DNA of 64,000 nt from Zeimonas arvi (GTDB lineage Bacteria; Pseudomonadota; Gammaproteobacteria; Burkholderiales; Burkholderiaceae_E). Shown in pieces: positions 1 through 64,000 of the stretch. How positions within the stretch are numbered: position 1 is the first letter of the stretch; each line of letters begins with the position of its first letter. The notes under the pieces were generated by a model that saw nothing but the letters and a program-made list of their open reading frames with translations, was not told where the DNA came from and ran no database searches. The stretch is from NCBI RefSeq assembly GCF_008039575.1, contig NZ_VDUY01000008.1:1-64000 (forward strand), in the 5' to 3' direction. A program made the position numbers and the translations under genes.

Positions 1-30
1 AGTGAGTCGGGCATTCTTGTGCGTGTTCAT
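1..30 (-). CDS. IS481-family transposase, first 10 codons only
   Basis: Ten codons from ATG at base 30 read MNTHKNARLT, the typical N-terminus of IS481-type DDE transposases (HKNARLT or HKHARLT). A purine-rich AGGGACG lies about 7 bases upstream of the ATG. The rest of the gene, including the helix-turn-helix and the DDE catalytic core, lies outside the window. The identification rests on this short peptide plus the matching terminal repeat. Confidence 0.75.
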   Translation of the reverse strand, partial: MNTHKNARLT

Positions 31-121
31 TCGGCTGGCGTCCCTGGGATCTGGGTGTTTGGCGACTTCCAGTCTCTCAAACCCAGTCCGAATGGACACA
101 ACAACCTATTGAAGCTTCACA
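1..121 (-). mobile_element. IS481-family insertion sequence, left end, cut by window start
   Basis: Read on the minus strand, the element begins at base 121 with TGTGAAGCTTCAATAGG, which resembles the terminal repeat I recall for IS481, and runs through a non-coding lead of about 90 bases to a transposase start at base 30. The flanking bases 122-127 read CCTAGC, fitting the NCTAGN target preferred by IS481. Base composition is less GC-rich than the neighbourhood. Only this end is inside the window, so the second inverted repeat, the target duplication and intactness cannot be judged. Confidence 0.8.
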
Positions 122-178
122 CCTAGCGTCGCCGGGGCAAGATGCGAGCGACCCGACGGTCGAGCGAGTCGGTCCGGC

Positions 179-1201
179 TCAGCGCCCGATCTCGGCGCGC
201 AGCGCCTCGGCCAGTTCGATGACCGCCGACGCGTAGAAGCTCGAGCGGTTGTAGCGGGTGATCACGTAGAAGTTGCGCGCGCCCAGCCAGTAGTCGGGCG
301 CATCGTCTCCATTCGGCAGGTCGATCAGCGCGAGCTTGGTGTCGAAGGCGACCGGATCGCGGCTGCTCACGCCGTAGTCGCGCAGGCTGTCGATGGTGAA
401 GGCCGGCGTGATGCCCGCTTCGATCAGCGGCGACAGACGTTTCGGGTCGGCGATGCGCGCGGCGTAGCGCGCCGGCTCGCCGGGCGCCCAGCCGTGCTCG
501 GCGAGGAAGTTCGCCACGCTGCCGATCGCGTCGGCGGGACTCTCGCGCAGGTCGATGCGGCCGTCACCGTCGAAGTCGACCGCCCAGCGCCGGATGCTTC
601 CGGGCATGAACTGGGGCAGGCCGATCGCGCCGGCGTAGGAGCCGCGAACGGCGAGGGGGTCGACGCCCTCGGTGCGCGTGAGCAGCAGGTATTGCTCGAG
701 CTCGCCGCGGAAGTAGTCGGCGCGGCGCGGATAGTCGAAGGCCAGCGTGGTCAGCACGTCGATGACGCGGTGATCGCCGGTGATGCGCCCGAACACGGTC
801 TCCACGCCGATGATCGCGACGATGATCTCCTCGGGCACGCCGTAGCGCTCCGAGGCGCGCGCGACCGCGTCCGCGTGCTCGCGCCAGAATCGCACGCCGG
901 TCGAAATCCGGGTGTCGTCGATGAAGCGGGAGCGGTAGACCTTCCAGGAGCGCTTGAAGCCGGGCGGCGCCGGCGTCATCAGGCGGATCGCCGCGTCGCT
1001 GCGGCGCACGCGGGCGAAGATCTCGTCGAGCGCGGCCCGGTCGAAGGCATGGCGCTCGGCCAGGCCGTCGATGAAGGCGCGGACGTCCGGGCGGGCGGGG
1101 TAATCGCGGGCGACGGCCTCGGGCGTGGTCGCGCATCCGGTGGCCAGCGCCAGGCCGGCTCCGGCCAGCAGGAATTTCAGGGTCTGAACTGTCTTACGCA
1201 T
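179..1201 (-). CDS. mltB: membrane-bound lytic murein transglycosylase B
   Basis: A 340-residue lipoprotein that cleaves the MurNAc-GlcNAc bond of peptidoglycan with formation of a 1,6-anhydro end. The N-terminus is a lipoprotein signal with lipobox LATGC (Cys23). The SLT domain follows, with the catalytic glutamate in GVETVFGR (about Glu134) and the family signature GAIGLPQFMPGSIRR near residue 190. The C-terminal NYWLGARNF-like region DYWLGARNFYVITRYN is typical of MltB. The ATG overlaps the 3' end of the upstream transglutaminase gene by 25 bases, so this is the last gene of a four-gene minus-strand operon. Length agrees with the family. Confidence 0.93.
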   Translation of the reverse strand: MRKTVQTLKFLLAGAGLALATGCATTPEAVARDYPARPDVRAFIDGLAERHAFDRAALDEIFARVRRSDAAIRLMTPAPPGFKRSWKVYRSRFIDDTRISTGVRFWREHADAVARASERYGVPEEIIVAIIGVETVFGRITGDHRVIDVLTTLAFDYPRRADYFRGELEQYLLLTRTEGVDPLAVRGSYAGAIGLPQFMPGSIRRWAVDFDGDGRIDLRESPADAIGSVANFLAEHGWAPGEPARYAARIADPKRLSPLIEAGITPAFTIDSLRDYGVSSRDPVAFDTKLALIDLPNGDDAPDYWLGARNFYVITRYNRSSFYASAVIELAEALRAEIGR

Positions 1202-3249
1202 TGCAGCAAGTGTCGCACGTCCCCGCGCGTGCCGGGATCGGCACGGTCGCCGCCGTAGCGCAAGCGGTTGTACAGCGCGGCGATGCGACGCGCGTCGGCC
1301 ACCCGGTCGGGCTCGACCAGACGTTCCACCCGCGCCAGGTAGGCGGTGGCGGTCTCGTGCGGCTGACGTGCCAGGCCGGTCACCGCCAGCTTCTGGCAGA
1401 AGTCGTCCCAGGCGCGCTCGACCGGGTCGCGCGCGCGGCGCGGATGCAGGGTCAGCACCGCGATCGCACCCACGATCGCGGTCAGCGACAGCGCGAGCAG
1501 ACCGGCGATCGCGCGCCAGTCGTCGGCCTCGAGGCCCAGCCGCTCGAGCAGGCGCACCTGGCGGCCGCGGTCGTAGGAGAGCAGCCACTGGTTCCACGCG
1601 TTGGTCAATGCATCGAGGCGAAAGCGCAGCGTGGACAGCAGCGGCCCGGCCAAGTCGAGCCCTGGCATGCCGGCGAAACCGGGTTCCAGCCGCAGGCCGC
1701 GCTCGATGCGCTCGGGTGCCACCGCAGCCGTCGGGTCGACCCGGGTCCAGCCCTGGCCTTCGAGCCAGACCTCCGCCCAGGCATGGGCATCGGCCTGCCT
1801 GACCAGCCACCAGCCGTCGACGGGATTGCGCTCGCCGCCCTGGTAGCCGGTCACGACCCGCGCCGGGATGTCGAGCGCGCGCATCAGCACCGCGAAGGCG
1901 CCGGCGAAATGTTCGCAGAAGCCCGCCCGGGTCTCGAACAGGAAATCGTCGACGCTGTGGCGGCCCAGCAGCGGCGGCTGCAGCGTATAGCGGAAGCCCT
2001 GCTGGCGGAACATGGCGAGCGCGCGCTCGACCAGGCGCAGGTCGCCCTGGCCCCGATCGGGCGTCCGGCCGCCCGTGCTGTCCGCGGCCAGGAGCTCGGC
2101 GCGCCACTGCGCGGCCAGCGCCGACGTGCGCGGGTTGAAGCCGGCAGGCAGCTCGAGCCAGTTCTGCAGCGAGTCGCGGCTTTCGTTCAGGCCGGCCTGC
2201 CAGGCGGTCGACGATTCCACCCGATAGCGGGCGCGCGAATCGAGCGGCGCCGACGCCAGCAGCTGAAGGTCCGGGTTCAGGGTCACCCGCAGGCCGGGCG
2301 GCGGCTCCACGTCGATCGGCATCTCGAGCGGGAACATCCACGGGCGGGACGACGGCTCCTGGGTGATTTCGTAGGCGATCCGGGCGTCGCGCGCGTAGCG
2401 CACCTGCGGCGGCGGAGGCGGCGCCACCGGATTCCGGAGCGCCCGCCAGGTGGCGCCGTCGAAGTCGCCGAAGACCGGGCCGCGCCAGTAGAGCAGCGCG
2501 GTCGGCGGGGTGTCGCCCTCGAAGCGCACGCGAAAGGCGATCGCGGTCGATTCGCCCAGATCCGAGATCGCGCCGGGCGTCATGGTTTCGCTCAGCCCGG
2601 TGCTCGCACGGCGGGTGTCCGACTGCATGCCCCATAGCGTGCCGGCCGGCCGCGGGAAGAGAACGAAGAGCACCGCCGCGACCGGCAGCGCCTGCAGCAG
2701 CAGGATGCCGACCCACTTCAGCCGCTGGCGGATCGGCGCTTCCTGGCGCTGGTACTGCATGGTCAGCATGGCCGCGATCAGCCCGGCGAGTCCCAGGCCG
2801 ACGATGGCGGCGGTGCCCATCGACTGCGAGTGGAGGAAGGCCGCCAGCAACAGGAAGAGCGACAGGAAGATCACCACGAACAGGTCGCGCCGGGCCCGCA
2901 TCTCCATCAGCTTGAGGCCCAGGAAGAGGATCAGCAGGGCGACGCCGGGCTCGCGCCCGAGCAGTGTCTGGTAGTGGGCCCAGACCGCGGCCGTGGCGGC
3001 GATCGCGCCGGCCCAGCGCACCGAGGCGCGCGGCAGCCAGCGCCCGGAGAACAGCAGGCCGAGTCGCCAGGCGAACAGCAGCACGAAGCCCGCGCCGACC
3101 CACCAGGGCATCCAGCCGAAGTGCGGCAACACCGCCACGAAGACCGGCAGCATCAGGAACAGCGTGTCGCGGCGCTCGCGCTCCCACTGCGCGCCGAGCC
3201 GGCCGCCGAGCGCGCGCAGCGAGAGCCTCAGTCCGTCTGCGCCGTTCAT
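1177..3249 (-). CDS. tgpA: transglutaminase-like membrane protein, TgpA family (DUF3488/DUF4129)
   Basis: A 690-residue inner-membrane protein. About six hydrophobic helices occupy residues 30-200. A periplasmic transglutaminase-like domain follows, with the catalytic triad visible as Cys445 (GFCEHFAG), His489 (DAHAWAEVWL) and Asp505 (WTRVDPT). A further membrane helix lies near residue 580, then a DUF4129-type cytoplasmic tail. TgpA of Pseudomonas is an essential periplasmic transglutaminase of unknown substrate. The ATG overlaps the stop of the DUF58 gene by 4 bases (3246-3249). The linkage with moxR, DUF58 and a lytic transglycosylase suggests an envelope role; that is inference. Confidence 0.9.
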   Translation of the reverse strand: MNGADGLRLSLRALGGRLGAQWERERRDTLFLMLPVFVAVLPHFGWMPWWVGAGFVLLFAWRLGLLFSGRWLPRASVRWAGAIAATAAVWAHYQTLLGREPGVALLILFLGLKLMEMRARRDLFVVIFLSLFLLLAAFLHSQSMGTAAIVGLGLAGLIAAMLTMQYQRQEAPIRQRLKWVGILLLQALPVAAVLFVLFPRPAGTLWGMQSDTRRASTGLSETMTPGAISDLGESTAIAFRVRFEGDTPPTALLYWRGPVFGDFDGATWRALRNPVAPPPPPQVRYARDARIAYEITQEPSSRPWMFPLEMPIDVEPPPGLRVTLNPDLQLLASAPLDSRARYRVESSTAWQAGLNESRDSLQNWLELPAGFNPRTSALAAQWRAELLAADSTGGRTPDRGQGDLRLVERALAMFRQQGFRYTLQPPLLGRHSVDDFLFETRAGFCEHFAGAFAVLMRALDIPARVVTGYQGGERNPVDGWWLVRQADAHAWAEVWLEGQGWTRVDPTAAVAPERIERGLRLEPGFAGMPGLDLAGPLLSTLRFRLDALTNAWNQWLLSYDRGRQVRLLERLGLEADDWRAIAGLLALSLTAIVGAIAVLTLHPRRARDPVERAWDDFCQKLAVTGLARQPHETATAYLARVERLVEPDRVADARRIAALYNRLRYGGDRADPGTRGDVRHLLQCVRQFRP

Positions 3250-4255
3250 CGCGAGCGTCCGGTCGAGGCGGCGGGCGCGAGGCCCCAGGTGGCGAGCGAT
3301 TCGAGGCAGCGCTCGCGATGTGCCGGTCCCGCGTCCGCGACGATGGCCACGCCGGGAAGTGTCATCGCGTAGCGCACGCCGAGCGAATCGGCTTCGAGCA
3401 CCCAGCGGGTCATGCGCGACAGCCGGCGCTCGTCGTCCCAGCCGGGCGGGAGCAGATCCCAGTCGAGCGACAGCTCGCCGAGCTCGCCGCCCTCGTACTG
3501 GCGCACGATCAGGTCTTCGGAAGCGGTGCGGGCCATCGCCTTCCAGGCGATCCGCCGCGGCGAGTCGCCCGCCCGCCACGGGCGCAGCGCTGCCAGGTCC
3601 TGCTCGCCGCCGCCGCGCGCCTGGCCGTCGCCGCTGCTGGCGAGCCGCGCCGGCAGGCTCGCGCCGGGGGGTTCGGGCTTGGGGTAGACCAGCACGCGCA
3701 ACGCCGGCTGCCACCAGGTCCACGCCCGCCAGATGCCGAGCGGGAATCGGGTTTCCAGCCGCAGCCGCGGCACCGGATGCCAGCCGCGCTCGCGCGCCGG
3801 CAGGGCCAGCGACACGATCTGCTCGGCGCCACTGCTCGCGTCGAAGTGCTCGGGCCGCGCCATGCCGGGCGCGAGGAAGGACAGCGCGAAGCGCTCGATC
3901 CGCCCCGGGTTGCGCACGATCGCCGTGAGCGTGGTGAAGTCGCCGGCGAACACCGGCTCCGCGCGCCCCGGGCGCAGCACCAGCGAGGCGAGGTTGCGCC
4001 AGGTCTGCAGCATCGCCACGATGGCCACGGCTGCCACCAGGAAGCTCAGCGCGTAACCGAGCGAGAGCCGGTAGTTGATCGAGGCGATCAGCATCGTGGC
4101 CACCACCGCGCCGTAGAGCAGGCCGGGGCGGGTCGGCAGCACGTACACATGGCGATGGCCGAGCCGATGGTCGCCGGCCACCGGGCGATGCCGGCTCGCG
4201 ATGATCGACTCGAGCCAGCCGCGCCGGGCGCCGGGCTCGGCGGTGCGGGCGGCCG

Positions 4256-4259
<4 letters not shown>
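3246..4259 (-). CDS. DUF58 domain protein (MoxR-associated)
   Basis: A 337-residue protein with two membrane helices near residues 45-85 and a DUF58 region whose hallmark RPWRAGDSPRRIAWK is present near residue 230. DUF58 proteins are regularly encoded beside MoxR AAA+ ATPases and transglutaminases and are thought to be clients or adaptors of the ATPase; their activity is unknown. The start is GTG at 4259, which overlaps the TGA of moxR in a 4-base GTGA junction. A longer open frame reaching 5375 exists but would run through moxR on the same strand, so it is not used. Confidence 0.88.
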
Positions 4260-5179
<920 letters not shown>

Positions 5180-5356
5180 CCGGGGAGATTCCTGTGGGGA
5201 AGGTCGGCCGAGTGTAAACCGCCGTCGCTGCCCGCCTGGTGCCGGAGTTCGCAGCGTTTGGCCTTCGGCCTCGGCGCGCCGATAATCGGCTGTATTGCCG
5301 GCGCGAGCGGTGGCCGCGGTGCCGGTTCCGCAACCCAGTCCGATGGAGGAACGAGG

Positions 5357-6160
5357 ATGTCCGCAGTGCCCTCAACCGCTTCCCACGGGAACGACGCGCC
5401 GGTGCTGGCCTCGCGCAGCGGCGGCGTGCTCACGCTCACGCTGAACCGCCCCGCGCAGTTCAATGCCCTGTCGGCCGAGCTGATGGCGGCCATGCAGATC
5501 GAGCTCGATCGCGCGGCGGCCGACCCCGCGGTGCGAGTGGTGGTCGTGGCGGCGGCCGGCAAGGCCTTCTGCGCCGGCCACGACCTGCGCGAGATGCGCG
5601 CCGACCCTTCGCTCGACTACTACCAGAAGCTGTTCGCGCAGTGCTCGCGAATGATGATGACCCTCCAGCGGATGCCGCAGCCGGTGATCGCGCGGGTGCA
5701 CGGAATTGCCACGGCGGCCGGTTGCCAGCTGGTCGCGATGTGCGACCTGGCGGTGGCGGCCGAGGGCGCGCGCTTCGCGGTGTCGGGCGTGAACCTGGGG
5801 TTGTTCTGCTCCACGCCCTCGGTCGCGCTGTCGCGCAACCTCGGCCGCAAGCAGGCCTTCGAGATGCTGGTCACCGGCGAGTTCATCGACGCCTGGGCTG
5901 CCAAGGAGAAGGGGCTGGTCAACGCGGTGGTCGCGCCCGATCACCTCGATGCCGAGATCGGCAGGATCGCCGCTTCGATCTGCGCCAAGCCCGCTGCGGC
6001 GATCGCCGCAGGCAAGGGGCTCTTCTACCGCCAGCTCGAAATGGGCATCGACGCGGCCTACCAGCTGGCCGGCCAGACCATGGCCTGCAACATGATGGAC
6101 GAGTCGGCGCTCGAGGGCGTGCAGGCCTTCATCGAGAAGCGCGCGCCGGACTGGAAGTGA
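5357..6160 (+). CDS. enoyl-CoA hydratase/isomerase (crotonase) family protein, ECHDC3-like
   Basis: A 267-residue crotonase-fold protein. The oxyanion-hole segments are AFCAGHDLREM and GIATAAGCQLVAMCDLAVA. The segment VNLGLFCSTPSVALSRNLGR matches the ECHDC3-type subgroup and lacks the two glutamates used by classic enoyl-CoA hydratases, so true hydratase activity is doubtful. A GGAGGA at 5345-5350 sits 6 bases from the ATG and fixes the start. It lies between the moxR operon (divergent) and a MarR gene (convergent), next to etf and acyl-CoA dehydrogenase genes, which supports a role with acyl-CoA thioesters. Confidence 0.88.
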   Translation: MSAVPSTASHGNDAPVLASRSGGVLTLTLNRPAQFNALSAELMAAMQIELDRAAADPAVRVVVVAAAGKAFCAGHDLREMRADPSLDYYQKLFAQCSRMMMTLQRMPQPVIARVHGIATAAGCQLVAMCDLAVAAEGARFAVSGVNLGLFCSTPSVALSRNLGRKQAFEMLVTGEFIDAWAAKEKGLVNAVVAPDHLDAEIGRIAASICAKPAAAIAAGKGLFYRQLEMGIDAAYQLAGQTMACNMMDESALEGVQAFIEKRAPDWK

Positions 6161-6168
6161 TCCGGGTG

Positions 6169-6624
6169 TCAGTCCCAGTCTTCGGCCAGCAGTTCGCGTA
6201 GCGCTTCGAGCCGGCCGGCGCCCAGCCGCTCGGCCAGGCGCTGCTCGATCTGCTCGATGATGCGTGCGCCGGCGCGGTTCACCTGCCGGCCTTTCTCGGT
6301 GTAGCTCACGATCTTGGCATTTCGCCGCTCGGGGTCGTCCCGGACCTCCAGGATCCCGCGGCGGGCCAGCTCGGCCACGGTCTTGTGCACCGCCTGGCGC
6401 GAGATGGCCAGCCGCCGGGCCAGCTCGGCCATGCTGGCCGGCTTGCCCGCCATGTGCGCCAGCAGCCGGCTCTGGGCCGGTGTGATGTAGGCGTGCTCGC
6501 CGCTCTTCACGCCGCGCATGATCTCGCGCGCGAACCAGTCGGAGCGCGCGATCAGCAGTTGTTTCAGGTTGGCGGACACGATGGGCTGGGTCACTCGATC
6601 TCGGGTGTCAACCAAGGTTGACAT
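6169..6624 (-). CDS. MarR-family transcriptional regulator
   Basis: A winged-helix regulator of about 151 residues when started at ATG 6624. The recognition region SMAELARRLAISRQAVHKTVAELARRG and the wing EVRDDPERRNAKIVSYTEKG are clear. The start is uncertain. The frame stays open to a TTG at 6657, and GTG 6594 would give 141 residues. An 18-bp palindrome (6606-6623) lies across the first codons if 6624 is used, which makes GTG 6594 a serious alternative. It diverges from etfBA and shares with it a second copy of the palindrome, so autoregulation and control of etfBA are inferred. Confidence 0.85.
   Translation of the reverse strand: MSTLVDTRDRVTQPIVSANLKQLLIARSDWFAREIMRGVKSGEHAYITPAQSRLLAHMAGKPASMAELARRLAISRQAVHKTVAELARRGILEVRDDPERRNAKIVSYTEKGRQVNRAGARIIEQIEQRLAERLGAGRLEALRELLAEDWD
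6606..6623. promoter_or_regulatory. palindrome copy 1, probable MarR operator
   Basis: Perfect inverted repeat TGTCAACC-AA-GGTTGACA. Its right arm supplies the TTGACA -35 hexamer of the promoter that reads toward etfB. It also lies at the 5' end of the MarR gene. The same palindrome recurs at 6652-6669. Confidence 0.75.
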
Positions 6625-6646
6625 GCTGATGTTGCATCGCGATAAT
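6618..6646 (+). promoter_or_regulatory. sigma-70 promoter for etfBA
   Basis: TTGACA at 6618-6623, a 17-base spacer, then GATAAT at 6641-6646: 11 of 12 consensus bases. The predicted start site is near 6653, inside the second palindrome, about 90 bases before the etfB ATG. A mirror-image -35 TTGACA for the minus strand lies at 6657-6652 inside that same palindrome, with CAACAT as a weaker -10. Confidence 0.75.
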
Positions 6647-6651
6647 CCTCG

Positions 6652-6669
6652 TGTCAACCAGGGTTGACA
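6652..6669. promoter_or_regulatory. palindrome copy 2, probable MarR operator
   Basis: Inverted repeat TGTCAACC-AG-GGTTGACA, identical in both arms to copy 1, with centres 46 bases apart. It covers the predicted transcription start of etfBA and the minus-strand -35. A repressor bound here and at copy 1 would block both directions. Confidence 0.75.
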
Positions 6670-6744
6670 GGATGTAAACCCCTCGCCGGGCGAGCCCCCT
6701 GTAAAATCGATCCTTTACCTTCCAACCGACTCCGTGAGGCCTCG

Positions 6745-7494
6745 ATGAAGATTCTCGTCCCCGTCAAGCGAGTGGTGGACTACAACGTGAAGGTTCGCGT
6801 CAAGAGCGACCAGACCGGTGTGGACATCGCCAACGTCAAGATGTCGATGAACCCGTTCGACGAGATCGCTGTCGAAGAGGCCGTTCGCTTGAAGGAGAAG
6901 GGTGTCGCCACCGAGATCGTGGCCGTTTCCTGCGGGCCCGCCGCCTGCCAGGAGACCCTGCGCACCGCGATGGCCATCGGCGCCGACCGCGGCATCCTGG
7001 TCGAGACCGACGCCGAGCTGCAGCCGCTGGCGGTGGCCAAGCTGCTCAAGGCGCTGGTCGACAAGGAGCAGCCGCAACTGCTCATCCTGGGCAAGCAGGC
7101 CATCGACGACGACGCCAACCAGACCGGCCAGATGCTGGCCGCGCTGGCCGGCATGCCGCAGGCCACCTTCGCCTCGAAGGTCGAGGTCGCCGACGGCAAG
7201 GCCAAGGTGACCCGCGAGGTCGACGGTGGCCTGGAGACGGTTGAGATCTCGCTGCCCGCGGTGGTCACCACCGACCTGCGCCTGAACGAGCCGCGCTATG
7301 TCACGCTGCCCAACATCATGAAGGCGAAGAAGAAGCAGCTCGACAACGTGAAGCCGGCCGACCTGGGCGTGGACCCGGCGCCGCGCCTGAAGACGCTGAA
7401 GGTGACCGAGCCGGCCGGCCGCAAGGCGGGCATCAAGGTGGCCGACGTCGCCGCGCTGGTCGACAAGCTGAAGAACGAAGCGAAAGTGATCTGA
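6745..7494 (+). CDS. etfB: electron transfer flavoprotein subunit beta
   Basis: A 249-residue beta subunit of the heterodimeric ETF that carries electrons from acyl-CoA dehydrogenases to ETF-ubiquinone oxidoreductase; this subunit binds AMP. The N-terminus [19 protein letters not shown], the segment [19 protein letters not shown] and [19 protein letters not shown] are diagnostic. ATG 6745 is preceded by GAGG at 6736-6739; a longer frame starting at 6664 has no family match. It is followed 14 bases later by etfA and is expressed from the promoter at 6618-6646. Confidence 0.96.
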
Positions 7495-7508
7495 GGAAGG
7501 GGCACGAC

Positions 7509-8441
7509 ATGGCAGCTCTTGTTATCGCCGAACACGACAACGCGACGCTGAAGCCGGCGACGCTGAACACCATCACCGCGGCCGCCCGGTGCGGCGGCGA
7601 CGTCACCGTGCTGGTCGCGGGCGCCGGCTGCGACGGCGCGGCCCAGGCCGCCGCCCAGGTGGCGGGCGTGGCCAAGGTGCTGGTGGCCGATGCCCCGCAT
7701 CTGGCCGACCAGCTCGCCGAGAACGTCGCGGCGCAGGCCGTTGCGGTGGCCGGCGGCTATTCGCACATCCTGGCGCCGGCAACGGCCTCGGGCAAGAACG
7801 TCCTCCCGCGCGTGGCGGCGCTGCTCGACGTGGCGCAGATCTCCGAGATCACCAGCGTCGAGTCGCCCGACACCTTCACCCGCCCGATCTACGCGGGCAA
7901 CGCGATCGCCACGGTGCAGTCGGCCGATGCGGTCAAGGTGATCACGGTGCGCGGCACCGCCTTCGACGCCGCTGCCGCCACCGGCGGTTCGGCCGCCGTG
8001 GAGAGGATCGACGCGGTCGCCGATTCCGGCAAGTCGAGCTTCGTGGGCCGCGAGATCGCCAAGAGCGATCGTCCGGAACTGACCGCCGCCAAGATCGTGG
8101 TGTCGGGCGGCCGCGGCATGGGCTCGGCCGAGAACTTCAAGCTGCTCGAACCGCTGGCCGACAAGCTGGGCGCCGCGATGGGCGCCTCGCGCGCGGCGGT
8201 CGACGCCGGCTACGCGCCGAACGACTGGCAGGTCGGCCAGACCGGCAAGATCGTCGCGCCGCAGCTCTATGTGGCGATCGGCATCTCGGGCGCGATCCAG
8301 CACCTGGCCGGCATGAAGGACAGCAAGGTGATCGTCGCGATCAACAAGGACGAGGAAGCGCCGATCTTCGGCGTGGCCGACTACGGGCTGGTCGCCGACC
8401 TGTTCCAGGCCGTTCCCGAGCTGACCGAGAAACTGGGCTGA
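7509..8441 (+). CDS. etfA: electron transfer flavoprotein subunit alpha
   Basis: A 310-residue alpha subunit, which holds the FAD of ETF. The N-terminus [11 protein letters not shown] is typical, and the C-terminal FAD domain shows [14 protein letters not shown], the [11 protein letters not shown] segment, [25 protein letters not shown] and a closing [26 protein letters not shown] lies 8-14 bases before the ATG. It forms one operon with etfB, and the acyl-CoA dehydrogenase gene follows after 111 bases. Confidence 0.96.
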
Positions 8442-8552
8442 GGCCCATTGCCGGGCGCGCGTCACGCGGCGCCACCCGGCCAGGCAGCAGGCAGGATCGA
8501 GCGGCCGACCGGCGACGGATCGGCCGTTTTCATATCCGGATGGAGTGACACG

Positions 8553-10355
8553 ATGTCGTTCAAGGCCCCGCTCAAGGACATGCTCTTCGCGCTCGAGCAT
8601 GTCGCCGACCTGCAATCCGTCGCGAAGCTGCCCGGCTTCGAGGATGCCGGGCTCGACACCGCCCAGGCGGTGCTCGAGGAGTGCGCAAAGTTCAACGAAG
8701 GCGTGGTCGCGCCGCTCAACTGGACCGGCGACACGCAGCCCTCCACGCTGAGCAACGGCGTGGTGAAGACCACGCCCGGTTTTCGCGAGGCCTTCAAGCA
8801 GTTTGCCGAGGGCGGCTGGCAGGGCGTCCAGCATCCGGTGGAGTTCGGCGGCCAGGGCTTGCCCAAGGCGATCGCCACGCCCTGCATCGAGATCCTCAAC
8901 GCGGCCAACCTGTCCTTCGCGCTGTGCCCGCTGCTGACCGACGGCGCGATCGAGGCGCTGCTCACCGCAGGCTCCGGCGAGCAGAAGAAGCGCTACGTGC
9001 CCAACCTGATCTCGGGCAGGTGGACCGGCACGATGAACCTGACCGAGCCGCAGGCCGGCTCGGACCTCTCGCTGGTGCGCGCCAAGGCGGTGCCGCAGGC
9101 CGACGGCAGCTACCGGGTCTTCGGCCAGAAGATCTTCATCACCTTCGGCGAGCACGACATGGCGGACAACATCGTCCACCTGGTGCTGGCTCGCACGCCC
9201 GACGCGCCCGAGGGCGTGAAGGGCATCTCGCTGTTCATCGTGCCCAAGTTCCTGGTGGACGAGGCCGGCGAGCCGCTCGAGCGCAACGACGTCTGGTGCT
9301 CGTCGATCGAGCACAAGCTGGGCATCAAGGCCAGCCCGACCTCGGTGCTGATCTACGGTGACGGCAAGGGCGAAGTGGGCGAGGGCGCGGTCGGCTACCT
9401 GGTCGGCGAGGAGAATCGCGGCCTCGAGTACATGTTCATCATGATGAACTCGGCGCGCTTCGCGGTCGGCATGCAGGGCGTGGCAATCGCCGAGCGCGCG
9501 TACCAGAAGGCCGCCGCCTACGCCAAGGAGCGGCTGCAGAGTCGCGACGTGGTCGGTTCCAGCGGGCCGGTGGCCATCGTCGAGCACCCCGACGTGCGCC
9601 GGATGCTGATGACGATGCGCGCGCACACCGAGGCGGCGCGGGCGCTGGCCTACCTGGCTGCGGCGCTGTCCGACGCGGGGCACCATTCGGGCGATGCGAC
9701 CGAGCGCAAGCGGAGCATGGCCGCCTACGAGTACCTGGTGCCGATCGTCAAGGGCTGGTCCACCGAGATGTCGCTCGAGGTCACCTCGCTCGGCGTGCAG
9801 GTCCACGGCGGCATGGGCTTCATCGAGGAGACCGGCGCGGCGCAGTACTACCGCGACGCGCGAATCCTGACCATCTACGAAGGCACCACCGCGATCCAGG
9901 CCAACGACCTGGTGGGGCGCAAGACCGCGCGCGACGGCGGCGCGGTGGCGAAGGGACTGCTCGAACAGGCGCGCGAAAGCGCGGCGTCGCTGTCCGCCAG
10001 CGCGAACGCCGACCTTCAGGCGATCGGGCGGCGCCTGTCGGCTGGCTGCGACGCGCTCGCGTCGGTGATCGAGTTCGTGGTCGCCAACTCGAAGTCCGAT
10101 GTGCGCGCCGTGTTCGCCGGCAGCGTGCCTTACCTGAAGCTGGCCGGCATCGTTCTGTCGGGCTGGCAGATGGGCCGGGCGGCCCAGGCTGCCGCGTCGC
10201 GCCTGGAGTCGGGCGATGACGCCGGCTTCATGGCTGCCAAGATCGCGACCGCCCGTTTCCACGCCGACCACATCCTGAGTCAGGCGCCCGGCCTGGCGAG
10301 CTCGGTGGTCGATGGCGCGACGGGTGTGCTGGCGCTGGAGAGCGAGCGCTTCTGA
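8553..10355 (+). CDS. acyl-CoA dehydrogenase with C-terminal extension
   Basis: A 600-residue FAD-dependent dehydrogenase that introduces the trans-2 double bond in an acyl-CoA and passes electrons to ETF. The N-terminal start MSFKAPLKDMLF, the substrate loop MNLTEPQAGSDLS, and IYEGTTAIQAND with the likely catalytic Glu near residue 442 are seen. Residues beyond about 460 form the acyl-CoA dehydrogenase C-terminal helical extension usual for this 600-residue class. ATG 8553 gives the canonical N-terminus; the frame also extends to TTG 8448 without family support. Its place behind etfBA fits a common beta-oxidation role; chain-length preference cannot be read. Confidence 0.94.
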   Translation: MSFKAPLKDMLFALEHVADLQSVAKLPGFEDAGLDTAQAVLEECAKFNEGVVAPLNWTGDTQPSTLSNGVVKTTPGFREAFKQFAEGGWQGVQHPVEFGGQGLPKAIATPCIEILNAANLSFALCPLLTDGAIEALLTAGSGEQKKRYVPNLISGRWTGTMNLTEPQAGSDLSLVRAKAVPQADGSYRVFGQKIFITFGEHDMADNIVHLVLARTPDAPEGVKGISLFIVPKFLVDEAGEPLERNDVWCSSIEHKLGIKASPTSVLIYGDGKGEVGEGAVGYLVGEENRGLEYMFIMMNSARFAVGMQGVAIAERAYQKAAAYAKERLQSRDVVGSSGPVAIVEHPDVRRMLMTMRAHTEAARALAYLAAALSDAGHHSGDATERKRSMAAYEYLVPIVKGWSTEMSLEVTSLGVQVHGGMGFIEETGAAQYYRDARILTIYEGTTAIQANDLVGRKTARDGGAVAKGLLEQARESAASLSASANADLQAIGRRLSAGCDALASVIEFVVANSKSDVRAVFAGSVPYLKLAGIVLSGWQMGRAAQAAASRLESGDDAGFMAAKIATARFHADHILSQAPGLASSVVDGATGVLALESERF

Positions 10356-10420
10356 TCGGCGCGAGCGGCGCCCGGGGGCGCCGCAACCGGGCCGTTTCGA
10401 GCGGGGCTGCACGCCGGGGG

Positions 10421-11431
10421 TCAGCGCGCGATCAGCCCCCATTCGACCAGGCGATCGCGGGCCCGCGCAGCCAGCTCGCCGAAGTCGATGCCGCCGCCGC
10501 CGCCTTCGGGCGCCGACATCCACACCGCCAGGAAGGCGCCCACGCCGGCGGCGAGCACCAGCAGGACCAGCAAGGGCGCGAGCCAGGCCGGGCTGCGCCT
10601 TGCCGGCAGCTCGATCGCCGGTGCGGGCCTGGCGCGCCGGACGACCGGCGCTTCGGGATCGCCCAGCCGGGGTTCGTTGCCGATCGGCCGCGCGGACGCC
10701 CGGATATCGCCCAGGTGGGGCTCCGTCGGGCCGGTTCCTCGGTTCGCCGGCGCAGGATCCGCACCGTTCGCGCGCAGCTGCGGTTCGGCCGCTTCCGGAG
10801 GGACGCCGGCGGGGCCGAGCTTCGGCTCGACGAAGCGCGGCCCGGGCTGAGCCGGACCGGGCTTCGAATCGATCGTCCCGAGCTTCGGTTCGGGGACTTC
10901 CGGCTCGGGGAGCTTCGGTTCGGCGAGCTTCGGTTCGGGAAGCCTGCCTTCGGCGAGCCTGGGTTCGGGGAGGCTGGGTTCGGGGAGCTCCCGTTCGGTG
11001 TGCTCGCTCGGCTCGGTGCGCGCGCTCGACTCGGTTCGGGCTTCGGTCGCCCGGCCGCTCGGAACCGCGTCCCAATCCGGCAGGCGCGGCTCGGTGCCTG
11101 GCGGTGGCGCCAGCCCCGTCAGCGGATCCGCCCCCGCAGGCGCGCGCGCGAGCAGGTCTGCAAGGTTCGCTGGCGCCGGGCGCGTGCGCTCGAAGGGCTG
11201 CCAGGCAGGGGCAGCGTCGGCTCGAGGGGCCGATGCGGCCGCTTCTGCAGGGGGTGGTTCGACGGGCTTTGCCTCCGCCGGAGCCTGCAAGGGCACCGTG
11301 GGCGCTCGTGCAGCGGGGCGCGGCGCGTCGGGCGCTGGCGCCGGCTGCTCGTCGAGCGACGCGCCGCACTTGGCGCATCGCCTTGCCCAGGGTGGGTTTC
11401 CGCCCCCGCAGGACGGACAGCTGACGATCAT
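10421..11431 (-). CDS. zinc-ribbon membrane protein with proline/glutamate repeat linker
   Basis: A 336-residue protein of unknown function. Residues 5-24 form a zinc ribbon (CPSCGGG ... CAKCGASL). Residues 25-270 are low-complexity, Pro/Glu/Ala-rich, with a central array of five-residue units of the type LPEPK and LAEPK. A single membrane helix lies at about 287-308 (LAPLLVLLVLAAGVGAFLAVW), followed by a short tail GIDFGELAARARDRLVEWGLIAR. GAGGAGG sits 7 bases from the ATG, so the start is firm. It is convergent with the acyl-CoA dehydrogenase and divergent from the radical SAM gene. The design is a cytosolic metal-binding head held off the membrane by a stiff rod. Confidence 0.8.
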   Translation of the reverse strand: MIVSCPSCGGGNPPWARRCAKCGASLDEQPAPAPDAPRPAARAPTVPLQAPAEAKPVEPPPAEAAASAPRADAAPAWQPFERTRPAPANLADLLARAPAGADPLTGLAPPPGTEPRLPDWDAVPSGRATEARTESSARTEPSEHTERELPEPSLPEPRLAEGRLPEPKLAEPKLPEPEVPEPKLGTIDSKPGPAQPGPRFVEPKLGPAGVPPEAAEPQLRANGADPAPANRGTGPTEPHLGDIRASARPIGNEPRLGDPEAPVVRRARPAPAIELPARRSPAWLAPLLVLLVLAAGVGAFLAVWMSAPEGGGGGIDFGELAARARDRLVEWGLIAR

Positions 11432-11507
11432 CGTTCGGCCTCCTCGTGCCGTCGAGCATAGCGCGATGTGCTTGCGGGGAAGGGCTTTCGGGAGCGATAC
11501 TGTGCAA

Positions 11508-12764
11508 ATGAACAGTAATCGAGCCCGGCGCGCACTGGCAGAGGCCGTCGCCGCCAGCGCGGCGCGCGCCAGCAAGCGGCCGTCAGGCGGTCGCGGGGCG
11601 GTGTCGAGCCCGGCGGGTCGCTTCGAGACGCTCGCCCGCGAGTCGGCCGACGATGGCTGGTACCGCGAGGACGGCGAGCCCCCGGCGCTTCGCACCGAGG
11701 TCACCGAGGAACGCGCCAGGAGCATCCTCGCCTTCAACGATTCACCCGACCTGCCGTTCGATCGCTCGCTCAATCCCTATCGGGGTTGCGAGCATGGTTG
11801 CACGTACTGCTTCGCCCGGCCCACCCACGCCTGGCTGGGCCTGTCGCCGGGGCTGGACTTCGAGACCCGGCTGCGGGCCAAGGTCAACGCGGCCGAGCGT
11901 TTGCGTGCCGAGCTGGCGGCGCCGGCCTACCGTTGCGCGCCGGTCAACATCGGCTCGGCCACCGATGCCTATCAGCCGATCGAGCGGGAGCGTCGGCTCA
12001 CCCGGGCCGTGCTGGAGGTGTTGTCCGAATGCTCGCATCCGCTGACCATCGTCACCAAGTCCTCGCTGGTCGAGCGGGACATCGACCTGCTCGCTCCAAT
12101 GGCCCGTCGCGGCCTGGCTGCCGTCTACGTTTCCGTGTCCACGCTCGATCCGGCACTGGCCCGGGCCTGGGAGCCCCGGGCCGCCGCGCCGTGGCGGCGC
12201 CTTCGCACGATCCGCCGGCTGGCCGATGCAGGCATCCCGGTGGGTGTGGCGGTGGCGCCGGTCGTGCCCTTCCTGAACGAGCCCGAGCTCGAGCGGGTGC
12301 TCGAACAGGCCGCTCAGGCCGGTGCGAGCTCGGCCTTCTACACGATCCTGCGCCTGCCGTGGGAGCTGCGCGAAGTGTTCGTCGACTGGCTGCAGTCCGT
12401 CTATCCGGACCGCGCGGCCCGGATCATGAACCGGCTCGGCGACATGCGCGCCGGGGACGGGCGGGCGGGGGGCAGAGGCCTCGGCGGCAGGAGCGCCGGC
12501 GGCGCGGGCGGCGCGCGCCCCCTGAACGATCCCCGCTTCTTCCACCGGATGACCGGGCAGGGCGGCTGGGCCGAACTGGTCCGTCTGCGCTTCGAGCTCG
12601 CCGCCCGCAAGCTGGGGCTCGATCGCGAGCGCCGGTCGCTGCGCACGGATCTGTTCGAGCCGCCGGCACGACCGCAACGGGCGCCCGGCGCGATGGTTCC
12701 CGCGAGCAGCAGGGTCGCCCTCGAGAAGGCCGCCGCGGCTGCCCTTCAGCAGAGTCTGTTCTGA
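11508..12764 (+). CDS. PA0069-family radical SAM protein (SplB-like)
   Basis: A 418-residue radical S-adenosylmethionine protein. The cluster motif is CEHGCTYC (Cx3CxxC, about residues 94-101), preceded by SLNPYRGC. The motifs FARPTHAWLGLSPGLDFE and NIGSATDAYQPIERERRLTR are typical of the PA0069/Rv2578c group, which is related to spore photoproduct lyase. The substrate of this group is not established. The C-terminal region contains a Gly-rich stretch near residue 320. Only a weak GGAG about 14 bases upstream supports the ATG. Confidence 0.9.
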   Translation: MNSNRARRALAEAVAASAARASKRPSGGRGAVSSPAGRFETLARESADDGWYREDGEPPALRTEVTEERARSILAFNDSPDLPFDRSLNPYRGCEHGCTYCFARPTHAWLGLSPGLDFETRLRAKVNAAERLRAELAAPAYRCAPVNIGSATDAYQPIERERRLTRAVLEVLSECSHPLTIVTKSSLVERDIDLLAPMARRGLAAVYVSVSTLDPALARAWEPRAAAPWRRLRTIRRLADAGIPVGVAVAPVVPFLNEPELERVLEQAAQAGASSAFYTILRLPWELREVFVDWLQSVYPDRAARIMNRLGDMRAGDGRAGGRGLGGRSAGGAGGARPLNDPRFFHRMTGQGGWAELVRLRFELAARKLGLDRERRSLRTDLFEPPARPQRAPGAMVPASSRVALEKAAAAALQQSLF

Positions 12765-12805
12765 CCGGCGCTTGCTGTTCCCAGTCGGTGCGCGCAATCC
12801 ATCGA

Positions 12806-12834
12806 TTGCTGCAACGGCGTTGGCCAGCTATAAT
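12806..12834 (+). promoter_or_regulatory. promoter of the rpsP operon
   Basis: TATAAT at 12829-12834 with TTGCTG at 12806-12811, spacer 17 bases. The 12-base block CAGCTATAATTT around the -10 recurs at the rplS promoter (16630-16641). The start of transcription would be near 12841, leaving a leader of about 30 bases before rpsP. Confidence 0.65.
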
Positions 12835-12869
12835 TTAGGGTTTTCCGCCCACGGACAAAGGATACCGAT

Positions 12870-13142
12870 ATGGTCGTCATCCGCCTCACGCGCGGCGGCG
12901 CCAAGAAGCGCCCCTTTTATCACATCGTCGCCACCGACAAGCAGAGCCGCCGCGACGGCCGCTTCATCGAGCGGATCGGCTTCTACAACCCCGTTGCCGC
13001 CGCGACCGAGAACGGTCTCGTGCTGTCCATGGACCGCATCGGTTACTGGCAACAGAAGGGCGCGCAGCTGTCGCCCACCGTCGAGCGTCTGGTTCGCCAG
13101 TACGCCAAGGCGCAGGGCGCGCCGGCCGCTGCCGCGGCCTGA
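12870..13142 (+). CDS. rpsP: 30S ribosomal protein S16
   Basis: A 90-residue small-subunit protein. [20 protein letters not shown] and the segment [14 protein letters not shown] are the S16 signature. AAAGGA precedes the ATG at a normal distance. It heads the conserved rpsP-rimM-trmD-rplS operon, which links ribosomal proteins with 16S maturation and tRNA methylation. Confidence 0.98.
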
Positions 13143-13246
13143 CAGGTGCCGGCCGCTGCTGCGGCGTCGCGCGTACCGGCCGCTGACGCAGCCGGGGCGC
13201 GCGGGCGGCGACAGCGGCCCGGCTGTCGCACCAGCCAGGCGCTGAG

Positions 13247-13936
13247 ATGACGGCTGGCAGTTCGGCGGCTCCGGCCAGGGCCGGCAAGGTCGCCCCGGCC
13301 GGGAACGGCGGGGGCGCCTCGCCGGCTGCCGTCGTCACGGTTGCCGCACTGCCGGCTGACGCGGTGGTGGTCGGCCGGGTCGAAGGCGCCTACGGCGTGC
13401 GCGGCGCGATGCGAATCGAGCCCTTCAACGATCCTCGCGATTCCGTGCTGCTGAAGGCGCGTCGCTGGTACCTGACGGGGCCTGCATCGCGGCAGAAGGG
13501 CCCGTCGGGGACGGACGGTCCTGTCGCGCCTGGCGCTGCCGGTCGGCAGGCCTCGCCTTCTCGCTTCCCGGTTGTCGTCGAGGTTTCACGTTGCCGCGTT
13601 CATGGGGCGGGTCTGGTCGCGACCGTGTCCGGCATCGACGTCAAGGAATCTGCCGACGCGCTGCGCGGCTGCGAAATCGCGGTCAGCCGGGCGGATTTCC
13701 CGCCGCCCGAGAGCGGCGAGTACTACTGGGTCGACCTGGTCGGCTGCGTGGTGGTCACGCCCGACGGCGTGCCGCTCGGCGTGGTCGAGGCGGTCGACGA
13801 CCACGGCGCGCACCCCCTGCTGCGGCTGCGCGCAGAAGACGGTGGCGCGCGGCTGATTCCCTTCGTCGACGCCCACGTGCCGGATGTCGACGTCGTCGGC
13901 CGTCGCATCGTCGCCGACTGGGACCCCGCGTTCTGA
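13247..13936 (+). CDS. rimM: 16S rRNA maturation factor RimM, enlarged form
   Basis: RimM binds S19 and helps maturation of the 30S head. This copy has 229 residues against the usual 165-185. The extra length is an Ala/Pro-rich N-terminal extension of about 40 residues and a low-complexity insertion of about 25 residues (near 83-106) inside the N-terminal beta-barrel. The core motifs are intact: [20 protein letters not shown] and the PRC-barrel segment [16 protein letters not shown] ... [15 protein letters not shown]. The start is uncertain, since GTG codons exist just before VVVGRV. trmD follows after 71 bases. Confidence 0.92.
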
Positions 13937-14007
13937 CCCGGCGGCGTCCTTCGGACCGGCCGCCTCCCGCCACCGCGGAGCCGCGGTGGCGTCCCGGAGC
14001 CTCATGC

Positions 14008-14805
14008 ATGCGCATCGACGTCGTGACGATCTTTCCCGAGATGTTCGACGCGCTGACCCGCTTCGGCATCACCGGCCGCGCGCTGCAACGCGGGCTCTGG
14101 CAGTTCGGCGCGCACAATCCGCGCGACTTCACCACCGACGCCTACCGGCGCGTCGACGATCGCCCCTATGGCGGCGGCCCGGGCATGGTCATGCTCGGCC
14201 AGCCGCTGGCCGATGCGATCGACGCGGCGCGGGCCGCAGGCGAGGGCCGGACCGACTCGACGGCGCCCGCCCGCGCGCGACCGGTCATCGCGCTCTCGCC
14301 CCAGGGCGCGCCGCTCGACGACGCGACGGTGCGCAGCCTTGCCGCGCTCGCCGGCATGGTGCTGGTGGCCGGTCGTTACGAAGCGATCGACCAGCGGCTG
14401 ATCGATCGTCACGTCGACGAGGAGATCTCGATCGGCGATTTCGTCGTGTCGGGCGGCGAATTGCCCGCCATGATGCTGATCGACGCGGTCGTGCGGCTGC
14501 TGCCGGGCGCGATGAACGACGAGGCCTCGGCCGCCCACGACTCCTTCGCCGACGGTTTGCTGGACTGCCCGCACTACACGCGGCCCGAGGTCTTCGAGGG
14601 CCTCCCGGTGCCCGAGGTCCTGCTTTCCGGCCATCACGCCCGGATCGCGCGCTGGCGCCGCGAGCGCTCGCTCGAGACGACATTCCGCCGTCGTCCCGAC
14701 CTGATCGAGAAGGCGCGCCGGAACGGCCTGCTCGGTCCGACGGACGAAGCGTTTCTCGCGGGCTTCCGGGCATCGGGGGACGGGCGCGAGGAAGGAGAGG
14801 GTTAA
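14008..14805 (+). CDS. trmD: tRNA (guanine-N1-)-methyltransferase
   Basis: A 265-residue SPOUT methyltransferase that makes m1G37 in tRNAs reading CNN and some other codons, preventing +1 frameshifts. [26 protein letters not shown], the trefoil-knot segments [16 protein letters not shown] and [17 protein letters not shown] are intact. GGAG at 13996-13999 lies 8 bases before ATG 14008; a nearer ATG at 14004 is out of frame. The usual next gene, rplS, is displaced by a DEAD-box helicase gene. Confidence 0.97.
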
Positions 14806-15019
14806 AGGGGGGCGGAAGGTGTGTTGCGCGCCGGCGGGTGACACTTTCTCTCGCGCCTCGTTTCTTTTCTCGCCCTTTCGGCGGTTTGCCTGTATAGTTC
14901 CGCTTGTGCGGCGCAGCATCCGCACGTTTACGCTCATCGTCCCCCGACCTCTGTTCGCACCCCGGCAGTCCTTGCCCGGGTCATCCGGAATCTGTCTGGC
15001 GCCGATGCTCGACGCCGCG

Positions 15020-15040
15020 CGGCGTTCGTTCCGAACGCCG
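15020..15040 (+). promoter_or_regulatory. leader hairpin upstream of DEAD-box helicase
   Basis: A perfect 9-bp stem CGGCGTTCG / CGAACGCCG with a TTC loop, 29 bases before the helicase ATG and not followed by a T run, so not a standard terminator. The trmD-helicase gap of 264 bases also holds a possible -10 TATAGT at 14893-14898. A leader of about 165 bases would result, as seen for cold-induced helicase mRNAs; that link is inference. Confidence 0.4.
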
Positions 15041-15069
15041 TCCGTCATTCCGTTGATCCAGAGGTTCGA

Positions 15070-16584
15070 ATGACTTTCTCCGATCTGGGGCTTGCCGCCC
15101 CTTTGCTCGCCGCTTTGTCCGAAGCCGGCTTCACCCAGCCCACGCAGGTCCAGAGCGACGCGATTCCCGCCGTGCTGGAAGGCGCCGACCTGCTGGTGTC
15201 TTCACAGACCGGCAGTGGCAAGACCGCGGCCTTCATGCTGCCCTCGCTGCAGCGACTGCTCGAGCCCGCTTCGAAGGCCGGCAAGGGGCCGCGCATCCTG
15301 GTGCTGGCGCCCACGCGTGAACTCGCGCTCCAGGTCAACGAAGCCGCCACGCAGTACGCGGCCGGCGTGCGCCGGTTCACCAGCGCCACGCTGGTCGGTG
15401 GCGCGCCCTATGCTCCGCAGATGCGCAAGCTGTCGCGCCCGCTCGACCTGGTGGTCGCCACGCCGGGCCGTCTGATCGACCACCTCGAGGCCGGCCGGAT
15501 CGATTTCTCGCGCCTCGAGGTGCTGATCCTCGACGAGGCAGACCGGATGCTCGACATGGGCTTCCTGGCCGACATCGAGCGCATCGTCGGGTCCACGCCC
15601 GCCGAGCGCCAGACGCTGCTCTTCTCGGCCACGCTCGACGGCGTGGTCGGCGACCTGGCGCGCCGCCTGACTCGTTCGCCGCGGCGCATCGACGTGGCCT
15701 CGACCGTCGCGCAGAAGGCCGACATCGAGCAGGTGCTGATGTATGCCGACGACCTGTCGCACAAGTCGCGCCTGCTCGACGCGCTGCTGCGCCGCGACGA
15801 CATGCAGCAGTGCGTGGTCTTCGCCGCCACCCGACAGTCCACCGAGGACCTGCGCGAGCAACTCTCGGCGAGCGGCTTCAGCGTGGCCGCACTGCATGGC
15901 GACATGCACCAGGGGCAACGCAACCGCACGCTCGACGGCATGCGGGCGGGCCGCACCCGCGTGCTGGTGGCCACCGACGTGGCCGCCCGTGGCATCGATG
16001 TGGCCGGCATCACCCACGTGATCAACTTCGACGTGCCCCGCCAGGCCGAGGACTATGTGCACCGGATCGGCCGCACCGGCCGCGCCGGCCGCAGCGGCAT
16101 GGCGGTGACCCTGCTTCGCCACGACGAGCACTACCGCGCCCGCCTGATCGAGCGCTACACCGGCCAGCCGATCCGCATCGACGTGATTCCGGGGCTCGAG
16201 CCTCGGGCCCGCGCGTCGCGACCGGCAGGAAAACCCGGCAGCAAGCCGGCCGGCGCCTGGGGCGCCAAGCGCGGCAACGGCTGGACCGGCAAGCCGGCCG
16301 GCGCCTGGGGTGGCAAGCAGGGCGCCGGATGGAGCGACAAGCCGCGCGGCGCGTGGAGCGACAAGCCCGCCGGCGACTGGAAGGCCAAGCCTGCCGGCGA
16401 GTGGAAGCCGCGTCCCGCAGGCGAGTGGAAGCCTCGCCCTGCCGGGGAATGGCAGGCGCGCCCCGCGGGCGAGCGGCGCGACAACCGGGCCGGTGGCCGA
16501 GACGGCGCTCGTGGTGCCGCAGCGAGTCACCCGCGCAGCGGCGCGCCCGGGACCGGTTTCGCCCGTCGTCGCCAGGAAGCCTGA
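15070..16584 (+). CDS. DEAD-box ATP-dependent RNA helicase with KPAG-repeat tail
   Basis: A 504-residue RNA helicase of the RhlE-like group. Motif I TGSGKT is near residue 45, motif II DEAD near 154, motif III SAT near 187 and motif VI HRIGRTGR near 331. The core ends near residue 375. The remaining 130 residues are basic and repetitive: tandem units of about 9 residues of the type KPAGEWKPR and KPAGAWGGK, probably an RNA-binding tail. Such enzymes unwind short duplexes during ribosome assembly and RNA decay. It lies between trmD and rplS, with its own probable promoter and a 264-base leader region. Confidence 0.94.
   Translation: MTFSDLGLAAPLLAALSEAGFTQPTQVQSDAIPAVLEGADLLVSSQTGSGKTAAFMLPSLQRLLEPASKAGKGPRILVLAPTRELALQVNEAATQYAAGVRRFTSATLVGGAPYAPQMRKLSRPLDLVVATPGRLIDHLEAGRIDFSRLEVLILDEADRMLDMGFLADIERIVGSTPAERQTLLFSATLDGVVGDLARRLTRSPRRIDVASTVAQKADIEQVLMYADDLSHKSRLLDALLRRDDMQQCVVFAATRQSTEDLREQLSASGFSVAALHGDMHQGQRNRTLDGMRAGRTRVLVATDVAARGIDVAGITHVINFDVPRQAEDYVHRIGRTGRAGRSGMAVTLLRHDEHYRARLIERYTGQPIRIDVIPGLEPRARASRPAGKPGSKPAGAWGAKRGNGWTGKPAGAWGGKQGAGWSDKPRGAWSDKPAGDWKAKPAGEWKPRPAGEWKPRPAGEWQARPAGERRDNRAGGRDGARGAAASHPRSGAPGTGFARRRQEA
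16250..16500 (+). repeat. in-frame tandem repeats encoding KPAG(A/E/D)W units
   Basis: Imperfect 27-30 bp repeats inside the helicase gene, encoding about eight KPAG(A/D/E)W- or RPAGEW-type units. Trp recurs after each PAG(A/E/D) group. Repeat number is likely to vary between strains through slippage or unequal exchange; this is inference from the tandem layout. Confidence 0.7.
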
Positions 16585-16610
16585 CGGCCGACCCGGATGG
16601 CCGGCGCAGC

Positions 16611-16639
16611 TGGCCAGATCCGGCCGGAACAGCTATAAT
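16611..16639 (+). promoter_or_regulatory. separate promoter for rplS
   Basis: TATAAT at 16634-16639, spacer 17, and TGGCCA at 16611-16616 as a weak -35. The block CAGCTATAATTT is the same as at the rpsP promoter. It lies in the gap between the helicase stop and rplS, so rplS can be made independently of the upstream operon. Confidence 0.6.
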
Positions 16640-16728
16640 TTTCGGCTTTGCGGAATTCCGCAGAACCCATCCTCTGCCCGGAACAGAAATTCTCCAACCC
16701 CCCGGCGCAAGATGGTCCAGGAGCGCAC

Positions 16729-17109
16729 ATGAATCTGATCGAAAAGCTCGAGCAGGAAGAAATTTCCCGGCTCGGCAAGACCATTCCCGATTTCGCGCCC
16801 GGCGACACCGTGGTCGTGAGCGTGAACGTGGTCGAGGGCACGCGCAAGCGCGTCCAGGCCTTCGAAGGCGTGGTCATCGGCCGTCGCAATCGGGGCCTGA
16901 ACTCCTCGTTCATCGTTCGCAAGATCTCCTCGGGTGAGGGAGTCGAGCGCACCTTCCAGCTCTACTCGCCGCTGATCGCCGGCATCGAGGTCAAGCGCCG
17001 TGGCGACGTTCGCCGCGCCAAGCTGTACTACCTGCGCGCGCGCTCGGGCAAGTCGGCGCGGATCAAGGAAAAGCTGCCCGGCAAGACCTCGGGCAACGCG
17101 GCGGCCTGA
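16729..17109 (+). CDS. rplS: 50S ribosomal protein L19
   Basis: A 126-residue protein at the 30S-50S interface. [42 protein letters not shown] and [13 protein letters not shown] are canonical. CAGGAG sits 5-6 bases before ATG 16729; an upstream in-frame start at 16648 lies too close to the -10 to be used. It is the last gene of the ribosomal group and is followed by a terminator. Confidence 0.97.
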
Positions 17110-17173
17110 TCGCTTCCGCACTCTGGCCGGCCCCCGGCGGGTCGGCCGGCCGGCCGGGATTGCCGACCGGCAG

Positions 17174-17199
17174 AAGGGCGCAGCGATGCGCCCTTTTTT
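17174..17199 (+). terminator. Rho-independent terminator after rplS
   Basis: Perfect 9-bp stem AAGGGCGCA / TGCGCCCTT with a GCGA loop, running directly into a T-rich stretch (six T, G, four T). Confidence 0.9.
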
Positions 17200-17262
17200 G
17201 TTTTCTCCGATGATGTCCGGCACAGCTGTCAGGATCCTTCGCGCCACGATGACCCGCCTTCC

Positions 17263-18021
17263 ATGACCCCGCCGACCCGCAAGATGCCCGACTCGCAGAC
17301 ACCAGGCTCGTCGACGACCGAGGCGCCGCCGACCGCGGTGGCGCCCGCCTTCGACCCGCGCCAGGCGGCGGTCGTGGCCGACGGTCCCGAGGCCTTGCCG
17401 GCGGTGGGCTGCGACTGCCTGGCGGCCGATCGGCTGCGCGAGCGCTTCTCGAATCCGCCCCGGTGGTCGCCGGAGATGACCGGCGACCGGATCCGCCTGC
17501 ACGTGGGCCCGCCGCGCCCCGCGGCCGTGCTGTTGCCGATCGTGCTGCACGCCGCCGGTCCGGCGGTGCTCCTCACCCAGCGCACCGCCCACCTGCGCCA
17601 GCACTCCGGGCAGGTCGCGTTTCCGGGCGGCCGTCACGAGCCGGCCGACCGCACGCCGGTGCACACCGCCCTGCGCGAGGCGCACGAAGAGGTCGGTCTG
17701 GAGCCCTCGCGGGTCGAGGTGATCGGCCGCTTGCCCGAGTACCTGACCGGCACCGGTTTCCAGGTCACGCCTGTGGTCGGCCTGGTGGAGCCGGGCTTCG
17801 AGGCCCGCCCCGACCCGCACGAGGTCGCCGCGATCTTCGAGGTGCCGCTCGGGTTCCTGATGGACCCCCGGCATCACCAGCAGCGTCTGATCGAGGTCGC
17901 CGGCGAGCAGAGGATCTTCTGGGCGATGCCCTGGCGGCCTCATCCGGCGGCCGACGAGTACTTCATCTGGGGTGCGACCGCGGCCATGCTTCGCAATCTG
18001 TATCGTCTGCTGAGCGCCTGA
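17263..18021 (+). CDS. Nudix CoA pyrophosphatase (NudL/YeaB type)
   Basis: A 252-residue Nudix hydrolase. The UPF0035 signature (V)LLTQRTAHLRQHSGQVAFPGG precedes the Nudix box GGRHEPAD ... ALREAHEEVGL, which identifies the CoA-pyrophosphatase-like subgroup that cleaves CoA and its derivatives to 4'-phosphopantetheine and adenosine 3',5'-bisphosphate. The N-terminal 45 residues are low-complexity. No good ribosome binding site is visible before ATG 17263, so the start is tentative. The next gene follows after 27 bases. Confidence 0.88.
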   Translation: MTPPTRKMPDSQTPGSSTTEAPPTAVAPAFDPRQAAVVADGPEALPAVGCDCLAADRLRERFSNPPRWSPEMTGDRIRLHVGPPRPAAVLLPIVLHAAGPAVLLTQRTAHLRQHSGQVAFPGGRHEPADRTPVHTALREAHEEVGLEPSRVEVIGRLPEYLTGTGFQVTPVVGLVEPGFEARPDPHEVAAIFEVPLGFLMDPRHHQQRLIEVAGEQRIFWAMPWRPHPAADEYFIWGATAAMLRNLYRLLSA

Positions 18022-18048
18022 ACGGCGACATCCACGAAGGAAGGACCG

Positions 18049-19044
18049 ATGGGATTCTTCGCACTCGTCCTCGCACTGCTGATCGAGCAATCGCGTCCCT
18101 TGCGGCCGGGAAACCGGGTGCATTCGTTGTTCGCGGGTTTCGCGGCGATGGTCCGGCGCAATCTCGACGGTGGCGAGCGCCGGCACGGCGCGATCGGCTG
18201 GGCGGTGGTGATCGGCGGCAGCGTCGCGGCAGTGATGCTGGTCGAGTCGATCGCCCAGGCGATCCATCCGCTCGCGCTCTTTGCCCTGCACGTCTTCGTG
18301 TTGTACTGCACCGTGGGCTTCCGGCAGTTCAGCCAGGCCTTCACCGAGATCCGGATCGCGCTCGCCGCCGACGACGCCGAGGGCGCGCGGCGCGTGCTGT
18401 CGGGATGGCTGCGCGGCGAGGATCCGGCCGAGGAGGCCTTCGCCGACCGCGAGACGACGGTCGCCAGCACCTGCCGCCAGGCCATCGCACACGCGCTGCT
18501 GGCAGCGCACCGCCACGTGCTCGGGCCGCTCTTCTGCTACATCGTCCTGCCGGGCGCGATCGGCCCCGTGCTGTACCGGGTGGCCGAGCTGCTGGTCCGG
18601 CACTGGCAGCGGCGGGACCGCGAGGCGCCCGTGCCGGCTGCGGAGACCGGATCGACGAACGGCGCGGCGACGCCCTGGGCCGCCTTCGCGACCCGCGCCT
18701 TCGCGATCATCGACTGGGTCCCGGTGCGGCTCACCGCTGCCGGCTTCGCGATCGTCGGCAACTTCGAGGACGCCGTCTACTGCTGGCGAGGCGCCAGTGC
18801 CGCCGTCGGGCACTGGGACTCTCGCTCGGTGCTGATGGCGGTGGGCAGCGGCGCGCTCGGCGTGCGGCTCGCCGACCCTGCGCTGGCGCAGCGCTGGGCG
18901 GGCAGCGCGCGGCCCTTCGAGTGCCCGGGCGGCGAGGCGCAGCCGGCCAGCCTGCCGGGGGCGGCCGGCCTGGTCTGGCGTTCGCTGATCCTTTGGATCG
19001 GGCTGTTCGCCCTGATCACGGTCTCGGCCTGGATGGGGCGCTGA
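18049..19044 (+). CDS. CobD/CbiB-family membrane protein
   Basis: A 331-residue polytopic membrane protein related to adenosylcobinamide-phosphate synthase CobD/CbiB. MGFFALVLALLIEQSRPL, RQAIAHALLAAHRHVLGPLF, and a central amphipathic domain fit that family. There are no other cobalamin genes in the window, so a cobalamin role is not supported by context. Its 3' end overlaps the convergent rsgA gene by 29 bases (19016-19044). Confidence 0.78.
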   Translation: MGFFALVLALLIEQSRPLRPGNRVHSLFAGFAAMVRRNLDGGERRHGAIGWAVVIGGSVAAVMLVESIAQAIHPLALFALHVFVLYCTVGFRQFSQAFTEIRIALAADDAEGARRVLSGWLRGEDPAEEAFADRETTVASTCRQAIAHALLAAHRHVLGPLFCYIVLPGAIGPVLYRVAELLVRHWQRRDREAPVPAAETGSTNGAATPWAAFATRAFAIIDWVPVRLTAAGFAIVGNFEDAVYCWRGASAAVGHWDSRSVLMAVGSGALGVRLADPALAQRWAGSARPFECPGGEAQPASLPGAAGLVWRSLILWIGLFALITVSAWMGR

Positions 19045-19948
19045 GCGTTTCCTCGACCAGGCGTCCGTAAAGCTGGAAGCGGCGCGCGTCGATGTTGCCC
19101 GCCTCCGTGGCCGCGCGCACCGCGCAGCCGGGCTCGCCGCGGTGGGTGCAGTCGTTGAAGCGGCAGCGGCCAAGCAGCGGGGCGAACTCGGGCATCGCGT
19201 GCGCGAGTTGCGAGGCCGACAGGTGCGCGATGCCGAAGGTCTGGAAGCCGGGCGTGTCGATCAACCGCGCGTCGGTGGCGACCGCCTCGGGCAGGTCGAA
19301 CAGCCGGGTGAAGGTGGTCGTGTGCCGGCCGGTGGCCAGCGCGGTGGAGATCGCCTGGGTGCGCAGGTCGGCGTCGGGCACCAAGGTGTTGACCAGCGTG
19401 GACTTGCCCATGCCGGACTGGCCGACCAGCAGGGTGGTGCGGCGCTCGAGCCAGCCGCGCAGCGTGTCGCGCACCCGGCTGGCACTGCCGCGGGCCGCGA
19501 TCTCGAACACCGGCAGGCCCAGCGCGCGGCAGGCGTCGAGCCGCGCGCGGATCGCCGCGTGGGCCTCGCCGAGATCGATCTTGTTCGCGATCAGCGCCAC
19601 CGGCACGCCGGCCACCGAGGCGGCGCACAGGATCCGAAGCAGCAGTTCCTCCGAGAAGGGCGGATCGCCCGCCAGCACCACGCCGACCTGGTCCACGTTG
19701 GCAGCGAGCAGCTTGCTGCGCCATTGGTCGCTGCGAAGGATCTGGTTTCGCCTGGGCGAGATCGACTCGATGACCGCCTGGCCCTCGCCGGTGCGGCGGA
19801 TCGAAACGACATCGCCCACGCAGGCGTCGGTGCGCTTGCCGCGGGAGACCGCGATCAGCTCGCCGCCCGTTTGGGCAGGGCGGACCAGGTAGTGGCGGCC
19901 GTAGCTGGCCGTGACCAGCGCGGGTTCGGCTGCGACCAGCGCAGGCAT
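19016..19948 (-). CDS. rsgA: ribosome small subunit-dependent GTPase A
   Basis: A 310-residue circularly permuted GTPase that checks and releases late 30S particles. The permuted order is visible: OB-fold, then G4 ANKIDLGE, then G1 GQSGMGKSTL, then G3 DTPGFQTFG. The C-terminal zinc knuckle is CRFNDCTHRGEPGC. It is the last gene of a minus-strand cluster (M48 protease - phhB - rsgA) with gaps of 10 and 9 bases, and it overlaps the convergent CobD-like gene. Confidence 0.95.
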   Translation of the reverse strand: MPALVAAEPALVTASYGRHYLVRPAQTGGELIAVSRGKRTDACVGDVVSIRRTGEGQAVIESISPRRNQILRSDQWRSKLLAANVDQVGVVLAGDPPFSEELLLRILCAASVAGVPVALIANKIDLGEAHAAIRARLDACRALGLPVFEIAARGSASRVRDTLRGWLERRTTLLVGQSGMGKSTLVNTLVPDADLRTQAISTALATGRHTTTFTRLFDLPEAVATDARLIDTPGFQTFGIAHLSASQLAHAMPEFAPLLGRCRFNDCTHRGEPGCAVRAATEAGNIDARRFQLYGRLVEETLSAPSRPRP

Positions 19949-19957
19949 CGGCTGCGG

Positions 19958-20311
19958 TCAGCCAAGCGCGCGCGCGAAGACCGCGTCGGACTTGGCCGCG
20001 CAGACGAAGTCGTTCTCGGACACGCCGCCCACCGAATGGGTGTTCCAGCGCACCGCGCAGCGGTTGTAGCCGACCTGCAGGTCGGGATGGTGGTCCTCGC
20101 TGTGGACCATCCAGGCCAGCGCGTTCACGAAGGCGATCGTGTCGTGGTAGTCGCGAAACGCGTAGGTGCGTTCGATCGCGCCGTGGCGGAAGGACCAGCC
20201 GGCGAGCTCGGACAACTGCACTTCGATTTCGCTGTCGGTGTAGGCACGCTCGCCTTCCATGGGGCGGGACTTGCGCGACACGAGCTGCTGGCGGGTGAGG
20301 GCGGGTTTCAT
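19958..20311 (-). CDS. phhB: pterin-4a-carbinolamine dehydratase
   Basis: A 117-residue dehydratase (PCD/DCoH family) that dehydrates 4a-hydroxytetrahydropterin, regenerating the cofactor of phenylalanine hydroxylase. The signature SEDHHPDLQVGYNRCAVRWNTH is intact, followed by SENDFVCAAKSD. No phhA is nearby. Position between the M48 protease gene and rsgA in a tight minus-strand cluster. Confidence 0.93.
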   Translation of the reverse strand: MKPALTRQQLVSRKSRPMEGERAYTDSEIEVQLSELAGWSFRHGAIERTYAFRDYHDTIAFVNALAWMVHSEDHHPDLQVGYNRCAVRWNTHSVGGVSENDFVCAAKSDAVFARALG

Positions 20312-20321
20312 CGGGGGCTGC

Positions 20322-21599
20322 TCAGGTGGCGGGCGCGGCCGTCAGTCGTCCGATGCGCTGGACGGCGGGCGGATGCGAATCGTGGAAGGTCGAATGCACC
20401 GGGTCGGGCGTGAGCGTCGAGGCATTGTCCTCGTACAGCTTGACCAGCGCGCTGGCCAGGTGCTTCGGGTCGGTCTGGGCCGCCGCGAAGGCGTCGGCCT
20501 GGAATTCGTGGCGCCGCGAGGCCAGCGCGAACAGCGGCTGCAGCGGGAAGGCGAACACCGGCAGCGCCAGGAAGAACAGCACCAGCGCCGCGGCATCGGC
20601 CATCGCCGGCTCGGGGGTGAGGCCCAGCGCCTGGTAGAACCAGGGTTGGCGCGACAGCCAGCCCAGCAGCCAGAGGCCCGCCAGGCTGATCCCGAAGGTG
20701 AGCGCGATGCGCTTGGGAATGTGCCGCAGCTTGAAGTGGCCGAGCTCGTGGGCGAGCACCGCTTCGATCTCGTCGGCGTCGAGCCTGGCGAGCAGCGTGT
20801 CGAAGAACACGATGCGGCGCGCGCGCCCCAGGCCGGTGAAGTAGGCGTTGCCGTGCGCCGACCGGCGGCTGCCGTCCATCACGAACAGGCCGCGGGCGCG
20901 AAAGCCGCAGCGCGAGAGCAGCGCCTGCACCCGGTCGCGGACCTCCCCTTCCGGCAGCGGCTCGAACCTGTTGAACAAGGGCGCGATCACGGTCGGGAAG
21001 AGCACCATGACCGCCAGGTTGAAGGCCATCCAGGCGATCCAGGTCCACAGCCACCACAGCTCGCCGCTGGCGCGCATCAGCCAGAGCACCAGCGCCAGCA
21101 GCGGCAGCCCCAGCGCAGCGCCGACCAGCGCGCCCTTGAGCGTGTCCGCCACGAACAGCGCCGGGGTCATCCGGTTGAAGCCGAAGCGCTGTTCCAGCCG
21201 GAAGCGCCGCCAGGCCTCGATGGGCAGGTCGACGATGGCGCCGGTGAGCACCACCAGCGCGACGAAGATCGCTGACGCGATCGCAGGCGAGCCCGGGGCG
21301 ATGGCCTGCGCGGCGCCCATCAGCCACTGCAACCCGCCGAGCATCGTGAACCCGATCAGCAGGACGGCGGAGACGACCGTCTCGACGATGCCCAGCCGTA
21401 CGCGCGCGATCGTGTAGTCCGCCGCACGCTGGTGCGCGGCGAGCCCGATCCGGTCGGCGAACCCATTGGGCACCGCGCCCCGGTGACGGGCGACGTGCCT
21501 CACCTGGCGGCTGGCCAGCCAGAAGCGCAGGGCGACCGAGAGCAGCAGCGCGGCGACGAAGAGCAGGGTGAACGGATGCAGGGACGGCGATTCGGTCAA
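20322..21599 (-). CDS. M48-family integral membrane zinc metalloprotease (Ste24-like)
   Basis: A 425-residue membrane protease of the Ste24/CAAX-protease type. The zinc motif is [10 protein letters not shown], with the third ligand expected in [12 protein letters not shown] further on; six to seven hydrophobic segments surround it. [27 protein letters not shown] is the typical segment just before the active site. Such proteins degrade misfolded membrane proteins in bacteria. It is the first gene of the cluster with phhB and rsgA and diverges from orn (117 bases between starts). Confidence 0.93.
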
Positions 21600-21715
21600 G
21601 GCGGTTCGGACAGGGTTATCGAGCTTGGCTGGCGCGGGGGCTGGCTGCGGCGGGCCTGGCCGAGCGGGCGCAAGCGGCGCGAAGGGCTGTGGGACAATGC
21701 CGGCCGGAGAAAATT

Positions 21716-22378
21716 ATGTCACAGCCCCCTTCGCAGACTTACTCGCAGACCGCTGCGAACGCCGGCGCCAGCGCTCCCCGCGCGGTACCCGACGAGACCC
21801 GGCTGATCTGGGTCGACATGGAGATGACCGGCCTGAATCCGGCGGTCGACCGGATCATCGAGATCGCGATCGTGGTCACCGACAACGCGCTGCAGGTGGT
21901 GGCGCAGAGCGAGGCGATCGCGATCGCCCAGCCCGACTCGGTGCTCGACGCGATGGACCAGTGGAACAAGTCCACGCATGGGCGCTCGGGGCTGATCGAC
22001 CGGGTCAAGGCCTCGCGCAGCAGCGAGGCCGACGCCGAGCAGGCGATGCTCGCCTTCCTCGCGCCGCTGGTGCCGACCGGCAAGTCGCCGATGTGCGGCA
22101 ACTCGGTCTGCCAGGACCGGCGCTTCATGGCCCGCTACATGCCGCAGCTCGAGGCCTGGTTCCACTACCGGAACCTCGACGTCAGCACGCTCAAGGAGCT
22201 CTGCAAGCGCTGGCGCCCCGACCTGGCCAAGGGCTTCACCAAACGCGGCGCGCACACCGCACTGGCCGACATCGTCGAGTCGATCGACGAGCTGCGCTAC
22301 TACCGCGAACGCTTCCTGGTGCTGTCGATCGAGACCGCCGCGCCTGCGGCCGCCGACGCGCTGCCGCCGCCGGTCTGA
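21716..22378 (+). CDS. orn: oligoribonuclease
   Basis: A 220-residue DEDDh 3'-5' exonuclease that degrades 2-5 nt RNAs and pGpG from cyclic-di-GMP turnover. [12 protein letters not shown], the second acidic motif [16 protein letters not shown] and the DEDDh histidine/aspartate [11 protein letters not shown] are seen. GGAGA lies about 6 bases before the ATG at 21716. A 20-residue Ser/Ala-rich lead and a short Ala-rich tail extend the usual 180 residues. Its 3' end overlaps the convergent MATE gene by 79 bases. Confidence 0.95.
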
Positions 22379-23748
22379 ATCCGCGAGGCTGGCTCGCACT
22401 CCCGCCACACGCTGCGCAGGATCAGCGCCAGCAGGACCGACGCGGCCATCAGGCTCGCGCCGGCAGCGATCCAGAAGCCGCGCGCGCCGGCCACCGCCTG
22501 CCCCAGCTGGGAGTCCCCGGCGCCCACGCCGAAGGCCAGCCACCAACCGCCTCCCAGGCCGACGCCCCACAGGCAGACCAGGTAGACCAGCATCGGCAGC
22601 GTGGTGATGCGGTGGGCGCGCAGCACGAAGGTGGCGGTTGCCTGGATCGCGTCGAAGAGGTGGAAGGCGGCCACCAGCGCGACCAGCGGGGCCGCGGCGG
22701 CGGCCACGGCCGCATCGGTGGTGTAGGCGCCGACGATGCCTTCGCGCCCGAACCACAGGGCCGCGGAGATCGCGCAGGCGATCCCGATCGCGAGCCGCAG
22801 GCCGTGGCGGCCGTAGGCACGCGCCCGGTCCGGCCTGCCCGCGCCGATCGATTGCGCCACCATCGTGCTGGTGGCGTTGGCCAGCGCGAGCGGCACCATG
22901 TAGGCGAGTGCGGCCAGGTTCGCCGCGATCTGGTGGCTGGCGGCCACGGTGGCGCCGAGCCGGGCCAGGAACAGCGCCATGAACGCAAAGGAGGTCACCT
23001 CGACCAGATAGGCGCCGCCGATCGGCAGGCCCAGTTGCAGCAGCTCGCGCAGCTGCGCCGTGTCGGGCCGGATCGGCCAGCGGATGCGCAGCGACCGGTA
23101 GATCGGCATCGCGTAGAGCGCGACCAGCGACAGCAGCAGCGACAGCCAGAGCACGATCGCGGTGGCCACCCCGGCGCCCGCGCCCCCGAGCGCCGGCACC
23201 AGCACCTGGCCGGCCTCGGTCTGCCAGCCGTGCATGAACAGCGCATTCAAGGGCAGCTTGAGCGCCACGCCGGCCAGGTTGATCGCCATCACCGTGCGAG
23301 GCCGGGCGATCGCGTTCGACAGCGCATAGAAGACGCGAAAGAGCAGCGCCGCCGGCAACCCGGCGGCCACGGCCAGCAGGTAGCCGCGGGCCACGCCCGC
23401 CACCTCGTCGGGCGCCTGCGCGAACGCCAGCCAGGGTTCGGTCCAGCCGAGCGCGATGCAGCCGGGCACGGCCAGCGCCAGCGCCAGCCAGATGGCCTGG
23501 CCGGTGGCCTCGGCAATGCGCTCGGGCCGGCCCGCGCCCCAGTGCTGGGCCGCGATCGGCGCGAGCGCCAGCAGCACGCCCATCAGGCCCACGTAGACGG
23601 TGATGTAGATGCTGGCGCCCAGGCCCACCGCGGCCACGTCGACCGCGGACAGCCGGCCCGCCATCATCGTGTCGATGACGCCATTGAGCATCACCGCCAC
23701 CTGGCCGATGAAGACCGGCCAGGCGAGCTTCAGGATGTCGCGGTTCAC
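22300..23748 (-). CDS. MATE-family multidrug efflux transporter
   Basis: A 482-residue protein with about 12 membrane helices. [33 protein letters not shown] is the family N-terminus. MATE transporters export cationic drugs in exchange for sodium or protons; substrates cannot be read here. The last 25 residues are a polar tail that overlaps the end of orn. Its ATG overlaps the stop of the upstream glycosyltransferase gene by 4 bases (23745-23748), so the two are co-transcribed. Confidence 0.92.
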
Positions 23749-25475
23749 TTCCGGAACGGATCGAGCCGGTAGAGCCGGAAGCGCTCGCCGCGCTCGGACC
23801 GCCGCTGGCCCTGCCAGACCGGTTCGGCGTCGCGCAGCCGCTCGGCCGGCGTCTGCGCGATCGGCCCGTCGTCCTGGATCAGCAGCCAGCGACAGGCGCC
23901 GTCATTGTCGAAGCGCGGGCGCGCGAAATAGAGGAAGCTGGCCCGCTGCGCCGGACCCAGGCCGCGGGTGCTCACGCAGTCCTCGGGCGCCGCGGCCAGC
24001 GCGGTGCGCAGCCCCAGGGCCACGTCGCGATAAGTGTTGCGCTCGTTGAACACCGGCAGCCAGAGCGTCATCAGCAGGAACCAGGCGAGGACCAGGCCAC
24101 CGCAGGAAAGCGCCATCGCGCGCCAGATCATCCGCGGCCGGCGGGCGATGCGCCAGCGCACCAGCGCCAGCCAGGCCAGCGTGGCCAGCACCCCCAGCAC
24201 GAGCCCCGGCACGATGCCCGAGGGCATGAAGCCCGGCGCCAGCTGCGAGGCGCGATAGGCCATGCGGGGCGGGAAACCGGTCATCAACGCGATCCACCAG
24301 GCCCAGATCGCCACGCCGAACAGCGTGAAGCTGGTCACCGCGAACCAGTCGATCAGGCTGACGATGCCGCGCCGGAGCGTCGGCAGGCCCACGCCGGCCA
24401 GCAAGGCCAGCGGAAGCGCGGCCGGCAGCAGACGGCCCTCGATGCCCTGCGGCGCGATCAGCGCCTGCAGGCTGAAGGCGGCGGCGGCAAGCAAGGGCAG
24501 TGCCACCGCCGGCTCGGTCCAGCGCTGGCGCCAGCGCCAGATTGCCCAGGTGGCTACCGGCCAGGCAGGCCAGTAGAACCAGGGCGTGGTGCGCACGAAA
24601 TAGGCGAGGCCCTCGATGCTGGGGCCCGAGGCGGTCTCGGCCTGGGCCTGCAGCCAGTCGGCGAGGTGCTGCTGCATGGCAGCGTCGCCCGCGGCCAGCG
24701 CCAGCGGCCAGGCCAGCGCGCCGAGAAGGGTCACCGGGATCGCGGTGGCGAGCATCGGCCTGCGCACCAGGGAGAAGGCCCGGACCAGCGGCGGCAGCGC
24801 GATCAGCAGCATCAGCATGGCGATCGCCAGCGGCAAGCCGCGGCTGAGCAAGGTGGCCGCGATCGCCGCGCCGGCGATCGCCCCGCCGCGTACCGGCCGC
24901 TCCAGCGCGGTGGCGCAGCCGAACAGGAAGGCGGCCACCCAGGTGACCTGCGCTACATCCGCGGTGGTCTCGTGCATCCGGGTGATCAGGCCGAAGGTGG
25001 CCATGGTGACCAGCAACACCGAGTCGGCGATCGCCCGCGCGAAGTCGGTGCTGGTTGCCGAGGCGCCGAACGGGTCCGAAGGCTGCGCGCCAGGGCGGCG
25101 GGCCAGCGCGAAGCTCGCGTACCAGACGAGCGCCAGCGCGGCGGCCAGCAGCAGCACGGTGGCGAGACGGACCATCGCGTGCTCGGTGAACAGCGCGTCG
25201 GGAGCCCAGGGGCTGCCCAGGCGGGCGAAGGCGCCGGCGATCCAGTGGGGCAGGGGCCCCTGCGCCGGCACCATGTCGCCGGCTATGTTGGGCATCAGCC
25301 AGTCGGAAAGCCCGCCGCGGCCCATCGTGAGTGCGATGCCGAAGCCGGCGGCGTCTTCGGTGCGCCAGGGATCGCGACCGACGAAGCCGGGCAGCACGTA
25401 GAGCACGCACAGCAGCAGCAGGCCCCAGCGGGGCAGCTTTCCGGCTTCGATCTCGGTGACGATGAAGGGTCGCAT
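23745..25475 (-). CDS. GT39/ArnT-like membrane glycosyltransferase
   Basis: A 576-residue polytopic protein with roughly 12 hydrophobic segments. The first loop contains GRDPWRTEDAAG, the acidic loop of GT-C enzymes related to protein mannosyltransferases and ArnT. ArnT-like enzymes move a sugar from undecaprenyl phosphate to an acceptor such as lipid A; donor and acceptor here are unknown. A soluble C-terminal domain of about 110 residues follows the last helix. It heads a two-gene unit with the MATE gene. Confidence 0.8.
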   Translation of the reverse strand: MRPFIVTEIEAGKLPRWGLLLLCVLYVLPGFVGRDPWRTEDAAGFGIALTMGRGGLSDWLMPNIAGDMVPAQGPLPHWIAGAFARLGSPWAPDALFTEHAMVRLATVLLLAAALALVWYASFALARRPGAQPSDPFGASATSTDFARAIADSVLLVTMATFGLITRMHETTADVAQVTWVAAFLFGCATALERPVRGGAIAGAAIAATLLSRGLPLAIAMLMLLIALPPLVRAFSLVRRPMLATAIPVTLLGALAWPLALAAGDAAMQQHLADWLQAQAETASGPSIEGLAYFVRTTPWFYWPAWPVATWAIWRWRQRWTEPAVALPLLAAAAFSLQALIAPQGIEGRLLPAALPLALLAGVGLPTLRRGIVSLIDWFAVTSFTLFGVAIWAWWIALMTGFPPRMAYRASQLAPGFMPSGIVPGLVLGVLATLAWLALVRWRIARRPRMIWRAMALSCGGLVLAWFLLMTLWLPVFNERNTYRDVALGLRTALAAAPEDCVSTRGLGPAQRASFLYFARPRFDNDGACRWLLIQDDGPIAQTPAERLRDAEPVWQGQRRSERGERFRLYRLDPFRK

Positions 25476-25570
25476 GTCTCGAGAAGCTTAGCGCTGAGTG
25501 CGGGTGATCATCAGCGCCGAGTGCGGGCAATCGTTGGCGCCGAGCGCGGCCAAGCGTCGGCGCTGCGCGC

Positions 25571-25601
25571 GGCAAAGAAAAGGGCAGCCGAAGCTGCCCT
25601 T
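25571..25601 (-). terminator. Rho-independent terminator downstream of rpmE2
   Basis: On the minus strand: stem AAGGGCAGC / GCTGCCCTT with a TTCG tetraloop, then TTCTTTG. It lies 117 bases after the rpmE2 stop, separating rpmE2 from the glycosyltransferase gene. The 117 bases in between are filled with GCCGG-rich imperfect repeats (25630-25730). Confidence 0.8.
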
Positions 25602-25717
25602 CTCGATTCTTGCGAACCGGCCCTGCTGGCGTATCGGCGCGCCGGCCGGGTCGGCTTGCCCGGAAGCCGGGTCGGCTTCTCCGAAAGGCCGGATCAGCCG
25701 GCCTTCCCCTCGCCGAT

Positions 25718-25972
25718 TCAGCCGGCCTTGCCGGACCGGGCGAACTTCTGGCGGAACTTCTCGACGCGGCCCGCCTCGTTCACGCGCTGCTGCGCGCCGG
25801 TATAGAACGGATGCGACTCGGAGCTCACGTCGAGCTTGAACAGCGGGTATTCCTTGCCGTCGATCGTGATCTTCTCGCGGGTGTTCACGGTCGAGCGCGT
25901 GATGAACCGGAAGTCGCTGGCCATGTCCTGGAAAACGACGTCGCGATACGCGGGGTGGATGCCTTCTTTCAT
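25718..25972 (-). CDS. rpmE2: 50S ribosomal protein L31 type B
   Basis: An 84-residue L31 paralogue of the zinc-independent (C-) type: [21 protein letters not shown], with no CxxC pair, and the conserved [12 protein letters not shown] near residue 55. Type B L31 often replaces the zinc form under zinc limitation; no zinc-type copy is seen in the window, so this may be the only one. It lies downstream of rho on the same strand with a 154-base gap. Confidence 0.96.
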
Positions 25973-26126
25973 CGGGAATACCTCGGTTGGGCTGGCCTGC
26001 GACCGGGTCGGGCTGACTGGCGCAAGGGTTCCGGCCGCGGCGCCATCAGTCGAGTTTGCGCGCGAATCCGGTCAGCAAAGCCCGCAATTATAAGAAAGAT
26101 CGTGCTGTTCTGGCAAGTCTTCCAGG

Positions 26127-27392
<1,266 letters not shown>

Positions 27393-27680
27393 GTAGACGG
27401 GCTCCCCGCTGGGGACGTGGACGGACGGATGTGCGTCGGATGAAGGGATGTCGGACGAAGAGGTGTCGAACGATTGACTGGGCGGCGCAACGACCGCCCT
27501 GGATGCCTGATCGGGAATTCGGCGGATCGCGAGGATCCGGGGCCGGCGGGCCGGGCGCTGGCCGGGGATGCCGGGCCGCTGCCGAGAGAGTTGCCGCCGA
27601 GGCCGGAGGGTTCGGCGGTTCCGGCCCGGAAAGACGTCAGGCTGGCCGCCGGAAGCCCGGCGGCGCGACTTTACAACGAA

Positions 27681-28001
27681 TCAGAGATGGCTGTCCAGAA
27701 ACAGCGTGAGCTGCGACTTGGAAAGCGCGCCGACCTTGGTGTCGACCACCGCGCCGTTGCGGAACAGCATCAGGGTGGGGATGCCGCGGATGCCGTACTT
27801 GGCCGGCACCGACTGGTTCTCGTCGACGTTGACCTTGACCACCCGGATCTTGTCGCCGTAATCGCGAGCGACCTCGTCGAGGATGGGCGCGATCATCTTG
27901 CAGGGGCCGCACCATTCGGCCCAGTAGTCGACCAGGACCGGCAGGTCGGACTCGAGGACTGCCTGTTGGAAGTTCTCGTCGGAAATGTGCTGGATTGACA
28001 T
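27681..28001 (-). CDS. trxA: thioredoxin
   Basis: A 106-residue thioredoxin with active site WCGPC (Cys31, Cys34), DYWAEW before it and the cis-Pro loop [11 protein letters not shown]. It reduces cytosolic disulfides. GGGAG lies about 6 bases before ATG 28001, which gives the canonical N-terminus [11 protein letters not shown]; the frame is open a further 25 codons without family support. Order trxA-rho-rpmE2 on one strand is common in Burkholderiales. Confidence 0.97.
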
Positions 28002-28101
28002 TCTGGCTCCCGCCGGCGCGCCCGCTCGCCCATCGAGATCGGTTGCACGGCCCGGCTTCGTCGGAAACGCCATCATAACGCCGGCTGATAGAATCCGTTC
28101 C

Positions 28102-28203
28102 GGGCGGGCCTCCCCGCAGCGCGGACGGGTGAACCTGGTCAGGTCCGGAAGGAAGCAGCCACAGCCTTTCCCCGCGTGTGCCGGGGTTCCGGCTCGCCCA
28201 CCC
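28102..28203 (+). ncRNA. ffs: signal recognition particle 4.5S RNA
   Basis: The conserved SRP core GGTCAGGTCCGGAAGGAAGC (28137-28156) is present with CAGCC after it, forming the Ffh-binding asymmetric and symmetric loops. The flanks fold back: GGGCGGGC near 28103 pairs with GCTCGCCC near 28193, and GCGTGTGCCGGGG on the 3' side matches the bacterial consensus. A -10-like TAGAAT lies at 28089-28094. Ends are placed by analogy to the E. coli RNA and may be off by a few bases. Confidence 0.93.
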
Positions 28204-28282
28204 GAACACTCATCCGGGTCGCCGGCCCGGCTGGGCCGCGCTACCCGAGCTCCACGCGAACCCCACGCGAACCCGCTTCCCG

Positions 28283-30052
28283 ATGACCCATCAGGCGCTT
28301 GCCCGCAAGTGGCGCCCGCGAGATTTCGGATCGCTCGTCGGGCAGGAGCACGTCGTGCGAGCGCTCACGCATGCGCTCGACAGCGGCCGGCTGCACCATG
28401 CCTATCTGTTCACCGGCACCCGCGGCGTGGGCAAGACCACGATCGCGCGCATCCTGGCCAAGGCGCTGAACTGCGAGACCGGGGTCGGCTCCAGGCCCTG
28501 CGGCGTCTGCGCGGCCTGCACCGGGATCGACGCCGGCCGCTTCGTCGACTGCATCGAGCTCGACGCGGCGTCCAACCGGGGCGTCGAGGACATGACCCAG
28601 CTGCTCGAGAATGCGGTCTACGCGCCGACCTCGGGCCGCTACAAGGTCTACGTGATCGACGAAGTCCACATGCTGAGCAACCACGCGTTCAACGCGATGC
28701 TCAAGACGCTGGAGGAGCCGCCGCCGCACGTGGTCTTCGTGCTCGCCACCACCGATCCTCAGAAGGTGCCGGTCACGGTGCTGTCGCGCTGCCTGCAGTT
28801 CAGCCTGAAGAACATGCCGCCGGCCACGATCGCCGCGCATCTGCAGCGGGTGCTCGAAGCCGAGGGCATCGCCTGCGAACCCGGCGCGCTGGCCCAGATC
28901 GGCCGTGCGGCGGCCGGCAGCATGCGCGACGCGCTGTCGCTGCTCGACCAGGCCATCGCCTTCTCGGGCGGCGAACTCACCGAGGCCGCGGTGCGCGAGA
29001 TGCTCGGCGTGGTCGACCGGGCGTGGCTCGAAAGGATCCTCGACGGCCTGGCCGAACGCGACGGCGCCGCGCTGGTGGCGCAGGCCGACGCCATGCTCGA
29101 GGCCAACGCGCCCTTCGAGACCGCACTGTCCGAACTGGCGGTGCTGCTGCAGCGGGTGGCGCTGGTGCAGGCCGGCGTGGCGGTGCCCGGCGACGAGGCC
29201 CCGCTGCTCGAACGGCTGGCCGGGCTGTTGGCGCCCGAAGAGGTCCAGGTCCACTATCAGATCGCGATTCATGCGCAGCGCGACCTGCCGCTGGCGCCCG
29301 ATGCGCACACCGGCTTCACCATGACGCTGCTGCGGATGCTGGCCTTCCGGCCGGACGAGTCGGGTGGCCGGGCGGGCGAAGGCGCGCCGGGCAACGCGCA
29401 GGGCACGGCGCCGAATGCGGCCGCGCCTCTCGCGCGGCCCGCGGCGGCTGCGCGCAGCGCGGCGCTTCGCGCGCCGTCGCCGGCTCGCGCCGCGCTGCCG
29501 ACGCGAGCCGGCGGCGCCCAACCGGCCTCGGAGCCCGAGGCGCCTGCCGCGCCGCAAGCCCGGCCGGCACCGCAGCGCGACGCCGGACCGCAGCCCCGTC
29601 CCTCGCCCCAGGAGCAGTTCTCGCCTCAGCCCGCGCCCGCCGCCAGCGCCTCTGCCTTCGACGGCGACTGGCCCGCGCTGGTCGCCCGCGTGCGCGCCGG
29701 CGGCATGGCCGCGCAGTTCCTGCAGCAGAGTGCGCTGGTCGATCACGAAGGCCTGCACTTCAAGGTGAAGGTGCCGATCCGGCCGCTGGCCGAGCCGGCC
29801 ACCGTCAACCGCGCCCGCGAGGCGCTCGGCGCGCACTTCGGCGCCGAGGTGCGGCTCAGCGTCGAGGTCGGCGTGGTGCAGGGGCCCACCGCCGCGGCGG
29901 TCGCAAGCCGCCAGCGTGCAGAGCGGCAGGCCGAGGCCGAGGCGGCCATCGAGGCCGACCCCTTCGTGCAGACCTTGTTGAAGGATTTCGGCGGCACGAT
30001 CGTGCCCGGATCGGTGCGTCCGTCCGCCGCCGATCGACCCCCAGGAGAATGA
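28283..30052 (+). CDS. dnaX: DNA polymerase III subunit tau/gamma
   Basis: A 589-residue clamp-loader ATPase. [22 protein letters not shown], Walker [10 protein letters not shown], the four-Cys zinc module (CETG..., CGVCAAC), Walker B VIDEVHML and the SRC motif (LSRCLQF) are present. Residues 355-465 are an Ala/Pro/Arg-rich linker, and the last 120 residues are the tau-specific domain that contacts the alpha subunit and DnaB. No A-rich slippery heptamer for making gamma was seen. ATG 28283 gives the canonical [12 protein letters not shown] start. ybaB follows after 4 bases. Confidence 0.97.
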
Positions 30053-30056
30053 AACG

Positions 30057-30383
30057 ATGATGAAGAACCAGCTCGCGGGCCTGATGAAGCAGGCCCAGCA
30101 GATGCAGGACAACATGAAGAAGATGCAGGAGCAGCTGGCCCAGGTCGAGGTCGAGGGCCAGTCCGGCGCCGGCCTGGTCAAGGTCGTGGTGACCTGCCGC
30201 AACGACGTCAAGCGCATCAGCATCGATCCCAGCCTGCTCGCCGACGACAAGGACATGCTCGAGGACCTGGTCGTGGCCGCCATGAACGATGCGCTGCGCC
30301 GCGCCGAGCAGACCGCCGCCGAGAAGATGGGCTCGGTCACCGCCGGCCTGCCGCTGCCGCCCGGCTTCAAGATGCCGTTCTGA
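30057..30383 (+). CDS. ybaB: YbaB/EbfC nucleoid-associated protein
   Basis: A 108-residue DNA-binding protein. [29 protein letters not shown] is the family helical start, and [20 protein letters not shown] the C-terminal helix. The dnaX-ybaB-recR order is conserved in most bacteria. AGGAG lies 9-10 bases upstream; two adjacent ATG codons (30057, 30060) are both possible starts. Confidence 0.96.
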
Positions 30384-30384
30384 T

Positions 30385-30426
30385 CCCCGCGAGCGGCATT
30401 CCCGACCCCGCGAGCCGCATTCCCGA
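30385..30426. repeat. 21-bp tandem duplication between ybaB and recR
   Basis: Two adjacent 21-base units (30385-30405 and 30406-30426) identical except for one base (G/C at unit position 11). It fills almost the whole ybaB-recR gap, ending 6 bases before the recR ATG. A simple local duplication. Confidence 0.85.
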
Positions 30427-30432
30427 CGCCCG

Positions 30433-31029
30433 ATGAAGGCCCCGGCGCCGCTCGAAGCGCTGACCGAAGCCCTGCGCCGCCTGCCCGGCGTGGGCGCGCG
30501 ATCGGCCCAGCGCTTCGCCTATCACCTGCTGCAGCACGACCGCGAGGGCGCGGCGCTGCTGGCGCGCGCGCTGTCCGAGGCGGTCACGCGGATCCGTCAC
30601 TGCAGCCGCTGCAATACCTTCACCGAGCTCGAGGTCTGCGAGACCTGTTCGTCGCCGCGCCGCGATCCTTCGCAGCTGTGCGTGGTCGAAACGCCGGCCG
30701 ACCAGCTGATGGTCGAGCAGACGATGGCCTACAACGGCCTCTACTTCGTGCTGATGGGGCGGCTCTCGCCGCTCGACGGCATCGGACCGAAGCAGATCGG
30801 CCTGGCCCGGCTGCTCGAGCGGGCGGCCGATCCGGCGCTGCGCGAGGTGATCCTGGCGACCAACTTCACCCAGGAAGGCGAGGCCACCGCGCACTACATC
30901 GGCGAGCTGCTGCGCGCCCGCGGCCTGAAGGTCTCGCGCCTGGCGCGCGGCGTGCCGGTGGGCAGCGAGCTCGAATACGTGGACCCGAGCACGATCGCGC
31001 AGGCGATGCGCGACCGGCGCTCCGTCTGA
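30433..31029 (+). CDS. recR: recombination mediator RecR
   Basis: A 198-residue protein of the RecFOR pathway, which loads RecA on gaps. It has the helix-hairpin-helix [19 protein letters not shown], the zinc finger CSRCNTF..CETC and the Toprim domain ([12 protein letters not shown]). No clear Shine-Dalgarno sequence is seen before ATG 30433, where the 21-bp tandem repeat lies, so translation may depend on coupling to ybaB. Confidence 0.96.
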
Positions 31030-31045
31030 CCAGGAGATTGCTTCG

Positions 31046-32302
31046 ATGAGCGACAAGGGCGCGAACCCCGCGACACCCGGGGCATCCGCCGCCGGCCCGC
31101 TGGCCGGCCTGCGCGTGCTGGAACTGGGCCAGCTGATCGCCGGCCCCTTCGCCGGCCGGATGATGGCCGACTTCGGCGCCGACGTGATCAAGATCGAGCC
31201 GCCCGCCCGTGAGGGCGCCGAGGGCGGCGATCCCTTGCGCAAGTGGCGCAAGCTGCACCCCGACGATCCTTCCGGCACCTCGCTGTGGTGGTCCGTGCAG
31301 GCGCGCAACAAGCGCTCGGTCACCGTGGACCTGAAGGCGAAGGCCGGCCAGCAGATCGTGCGCGAGCTGGCCGCGCGCGCCGACATCGTGGTCGAGAATT
31401 TCCGCCCCGGCGCGCTCGAGAAGTGGGGCCTGGGCTACGAGCAGCTGTCGGCCGCGAACCCCGGCCTGATCCTGGTGTGCCTGTCCGGCTACGGCCAGAC
31501 CGGCCCCTATCGCGACCGGCCCGGCTTCGGCGCGATCGCGGAGTCGATGGGCGGCATGCGCTACGTGACCGGCTTCCCGGATCGCCCGCCGGTGCGGATG
31601 AACCTGTCGATCGGCGACTCGCTGGCCGCTCTGCACGCGGTGATCGGCGCGCTGATGGCGCTGCACCATCGCCGCGAGACCGGCAAGGGGCAGGTGGTCG
31701 ACGTGGCGCTCTACGAGGCGGTGTTCAACATGATGGAGAGCACGCTGCCCGAGTTCGACCGCTATGGCATCGTGCGCGAGCGCACCGGCACCAACCTGAC
31801 CGGCATCGTGCCCTCCAATACCTACCCGACCGCGGACGGCCGGCACATCGTGATCGGCGGCAACGGCGACTCGATCTTCAAGCGGCTGATGCGCGCGATC
31901 GGCCGCGACGACCTCGCCGACGACCCGGCACTGGCCAACAATGCCGGCCGCGCGGCGCGCGCGCAGGAGATCGACGACGCGATCGCGGCCTGGACCTCGG
32001 CCCATTCGCTCGACGACGGCCTGGCGGTGATGGAGGCCGCCGACGTGCCCAGCGGCCGGATCTACAGCGCGGCCGACATGGTGTCCGATCCGCAGTACCT
32101 GGCGCGCGGCATGATCGAGCGCGCCACGCTCGCCGACGGCACGCCGCTGGCGATGCCGGCCGCGGTGCCGAAGCTCTCGGACACGCCGGGCGCCACCCGC
32201 TGGCCCGGGCCGCGGCTGGGCGAGCACACCGACGCGGTGCTGGCCGAGCTCGGCTACGACGCCGCGCGGATCGCGGCGCTGCGCGAGGACGGGGTCATCT
32301 GA
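31046..32302 (+). CDS. CaiB/BaiF-family (type III) CoA-transferase
   Basis: A 418-residue family III CoA-transferase. LAGLRVLELGQLIAGPFAGRMMADFGADVIKIEPP is the family N-terminus; ENFRPGALEKWGLGYEQL and GYGQTGPYRDRPGFG follow. These enzymes move CoA between carboxylic acids through a glutamyl or aspartyl anhydride. CAGGAGA precedes the ATG. It lies 16 bases after recR, an association seen in related genomes. The substrate is unknown. Confidence 0.93.
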   Translation: MSDKGANPATPGASAAGPLAGLRVLELGQLIAGPFAGRMMADFGADVIKIEPPAREGAEGGDPLRKWRKLHPDDPSGTSLWWSVQARNKRSVTVDLKAKAGQQIVRELAARADIVVENFRPGALEKWGLGYEQLSAANPGLILVCLSGYGQTGPYRDRPGFGAIAESMGGMRYVTGFPDRPPVRMNLSIGDSLAALHAVIGALMALHHRRETGKGQVVDVALYEAVFNMMESTLPEFDRYGIVRERTGTNLTGIVPSNTYPTADGRHIVIGGNGDSIFKRLMRAIGRDDLADDPALANNAGRAARAQEIDDAIAAWTSAHSLDDGLAVMEAADVPSGRIYSAADMVSDPQYLARGMIERATLADGTPLAMPAAVPKLSDTPGATRWPGPRLGEHTDAVLAELGYDAARIAALREDGVI

Positions 32303-32330
32303 TCCCGACGGGATTCGCGCGCCTGGCCGG

Positions 32331-32753
32331 TCATTTGCCGGTATGCCAGTTCTCGAGGAACAGGCCCTCGAAGCCGGCGAAGTCTCCCAGGTTGCGGGTG
32401 ACCAGCGTCAGTCCCCGAGTGACCGCGATCGCGGCGATCTCGCCGTCCGCGCGAGGCGCAGGCTTGCCGAGCCCGGAAAGACGGGCCCGCTCGCGGCCCA
32501 GCCAGGTCGCAGCGCCGGCGTCGTAGGGCAGCACTTCGATCCGATCCGCCAGGGCCGCGAGCCACCGCTCGAGCATCGCGCGCTTGCGCCCGGGCGCCAG
32601 GCGGGCAACACCGAAGTGCAGTTCCTCCAGAACGGGTGCGGGCAGGGCGCAGTCGGCCTCGTGCCGCGCGAGCGCGCGCGCCACGCCGGCGTCCGGCGCC
32701 TTCGCGGCCATCTCGGAGATCACGTTCGTGTCGAGCAGATAGCGGATCGGCAT
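32331..32753 (-). CDS. vapC: VapC-type PIN-domain ribonuclease toxin
   Basis: A 140-residue PIN-domain protein. The acidic residues are visible: Asp8 in LLDTNVISE, Glu in VLEELHFGV, Asp in RADGEIAAIA and the C-terminal TRNLGDFAGF. VapC toxins cut tRNA or rRNA at specific sites. It is the second gene of a two-gene unit with its antitoxin, 15 bases downstream. It is convergent with the CoA-transferase gene. Confidence 0.9.
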   Translation of the reverse strand: MPIRYLLDTNVISEMAAKAPDAGVARALARHEADCALPAPVLEELHFGVARLAPGRKRAMLERWLAALADRIEVLPYDAGAATWLGRERARLSGLGKPAPRADGEIAAIAVTRGLTLVTRNLGDFAGFEGLFLENWHTGK

Positions 32754-32768
32754 CGCGTTGCCCGGCCG

Positions 32769-33050
32769 TCAGCCGAGATCAGGCACCGGGCGCTCGCCCT
32801 GGTCGCGCAGCCCCTCGAAATCCTGTGGATCTGCGAAAGCGGCATCCTGTTCCGCCATCGCGGCGCGCCACTCGTTCACGAACTCGACGAAGCTGCGCCG
32901 CGGGTGCGCAAGCCGCTGGTAGTCGGCCTGCGAGAGAATCACTGCTACCGGTTTGCCCCGCCGCGTGATTTGCACCGGTTCGCCGGTCTCGACTTGCTGG
33001 AGCAGGCGGGTCAGATGGGCCTTTGCGTCGGCTACCGAGACCTCGGACAT
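32769..33050 (-). CDS. Phd/YefM-type antitoxin
   Basis: A 93-residue antitoxin: MSEVSVADAKAHLTRLLQQVE with ITRRGKPVAVILSQADYQRL, the Phd/YefM DNA-binding fold, followed by an acidic C-terminal tail that would bind the PIN toxin. GGAG 7 bases upstream favours ATG 33050 over an in-frame ATG at 33062. The pairing of a Phd-type antitoxin with a VapC toxin is common. The inverted repeat at 33064-33087 is the likely autoregulatory operator. Confidence 0.9.
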   Translation of the reverse strand: MSEVSVADAKAHLTRLLQQVETGEPVQITRRGKPVAVILSQADYQRLAHPRRSFVEFVNEWRAAMAEQDAAFADPQDFEGLRDQGERPVPDLG

Positions 33051-33063
33051 CGCAGACTCCATT

Positions 33064-33087
33064 AAATGACTATCTGGATGGTCATTT
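33064..33087. promoter_or_regulatory. inverted repeat, probable toxin-antitoxin operator
   Basis: AAATGACTAT-CTGG-ATGGTCATTT: 10-base arms with one mismatch and a 4-base centre. It lies just upstream of the antitoxin start. On the minus strand GATAGT (33077-33072) could be the -10, so binding here would repress the operon. Confidence 0.65.
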
Positions 33088-33230
33088 TAGGAAGGGGCTG
33101 CGGTTCGGTCAATCGGCCGTTGGGATGAGCCGCAGCCGGATGCATCGATCGGATGGGTTAATCTTCCGCCCAGGTTCGAATCGACCCGCTGAGACCCATA
33201 ATCGGCGGCCACAAGGAGAGGAGCAGGACC

Positions 33231-34280
33231 ATGACCCCGCACACCAACACGAAACAGCGCCGGACCTTCCTGACCTCGATGACCGCCGTGTCCGCCGCGG
33301 CCGCGCTGCCAGCTTCCGCGCTGGCCCAGGGCATCGAGAAGAAGAAGGTCACGATCGCCGTCGGCGGCAAGAACCTCTTCTACTACCTGCCGCTCACGAT
33401 CGCCGAACAGCTCGGCTACTTCAAGGAAGAGGGCCTGGACGTCGAGATCGTCGACTTCGCGGGCGGCTCGGCCGCGCTGCGCGCGGTGGTCGGCGGCTCG
33501 GCCGACGTGGTCTCGGGCGCCTACGAGCACACGATCAACCTGCAGTCCAAGGGTCAGATGTTCACCGCCTTCGCGTTGCAGGGCCGCGCCCCGCAGATCG
33601 TGCTGGCCGTGTCCACCAAGACCATGCCCGACTACAAGGGGCTGGCCGACCTGAAGGGCAAGAAGATCGGCGTGACCGCGCCGGGCTCGTCGACCAACAT
33701 GATGGCCAACTTCGTACTGGCCAAGGGCGGGCTCAAGCCCACCGACGTGTCCTTCATCGGCGTGGGCGCGGGCAAGGGCGCGATCTCGGCGGTGCAGTCG
33801 GGCCAGGTCGACGCGATCGCCAACCTGGACCCGGTCATCTCGATGCTCGATGCCCAGGGCCTGCTCAAGATCGTGTCGGACACGCGCACGCTGAAGGACA
33901 CCGAGGCGGTCTTCGGCGGACCGATGCCGGCCGGCTGCCTGTACGCGCCCAGCGCCTTCCTGCAGGGCAATCCGAACACCGCGCAGGCGCTGGCCACCGC
34001 CATGGTGCGCGCGCTGAAGTGGCTGCAGCAGGCCGGCCCGTCGGACATCGTGAAAACCGTGCCCGAGTCCTTCCTGCTGGGCGATCGCGCGCTCTACCTG
34101 GCCGCCTGGACCAAGGTGCGCGAGGCGATCTCGCCCGACGGCCTGATCCCCGAGGCCGGCGCGCGCACCGCGCTGCGCACGCTGCAGGCCTTCGACAAGG
34201 AGCTCGCCGGTAAGCAGATCGACCTGTCCAAGACCTACACGAACGAGTTCGTCCGCAAGGCGCTCGCGCGGGTCAAGTGA
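33231..34280 (+). CDS. ABC transporter substrate-binding protein, NitT/TauT type
   Basis: A 349-residue periplasmic binding protein. The N-terminus has a twin-arginine-like motif (QRRTFLTSM) and a signal ending ALAQG near residue 34. The mature part has the NrtA/SsuA/TauA-type fold: YYLPLTIAEQLGYFKEEGLDVEIVDF and GSSTNMMANFVLAKGG. Family substrates include nitrate, sulfonates, taurine and thiamine precursors; nothing nearby identifies this one. GGAGAGGAG precedes the ATG. First gene of a three-gene importer operon. Confidence 0.9.
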   Translation: MTPHTNTKQRRTFLTSMTAVSAAAALPASALAQGIEKKKVTIAVGGKNLFYYLPLTIAEQLGYFKEEGLDVEIVDFAGGSAALRAVVGGSADVVSGAYEHTINLQSKGQMFTAFALQGRAPQIVLAVSTKTMPDYKGLADLKGKKIGVTAPGSSTNMMANFVLAKGGLKPTDVSFIGVGAGKGAISAVQSGQVDAIANLDPVISMLDAQGLLKIVSDTRTLKDTEAVFGGPMPAGCLYAPSAFLQGNPNTAQALATAMVRALKWLQQAGPSDIVKTVPESFLLGDRALYLAAWTKVREAISPDGLIPEAGARTALRTLQAFDKELAGKQIDLSKTYTNEFVRKALARVK

Positions 34281-35116
34281 TGTCCACGGCCTCCACGCCG
34301 TCTTCCGGCGCGGCCGCGCTCTCCCTCGAAGGCGTCACCTGCACCTTCGTCTCGCGCGACGATCCGGGCCAGCGCTACACCGCGGTCCGCGACGTCGACC
34401 TGCGCATCGCGCCGGGCGAGTTCGTGTCGGTGGTCGGCCCCACCGGTTGCGGCAAGTCCACCTTGCTCAACGTGGGCGCCGGCCTGCTCGAGCCCTCGAC
34501 CGGCAAGGTCGAGGTGTTCGGCCAGCCGCTGAAGGGCGTGAACGCGCGTGCCGGCTACATGTTCCAGGCCGAGGCGCTGATGCCCTGGCGCAGCGCGCTG
34601 GCCAACGTGATGGCCGGCCTGCAGTTCCGGGGCGTGCCGGATGCGCAGGCGCGCGAGCAGGGCGAAGAGTGGCTGCGCCGCGTGGGCCTGGGCGGCTTTG
34701 GCGACCGCTATCCGCACCAGCTCTCGGGCGGGATGCGCAAGCGGGTGGCGCTCGCGCAGACGCTGATCCTGGACCCGGACATCATCCTGATGGACGAGCC
34801 CTTCTCGGCGCTGGACATCCAGACGCGCCAGCTGATGGAGAACGAGGTGCTCGAGCTGTGGGCGGCCAGTCGCAAGGCAGTGCTGTTCATCACCCACGAC
34901 CTCGACGAGGCGATCGCGATGAGCGACCGCGTGGTGGTGCTGTCGGCCGGTCCCGCCTCGCACCCGATCGGCGAGTTCGTCGTGGATCTGCCGCGCCCGC
35001 GCGACGTGGCCGAGATCCGCACCCAGCCCGAGTTCATCGCGCTGCACGAGCAGATCTGGTCGGTGCTGCGCGAGGAAGTGTTGAAGGGCTACGCGCAGCA
35101 GAAGCGCGTTGCATGA
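34280..35116 (+). CDS. ABC transporter ATP-binding protein, NitT/TauT type
   Basis: A 278-residue ATPase. Walker A GPTGCGKST, Q-loop MFQAEALMPW, signature LSGGMRKR, Walker B IILMDEPFSALD and the switch His (FITHDLDEA) are all intact. ATG 34280 overlaps the TGA of the binding-protein gene (34278-34280), so the genes are coupled. Closest by motif to SsuB/TauB/NrtD-type ATPases. Confidence 0.94.
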   Translation: MSTASTPSSGAAALSLEGVTCTFVSRDDPGQRYTAVRDVDLRIAPGEFVSVVGPTGCGKSTLLNVGAGLLEPSTGKVEVFGQPLKGVNARAGYMFQAEALMPWRSALANVMAGLQFRGVPDAQAREQGEEWLRRVGLGGFGDRYPHQLSGGMRKRVALAQTLILDPDIILMDEPFSALDIQTRQLMENEVLELWAASRKAVLFITHDLDEAIAMSDRVVVLSAGPASHPIGEFVVDLPRPRDVAEIRTQPEFIALHEQIWSVLREEVLKGYAQQKRVA

Positions 35117-35167
35117 GCGGGGGCCCGGCCGGGCGCTCCGTCATCGAATGAATCCCGGTCTACCCAG

Positions 35168-35980
35168 ATGAAGATTTCCTCTTTCCAGTTGCGGATGTTG
35201 CAGGTGCTGGTGCTGGCCGCCGTGCTCGGTTTCTGGCACGTGATGACCAGCCCGACGCTGCTGCCGCCTTTCTATTTCGACAATCCCAGCCAGGCGGCCT
35301 TCTTCTTCGGCGAGCCGCTGAAGGTCTTCGGGCGCGTGGTCGAGTGGTTCGTCAGCGGCGAGATCTACCGGCACCTGTGGATCACGCTGTTCGAGACCAT
35401 GGCCGCCTTCGTGATCGGCACCGTGTCGGGGCTGGCCGTGGGCATGTGGCTCGCGCTGTCGCCCACCGCCGCGGCCATCCTCGACCCCTACATCAAGGCG
35501 ATGAACTCGATGCCACGGGTGATCCTGGCGCCGATCTTCTCGGTCTGGTTCGGCCTGGGGGTGTGGTCGAAGGTGGCGCTGGGCTTCACGCTGGTTTTCT
35601 TCATCGTGTTCTTCAACGTGTACCAGGGCGTGCGCGAGGTCAGCCCGAACATCCTGGCCAGCGCGCGGATGCTGGGTGCGAACAAGCGCCAGCTGCTGCG
35701 CCACGTCTACCTGCCCAGCGCCACCAGCTGGGTGTTCTCCAGCCTGCACACCTCGGTGGGCCTGGCCTTCGTGGGCGCGGTGGTCGGCGAGTACCTGGGC
35801 TCGGCGGCGGGCGTCGGCTACCTGATCCTGCAGGCCGAAGGCACCTTCGACATGAACACGGTGATGGCCGGGATCGTGGTGCTCACCGCCTTCGCACTGG
35901 TGCTCGACTGGGCGGTGGGGGTGGTGGAAAAGCGGCTGATGAAGTGGCAGCCGAAGAGCGGGGAGACGGAGAAGCTCTGA
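35168..35980 (+). CDS. ABC transporter permease, NitT/TauT type
   Basis: A 270-residue permease with about six membrane helices. The EAA loop, which contacts the ATPase, is visible as EVSPNILASARMLGANKRQLLRHVYLPSA. The N-terminal amphipathic lead KISSFQLRMLQVLVL is typical of SsuC-like subunits. It begins 51 bases after the ATPase gene. No terminator was seen after it; 540 bases without a convincing gene follow. Confidence 0.93.
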   Translation: MKISSFQLRMLQVLVLAAVLGFWHVMTSPTLLPPFYFDNPSQAAFFFGEPLKVFGRVVEWFVSGEIYRHLWITLFETMAAFVIGTVSGLAVGMWLALSPTAAAILDPYIKAMNSMPRVILAPIFSVWFGLGVWSKVALGFTLVFFIVFFNVYQGVREVSPNILASARMLGANKRQLLRHVYLPSATSWVFSSLHTSVGLAFVGAVVGEYLGSAAGVGYLILQAEGTFDMNTVMAGIVVLTAFALVLDWAVGVVEKRLMKWQPKSGETEKL

Positions 35981-36335
35981 CCCGGAGCGCGTCGAGGATC
36001 GCCAACGTGATCTTGCGCCCCTGGAGGTCCGGGTGGCAGCCGGGCCGACGGGCGCCGAGTCTGTCGATCGCTCCTGAGGTGCGGGAGCTCGCGTCGGGGC
36101 GACGCTGTGGCCGGGTGATGCCTCCGACGCAAGCGTCTCGATGCCGTGGCGCTGGCCGCGCGCTCGGTGTCTCGACCGATCGCCTGGAAGAGGTGAGGGC
36201 GTGCCGGGTCTTGGCCGGGCGCCGAGCGCGAACCGAGGGCCTCGTCATCGTCCGTGCAAGCAGCGTCATCCAAGGCGCGGCTACCTCGATGCACCCCATG
36301 GAGGCCTGCGCGACTGTCGGCCAAGCTTACAGTCA
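35981..36335. other. gene-poor stretch of unknown content
   Basis: About 355 bases between the permease stop and the upstream elements of the PEP-CTERM-like gene. Open frames exist on both strands (for example 35883-36299 on the minus strand) but have Arg/Pro/Ser-rich products with no recognisable domain and no ribosome binding site. It could be a decayed gene or mobile remnant; I see nothing that decides this. Confidence 0.4.
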
Positions 36336-36355
36336 GTTCCGGAAAGTTCCGGAAA
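36336..36355. promoter_or_regulatory. tandem 10-bp repeats, probable enhancer-binding site
   Basis: Two identical direct copies of GTTCCGGAAA (36336-36345, 36346-36355), each containing the palindrome TTCCGGAA, exactly one helical turn apart. They lie about 110-130 bases before the predicted sigma-54 start site, the normal place for an activator of sigma-54 RNA polymerase. Confidence 0.6.
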
Positions 36356-36362
36356 TTCTCAG

Positions 36363-36383
36363 ACCCCCTGAAATCGGGGGGGT
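36363..36383. promoter_or_regulatory. hairpin between enhancer repeats and sigma-54 promoter
   Basis: ACCCCC (36363-36368) and GGGGGT (36378-36383) can pair around a 9-base loop, followed by an AT-rich ATATAAGTAATTGAATAAAA. It may end transcription from upstream, or the AT-rich stretch may serve as the bending region between activator and promoter. Confidence 0.4.
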
Positions 36384-36439
36384 ATATAAGTAATTGAATA
36401 AAAACAAGAAACACTGTTCTCTTTGTTTCTATGCGCTCA

Positions 36440-36455
36440 TGGTATCGATCTTGCT
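36440..36455 (+). promoter_or_regulatory. sigma-54 (-24/-12) promoter
   Basis: TGGTATCGATCTTGCT: GG at 36441-36442 and GC at 36453-36454 are separated by exactly 10 bases, with the TTGCT of the -12 element complete. The start would be near 36466, 55 bases before the ATG. It matches the RpoN consensus at TGG, A and TTGCT. Confidence 0.72.
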
Positions 36456-36520
36456 TCAGGCAATGACCGGCTTCGGCACGCAGCCACCAGTCGGAACAGC
36501 TCAAAACGGAGGAGAAGAAA

Positions 36521-37414
36521 ATGATGAATGCACGCAGGGGGATCCTGAGCGCGGCCATGTCGCTGGCGCTGTTGGGTCTGGCACCGCAGGCTCACGCCGG
36601 GCCCGTGATCCTCGGAGGCGACGACCTCACCGACCATGGCTCCATCAGCGGGGGCACTCTTCAGGAAGGCTGGCTGTACATCCAGAGGGCGCTGGCGAAC
36701 CTTCTCGGTACGGCAACGATCACCGGCAGCACGGTCCAGATCGCGGTGCTGGGCGCCGCCGACTCCACTGCATCCAGCAGTGACGCCGGTGCGGCAGTTC
36801 ACCATGCCGCCGCCCTCTCGGGATGGACGGTCAACTACTACGACGGCAGTGCCTCGATCGATGGTTTCTTCACGTCACTCGCGGCCGGTACGGTGAAGCC
36901 GACCGTGATGTGGCTGGCGGGAACCGGGGCCTCGAACGATCTCGATTCGTCCGAAGGCGCGTCCCTGACCGCCAACGCGTTGGCGATCAACTCCTTCGTT
37001 ACGGCTGGAGGGGGATTGATGGCGCACGGCTCGGGTGGTGACGCGTACGGTTGGCTGTCGGCATTGCTGCCTGGCATCAGCGAGGTCAGCGGCTGCAATT
37101 CTTCCGGCGCCACCTTGACCGCTGCTGGACAGGCAGCGTTTCCCGGGCTCAGCAACTCGGATGTCGACGCCAACGCCGGACCCTGCCATAGCCACTTCAC
37201 CGGTAACTTCGGCGGACTCACGACGCTTGCGTTCGACGGTCAGCAGCGCTCCTACATCATCGGGGGCGGTGCGAGCACGATCATCCAGTGCGGGCAGCCG
37301 GGCCAGCCGGCCTGTCCGCCGCAGGGTGTTCCCGTGGCGCCGACGATCCCGCTGATGCTCGCGGGCCTGACTGCGCTTCTCGGCGCCCGGCGTCTCAGGA
37401 AGGTTGCGGCGTAG
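36521..37414 (+). CDS. secreted protein with PEP-CTERM-like sorting tail
   Basis: A 297-residue exported protein of unknown function. A signal peptide ends near AHAG (residue 27). The C-terminus has the three-part form of exosortase targets: Pro-containing motif VPVAPTIP, a hydrophobic stretch LMLAGLTALLGA, and a basic end RRLRK. The body contains GGGLMAHGSGGDAYGWL, reminiscent of glutamine-amidotransferase-like folds, and four Cys in two pairs. GGAGGAG lies 6 bases upstream. The sigma-54 promoter before it fits PEP-CTERM genes, which are often RpoN-dependent. The motif is a variant of VPEP, so the exosortase assignment is inference. Confidence 0.75.
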   Translation: MMNARRGILSAAMSLALLGLAPQAHAGPVILGGDDLTDHGSISGGTLQEGWLYIQRALANLLGTATITGSTVQIAVLGAADSTASSSDAGAAVHHAAALSGWTVNYYDGSASIDGFFTSLAAGTVKPTVMWLAGTGASNDLDSSEGASLTANALAINSFVTAGGGLMAHGSGGDAYGWLSALLPGISEVSGCNSSGATLTAAGQAAFPGLSNSDVDANAGPCHSHFTGNFGGLTTLAFDGQQRSYIIGGGASTIIQCGQPGQPACPPQGVPVAPTIPLMLAGLTALLGARRLRKVAA

Positions 37415-37420
37415 TTCGGA

Positions 37421-37456
37421 GCGCGTGGCCGGCCGCGGGGCGGGGCGGCCACGCGC
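37421..37456 (+). terminator. strong hairpin after the PEP-CTERM-like gene
   Basis: Perfect 11-bp stem GCGCGTGGCCG / CGGCCACGCGC around a 14-base GC-rich loop, 6 bases after the stop codon. No T run follows, so if it ends transcription it may act with Rho. The rest of the 312-base gap to carA holds only the probable carA promoter. Confidence 0.4.
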
Positions 37457-37539
37457 GAGATCCGCAAGGAGGGCCTGTCGAGACGGGCCTTTCCGCGCAT
37501 CGATCGGGCAGCGCCGGCATGAAAGTCCGGGCGAAATGA

Positions 37540-37545
37540 TATAAT
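37540..37545 (+). promoter_or_regulatory. -10 element upstream of carA
   Basis: A consensus TATAAT in an AT-rich island (ATGATATAATTCG). No good -35 hexamer was found at 16-18 bases. It would give a leader of about 175 bases before carA, long enough for attenuation-type control, though no terminator-like structure with a T run was seen in it. Confidence 0.5.
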
Positions 37546-37726
37546 TCGAAGGTTTACCCAATGCCCACCGGTTAGCGCCTGCCTTCCCAGAATTCCTGCC
37601 TCCGATCCCGCCCGCCCGCGGCCTTGCGCTGCCCGGCGAGGCAACCCGACTGGCCCGCCCGGGCCCGCGTCGCGTCGGGAGAATCGGTCAGGGGTGCGCC
37701 GGTGAATTCCGCCCCAGGAGTTGCCG

Positions 37727-38974
<1,248 letters not shown>

Positions 38975-39013
38975 TCGGCGCGGCGCATCCAAAGCATCGA
39001 ATACCGAGGCAAC

Positions 39014-42235
<3,222 letters not shown>

Positions 42236-42328
42236 GAGGGCGGCCGGCGCCGCAGGCCGCGTTCCCGTGCAGCGGGCGGGGCCTTGCGCCCCGGCCGCCG
42301 CTTGGCGTTACAATCGTTTCCATTCGAT

Positions 42329-42360
42329 CGGACCGCGGACCCGCGAGGGCCCGCGGTCCG
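42329..42360 (+). promoter_or_regulatory. long hairpin in the greA leader
   Basis: A 10-bp perfect stem CGGACCGCGG / CCGCGGTCCG continues after one A-C mismatch into CCC-GCGA-GGG, and is followed by AATTCTTTTC. It starts 15 bases after a possible -10 (TACAAT, 42309-42314) and ends 22 bases before the ATG. It looks like an early terminator or attenuator within the leader. Confidence 0.55.
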
Positions 42361-42382
42361 AATTCTTTTCAGGGGATTCCAC

Positions 42383-42859
42383 ATGGCGACCATTCCGCTC
42401 ACCCGCCGCGGCGCGGAGCTGCTGAAGGACGAGCTGCAGAGGCTCAAGTCGGTCGAGCGGCCGGCGGTGATCAACGCGATCGCGGAAGCGCGCGCGCAGG
42501 GCGACCTGTCCGAGAACGCCGAGTACGACGCCGCGCGCGAACGGCAGGCCTTCGTGGAAGGCCGGATCGCCGAGATCGAGTCGAAGCTCGCCAATGCGCA
42601 GGTCATCGACCCGGCCGAACTCGACGCCGACGGCCGCGTGGTGTTCGGCGCCACCGTCGAGCTCGAGGACCTGGAGTCGGGCGACGCGGTGACTTACCAG
42701 ATCGTCGGCGAGGACGAGGCCGACATCAAGACCGGCCGGATCTCGGTGTCCAGCCCGATCGCGCGCGCGCTGATCGGCAAGGGCGTGGACGACGTGGCCG
42801 AGGTCAGGGCGCCCGGCGGCGTGCGCGAGTACCAGATCCTGGACGTGCGCTACGAGTGA
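42383..42859 (+). CDS. greA: transcription elongation factor GreA
   Basis: A 158-residue factor that enters the RNA polymerase secondary channel and promotes cleavage of backtracked RNA. The coiled-coil tip [16 protein letters not shown] carries the acidic residues, and [18 protein letters not shown] is the C-terminal FKBP-like part. AGGGGA precedes the ATG. The 3' end overlaps the convergent yhbY gene by 56 bases. Confidence 0.97.
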
Positions 42860-43496
42860 GGCCGCTGGCGGCCGCCGGGCCGGCTCCGGCGCGCGCGGGC
42901 GCGCGACCCTTGGCGGCGGTCTTGGCCTTGGCGGGAGCCTTGCGCCCGGGCACCGTGGCGGCGCCAGCCGGACGGGCCCGTGACGGCGCCTTCGCCGGTG
43001 CCCTTGCAGGCGCCGCCGGCTTGCCGGCCGCAGAAGTCTTGCCCGCCGCAGCCGCCGCCTTCGCCGGCGCAGCCGCCTTGCCTGCCGCGGCGCGCCGCGC
43101 GACCGAAGCCTTCTGCCCGGCGCCGGCCGCCTTCTTGGTCTGCCGCCCGGGGCGGCGGCGGGCGGTGCCGGCATCGCCGCCGGTGCCGGTCTCCGGCTTC
43201 TCGCGCCAGACCACCAGCAGCTTGCCGATGGCCTGCACCGGCGCGCAGCCCAGGGTGGAACAGATCTCGGCGAGGATCGCCAGGCGCCGCTCGCGGTCAT
43301 CGCCATGCACGCGGATCTTGATCAGGCCGTGGGCGGTGAGCGCGCGGCCGGTTTCGGCGAGCACGGCCGGAGTCAGCCCGGCGTCGCCCACGGTGACCAC
43401 GGGGTCGAGGTGGTGGGCGAGGGCGCGCAGGGCCTTGCGTTCGGCCGAGGTGAGCTCGGGCGCCGCGCGGCGCGCGGAAGTCGGGGCGGTAGTCAT
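42804..43496 (-). CDS. yhbY: YhbY-type RNA-binding protein with histone H1-like tail
   Basis: A 230-residue protein. Residues 14-105 are the CRS1/YhbY domain ([42 protein letters not shown]), which binds pre-50S particles. YhbY normally ends near 97 residues; here about 125 more follow, almost only Ala, Lys, Pro, Gly and Arg with PAKA and AAGK units, like the tails of bacterial histone H1-like proteins. The gene overlaps greA at its 3' end and starts 15 bases from the divergent rlmE. Confidence 0.9.
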
Positions 43497-43511
43497 GATG
43501 TCGGTGGTCTT

Positions 43512-44186
43512 ATGAAGAAACGCAAGGTCGATCGCGCCTGGCTCGCGCAGCATATCAACGATCCGTACGTGAAGCTTGCGCAGAAGCATCAGTATCGCTC
43601 GCGCGCGGCTTTCAAGCTGATCGAGATCCTCGAGCAGGACAAGCTTCTGCGCCGGGGCATGACCGTGGTCGACCTGGGCTCGGCGCCCGGCGCCTGGAGC
43701 CAGGTGCTGCGCGAGCGGCTGGCCCGGCCGGCCAGCGACGGCGGCGGCATCGACGGCCGGATCGTCGCGCTGGATCTGCTGCCGATGGAGCCGATCGAGA
43801 GCGTGGCGTTCATCCAGGGCGATTTCCGGGACGACGCGGTGCTCGCGGAACTCGAGGCGGTGCTCGGCGGGCGCAAGGCGGACCTTGTGGTCTCGGACAT
43901 GGCCCCCAACTTGAGCGGCGTGGCGGTGGCCGATGCCGCGCGGATGGCCGACCTGATCGAGCTGGCGGTGGCTTTCTCGAAGGCGCACCTGAAGCCCGAA
44001 GGCGCGCTGCTGGTCAAATGTTTCCACGGCAGCGGCTACAGCCAGACGGTCGAGCTGTTCAGGAAGACCTTCGTGAAAGTGTCGCCGCGCAAGCCCAAGG
44101 CCTCGCGCGACAAGTCCGCGGAGACCTACTTGCTGGGCCGGGGGCTCAAGGCGGCGGGGCCGATCGAACCGGTGGCGGGCGACTGA
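43512..44186 (+). CDS. rlmE: 23S rRNA (uridine-2'-O-)-methyltransferase
   Basis: A 224-residue RrmJ/FtsJ enzyme that methylates U2552 of the 23S A loop. The SAM motif [15 protein letters not shown] and the K-D-K-E catalytic set (Lys in the N-terminal helix region, Asp in SDMAPNLSG, Lys in LVKCFHGSG, Glu in SAETYLLG) are present. ATG 43512 gives the usual N-terminus [14 protein letters not shown]. The start lies 15 bases from the divergent yhbY start, so both promoters must lie inside the neighbour's coding region. Confidence 0.96.
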
Positions 44187-44424
44187 GCCGCGGGCCGGCA
44201 TGCCGGCGGCGGTGTCCGGCGCCGAATCGACCGGAGGACGCTGAAAGGCGACGGGCGCGGCACTGACCCATCATGGGATCCGGCCGGCGCTCCGGTCAAA
44301 CGGCGTAGAATCGAAGCGTGTCAGTGGGCCTGAAAGCCTGCGAAGCGTGTGGCGGGCCCGGAAGGCCCGCGAGGGGCTCGAGGCCCGACAGGATGGGCCC
44401 CAGGGCCCCCAAAAGGAGTGGTTA

Positions 44425-46335
44425 GTGAACAACGCGTTCTCCAAGGCTGCGGTCTGGCTGGTCATCGCGCTGGTGCTGTTCACCGTGTTCAAGCAGTTCG
44501 ACACACGGCAGGCGCGCGGCGGCGACATGCCTTATTCGCAGTTCATGGCCGAAGCCCGCGACGGGCGCATCGACAGCGTCGTCGTCGACGGCAAGACGCT
44601 GCGCGCGCGCTCCAAGGACGGCCGCCCGATCACCGTCAACGCGCCGAACGACATCTGGATGGTCGGCGACCTGATGAAGTACGGCGTGCAGGTCAACGTG
44701 CGCCCCGAAGAGGAGCAGTCGCTGCTGCTCAACATCTTCGTGTCGTGGTTCCCGATGCTGCTGTTGATCGGCGTCTGGGTCTTCTTCATGCGACAGATGC
44801 AGGGCGGCGGGCGAGGCGGCGCGTTCTCGTTCGGAAAGTCCAAGGCCCGCATGCTCGACGAGAGCAACAACAACGTCACCTTCGCCGACGTGGCCGGCTG
44901 CGACGAGGCCAAGGAAGAGGTACAGGAGCTGGTCGAGTTCCTGCGCGATCCGTCCAAGTTCCAGAAGCTCGGCGGTCGCATTCCGCGCGGCGTGCTGATG
45001 GTGGGCTCGCCCGGCACCGGCAAGACCCTGCTGGCCAGGGCGATCGCCGGCGAGGCCAAGGTGCCGTTCTTCAGCATCTCGGGTTCGGACTTCGTCGAGA
45101 TGTTCGTCGGCGTGGGCGCCGCGCGCGTTCGCGACATGTTCGAGAACGCCAAGAAGCACGCGCCCTGCATCCTGTTCATCGACGAGATCGACGCGGTCGG
45201 TCGCCAGCGCGGCGCCGGCCTGGGCGGCGGCAACGACGAGCGCGAGCAGACGCTGAACCAGCTTCTGGTCGAAATGGACGGTTTCGAAACCGGTCAGGGC
45301 GTCATCGTCATCGCCGCCACCAACCGGCCCGACGTGCTCGATCCGGCGCTGCTGCGGCCGGGCCGCTTCGATCGCCAGGTGGTCGTGCCGCTGCCCGACA
45401 TCCGCGGCCGCGAGCAGATCCTGAACGTGCACATGCGCAAGGTGCCCATGGGCTCGGACGTCCGCGCCGATGTCATCGCGCGCGGCACGCCGGGCTTCTC
45501 GGGCGCGGACCTGGCCAATCTGGTCAACGAGGCGGCGCTGTTCGCCGCGCGCCGAAACGCCCGGCTGGTCGAGATGATCGACTTCGAGCGCGCCAAGGAC
45601 AAGATCATCATGGGCGCCGAGCGGCGCTCCATCGTCATGCCCGAGGACGAGCGCCGCAACACGGCCTACCACGAGTCGGGTCACGCGGTGGTGGCGCGAG
45701 TGGTGCCCAAGACCGACCCGGTGCACAAGGTCACCATCATCCCGCGCGGCCGCGCGCTGGGCGTGACCATGCAACTGCCCGAGGGTGACCGCTACAGCAT
45801 GGACCGCGAGCGCATGCTCAGCACCATCGCGGTGCTCTTCGGCGGCCGGATCGCCGAAGAGCTCTTCATGAACCAGATGACCACCGGCGCGTCGAACGAC
45901 TTCGAGCGCGCCACGGCCATCGCGCGCGACATGGTCACCCGCTACGGCATGAGCGACCTGCTCGGTCCCATGGTCTACGCCGAGAACGAAGGCGAGATCT
46001 TCCTGGGCCGTTCGATCACCAAGACCACGCACATGTCCGAAGAGACCATGCGCAAGGTCGACAGCGAGATTCGCCGCATCATCGACGAGCAGTACGCGGC
46101 CGCTCGCAAGATCCTCGAGGACAATCGCGACAAGGTCGAGGTGATGGCCAAGGCGCTGCTCGAGTGGGAAACCATCGACGCCGACCAGATCGACGACATC
46201 ATGGCCGGCCGTCCGCCGCGCCCGCCGAAGGAGCGCAGCAGCGCTTCCGGCAGCGGTGGGTCCGGCAATGCCCCGGTGACGCCGGCCGCGCCGGCCGCCC
46301 CGTCGGCCCCGCCGGCGGAGCCCGCCGCACAGTGA
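44425..46335 (+). CDS. ftsH: ATP-dependent zinc metalloprotease FtsH
   Basis: A 636-residue membrane AAA+ protease that degrades LpxC, sigma-32-type factors and misassembled membrane proteins. Two membrane helices (residues 5-25 and about 103-123) flank a periplasmic domain. Walker [13 protein letters not shown] lies near 193, Walker [15 protein letters not shown] follows, SRH is intact, and zinc motif HESGH lies near 415. The start is GTG 44425, with AGGAG 7 bases upstream; an upstream in-frame ATG at 44347 is not supported. The tail is Pro/Ala-rich. The ftsH-folP-glmM order is conserved. Confidence 0.97.
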
Positions 46336-46337
46336 AC

Positions 46338-46375
46338 GCGATCGGGGCCGCCCCAGCCGGGGCGGCCCCGATCGC
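46338..46375 (+). promoter_or_regulatory. 17-bp perfect hairpin between ftsH and folP
   Basis: Left arm 46338-46354 and right arm 46359-46375 pair perfectly around an AGCC loop, beginning 3 bases after the ftsH stop. No T run follows. It could protect the ftsH 3' end, act as a Rho-assisted stop, or hold back folP translation. Confidence 0.65.
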
Positions 46376-46407
46376 CTGTGAGTTCGCGTCCCGGCTCCCT
46401 TCCGTCG

Positions 46408-47259
46408 ATGCCGCGCCGGCAGCAAGCCGTCCTGCAATGTGGCCGATTCGAGCTTTCGCTCGACCGGCCCTTGCTCATGGCGATCGTCAACCTCACGCCC
46501 GACTCCTTCTCGGATGGCGGTCGTCACCTGGATCCCGGGGCGGCGATCGACGCCGGGCTGGCCATGGTGGCGCAAGGCGCCGACATCCTGGACCTGGGCG
46601 CCGAATCCACGCGTCCCGGGGCCGCGACCGTCACGCCCGCCGAGGAGATCCGTCGCCTGCTGCCGGTCATCGCCGGGCTTTCGGCTTGCGGCGTGCCCCT
46701 GTCCATCGACACCCGCAAGCCCGAGGTCATGCGCGAGGTGCTCGCCGCCGGCGCCGACATGATCAACGACATCGCCGGCTTTTCGACGCCCGCCGCCGTC
46801 GAGGCCGTTGCGGCCAGCCACTGCGGGTTGTGCGTGATGCACATGCAGGGCGAACCGGGCACCATGCAGCAGGCCCCGGCCTACGGCGACGTGGTCGCCG
46901 AGGTGCAGGACTGGCTGCACGAGCGGGTGGTTGCGCTCGGGGCGGCCGGCGTCGACGCCACGCGCATCGTGCTCGATCCGGGCATCGGATTCGGCAAGAC
47001 CGTCGAGCACAATCTGCAACTGCTCGAGGCGCTGGACGAGTTCGCGGTCTTCGGCATGCCGCTGCTGATCGGCGTGTCGCGCAAGTCGCTGATCGGCGCG
47101 CTGACCGGGCGGCCGGTCGACGGCCGGCTGGCAGGCAGCCTGGCCGCTGCCCTGGCGGCGCTGGCGCGCGGCGCGAAGATCGTGCGGGTGCACGACGTGC
47201 CCGAGACCCGCGACGCGCTGCGCGTGTGGCAGGCGATCGAGGAGGCAGGCGCCGGCTGA
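46408..47259 (+). CDS. folP: dihydropteroate synthase
   Basis: A 283-residue TIM-barrel enzyme joining p-aminobenzoate to hydroxymethyldihydropterin pyrophosphate; the sulfonamide target. [51 protein letters not shown] and [11 protein letters not shown] are all present. ATG 46408 gives the usual length; GTG 46378 would add ten residues but lies 2 bases after the large hairpin. No good Shine-Dalgarno sequence is seen for either. glmM follows after 37 bases. Confidence 0.95.
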
Positions 47260-47296
47260 ACGCGCGGCCTGCGCAGGCAACAGGAGAGAACACGAA

Positions 47297-48646
47297 ATGT
47301 CCCGCAAGTATTTCGGCACCGACGGCATCCGCGGCCGCGTAGGCGACGCGCCGATCACCCCCGACTTCGTGCTCAAGCTCGGCCAGGCGGCCGGGCGGGT
47401 GCTCGCGCGGCGCGCCGATGGCCAGCGCCGCACCGTGCTGATCGGCAAGGACACGCGGATCTCGGGGTACATGCTCGAGTCCGCGCTCGAGGCCGGGTTT
47501 TCCTCGGCCGGCATGCAGGTGCTGCTGACCGGACCGCTGCCCACGCCGGCGATCGCCTACCTCACGCGCGCCTGGCGCCTGTCGGCCGGCGTGGTCATCA
47601 GTGCCTCGCACAATCCCTACGACGACAACGGCATCAAGTTCTTCTCGGCCGACGGCGACAAGCTGCCCGACGAGGTCGAGTCCGAGATCGAGGCCGCGAT
47701 CGACGAGCCCTTCGTTTGCGTGCGCTCCGACGGCCTGGGCCGCGTGCGCCGGATCGAGGACGCGGCCGGCCGCTACATCGAGTTCTGCAAGAGCAGCTTT
47801 CCCTCGCACCTGGACCTGCGCGGCATGAAACTGGTGGTGGACTGCGCGAACGGCGCCGGCTATCACACCACCCCGCTGGTCTTCGACGAGCTGGGCGCCG
47901 AGGTGGTGACCATCGGCGCCTCGCCCAACGGCTTCAACATCAACGACGGCGTCGGCGCCACCGCGCCCGAGGCGCTGCGGGCCAAGGTGCTGGAGCAGAA
48001 GGCCGACCTCGGCATCGCGGTCGACGGCGACGCAGACCGCCTGTTGATGGTCGACGCGGGCGGGAGGATCTACAACGGCGACGAGTTGCTCTACGCGATC
48101 GTGCGCGACCGGATGAAGGTCGGCCCGGTGCAAGGCGCGGTGGGCACCCTGATGTCCAACCTCGCGCTGGAACAGGCTTTCGGCCGGATGGGAATCGGCT
48201 TCGAGCGCGCCAAGGTCGGCGACCGCTACGTGCTCGAGCGTCTGCGCGAGAGGGGCTGGCTCTTCGGGGGCGAGAGCTCGGGCCACCTGCTGTGCCTCGA
48301 CCGGCACAGCACCGGCGACGGCACGATCAGCGCGCTGCAGGTGCTGGCCGCGATCCGGCGCGAAGGCCGCGGCCTGGCGGAGTTGTGCGCGGAGCTCAGG
48401 CTCTATCCGCAGACGCTCATCAACGTGCGGGTGGAGCGCGGCTTCGACTGGCAGACGCACGAGGGCCTGCAGCGCGCGCAGCGCGAGGTCGAGGCGGAGC
48501 TCGGCGGCGCCGGGCGGATCCTGATTCGCCCCTCCGGCACCGAACCGCTGCTGCGCGTGATGGTCGAGGCGCGCGACGAAGGCCTCGCGCAGGGCATGGC
48601 GAAGCGGCTCGCCGATTCGGTGGGCAGGCCTGCCGCGGCGCATTGA
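47297..48646 (+). CDS. glmM: phosphoglucosamine mutase
   Basis: A 449-residue enzyme converting glucosamine-6-phosphate to glucosamine-1-phosphate for peptidoglycan and LPS. The phosphoserine loop [18 protein letters not shown] lies near residue 102, the metal loop is VDGDADR, the sugar loop GGESSGH, and the phosphate-binding loop [19 protein letters not shown] precedes the ATG. Confidence 0.97.
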
Positions 48647-48691
48647 GGCCTCGCGCACGGCGCACCGAAAACGGGCCGCTCGTTTTTGCGC

Positions 48692-48697
48692 TACAAT
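48692..48697 (+). promoter_or_regulatory. -10 element for the tRNA cluster
   Basis: TACAAT 11 bases before the first tRNA base, in the AT-richer stretch TTTTTGCGCTACAATTCG. No convincing -35 was found. Confidence 0.5.
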
Positions 48698-48707
48698 TCG
48701 CGTCCTC

Positions 48708-48787
<80 letters not shown>

Positions 48788-48851
48788 TGTTCCCGGGCAG
48801 CGCCGATGCCAGCGGCATTACCCGGAACCGGCCCGACAAGGTCCGACCCCG

Positions 48852-48928
48852 CTGCCCGTAGCTCAGTTGGATAGAGCATCGGCCTTCTAAGCCGAGGGTC
48901 ACAGGTTCGAATCCTGTCGGGCAGGCCA
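48852..48928 (+). tRNA. tRNA-Arg (TCT)
   Basis: Acceptor CTGCCCG pairs with CGGGCAG (48918-48924). The anticodon loop CTTCTAA gives anticodon TCT, between TCGGC and GCCGA. T arm ACAGG-TTCGAAT-CCTGT is perfect. CCA encoded. 77 bases. Confidence 0.97.
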
Positions 48929-48936
48929 GTTTCAGT

Positions 48937-49013
48937 GGTGGCTGTAGCTCAGTTGGTAGAGTCCCGGATTGTGATTCCGGTTGTCGTGGGTTCGAGTCCC
49001 ATCAGCCACCCCA
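48937..49013 (+). tRNA. tRNA-His (GTG)
   Basis: Acceptor GTGGCTG pairs with CAGCCAC, with the histidine-specific extra G at 48937 opposite discriminator C49010. The anticodon loop TTGTGAT gives GTG, between CCGGA and TCCGG. CCA encoded. Confidence 0.97.
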
Positions 49014-49033
49014 CCCAGTTTCCGTCGATACGA

Positions 49034-49068
49034 AAAGGCCCTGCTCTCCAGAGGAGACCAGGGCCTTT
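49034..49068. terminator. bidirectional terminator after tRNA-His
   Basis: Stem AAAGGCCCTG / CAGGGCCTTT with an inner stem TCTCC-AGA-GGAGA. The plus strand continues CCTTC and the minus strand TCG after the T-rich arm, so it can serve both the tRNA operon and the convergent di-heme cytochrome gene. Confidence 0.8.
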
Positions 49069-49106
49069 CCTTCATGCACGCCGCGCCCGGCAACGCGGGC
49101 TTCGCG

Positions 49107-50354
49107 CTACAGCGATTTCAGGTATTCGACCAGATCGGCGGCCTGTTGTGCGGTCAGGCCCAGTGACCGACGGGTGTCGTAGGTCCGGACAACGTCGGCC
49201 AGGGTGGCTGCAGAGCCATCGTGGAAGTAGGGCGGGTGCTGCCAGATCCCCTTGAGGGGCGACGTTCGATATTGCTTGGTGGCCGATCGTGAGGCGTAGC
49301 TGGGTGATTCGGGCTCGGCCATGGAATCGCTCGCCGGATGCAACCGTATGTTGGCGTCGGTGAACTGCGGCCCGCTGTGGCAGGTCGAGCAGGTGCCCGC
49401 GCCCTCGAAGACCGCCTTGCCGCGCAGGGCGGCGCCGACGTCGTAGCTGCCCGCCGGAGGCGCCGGGGCCTTCAGGGACAGCTGATAGGCCTGCAGGCCC
49501 GGGAGCTTCGCCGTCACGAGATCTTCGATGCCGTTCTGAACGACCAGGTTGAGCCGGGGCTCGGTGACGGTGCCTTGGCCGCCCATCTCGGCCACCGCGA
49601 CATAGCGATTCCAGTACGCAAGTTCGGTGCCGTCCCCGGTGAACGTGACACTGTGAATGCCGTCCAGGCCGTAGGCGGGCGGGATGACGACGGGCTTGTT
49701 CTTGCCGTCGATGTTGTGACGGGGGTCGAACTTGCCGGGGCCCCACGATGCGTAGCTCGCCTTGCCGTCGGCATCGAGGGCGGGAGACAAGGCGATGATC
49801 GCACCGGGATCGAGATCGCGATTCGGCCAGCCGTCCAGGCGCTTGCCGATTCCGCGAGCGAAGGAGTCATCGACGGTCGAGTGGCACAAGGCGCAGGTGA
49901 TGCCGACCCTGGTGAGGGTGTCCACGCCGTTCACCGTCTCGACCGTTCCCTTCACGCCCACGACCGCATCGAGGCGTAGCAGCGCCAGGGTCGTTGCGGG
50001 CTTCGTGAGGTCGACGGCTCCGGCCTGGATGGCCTCGACCAGCGAAGCGGGGAGGGCTTCGGAATCGACCTTCAGGCCCACCGACAAGGCGGTGAGCGGA
50101 TCGACGGCCGAGGCGATCACCTCGTGCATCTTCAGCGTGTCCGTCCAGAAGCGCTCGTCGCCGAAGGTGTCGAACCGGAAGGTGTCCTTGCCTTCGGCGA
50201 TCAGGGCCGCCTGTTCCGCAGCGTCCACGGGCGCCTCCGACGAGCCGCCGCAGGCAGCCACGAATGCGGCGACTGCGGCCCCCACCCCCGCAGCCGCCAA
50301 TGGCCTGACGACGTCCGCCGCCCGATCCGCGATCCGCCTGCGCCGTGCGGGCAT
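49107..50354 (-). CDS. di-heme cytochrome c lipoprotein, CCP/MauG-like
   Basis: A 415-residue exported protein. The lipobox FVAAC places the lipidated Cys near residue 35. Two heme c sites are visible, CALCH in the first half and CSTCH in the second. The C-terminal TSPLKGIWQHPPYFHDGSAATLADVVRTYD matches the end of bacterial cytochrome c peroxidases and relatives. It may reduce peroxide or take part in electron transfer; the exact reaction is not shown. GGAG is 6 bases before ATG 50354. It lies 91 bases after the ferritin-like gene, on the same strand. Confidence 0.88.
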   Translation of the reverse strand: MPARRRRIADRAADVVRPLAAAGVGAAVAAFVAACGGSSEAPVDAAEQAALIAEGKDTFRFDTFGDERFWTDTLKMHEVIASAVDPLTALSVGLKVDSEALPASLVEAIQAGAVDLTKPATTLALLRLDAVVGVKGTVETVNGVDTLTRVGITCALCHSTVDDSFARGIGKRLDGWPNRDLDPGAIIALSPALDADGKASYASWGPGKFDPRHNIDGKNKPVVIPPAYGLDGIHSVTFTGDGTELAYWNRYVAVAEMGGQGTVTEPRLNLVVQNGIEDLVTAKLPGLQAYQLSLKAPAPPAGSYDVGAALRGKAVFEGAGTCSTCHSGPQFTDANIRLHPASDSMAEPESPSYASRSATKQYRTSPLKGIWQHPPYFHDGSAATLADVVRTYDTRRSLGLTAQQAADLVEYLKSL

Positions 50355-50445
50355 GCGTTCTCCACCGCCTGAGTTCCTCACTGACAGTCTCCTTGACAAG
50401 ATCTGGCGCATGTTCCGGGAGCAGGCGAGCGCCTGCCCCGGCTCC

Positions 50446-51036
50446 TCACGACATGAACGCCGTGGGCACTGCAACCTCGCCGACGACGTGGCGAAGGACG
50501 GCCAGATGCATGGCCTCGTCGCCGAGGATGCTGGCGGCGACCTGGGCGAGGGTCCGATCGGCGAACAGGGGGACCGCGCCGAGGTAGGCGGAGACTGCGC
50601 CCTTCTCGAGCCCGGCAGCGAATCTCAGCACGTCGGCCTGATTCTTCAGTTTCTCGACTGGAAAGCTGTACTTGTCTTTGGCGGCGGCCGCCTTGCCACC
50701 GAGCTTGCGGACCGTGGCCGCGAGCGCATCGGCATGCTCCTTGTGATGGCCCTGGAACTGGACGGCCACCTTCAGCACGTCCTTGCTCAGCAGGCCGCTC
50801 TCGGCGCCGACCTGGTACGCCGCCACGGCTTCGAGTTCGGCTCCCAGCGCGGTGTTGAGGATGCGCACATCGGCCTCGATGTCGGCCGGGGCGACCCTGG
50901 CCGAGGCCGCGAGCGCATCGCGACCCCCGAGCAGCGCGATGGCGCCGGCCGACAGGAGACCGGCGCCCCCCGTCATTGCGCGGCGGCGCGACAGCGTCAA
51001 CGCCTGGGGAGGAATGAACAGTTCTCGGCTCGTCAT
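50446..51036 (-). CDS. Tat-exported ferritin-like domain protein
   Basis: A 196-residue protein with a twin-arginine signal (SRRRAMTGGAGLL) and cleavage near ALAAS (residue 45). The mature part is a four-helix bundle with Glu/His-rich positions: LGAELEAVAAYQ, FQGHHKEHADAL, EKGAVSAYLGA and LGDEAMHLAVLRHV, as in ferritin-like proteins that hold a di-iron centre. Its role may be periplasmic iron or oxidant handling. AGGA precedes the ATG. It is transcribed away from the ECF sigma gene from a promoter that matches the sigma gene's own. Confidence 0.85.
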   Translation of the reverse strand: MTSRELFIPPQALTLSRRRAMTGGAGLLSAGAIALLGGRDALAASARVAPADIEADVRILNTALGAELEAVAAYQVGAESGLLSKDVLKVAVQFQGHHKEHADALAATVRKLGGKAAAAKDKYSFPVEKLKNQADVLRFAAGLEKGAVSAYLGAVPLFADRTLAQVAASILGDEAMHLAVLRHVVGEVAVPTAFMS

Positions 51037-51093
51037 GATTTCGTCCTTGGGTAAGAGGTGTCTGCAGCGCGAGCGGTGCCGGCCCGCGATGAA

Positions 51094-51122
51094 TAGACGC
51101 CCCGGCCGGGCAAAGGTGACAA
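51094..51122 (-). promoter_or_regulatory. ECF-type promoter for ferritin-like/di-heme cytochrome operon
   Basis: On the minus strand TTGTCACC (51122-51115), a 15-base gap, then CGTCTA (51099-51094), 58 bases before the ATG. It shares both blocks and the TTT after CACC with the promoter at 51166-51195. Confidence 0.7.
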
Positions 51123-51165
51123 GCCGCCCGGTTTCCAGGCGCGGGGCATTCCCGGAAGGCGGTCT

Positions 51166-51195
51166 TTGTCACCTTTTCCGGGGTCCGAGCGTCTA
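51166..51195 (+). promoter_or_regulatory. ECF-type promoter for the sigma factor gene
   Basis: TTGTCACC (51166-51173), a 16-base gap, then CGTCTA (51190-51195), followed by the sigma gene ATG 34 bases later. CGTC-type -10 elements are common in ECF promoters. The match to the divergent promoter implies autoregulation. Confidence 0.7.
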
Positions 51196-51228
51196 ATCGC
51201 CAGGAACACAGCGAACCGAGGGCACAGC

Positions 51229-52056
51229 ATGTTCATCGTCTCCGAGTCCGGCGCGCCGATAGAGAGCGTCCATGGCATGGCCGGCAGTCAGGGCGACGGC
51301 AGTGCGGGCGCAGGGGCCGCGAAGGCCGCGCCTGCCCCGGCCGACGCCCAGCTCGTCGCTCGCGCATTGAGAGGTGAAGCGGGCGCCTTCGAGGCGATCA
51401 TGAGGCGCTACAACCGGCTGCTCTTCCGCTGCGTCCGGGGCGTGCTCGGCGACGACGCCGAGGCGCAGGACGTGGTTCAGGAAACCTACCTGCGCGCCTT
51501 CTCGACCCTGGCAGGGTTCCGTGGAGATTGCGCGCTGGGCACCTGGTTGGCGCGAATCGCCTTTCATGCTGCGATCGACGCGCAGCGCCGGCGCGGCCGA
51601 ACCGTGTCGCTCGACGACGAGTCCGAAGAAGGGACCGAATCCGATGTGGAGCCGATGATGAACTGGAATGTCTCGACCGCCGAGTCGCCCGACTCTCAGG
51701 CTGAGCGCGGCGAGATGCGAGTGCTCCTGACGAACGCGATCGAAGCCCTGCCGCCGATCTACCGGAGCGTGTTCATCCTTCGCGCCGTCGAGGAAATGAG
51801 CGTGGAGGAGACGGCCGACTGTCTCGAGGTCAGCGACGCGGTCGTCAAGACCCGTTACCTGCGCGCGCGGACCAAGCTGCGGGATGCGCTCGGCGATCGG
51901 CTCGAACCGCGCGCCCGCGAGGCTTATGCATTCGCCGGTTCCCGCTGCGACGCGGTCGTCGCCGGTGTGCTGGACGAACTCCGGCGCCAGGGACTCGTTT
52001 GCACCGACGCGCAGGAACGTCCGGCGACTTGCGTCGAATCCGAATCTCGCCTTTGA
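51229..52056 (+). CDS. ECF-type RNA polymerase sigma factor
   Basis: A 275-residue sigma-70-family factor. Region 2 is seen in FEAIMRRYNRLLFRCVRGVLGDDAEAQDVVQETYLRAF and LGTWLARIAFHAAIDAQRRR; region 4 in LPPIYRSVFILRAVEEMSVEETADCLEVSDAVVKTRYLRAR. A C-terminal extension of about 55 residues contains FAGSRCDAVVAGVLDEL. No anti-sigma gene is adjacent. The ATG at 51229 is chosen because the frame upstream covers the promoter. It precedes a cytochrome c gene by 23 bases. Confidence 0.92.
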   Translation: MFIVSESGAPIESVHGMAGSQGDGSAGAGAAKAAPAPADAQLVARALRGEAGAFEAIMRRYNRLLFRCVRGVLGDDAEAQDVVQETYLRAFSTLAGFRGDCALGTWLARIAFHAAIDAQRRRGRTVSLDDESEEGTESDVEPMMNWNVSTAESPDSQAERGEMRVLLTNAIEALPPIYRSVFILRAVEEMSVEETADCLEVSDAVVKTRYLRARTKLRDALGDRLEPRAREAYAFAGSRCDAVVAGVLDELRRQGLVCTDAQERPATCVESESRL

Positions 52057-52079
52057 GTCGCTCAGCCGAGGGAATGCCC

Positions 52080-52682
52080 ATGAGCCGCCAGTTTTGCATG
52101 AACGATCGATCCGGCGACGGCGCCGTGCCGGCGGGCAGGCGGCCCGAAGGTCTCGACGTCGGCGCGGCGGGCAGGAACCGCTGGCGCGCTGCGCCAACGA
52201 TCGCCGTCGGCACGCTGCTCGGCGGCCTGATCGGCGCGTTGATGGGCGTGCTGCTGGGCCTGCTTCTGGGGATACTGATGGGTCCTGCGTCGGCGCTTGC
52301 CGCGCAGGCCGCTCGACCGGCTCCTGCTGCCACCGAAGCCGCTGCCGATCCTGCCGCGCTCCGGCGCGGCGAGCAGGTCTATTCCCGTTGTGTGGCCTGT
52401 CACGCCATCGAGGCCAATCGAACGGGCCCCCAGCACTGCGGGTTGTTCGGCCGCAGTGCCGGAACCGCGCCTGGCTACGACGCGTACTCGCCCGCCATGC
52501 GCGATGCGAAGATCGTCTGGGACGATCGCAGCCTGGACCGCTTCCTGCAGGCACCGACCGAGTTCCTGCCGGGCACCACCATGGGCTATGCCGGGGTGAA
52601 GGACGCGCGCGAGCGCGCCGAGCTGATCGCCTGGCTGCGCGTCGCCACTCGGGCAGGGAAGGCCTGCTCGGTGGCACGCTGA
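52080..52682 (+). CDS. membrane-anchored class I cytochrome c
   Basis: A 200-residue protein. Residues 40-72 form a membrane helix rich in regularly spaced Gly (GGLIGALMGVLLGLLLGILMG), probably an anchor or signal ending ASALA. The cytochrome domain has one heme site CVACH, the GPQHCGLFGRSAGTAPGY segment of c2/c550-type cytochromes, and the axial Met in GTTMGYAGV. GAGGG 7 bases upstream favours ATG 52080 over ATG 52074. It is co-directional with and close to the ECF sigma gene. Confidence 0.9.
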   Translation: MSRQFCMNDRSGDGAVPAGRRPEGLDVGAAGRNRWRAAPTIAVGTLLGGLIGALMGVLLGLLLGILMGPASALAAQAARPAPAATEAAADPAALRRGEQVYSRCVACHAIEANRTGPQHCGLFGRSAGTAPGYDAYSPAMRDAKIVWDDRSLDRFLQAPTEFLPGTTMGYAGVKDARERAELIAWLRVATRAGKACSVAR

Positions 52683-52695
52683 TCGCGCGGCCCGT

Positions 52696-54348
52696 TCAGC
52701 CCGGAATCGACTCGGAGCTGTCGCTGAGGTCGGTGCGCACCGTCGCGGTGAACCGGCTGCCGGCGCCGTACGCGCTCTCGACGACCACGTCGCCGCCCAT
52801 CATCCGGCAAAGGCGCCGGCTGATCGCGAGCCCCAGCCCGGTGCCGCCGTACTTGCGGGTGGTGGCGGCGTCGGCCTGGGTGAAGGGTTCGAACACCTTC
52901 GCGACCTGCTCGGGCGTCATGCCGATGCCGGTGTCCTCGACTTCGAATGCCACCACTTCCACGCCCTGTTCGGTCCGCCTGCGCACGCGCAGCGTGACCC
53001 TGCCGCCTCGGGTGAACTTCGCGGCGTTCGACAGCAGGTTGATCAGCACCTGCCCCAGGCGCATCGGATCGGCGCGAAGCTGGCCCGGCCGCTCGGGCAG
53101 GTCGAGCACCAGGGTGTTGCGATTCGCGGCGAGCAGCGGGCGCACGGTGGAGGCGGCCTGGTCGACGAGCTGGCTGATGTCGCAGTCCTCCTGGCTCAGC
53201 TCGACGCGGTCGGCCTCGATCTTCGAGAGATCGAGCACGTTGTTGATCAGCCCCAGCAGGTGCTTGCCGGCGCCCTTGATCTTGGCCAGGTCGCCCAGGA
53301 CCTGGGGCGGCGCGCCGTCCTCCTTCAACTCCTCCTCGAGTATCTCGCTGTAGCCGATCACCGCGTTGAGCGGCGTGCGCAGTTCGTGGCTCATGTTCGC
53401 GAGGAACTGCGACTTGGCGACGTTCGCCGCGTCGGCCGCCTCCTTGGCGCGGGCCAGCTCGACCGAGCGCTGCTGCAGTTGCGCAATCGAGTCGCGCGCC
53501 AGGCGCACGGCGGCCGTCGTGCGCTTGCGCAACTGCTCGGCGTTGCGGCCGTTCATCAGCAGGTAGAGCGAGGACAGGTACAGGAACAGCAACTGCGCGA
53601 GCGCCTGTCCCCAGGCGATCTGGACACCGTCGACATGCAGCTGGTAGGCGAGCATCGCCAGGTAGCAGACCGGCGCGAAGTGAGCGAAGGCCGCGGCGCG
53701 GCGGAAGCTCACGAAACTCTGGTCGGCCACGCGCAGGGCGAGCAGGAAGAACAGCCAGCTGCTGTGCCCGCCCGACACGTAGACCGCGCCAGTCCAGAGC
53801 ACCATGTCCACCGCGAGGAACAGCAGGCCCAGGTCGACGATCCGGACGCGACTGTAGAAGCGCGCGAGCACGAGCCACGAGAGCAGGCAGTAGGCCTCGG
53901 CGATGGCGGCGTAGGCGATCACCGGTCGCCAGTCGTCGATGTCGTTGGCAGCGTTGTGCCCGACCAGCACGAGGATCAGCAGCTGGAAGCCGATTGCCCG
54001 CACCACCGGATAGACGTCGACATTGAAGTGACGCCGGCGATCCTCGCTGTGACGCGCCGCTTCGTCGGCATCGACCAGCACCTTCTGGCTCAGCGACTCG
54101 GTTGCGTGGCCCCCGCGAGGCTCGAGGCCGAGCTGCGTCAGAAGGCGGGCCGGGCTCTCGGCGGCGTTCGCGGCGGGATCGTGGGGCGATGGCGGCGGCG
54201 TCACGGCAGGAGTGGTCGGTTGTCCGATCGGCTGGACGGCGTCGGTGCAAGAATTCGTACCCGCGGGCTTGGCCCCCGGCGGGGCCCGGCCCCGGGCGAG
54301 CCGCGGACGGCGCGGGGCAGTATGCCAGATGTGCCGCCGGGCAGGCAT
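52696..54348 (-). CDS. membrane sensor histidine kinase
   Basis: A 550-residue kinase at the longest start. Residues 1-110 are low-complexity and probably include untranslated or linker sequence, so the true start may be internal (for example GTG 54204). Five or six membrane helices follow (about 115-270), then a coiled coil, the HisKA box [21 protein letters not shown] (His near 321), N box [10 protein letters not shown]1 DTGIGM, F box FEPFTQ and G2 GGTGLGLAI. No partner response regulator is in the window. It ends the oxidase gene row, 19 bases after the CtaG-like gene. Confidence 0.9.
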
Positions 54349-54367
54349 CCATCCGGCGCGCCCCGGT

Positions 54368-55033
54368 CTATGGCGAAGCGGGCGGCCGCATCGCCTCGCG
54401 CAGCCCGAGCGCGCCCAGCAGCAAGGCGAGCGCGATCAGCGCGATTCCGGTGAGGCGCTGATCGTCCTGCAGGTAGTTCACGCACAAGCGCTGCGGCGCA
54501 TCGAGGTAGAGCAGGCCCGCGGTGCCCGTCATCCAGGCCAGGTTGCCCAGCATCCAGAGACGCAGCTCGGGGTCGAGGCGGCCCCAGCTGTCGGCAATCG
54601 CCCAGCCCGCCAGCCACCAGGCGCCGTGCTTGGCCGCCGCGACCGCCGGCGTCAGCAGGGCCAGGTCCAGCAGCGTGGGGATCATCCAGACGGCAGTCAC
54701 CGCGCTCAGCAGCGTCGCGCCGGTCCAGCCGCGCCAGTCGAGTTGCCGCCACGCCAACGACAACGCCCGCATCGGCCCGGAAGCCGGGCACATGCGCCGG
54801 ACAGCCCAGCCCGAGGCCAGCAGCGCCGGGAACTCGACCAGCATGTGCAGGAGCATCCGGCTTTCGATGGCGTGGCGCAGGGCCGGCCAGAGAAGGAGCA
54901 GCGGGAGGCAGGCGATCGCCGCGGTGCCCGCGATCGTGCGGGGCCTGGCGATCGGATCGGTTTCGGCGATCGCCTCGGCACCAGCGACCCCGGCGATCCG
55001 CTCGCGGCGGGCAGGCAGTGCCGGGCCGTTCAT
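54368..55033 (-). CDS. polytopic membrane protein, CtaG-like
   Basis: A 221-residue protein with about five hydrophobic segments and the motif [21 protein letters not shown], which resembles the copper-oxidase assembly proteins of the caa3-CtaG type. It starts with ATG 55033, overlapping the SCO stop by 4 bases. Position after SCO in an oxidase operon supports an assembly role. The family call is tentative. Confidence 0.6.
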
Positions 55034-55716
55034 GGCCTGCCCTGCCGAGCGGCGTGCAGGGCGTGCTCCGGCGCCGAGAGCCTGCGGGCGGCCTCGAGCG
55101 CGTCGGACCAGCGGTCGAAGGCGAAGACGGCCCGCAATCGCCCCCGGCCGTCGAGCAGGTGGATGTCGCCGTTGTGCACGAAGCCGCCCATCCCGTCGGG
55201 TATCGCGATCACGCCCAGGCTGCCGAGCAATGCCTCGGCGTCGCGCATGGTGGCCGGCACGGCGAACGACCACCGTCGGGGATCGGCATGCAGGAGGGCG
55301 GCCTGCGCGGCGAGGCGAGAAGGCTCGTCGTACGCGACGTCGAAGGAGATCGACACCAGGCGGATGCCGCCCTCGGGCGGGTCAGAGGCAAGCGCCCGCT
55401 GCATCTGCTGGTACTCGTTGCCGAGCGCGCGGCAAACGCCGGGGCATCGGGTGTAGACGAAGTCCACCAGGTAGGCCGCCCGGTTCCGGGCGGCGCCGTG
55501 CCGGCCTGGCGGGTCGTCGCGCCAGAGCGGCGGAGCCGGTTCCAGCGCGAAGCGAAGCGGGACCTGCGGCGCGCGCAAGCTGCCGATGGCGATGAGTCGC
55601 TGCCGTCGGTCTTCGAAGGTCCAGACTTCGAAACCGAAGCTGAGCTCGTGGACGATCCAGGTCGCACCGAACAGGATCGCCAGGCACAGCACGGCGCTCA
55701 GTCGGCGCCCGTTCAC
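55030..55716 (-). CDS. SCO1/SenC-type copper chaperone
   Basis: A 228-residue thioredoxin-fold protein anchored by one N-terminal helix. The copper ligands are CPGVC (Cys91, Cys95) after LVDFVYTR and a His in GGFVHNGDIHLLD. SCO proteins deliver copper to oxidases. The start is GTG 55716, overlapping the upstream cytochrome stop by 4 bases. This end overlaps the CtaG-like gene in the same way. Confidence 0.9.
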   Translation of the reverse strand: MNGRRLSAVLCLAILFGATWIVHELSFGFEVWTFEDRRQRLIAIGSLRAPQVPLRFALEPAPPLWRDDPPGRHGAARNRAAYLVDFVYTRCPGVCRALGNEYQQMQRALASDPPEGGIRLVSISFDVAYDEPSRLAAQAALLHADPRRWSFAVPATMRDAEALLGSLGVIAIPDGMGGFVHNGDIHLLDGRGRLRAVFAFDRWSDALEAARRLSAPEHALHAARQGRP

Positions 55717-56309
55717 TCCGGGGCGGCGAGCTCGGCGTCGCCCTTGAACGGCTCGGTGCGGCCGGCCGTTTCCTCGCGGACCGCGGCCACGGTTGGCGCG
55801 TCGATCGGGGCGGCCCGGTTCCCCCACTGGCCACGGATGTGGGTCAGCACGGCGGCGATCTCGGCGTCCTGCAACTGGGCCCCGAAGGCCGGCATCGCGC
55901 CGTTGTAGGTCGTTCCCTTGACGGTGAGCGGGCCGGCGATACCGTGCAGCACGACCGACACGAGCGTTTCGGCCTTGCCGGTGACCCATTCGGCGCCAGC
56001 CAGCGGAGGGAAGGCGCCGGGCAGGCCGGTGCCGCCGGCCTGGTGGCAGGCAGCGCAGCGTGCCGCGTAGACCGCGGCGCCGTCGATCGCGGCGCCCGCA
56101 GGCGCCACGGCGGGGCCGCGCAGCTCGGCGAGCGTGCGGCCGTCGCCGAGCTCGGGCGCCTCGTCGAGCGAGGCCCGGGCGATGTACACGATGCCGAACC
56201 CCAGCAGGGCCGCGGTGAGCAGCAGCACGAACCAGGGCATCGGGTTGGGTGCCTCGCTCGGCTCGGGATTCTCGCGCGCCTGCTGCGGGCGAACGTCGGA
56301 CCGGGTCAT
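55713..56309 (-). CDS. monoheme cytochrome c in the CcoP position
   Basis: A 198-residue membrane-anchored cytochrome: helix at residues 25-46 (WFVLLLTAALLGFGIVYI), one heme site CAACH (Cys85-His89), and axial Met in NGAMPAFG. CcoP of cbb3 oxidases normally has two heme domains and about 300 residues; only one is present. It overlaps ccoO upstream and SCO downstream by 4 bases each. Confidence 0.87.
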   Translation of the reverse strand: MTRSDVRPQQARENPEPSEAPNPMPWFVLLLTAALLGFGIVYIARASLDEAPELGDGRTLAELRGPAVAPAGAAIDGAAVYAARCAACHQAGGTGLPGAFPPLAGAEWVTGKAETLVSVVLHGIAGPLTVKGTTYNGAMPAFGAQLQDAEIAAVLTHIRGQWGNRAAPIDAPTVAAVREETAGRTEPFKGDAELAAPE

Positions 56310-56887
56310 TGCGCTGCAACTCCCGGATAGCTGCGGTCCAGCGACTGCAGGTACCGGACCAGGTCCACGGCTTCCGGGCGCGCCACGACCACGCTGCCTG
56401 CGGGGGCCAGGCCCGCCGGCAGGCTCACCACCACATCGTCCCGGTCGGCGCGGGCCTTGAGCTCGAACAGGAAGGGGTAGCTGGGCATGATGCTGTCGGG
56501 CACGTAGGCGCGCGGCTGGAACAGGTGGCCGAGATGCCAGGCCTCGCTGGGCTGGCGTACGCCGATGTTCATCAGATCGGGTCCGGTGCGCATCGTTCCC
56601 AGCAGATGCGGCTGGTCGTAGGCGTAGTCGCCGGCCACCGTGGCCCGCCCCCATCCGCGTGCGTGGTCCGGCGCGAAGTTCCTTGCGCGCGGCTGCTGCG
56701 AATGGCAGTAGACGCAGCCATTGGCAATGTAGACCTCGCGTCCGCGCAACTCGGCGCTGCTGTAGGGCTTCAGGCCGGGCAGCGGCGGTGTGTCGCGCAC
56801 CTGGAGGTAGGGCAGCACGACCAGCGCGCTGGTCGCCAGCGCCAGCATCACCATCGCTCCGGAGACGAGCTTGATCTCGTTGTTCAT
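56306..56887 (-). CDS. ccoO: cbb3-type cytochrome c oxidase subunit II
   Basis: A 193-residue monoheme cytochrome. One N-terminal helix, heme site CVYCH (Cys58-His62), and GTMRTGPDLMNIGVRQPSEAWHLGHLFQPRAYVPDSIMPSYPF, the CcoO/FixO signature with axial Met in IMPSYPF. It carries electrons from the third subunit to CcoN. The start overlaps ccoN by 4 bases. Confidence 0.93.
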   Translation of the reverse strand: MNNEIKLVSGAMVMLALATSALVVLPYLQVRDTPPLPGLKPYSSAELRGREVYIANGCVYCHSQQPRARNFAPDHARGWGRATVAGDYAYDQPHLLGTMRTGPDLMNIGVRQPSEAWHLGHLFQPRAYVPDSIMPSYPFLFELKARADRDDVVVSLPAGLAPAGSVVVARPEAVDLVRYLQSLDRSYPGVAAQ

Positions 56888-58542
56888 CCCGCGGCCTCGT
56901 TCTCGACGATCCGCCCGAAAGGCCGGCGGAAGAGGGCCGGCTTCTCGCGTTGCGGCCCCGCGTTCAGCACCATCAGCACGAAGTGGGCCGCGAAGGCCAG
57001 GTGTCCGGCCACCATCATCGCGCCGCCGACGCTGCGCCCCTTGAGCCAGGGAAGGGTCACCGTGACCGAATCCATGAACGGCCGGGCGGCGTCGAGCATT
57101 GCCTGCCCCTGCAGCCAGCCGGCAGTCGTCAGGCTCGCGAAGTAGACGGCGAAGCCGGCGGAGACGAGCCAGAAGTGCGCGGTGATCAGCCAGGGAAAGG
57201 GCCACTCGCGCGCGGTGATCCGCGGCATCGTGAAGTAGATCGCGCCGAAGAACACGAAGCTCACGAACCCGTAGAGCCCCAGGTGGGCGTGCGCGACCGT
57301 GTAGTGGGTGAAGTGGGTGACCGCGTTGATGCTGCGCAGCGCCTCGAACGAGCCCTGCACCGAGCTTGCGGTATACATCAGGCCGCCGACGCCGATGAAG
57401 CGAAGCGTCGGCGAGAAGCGCAGCGCCGACAGCCGCCCCTGCAGCGTCTGGTACTGGTTAACCGTGAAGGCGGCCACCGGAATGATCATCATCATGCTCT
57501 GCACGATGGACAGGGTGATCATCCACTCCGGCACCGGCCCGCCGATCAGGTGGTGCCCGCCGACCTGCCCGTAGAAGAAGGCGAGCCCCCAGAAGCCGAG
57601 CAGCGACAGGTTGTACGACTGGATCGGTCGCCCGATCACCTTGGGCAGGAAGTAGTAGACCGAGGCGAGGGCCAGCGGCGTGTAGAACAGGCCCAGCACG
57701 TTGTGGCCGAACCACCAGTTCATCGCCGCCTGCTGAACCCCGTGATGCAGGCCCGGGGTCTTGGCCACGACGAACAGCACCGGCAGCCAGAAGAGCGCGC
57801 AGGCCATGTACCAGACCGACACGTAGAGATGGTCGACCTTGCGGTTGACCAGTGTGAACACCAGCGGCAGGCCGATCAGCGCGCCGCCGACCGCGAAGAG
57901 GGCGCCGATCTGCCAGGGGATCTCCAGCCACTCGAGGCCGTCGCTGATGCCCGCGGCGATGCTGCCCAGTCCGGCGATCAGCGCGGCGTTCCACAGCACG
58001 GCGCCGGCGAAGGCAAAGCGAGAGCCGAGCAGCGGCGTCTTCAGCAGGCGCGGGATGACGAACATCGCGATGCCCAGCCCCGCCATCGGCGCCCAGCCGT
58101 ACGCCACCGCGTTCAGGTGGATCGTGCGGATCCGGCCGAAGGTCAGCCACGCCTGCCCGACCAGCCAGTCGGGTTCGTGCAGCTTGATCGACGAGACCAG
58201 GCCTGCGGCGGAGGCCACGAGCAGCCAGACGATGGCGCAACAGAAGAAGAAGAACACCAGCGGCCCGGTGGAGGCGTCGGCCCGTGCGCGATCGACGAGT
58301 TCGTCGGACTCGGCGTGGGTCGAAGACGCTCCGCTCGCGGCGTCGATCGCCTGCTGCAGCGAGCCCTGCTCGGCTGCGGTGGCGGCCGGCTCCTCGATGC
58401 GGCCGATCTCCCTTGGGGCGAAGATCACCTCGGCGCCCCGGCTGCTGCGGTCGAAGAGCCCGGTGCGCTGCGACCAGACGAAGGCCAGCAGGGCGACGAA
58501 GGACAGCACGAAGGCCGACAGCAGGATGGCGACCGTGTTCAC
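56884..58542 (-). CDS. ccoN: cbb3-type cytochrome c oxidase subunit I with CcoS-like N-terminus
   Basis: A 552-residue heme-copper oxidase core, about 12 helices. Heme and CuB histidines are in [37 protein letters not shown] and [17 protein letters not shown]; the cbb3-type tyrosine precedes GQVGGHH. Residues 1-50 form an extra helix plus [19 protein letters not shown], which resembles the assembly protein CcoS. The GTG start at 58542 has GAGGAA upstream and overlaps the ferredoxin stop. It reduces oxygen with high affinity in family members. Confidence 0.92.
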
Positions 58543-58952
58543 GCGGATTCCTCGGCAGGGCGGGCCTCGGTTTCGGACTGCACGAGGGCAGGCGCTTCGG
58601 CCGCGGTCGCCGCGGCCGTGCCGGACCCGTCGCGCCGCAGTTCGTCGCGCTTGCGCGGGACCCCCGCCCACGCGTCCGCGTCGGGCAGCGGCGCGCGGGT
58701 CCGGGTGATCGGCTTCCAGATCGTGGACAGTTCGGCGTTGAGGGGGATGAAGTCCTGCTGGTCCGCGGGCACGTCCTCGTCGAGGAAGATCGCCTCGACC
58801 GGGCACTCCGGCACGCATACCGCGCAGTCGATGCACAGGTCCGGGTCGATCACGAGGAAGTTCGGTCCCTCGCGGAAGGCGTCCACCGGGCACACGTCGA
58901 CGCAGTCGGTGTACTTGCAGCGGATGCAGGCTTCGGTGACGACGTGGGTCAT
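58539..58952 (-). CDS. fdxA: 7Fe ferredoxin (3Fe-4S/4Fe-4S)
   Basis: A 137-residue ferredoxin. Cys9, 12, 17 and 21 ([19 protein letters not shown]) and Cys40, 43, 46 and 50 ([16 protein letters not shown]) bind the clusters; the layout is that of FdxA. FdxA is usually about 107 residues; a 30-residue Ala/Glu-rich tail is added here. It is the first gene of the oxidase row and lies behind the NsrR/FNR-like sites at 59083-59133. Confidence 0.93.
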
Positions 58953-59082
58953 GGCCTTGCCTCGGTCACGGCGCTGGCGGCTATGGTGGATTCGTGAGGG
59001 GCCGGCATCGGATTGCGGGTCGAGACAGGAGGGGACGCTCGGGCATGCCTCTGACTCGAGCACGTTCTTCAAAGAAGCAAGA

Positions 59083-59096
59083 TTGATGCATGTTAA
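59083..59096 (-). promoter_or_regulatory. FNR-like site overlapping NsrR-like half-site
   Basis: TTGAT-GCAT-GTTAA matches the FNR/ANR pattern TTGAT-N4-ATCAA at 8 of 10 bases. It contains GATGCATGTTA (59085-59095), which recurs elsewhere beside nsrR. On the minus strand TTGCTT (59118-59113), 17 bases, TAACAT (59095-59090) would be the promoter for the ferredoxin-oxidase operon, with its -10 inside this site. Confidence 0.55.
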
Positions 59097-59133
59097 ACGC
59101 CTTGCGTGTTTAAAGCAATATGCAACATGCATC
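59085..59133. promoter_or_regulatory. inverted pair GATGCATGTT / AACATGCATC, probable NsrR sites
   Basis: Perfect 10-base inverted repeat: 59085-59094 and 59124-59133, 29 bases apart, flanking the -35 to -10 region of the oxidase operon promoter. NsrR half-sites known from other proteobacteria contain ATGCAT followed by TT. The 248-base gap between fdxA and the PAS gene holds only these elements. Confidence 0.6.
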
Positions 59134-59200
59134 TTTAAGCGATGGCACGAGGATTCCGCCGGAGCCGGCAAGGGGCCCGCCGCGTGGCGCGGCGAGCCGG

Positions 59201-59620
59201 TCAACGCGGCGCCGCGGCGCCTGCCCTCGCTGCCTTCTCGCGCTCGATGCGCCCGGTCGCGTCGCGGGCCACCGCCACCGACCCCTGGGCCACGCCGCCA
59301 TCGTCCACGACCAGCGCGAAGCTCATCTCCACGTAGAGCCTGCGCCCGGACCGGTGCAGGGCCCGGGTGAGGGTGGGGCGCCCGCCGAGCCGGGTCCGGC
59401 CCCGCGCCAGGGCGAGGTCGAAACCGCGCCAGTGGGCCTCGCGCAGGTGCTCCGGAATGATCAGATCCAGCCGCTGCCCGATCGCTTCGGCGGCGGTGAA
59501 GCCGAACATCGCTGTCGCGGCGGCGTTCCATCGCCGGATGACGCCACCCCGGTCGGCGTAGACGACGGCCTCTGCGAGCTGGCCGAGGATGACCTCGTCC
59601 AGCGATCGTTGGGATGACAT
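59201..59620 (-). CDS. PAS-domain protein
   Basis: A 139-residue single PAS domain (S-box) from ATG 59620, which has GAGGG about 6 bases upstream. [50 protein letters not shown] is a typical PAS core, followed by an SHRSG-like [19 protein letters not shown]. No output domain follows. An in-frame ATG at 59686 lies inside the putative NsrR element. It diverges from nsrR and may sense redox or a ligand; cofactor ligands are not evident. Confidence 0.85.
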
Positions 59621-59682
59621 GACGGCCCTCGGCGCGAAAACGGTTGTCAGGTGGAGCGCATCCGATAAGATGCGAAAGTCAG

Positions 59683-59698
59683 ACATGTTATGTCATGT
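59683..59698. promoter_or_regulatory. inverted repeat between PAS gene and nsrR
   Basis: ACATG-TTATGT-CATGT; the related GACAT-GTT-ATGTC overlaps it. It contains CATGTTATG, also found at 60336-60344. It lies in the shared control region of the divergent PAS gene and nsrR, 54 bases before the nsrR start; TAAGAT at 59666-59671 may be a -10. Confidence 0.5.
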
Positions 59699-59751
59699 CG
59701 TGTCGCCGCGCCCCATGAGGCGATCGGCGGCATGCTGCATCGAGGAAGGCC

Positions 59752-60258
59752 GTGCGACTCGCCGAATACACCGACTTCACATTGCGCGTGCTGATGTACT
59801 GCGCGGTCAATGCCGACCGCCTCGTCACTGTCGGCGAGCTCGCGGAGCAGCACGGCGTGTCGAAGAACCACCTGATGAAGATCGTCAGCGACCTCGCCAA
59901 CCAGGGGATCCTCGAGACGATTCGCGGCCGGGGTGGCGGGCTGCGCCTGTCCAGGGCACCCGACGAGATTCGCGTCGGCGGCATCGTGAGGCGCTCCGAA
60001 ACGGACTTCCGGCTGGTCGAGTGCTTCGACGGGCGCACCAACACCTGCACGCTGACGCCGACCTGCCGGCTCAGGCACCTGTTCGAAGGCGCGCTGGCCG
60101 CCTATTTCAGGGAGCTCGACGGCGCGACGCTGGCCGACATCGCGCCGCTGCCGCCGGAGCCTCGCGGCACGCCGCGCCGTGCAGCGAGCGGGCCGATCCT
60201 GGCGAAGATCGCTCCGCCGGTGAGCCGAAAGCGCGCGCCACCCAAGCGCTCGGGCTGA
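59752..60258 (+). CDS. nsrR: Rrf2-family nitric-oxide-sensing repressor NsrR
   Basis: A 168-residue regulator. MRLAEYTDFTLRVLMYCAV, the helix-turn-helix VTVGELAEQHGVSKNHLMKIVSDLANQG and the wing GRGGGLRLSRAP are NsrR-like. Three cysteines (91, 99, 105 in LVECFDGRTNTCTLTPTCRL) match the Fe-S ligands of NsrR. NO destroys the cluster and lifts repression. The start is GTG 59752 with GAGGAAGG 2-9 bases upstream. The last 25 residues are a basic tail. Probable targets surround it. Confidence 0.92.
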   Translation: MRLAEYTDFTLRVLMYCAVNADRLVTVGELAEQHGVSKNHLMKIVSDLANQGILETIRGRGGGLRLSRAPDEIRVGGIVRRSETDFRLVECFDGRTNTCTLTPTCRLRHLFEGALAAYFRELDGATLADIAPLPPEPRGTPRRAASGPILAKIAPPVSRKRAPPKRSG

Positions 60259-60313
60259 TCGGGCGCGCCGCACGCCTTCGAGCACCTGCTTGCGTGGCGG
60301 GCGCCGCGAGGGC

Positions 60314-60342
60314 TAATATAGATGTACAGACGATGCATGTTA
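60314..60342 (+). promoter_or_regulatory. promoter and NsrR-like site before the DUF2249 gene
   Basis: TAATAT at 60314-60319 may be the -10 (with TTGCGT at 60290-60295, spacer 18). GATGCATGTTA at 60332-60342 is identical to 59085-59095 and would lie just past the transcription start, a repressor position. Confidence 0.55.
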
Positions 60343-60434
60343 TGGCTCGCCATCGCATTGCGGTGGCTTGTCGCCGCGGCATCGAACTGACGACCCACCG
60401 ATCCTCGTCCATCGAATCCCGAGAGAGCCCGATC

Positions 60435-60692
60435 ATGTCGCAAGCCCACCAGCATCTTTCCCCGACCGCCGTCTACCCCTTCGATGCGCGGGGCGTGGCC
60501 AAGCGTTTTCGTCACGCGGCGATCTTCGGCGCGCTCGATTCGCTCCGCCCGGGCGAGACCATGCGCTTCGTCAACGACCACGACCCGCTGCCGCTGCTCG
60601 AGCAGCTTCGCGCCCGCTATGGCGAGAATGTCGACATCGCCTACCTGCAGCGCGAGGCCGGCGCGATCGTGATCGACTTCGTCGTGCGCTGA
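60435..60692 (+). CDS. DUF2249 domain protein
   Basis: An 85-residue single-domain protein: YPFDARGVAKRFRHAAIFGALDSLRPGETMRFVNDHDPLPLLEQL matches DUF2249, with the conserved FVNDHDP. DUF2249 genes are often in NsrR or FNR regulons and near denitrification genes; the activity is unknown. GAGAG is about 10 bases before the ATG. It follows nsrR by 176 bases, which hold an NsrR-like site. Confidence 0.9.
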   Translation: MSQAHQHLSPTAVYPFDARGVAKRFRHAAIFGALDSLRPGETMRFVNDHDPLPLLEQLRARYGENVDIAYLQREAGAIVIDFVVR

Positions 60693-60765
60693 GCCGACGC
60701 GCGCAGCGCGCCTCCCGCTTCGGCCCCTCACGGGGCCACTGGAGCCCGCTGCAAGGCCGGCGGGC

Positions 60766-62208
60766 TCAGCTGGCACCCAGGATCACCGGGTTCATGGTCC
60801 GCGCCGGGTCCAGTGCATCGCGAACCCGGCGCATGAGTTCGAGCTCCAGCGGCGAGCGCAGGCGCGCCAGCTCGCCCGGCAGGACGCGGCCGATCCCGTG
60901 CTCGGCGCTGAAGGTCCCGCCCAGGGCAGCAGCCTCGTCGTGCACGACCGCGCGCACGATGTCCGCGAAGGCGGCGGGATCCTCGAGCGCCTGCCAGTCC
61001 TCGAAAGAAAAGCGCGGGATGAAGTGCACGTTGCCGTCGCCCATGTGCGCGACCAGCACGATCGTGGCGTTCGGCCAGCGCGCCCGCACCGCTCCGCCGG
61101 CGCGGTCGATGAACGCGGGCAGCGCGCGCACCGGCACCGCCACGTCGCAGGCCAGCCCCATGCCGGACTTGCGATTGGCCTCGGCGATCGAATGGCGGAT
61201 GAACCAGAAGGCCTGCCGCTGCGCCTCGCTGGCCGCGATCGCAGCGTCGCGCAGTCGCCCCGCTTCGGCCAGGCGGCCCAGCGCGTCTTCCAGCAGGCCC
61301 GAGAGGTCGGCGCGCGCCCAGGTGTCGGCCAGTTCGACCAGCACTGCGTAGGGCGCCTCGGGATCGGTCGGCAGCCGGACGTCCGGAAACTGCGCGGCGA
61401 CCGTCTCCAGCTCGGCCCGGTTCAGCAGCTCGCAGCCCGCGATCCGTTCGCCGGCCATGGCCTGCAGCAGCTCCAGGGCCGCCAGCGCATCGTGGACGGT
61501 GTCGACGGTCAGCCAGGCGGCAGCGATCGCGGCGGGCTTCGGATGCAGGCGCAGCGCCACGCCGGTCACGATGCCCAGCGAGCCTTCCGCGCCGATGAAC
61601 AGCTGCTTGAGCGCGTAGCCGGTGTTGTCCTTGCGCAGCCGGCGCAGGCCGTCCCAGACGCGGCCGTCGGGCAGCACCACCTCGAGCCCGAGTACCTGCT
61701 CGCGGGTGCTGCCGTACTTCAGGACGCCGGTGCCGCCGGCGTTCGTCGACACGTTGCCGCCGATCTGGCACGAACCCTGCGCGCCCAGGCTCACGCCGTA
61801 GAGCCGGTCGCACGCGTCGGCCGCCTGCTGGATCGTCTCGAGCACGCAGCCGGCGTCGGCGACCAGCGTGTTGCCGAGCGGGTCGACGTCGCGAATCCGG
61901 TTCATCCGGCGCAGCGCGACCACGACCGGCGCGTTGTCGTCGGCGATCCGGTCACCCATCGGCACGGCGCCGCCGACCAGGCCCGTGTTGCCGCCCTGGG
62001 GCACGACCCGAACGCCGGCCGCGGCGCAGGCGCGCACGACTGCCGAGACCTCCTCGGTGCTGCCCGGCAGCACGACCGCCAGCGCCTCGCCGCCGTAGCG
62101 GCCGCGCCAGTCGCGCGTGTAGGGCGCCGTGTCGTCGGCGCCGGCCAGCACGTGGGGGGCGCCGACGCAGTCGCGCAGGGCGACGATCAATGCCGCGGCG
62201 TCGCTCAT
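60766..62208 (-). CDS. FAD-binding oxidoreductase, D-lactate/D-2-hydroxyacid dehydrogenase type
   Basis: A 480-residue flavoprotein of the VAO family. The FAD-binding region has VVPQGGNTGLVGGAVP and GGNVSTNAGGTGVLKYGSTREQVLGLE; the C-terminal cap has HMGDGNVHFIPRF and GTFSAEHGIGRVLPGEL, as in D-lactate, glycolate (GlcD) and D-2-hydroxyglutarate dehydrogenases. Which substrate is used cannot be read. GAGG precedes ATG 62208, which overlaps the stop of a small upstream gene by 4 bases. Confidence 0.92.
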   Translation of the reverse strand: MSDAAALIVALRDCVGAPHVLAGADDTAPYTRDWRGRYGGEALAVVLPGSTEEVSAVVRACAAAGVRVVPQGGNTGLVGGAVPMGDRIADDNAPVVVALRRMNRIRDVDPLGNTLVADAGCVLETIQQAADACDRLYGVSLGAQGSCQIGGNVSTNAGGTGVLKYGSTREQVLGLEVVLPDGRVWDGLRRLRKDNTGYALKQLFIGAEGSLGIVTGVALRLHPKPAAIAAAWLTVDTVHDALAALELLQAMAGERIAGCELLNRAELETVAAQFPDVRLPTDPEAPYAVLVELADTWARADLSGLLEDALGRLAEAGRLRDAAIAASEAQRQAFWFIRHSIAEANRKSGMGLACDVAVPVRALPAFIDRAGGAVRARWPNATIVLVAHMGDGNVHFIPRFSFEDWQALEDPAAFADIVRAVVHDEAAALGGTFSAEHGIGRVLPGELARLRSPLELELMRRVRDALDPARTMNPVILGAS

Positions 62209-62390
62209 TGCGCGCCTCGCTCCCGCTCTGTGCCCCGCACGGTCTTGCGCGCCATGCGCCATCGGTGCACCGCGCTCGGGCCGTGGGAATCCTGGCGCGC
62301 GTCGTTCTCGAACGGGATCGCCTGCCCGGCGATGAACTGGCGGGAGCGAACGCCCGGCGCGATCAGCTCGGGGGAAATCGGGAAGTCCAA
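62205..62390 (-). CDS. small hypothetical protein coupled to the FAD oxidase gene
   Basis: A 61-residue reading frame from TTG 62390, with GGAG 8 bases upstream, whose stop overlaps the next ATG (ATGA, 62205-62208). The product starts MDFPISPELIAPGVRSRQFIAGQ and is hydrophilic with a basic end RWRMARKTVRG; composition is like a real protein rather than a GC-rich shadow frame. I do not recognise a family. The frame is open further upstream but has no ATG or GTG there that looks used. Confidence 0.5.
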   Translation of the reverse strand: MDFPISPELIAPGVRSRQFIAGQAIPFENDARQDSHGPSAVHRWRMARKTVRGTERERGAQ

Positions 62391-62445
62391 GTCGGGTGCT
62401 CCGTCGTTGGTGGGCGGACGCGCAGGCGAGCCGGATGACGCCCGG

Positions 62446-62736
62446 TCAGCGCGCGGGATGCTTCCTTCCGGTGGCGGCGAGATCCTCGCGCAGTCGGGCA
62501 GGGAGCCGATTGAGCATCCACCGGATCGCGGCCGGGACCAGCACCAGGTCGTCGACGAGACCCAGGAACGGAAGGGTGAGCTCCGGCAACAGGTCGATCG
62601 GCGAGACCAGGTAGAGCAGCAGCAGTGCCGTGCCGGCCTTGAGCCAGAACGGCGCGCCGGGATGGCGTAGCGCGCGCCAGAGGGTCTTCGCGTCGCCGCG
62701 CACCAGGAGCCAGAGGGCCGACAGTCGCTTCCACAT
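62446..62736 (-). CDS. YkvA-like DUF1232 membrane protein
   Basis: A 96-residue protein: WRALRHPGAPFWLKAGTALLLLYLVSPIDLLPELTLPFLGLVDDLVLV is the DUF1232 core, with the SPIDLLPE signature and one or two short hydrophobic segments. Function is unknown. It is divergent from rpiA (72 bases between starts) and upstream of the 61-residue small gene. Confidence 0.9.
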   Translation of the reverse strand: MWKRLSALWLLVRGDAKTLWRALRHPGAPFWLKAGTALLLLYLVSPIDLLPELTLPFLGLVDDLVLVPAAIRWMLNRLPARLREDLAATGRKHPAR

Positions 62737-62808
62737 GCCGCGAATTGTCGCATTCCGCTTCGGAAGCCGGAGACGGAGCGCCGCAGCGCAATCGGCTAGA
62801 CTTCGAGG

Positions 62809-63486
62809 ATGAATCAGGACGAACTCAAGCGGGCCGCGGCCCGCGCCGCGCTCGACGAACTCGTCGACGGCGCCATCGTCGGGGTCGGCAGCGGGTCCAC
62901 CGTCAACTTCTTCATCGACTACCTCGGCGAGCGGCGCGAGCGGATCGCGGGCGCCGTGTCCAGTTCGGAGAAGAGCAGCGCGCGCCTGCGCGAGCGCGGC
63001 ATCGAAGTCCTGGAGCTGAACGATGTCGTGGCTGCCGGCAGGCCCATCCCGGTCTACGTGGATGGCGCCGACGAGATCGACACCGGCCTGCGGATGATCA
63101 AGGGCGGGGGCGGGGCGCTGACCCGCGAAAAGATCGTCGCGGCGGCCAGCGGGTGTTTCGTCTGCATCGTCGATGCCTCCAAGCTCGTCGAGCGGCTGGG
63201 CGCCTTTCCGCTGCCGGTCGAGGTCATCCCGATGGCCCGCGAGCTGGTCGCGAGCCGGCTGCGCGAACTGGGCGGCAGGCCCGTCGAGCGGGCCGGCTTC
63301 GTGACCGACAACGGCAACCTGATCCTCGACGTGGCCGGGCTGGGCATCGACGATCCGGTCGCCATGGAAACCCGCATCAACCAGTGGCCGGGCGTCGTGA
63401 CCGTCGGCCTGTTTGCGAGCCGCCCTGCCGACGTGGTATTGATAGCAAAGCCGGACGGCATCGAGCGCAGGCCGTCGCGCGGCTGA
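62809..63486 (+). CDS. rpiA: ribose-5-phosphate isomerase A
   Basis: A 225-residue pentose-phosphate enzyme interconverting ribose-5-phosphate and ribulose-5-phosphate. [36 protein letters not shown] and the catalytic Glu in the last of these are present. Length is normal. A methyltransferase gene follows after 28 bases, possibly in the same transcript. Confidence 0.97.
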
Positions 63487-63514
63487 AGCCAAGAAAGACA
63501 GACAGGAGAGCCGC

Positions 63515-64000
63515 GTGTCATCTCGATCGCCGCGAACGGATCTGGCCGGAGACAACGAAACCATCATCCAGAGCGACCATGCGGTACGACCGCAGCGCGA
63601 CGAGAAACTGACCTTCCTGCAAGGCTTCCTGCGCGAGCCCAAGGGCGTCGGCTCGGTGATCCCCAGCTCGCGATTCATGGAGCGCAGGCTGGTCGAGGTT
63701 GCGGGCCTCGCCACGGCCGATTCGGTGGTCGAACTGGGGCCGGGCACCGGCGGCACCACCCGGGCCTTCCTGAAGGCCATGCCGGCCGGTTCCGCGCTGA
63801 TGGCGATCGAGCTCGACGGGCTCTTTGCCGACCATGTCCGCAGCGCCATTCATGACCCCCGCCTGGTGGTCCACCAGGGCAGCGCCGAGGACATCGTCGA
63901 GACCCTGGCCGCGTATCGCCAGAAGTCGCCGCAGGCGGTGATCTCCGGCATTCCGTTTTCCACGATGCCGGCCGACCTCGGCCTGCGCATCGTCGAGGGC
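63515..64000 (+). CDS. SAM-dependent methyltransferase, PmtA-like, 3' end beyond window
   Basis: 162 codons from GTG 63515, cut by the window end. AGGAGAG lies 4-10 bases upstream. FLQGFLREPKGVGSVIPSSRFM near residue 35 and the SAM loop VVELGPGTGGTTRAFL, then MAIELDG and AVISGIPFSTMP, match bacterial phospholipid N-methyltransferases and related rRNA-dimethylase-like enzymes. Phosphatidylethanolamine methylation is the likely activity, but relatives of other function share these motifs. Confidence 0.8.
   Translation, partial: MSSRSPRTDLAGDNETIIQSDHAVRPQRDEKLTFLQGFLREPKGVGSVIPSSRFMERRLVEVAGLATADSVVELGPGTGGTTRAFLKAMPAGSALMAIELDGLFADHVRSAIHDPRLVVHQGSAEDIVETLAAYRQKSPQAVISGIPFSTMPADLGLRIVEG

Follow-up and report, generated by a model that had tools for sequence, protein, structure and literature searches.

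A PEP-CTERM-like gene with a predicted PrsR/sigma-54 promoter at a variable site between an ABC permease gene and carA

The closest described counterpart of the locus presented here is the exosortase A system of Haft et al. (2006; PMC1569441). In the passages of that paper drawn on here, the promoters comprise motif 1, a 17-nt element ending in TTTACA, and motif 2, a -24/-12 element, separated by a spacer of 62.8 nt on average (range 32-92). A GG/GC -24/-12 promoter has been mapped for pepA of Aquincola tertiaricarbonis RN12, a PEP-CTERM gene which is RpoN1-dependent and acts in floc formation, according to the part of that study cited here (PMC9850573). IHF-assisted sigma-54 promoters such as those of nif, as outlined in the cited section of PMC7057263, are built in the order activator site, IHF site and -24/-12 element.

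The gene analysed in this study encodes a predicted secreted protein, P0001, and lies in the window, i.e., the whole stretch of 64,000 nucleotides examined, which opens contig 8 of an assembly of 3.83 Mb (Table 1). As in the exosortase A system described in the Haft et al. passages, a single gene stands after a large gap and is preceded by motifs 1 and 2, and the genome encodes XrtA, PrsK, PrsR and PrsT. The locus differs from that description in its tail, which reads VPVAP instead of VPEP and scores below the profile cut-offs, and in its spacer, which at 108 bp lies outside the published range. The same passages contain neither helical phasing nor a third element, and our literature search retrieved no report of phased spacing or of IHF for exosortase/PrsR promoters; related bacteria show phasing and an IHF-like site, as described below. 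The P0001 gene shares with pepA of RN12 the GG/GC promoter type, whereas its body is unrelated (no floc_PepA match) and it is known from its sequence alone. The order of elements is that of the nif-type promoters covered by the cited section, except that the PrsR box stands unusually near to the -24/-12 element (~32-87 bp in the genus) and in phase with it, and that the IHF site here is a predicted one. We estimate at roughly 80% the probability that the gene is transcribed by sigma-54 RNA polymerase under PrsR from an IHF-bent promoter, that its product is handled by XrtA, and that gene and promoter arrived as a unit between the permease gene and carA.

Table 1. Positions of the features in and around the P0001 locus
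Feature	Position in the window	Strand	Basis or remark
ABC permease (PF00528), flank	35168..35980	+	Pfam
Insert, from the ABC permease stop codon to the carA leader	35981..37535		blastn breakpoints against G007; unrelated to the 4.5-kb insert of G007, a near-identical genome
PrsR box (motif 1 of Haft 2006), TGTCGGCCAAGCTTACA	36315..36331	+	best motif-1 site of the window; exact TGTCGN7TTACA
Two tandem GTTCCGGAAA repeats in the spacer	36336..36355	+	head to tail; no copy in the genome's other PEP-CTERM promoters
IHF-like site, TAAGTAATTGAAT on the + strand	36387..36399	-	reverse complement of WATCAANNNNTTR with one mismatch
Predicted sigma-54 -24/-12 promoter (motif 2), TGGTATCGATCTTGCT	36440..36455	+	best motif-2 site of the window; ends ~65 bp before the ATG
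Likely ribosome-binding site, GGAGGAG	36508..36514	+	sequence reading
Secreted-protein gene, P0001 (297 aa)	36521..37414	+	ORF list and sequence
Likely signal peptide, residues 1-26, ending AQAHA	36521..36598	+	read from the sequence; residues 6-17 helical in the model
Alpha/beta body domain, residues 27-255	36599..37285	+	rare, patchy family without a Pfam/NCBIfam model
C-terminal anchor, residues 270-297, VPVAPTIPLMLAGLTALLGARRLRKVAA, divergent PEP-CTERM-like	37328..37411	+	profile searches, alignment, genus tail model
carA, carbamoyl-phosphate synthase small chain, flank	37721..38974	+	profile match

The genes of the exosortase system were found within ~20 kb of contig 3. They encode XrtA (323 bits; cut-off 208) with an EpsI part (66.9 bits), PrsK (691.9 bits), PrsR (735.9 bits), PrsT (753.5 bits) and an XrtA-type chain-length protein (564.5 bits), all scoring above the curated cut-offs. 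In the PF09721 search of the genome, XrtA was the sole exosortase match, and the initial annotation was thus right that no exosortase lies near the gene. A genome without an exosortase and an rpoN-linked regulator had been named there as evidence against the reading; the three proteins to be looked for, XrtA, PrsK and PrsR, are all encoded, together with PrsT. The PrsR profile gave eight further matches below its cut-off, which represent other PrsR-like sigma-54 regulators. PF07589 matched at six places in the genome over the cut-off, one of them marginally (20.8 against 20.7).

The -24/-12 element, for which a GG-N10-GC spacing had been claimed earlier, reads TGG-N8-TTGCT with GG at 36441-36442 and GC at 36453-36454, and hence has that spacing. 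By plain consensus it agrees in 9 of 12 letters, a score reached or exceeded by 34 sites on both strands of the window. For scoring by matrix we used 30 upstream regions of other PEP-CTERM-type genes (23 from the genus, 6 from the genome itself and 1 from a related genus). Only 23 of the 30 genus loci entered the matrix, as two were duplicates from the own genome and five (L041, L045, L046, L058 and L059) had an unclear tail or an odd frame. L045, L046 and L059 (G008, G006 and G014, respectively) represent a frame of 488 aa, seen in several genus genomes, whose weak PF07589 match is probably due to chance. The consensus of this first matrix is TGTCGG-N5-YTTACA for motif 1 and TGGCAC-like/TTGCTT for motif 2. 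With it, the -24/-12 element scored 18.4 bits, the highest in 64 kb (next 15.3; maximum of 20 order-1 Markov sequences 15.6), and the PrsR box 15.8 bits (next 13.5; maximum of the same null 12.9). A second matrix, made from 44 promoters of other genus genomes, also placed both first in the window, at 21.3 bits (next 16.1) and 19.1 bits (next 13.5), respectively. The genome has five exact copies of TGTCGN7TTACA, of which four precede PF07589 genes and the fifth is the box of the window. Relaxing the pattern by one mismatch makes it noisy: 38 places are then found, compared with 17 when it is reversed. Scans for sigma-70 promoters and T-run terminators gave none.

Between the two motifs stand the 10-bp repeats, which had been noted before as lying at enhancer distance. 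The repeats are real, with two matches to GTTCCGGAAA in the window against 0.06 expected from shuffles. Nevertheless, the 20-mer, with up to three mismatches allowed, recurs at a single other place in the genome, which is intergenic and has no PEP-CTERM gene downstream. Because it precedes no other PEP-CTERM gene, we rejected the repeats as a common enhancer; the shared element is the PrsR box, which ends four bases before them and had been overlooked. Of the initial annotation, membership in a sigma-54/PrsR-type PEP-CTERM regulon therefore holds, given the system genes in the genome and the relatives with curated PEP-CTERM tails, while the repeats lose their place as the main regulatory element. 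One could still take them for the true activator site, with the gene under a different sigma-54 activator, as they exceed chance, are palindromic, lie one turn apart and ~85 bp upstream of the -24/-12 element, and the genome holds PrsR-like regulators besides PrsR. We consider this very improbable, for a full PrsR box stands immediately upstream and the only recurrence of the 20-mer, with three mismatches, is away from PEP-CTERM genes. That near-copy, TCCGGAACGTTCCGGAAC, lies at positions 3590-3609 of L030 between divergent genes, presumably ppsA and the gene for a PEP-synthetase regulator by their sequences, and is possibly a site for another regulator. A degenerate second PrsR box at 36347, within the repeats, was dismissed as not significant, since its score of 4.7 bits is reached by 67 positions on both strands of the window.

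The long spacer was compared with those of related bacteria. In the genus, 58 of 63 further rows were used, without two that lay at contig edges and three that were weak 488-aa frames, and 44 of these held-out regions contained the motif pair when spacers of 0-200 bp were allowed. The 44 spacers cluster at 32, 41-42, 51-54, 61-66, 72-75 and 84-87 bp, with a best period of 10.6 bp (R 0.76; 0 of 20,000 jittered sets as high); with one promoter per similarity cluster (37 promoters), R was 0.77. Among 300 genomes of the order searched with the exact pattern, spacers of 62-92 bp were found in 66 genomes, against three matches of the reversed-pattern control, and among at least 150 matches listed they group at 62-65 (90), 72-77 (30) and 81-89 bp (30). 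Judged by these counts, the distance from the PrsR box to the -24/-12 element is helically phased in related bacteria. Spacers of 93-123 bp were less common, with 24 matches in 21 genomes and three in the control; twelve of the 24 fall at 94-98 bp, and the others include 104, 105, 105 and 107 bp besides the window. The 23 long-spacer matches other than the window (94-120 bp) are weakly phased (R 0.38, reached by 739 of 20,000 random sets), and part of them may be due to chance. The spacer of the window itself is ~2.5 bp off the mean phase, an offset larger than that of 142 of the 150 order-wide promoters among the matches listed. This bears on the possibility that a 10-bp duplication, neutral or selected, gave rise to the repeats and lengthened the spacer by ~1-2 turns. 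Ten base pairs are about one turn, genus spacers step by ~10.6 bp, and spacers of 104-107 bp are seen in four further order-wide matches; yet the spacer is out of phase, and no orthologous promoter lacking the repeats was found. We hold this origin to be plausible, if somewhat less probable than its opposite.

The spacer also contains a putative IHF site. The consensus for IHF is WATCAANNNNTTR, which is degenerate; the site in the window agrees at 12 of 13 positions, four of which are N, and ~1 in 20 shuffled genus spacers reach the same score. Its start lies 55 bp past the PrsR box and 53 bp short of the T of TGG; the latter distance is two turns beyond the commonest one in the genus, 32 bp. 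Across the genus, 48 of 69 spacers have an IHF-like site of at least 12/13 in either orientation, against three in a mirrored control and a mean of 3.1 (maximum 8) in shuffles. The sites start at preferred distances before the -24/-12 element: 21, 32 and 41-42 bp in reverse and 19-21 and 29-31 bp in forward orientation. In 40 order-wide promoters from other genomes the enrichment was moderate (16 of 40; shuffles 5.5, maximum 15). At the genus offsets, 19 and 20 of these 40 score at least 11; shifting the offsets by two to six bases lowers these counts to 1-7 and 4-10. The offsets were taken from the genus counts, and the order-wide offsets were already known at the time of this comparison. The phased AT-rich element could instead be intrinsically curved or bound by some other protein, as a degenerate consensus and the moderate enrichment in AT-rich order-wide spacers would allow. 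This is unlikely in our judgement, as the genus spacers exceed both controls by far and the two orientations occur each with its own phased offsets, repeated in the 40 order-wide promoters.

The C-terminus of P0001 had been described as a motif-hydrophobic-basic tail departing from VPEP. The departure is evident: in place of the near-invariant P-x-P motif the protein has VPVAP, one residue longer than VPxP. The hydrophobic-basic part of VPVAPTIPLMLAGLTALLGARRLRKVAA is intact, whereas the PEP-CTERM and IPTL-CTERM profiles miss the tail. No Pfam or NCBIfam family matched P0001 at E<=10, PF07589 and TIGR02595 included, and the body is thus without a clear family, as had been stated. An IPTL-CTERM identity was discarded because PF18203 and TIGR04174 gave no match. 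Since the PEP-CTERM profiles do not match and P-x-P is absent, P0001 is not classed as a PEP-CTERM member in the strict sense. A tail model built from 80 genus tails, however, gave it 13.4 bits, where the best of 312 decoys reached 6.4 and the true tails of relatives 29-39 bits; the alignment covers the hydrophobic helix and basic C-terminus of P0001 and leaves the VPxP part outside. Moreover, P0001 and the relatives with VPTPG and VPEP tails (L006 and L014, respectively) have the linker IQCGQPGQPxCP near the anchor in common, which indicates that the VPVAP tail occupies the PEP-CTERM place. The tail might have decayed, in which case the gene would still belong to the PrsR regulon and the protein would be anchored in the inner membrane, facing the periplasm, and would no longer be a substrate of XrtA. 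The broken VPxP, the profiles that miss it and the intact tails of the nearest relatives agree with such a decay; the whole hydrophobic and basic parts, a score above all 312 decoys and the intact body and reading frame speak against it, and we regard it as rather improbable. P0001 most likely functions like a PEP-CTERM protein, as far as its sequence tells, and the gene is best filed as PEP-CTERM-like, with a divergent tail, in the PrsR regulon.

In NCBIfam, choice-of-anchor surface proteins are those in which one secreted body is combined with interchangeable PEP-CTERM, IPTL-CTERM or LPXTG anchors. The body of P0001 shows the same anchor swapping and differs from those families in lacking an NCBIfam or Pfam model; none covers the body among the ten aligned members, in which Pfam detects only PF07589 (two members), PF18203 (two) and PF00746 (one). 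The nearest relatives are nine loci out of 68 candidate stretches, with a common body in which 12 to 41 columns are invariant depending on the row set. The L014 fragment has a VPEP tail (81% identity over 59 residues) and L006 a VPTPG tail (65% over residues 103-295); L007 and L009 end with IPTLSEW, L012 has LPATG, L010 has no evident anchor, and the tails of three Chloroflexi loci are unclassified. In the latter (L008, L011 and L013), the motif P-[DSN]-T-G-S-G-P recurs at the C-terminus, followed by a helix and a short basic end with at most one basic pair, possibly an undescribed sorting signal. The family is rare, occurring in 5 of 399 genomes of the order, and the 17 other genus genomes hold no close relative of P0001.

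Two structural models of the body (pLDDT 76.2 and 82.5; pTM of the better one 0.86) describe an alternating alpha/beta domain. Foldseek searches of the PDB gave no match at E<=0.001 (0 of 1059 and 0 of 923), with only weak likeness to periplasmic binding proteins and other alpha/beta folds, and the best E in a PDB sequence profile search was 0.37. A ThuA/amidotransferase-like fold was also considered, but was not demonstrated and was dropped.

The promoters of relatives vary with the anchors. Motif 1 was found before each of the four PEP-tailed relatives whose upstream sequence is available, with, in turn, one site of 25.5 bits, two of 25.5, one of 10.5 (L151, weak), and two of 24.5 and 20.2 bits; in the same order, motif 2 scores 23.6, 11.6 (weak), 17.5 and 10.7 bits (weak), and the spacers measure 60, 86, 61 and 53. 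Neither of the two IPTL-tailed relatives has motif 1 (best 1.8 and 3.3 bits). In this small set, in which the body and tail of the G238 relative on two contig ends were treated as one gene, anchor type and promoter type coincide as judged by the predicted sites. Upstream of the G238 relative lie two near-identical PrsR boxes 151 bp apart (L150, 1117 and 1268, reverse strand), and further PrsR boxes are found in the same contig end.

The gene had been called an orphan, and so it is in its immediate neighbourhood; the site itself is a PEP-CTERM hot spot in the genus. Against G007, blastn aligned window positions 35001-35980 at 98.5% and 37536-37799 at 97.0% identity, with nothing between. The corresponding 4.7-kb interval of G007 (L174) holds three other PEP-CTERM genes, of which two are divergent and have a PrsR box each. 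Thus, with near-identical flanks enclosing other genes of this type, the window gene occupies such a hot spot. carA was found in all 18 genus genomes, and 18 carA loci were examined, G010 being left out at a contig edge. The ABC permease of the window lies upstream of carA in 13 of them; the other five are non-syntenic. Four syntenic sites are empty (235-260 bp from permease to carA) and nine are occupied (1.7-4.7 kb, the window included). Each of the eight other occupied sites (L174, L179, L180 and L185-L189) has one or more ORFs that combine a PEP-CTERM-type tail with motif 1, and these genes vary within the genus; six have PF07589 matches over the cut-off, and two (G009 C73 and G017 C63) were recognised by tail pattern alone. 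No such ORF was present in the stretches examined at the four empty and five non-syntenic loci. A plasmid origin of the insert was rejected, as neither it nor P0001 matched the plasmid collection. The insert has no convincing pair of terminal repeats (one 14-nt inverted repeat lies 3' of the gene), and no mobile element was seen at the site. Our literature search for a PEP-CTERM hot spot of this type returned nothing relevant. Elsewhere in the window (32331-33062, - strand), a PIN-domain protein gene stands behind a Phd/YefM-type antitoxin gene (PF01850, PF02604), forming a type II toxin-antitoxin pair.

The gene is very probably switched on by the exosortase system, and its protein is probably sorted to the surface by the same system. 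In the model we propose, PrsK would activate PrsR, which would bind its box, and sigma-54 RNA polymerase would transcribe the gene from the -24/-12 element. A DNA-bending protein, most likely IHF at the predicted site, would fold the DNA and bring PrsR into contact with the polymerase; in related bacteria the three sites stand whole helical turns apart. The signal peptide would take the alpha/beta protein into the periplasm, where the hydrophobic-basic anchor would retain it and XrtA, the single exosortase of the genome, would handle it for delivery to the cell surface or the exopolysaccharide. The gene may have arrived with its own promoter as a unit, at a site where PEP-CTERM genes seem to come and go. 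It is attractive to speculate more broadly that PrsR/sigma-54 promoters are three-part machines with an IHF-type bend and one-turn spacing steps, and that self-contained PEP-CTERM-type units, each made up of box, bend site, promoter, signal peptide, body and anchor, enter between the permease gene and carA with anchor and promoter type swapped together, the unit in the window representing an extreme of spacing; for this generalisation we consider the odds to be even.

The exosortase signal and its regulation rest mostly on prediction, and such systems shape flocs and biofilms. The helical spacing rule and the IHF-like site would give the PrsR promoter a defined layout open to testing, and may help to detect members of the regulon whose tails are missed by profiles, such as the gene described here. 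The unmodelled body family with its swapped anchors may serve as a natural probe of the substrates of different sortase-type systems, and the PEP-CTERM hot spot next to carA points to an exchange of surface proteins as units.
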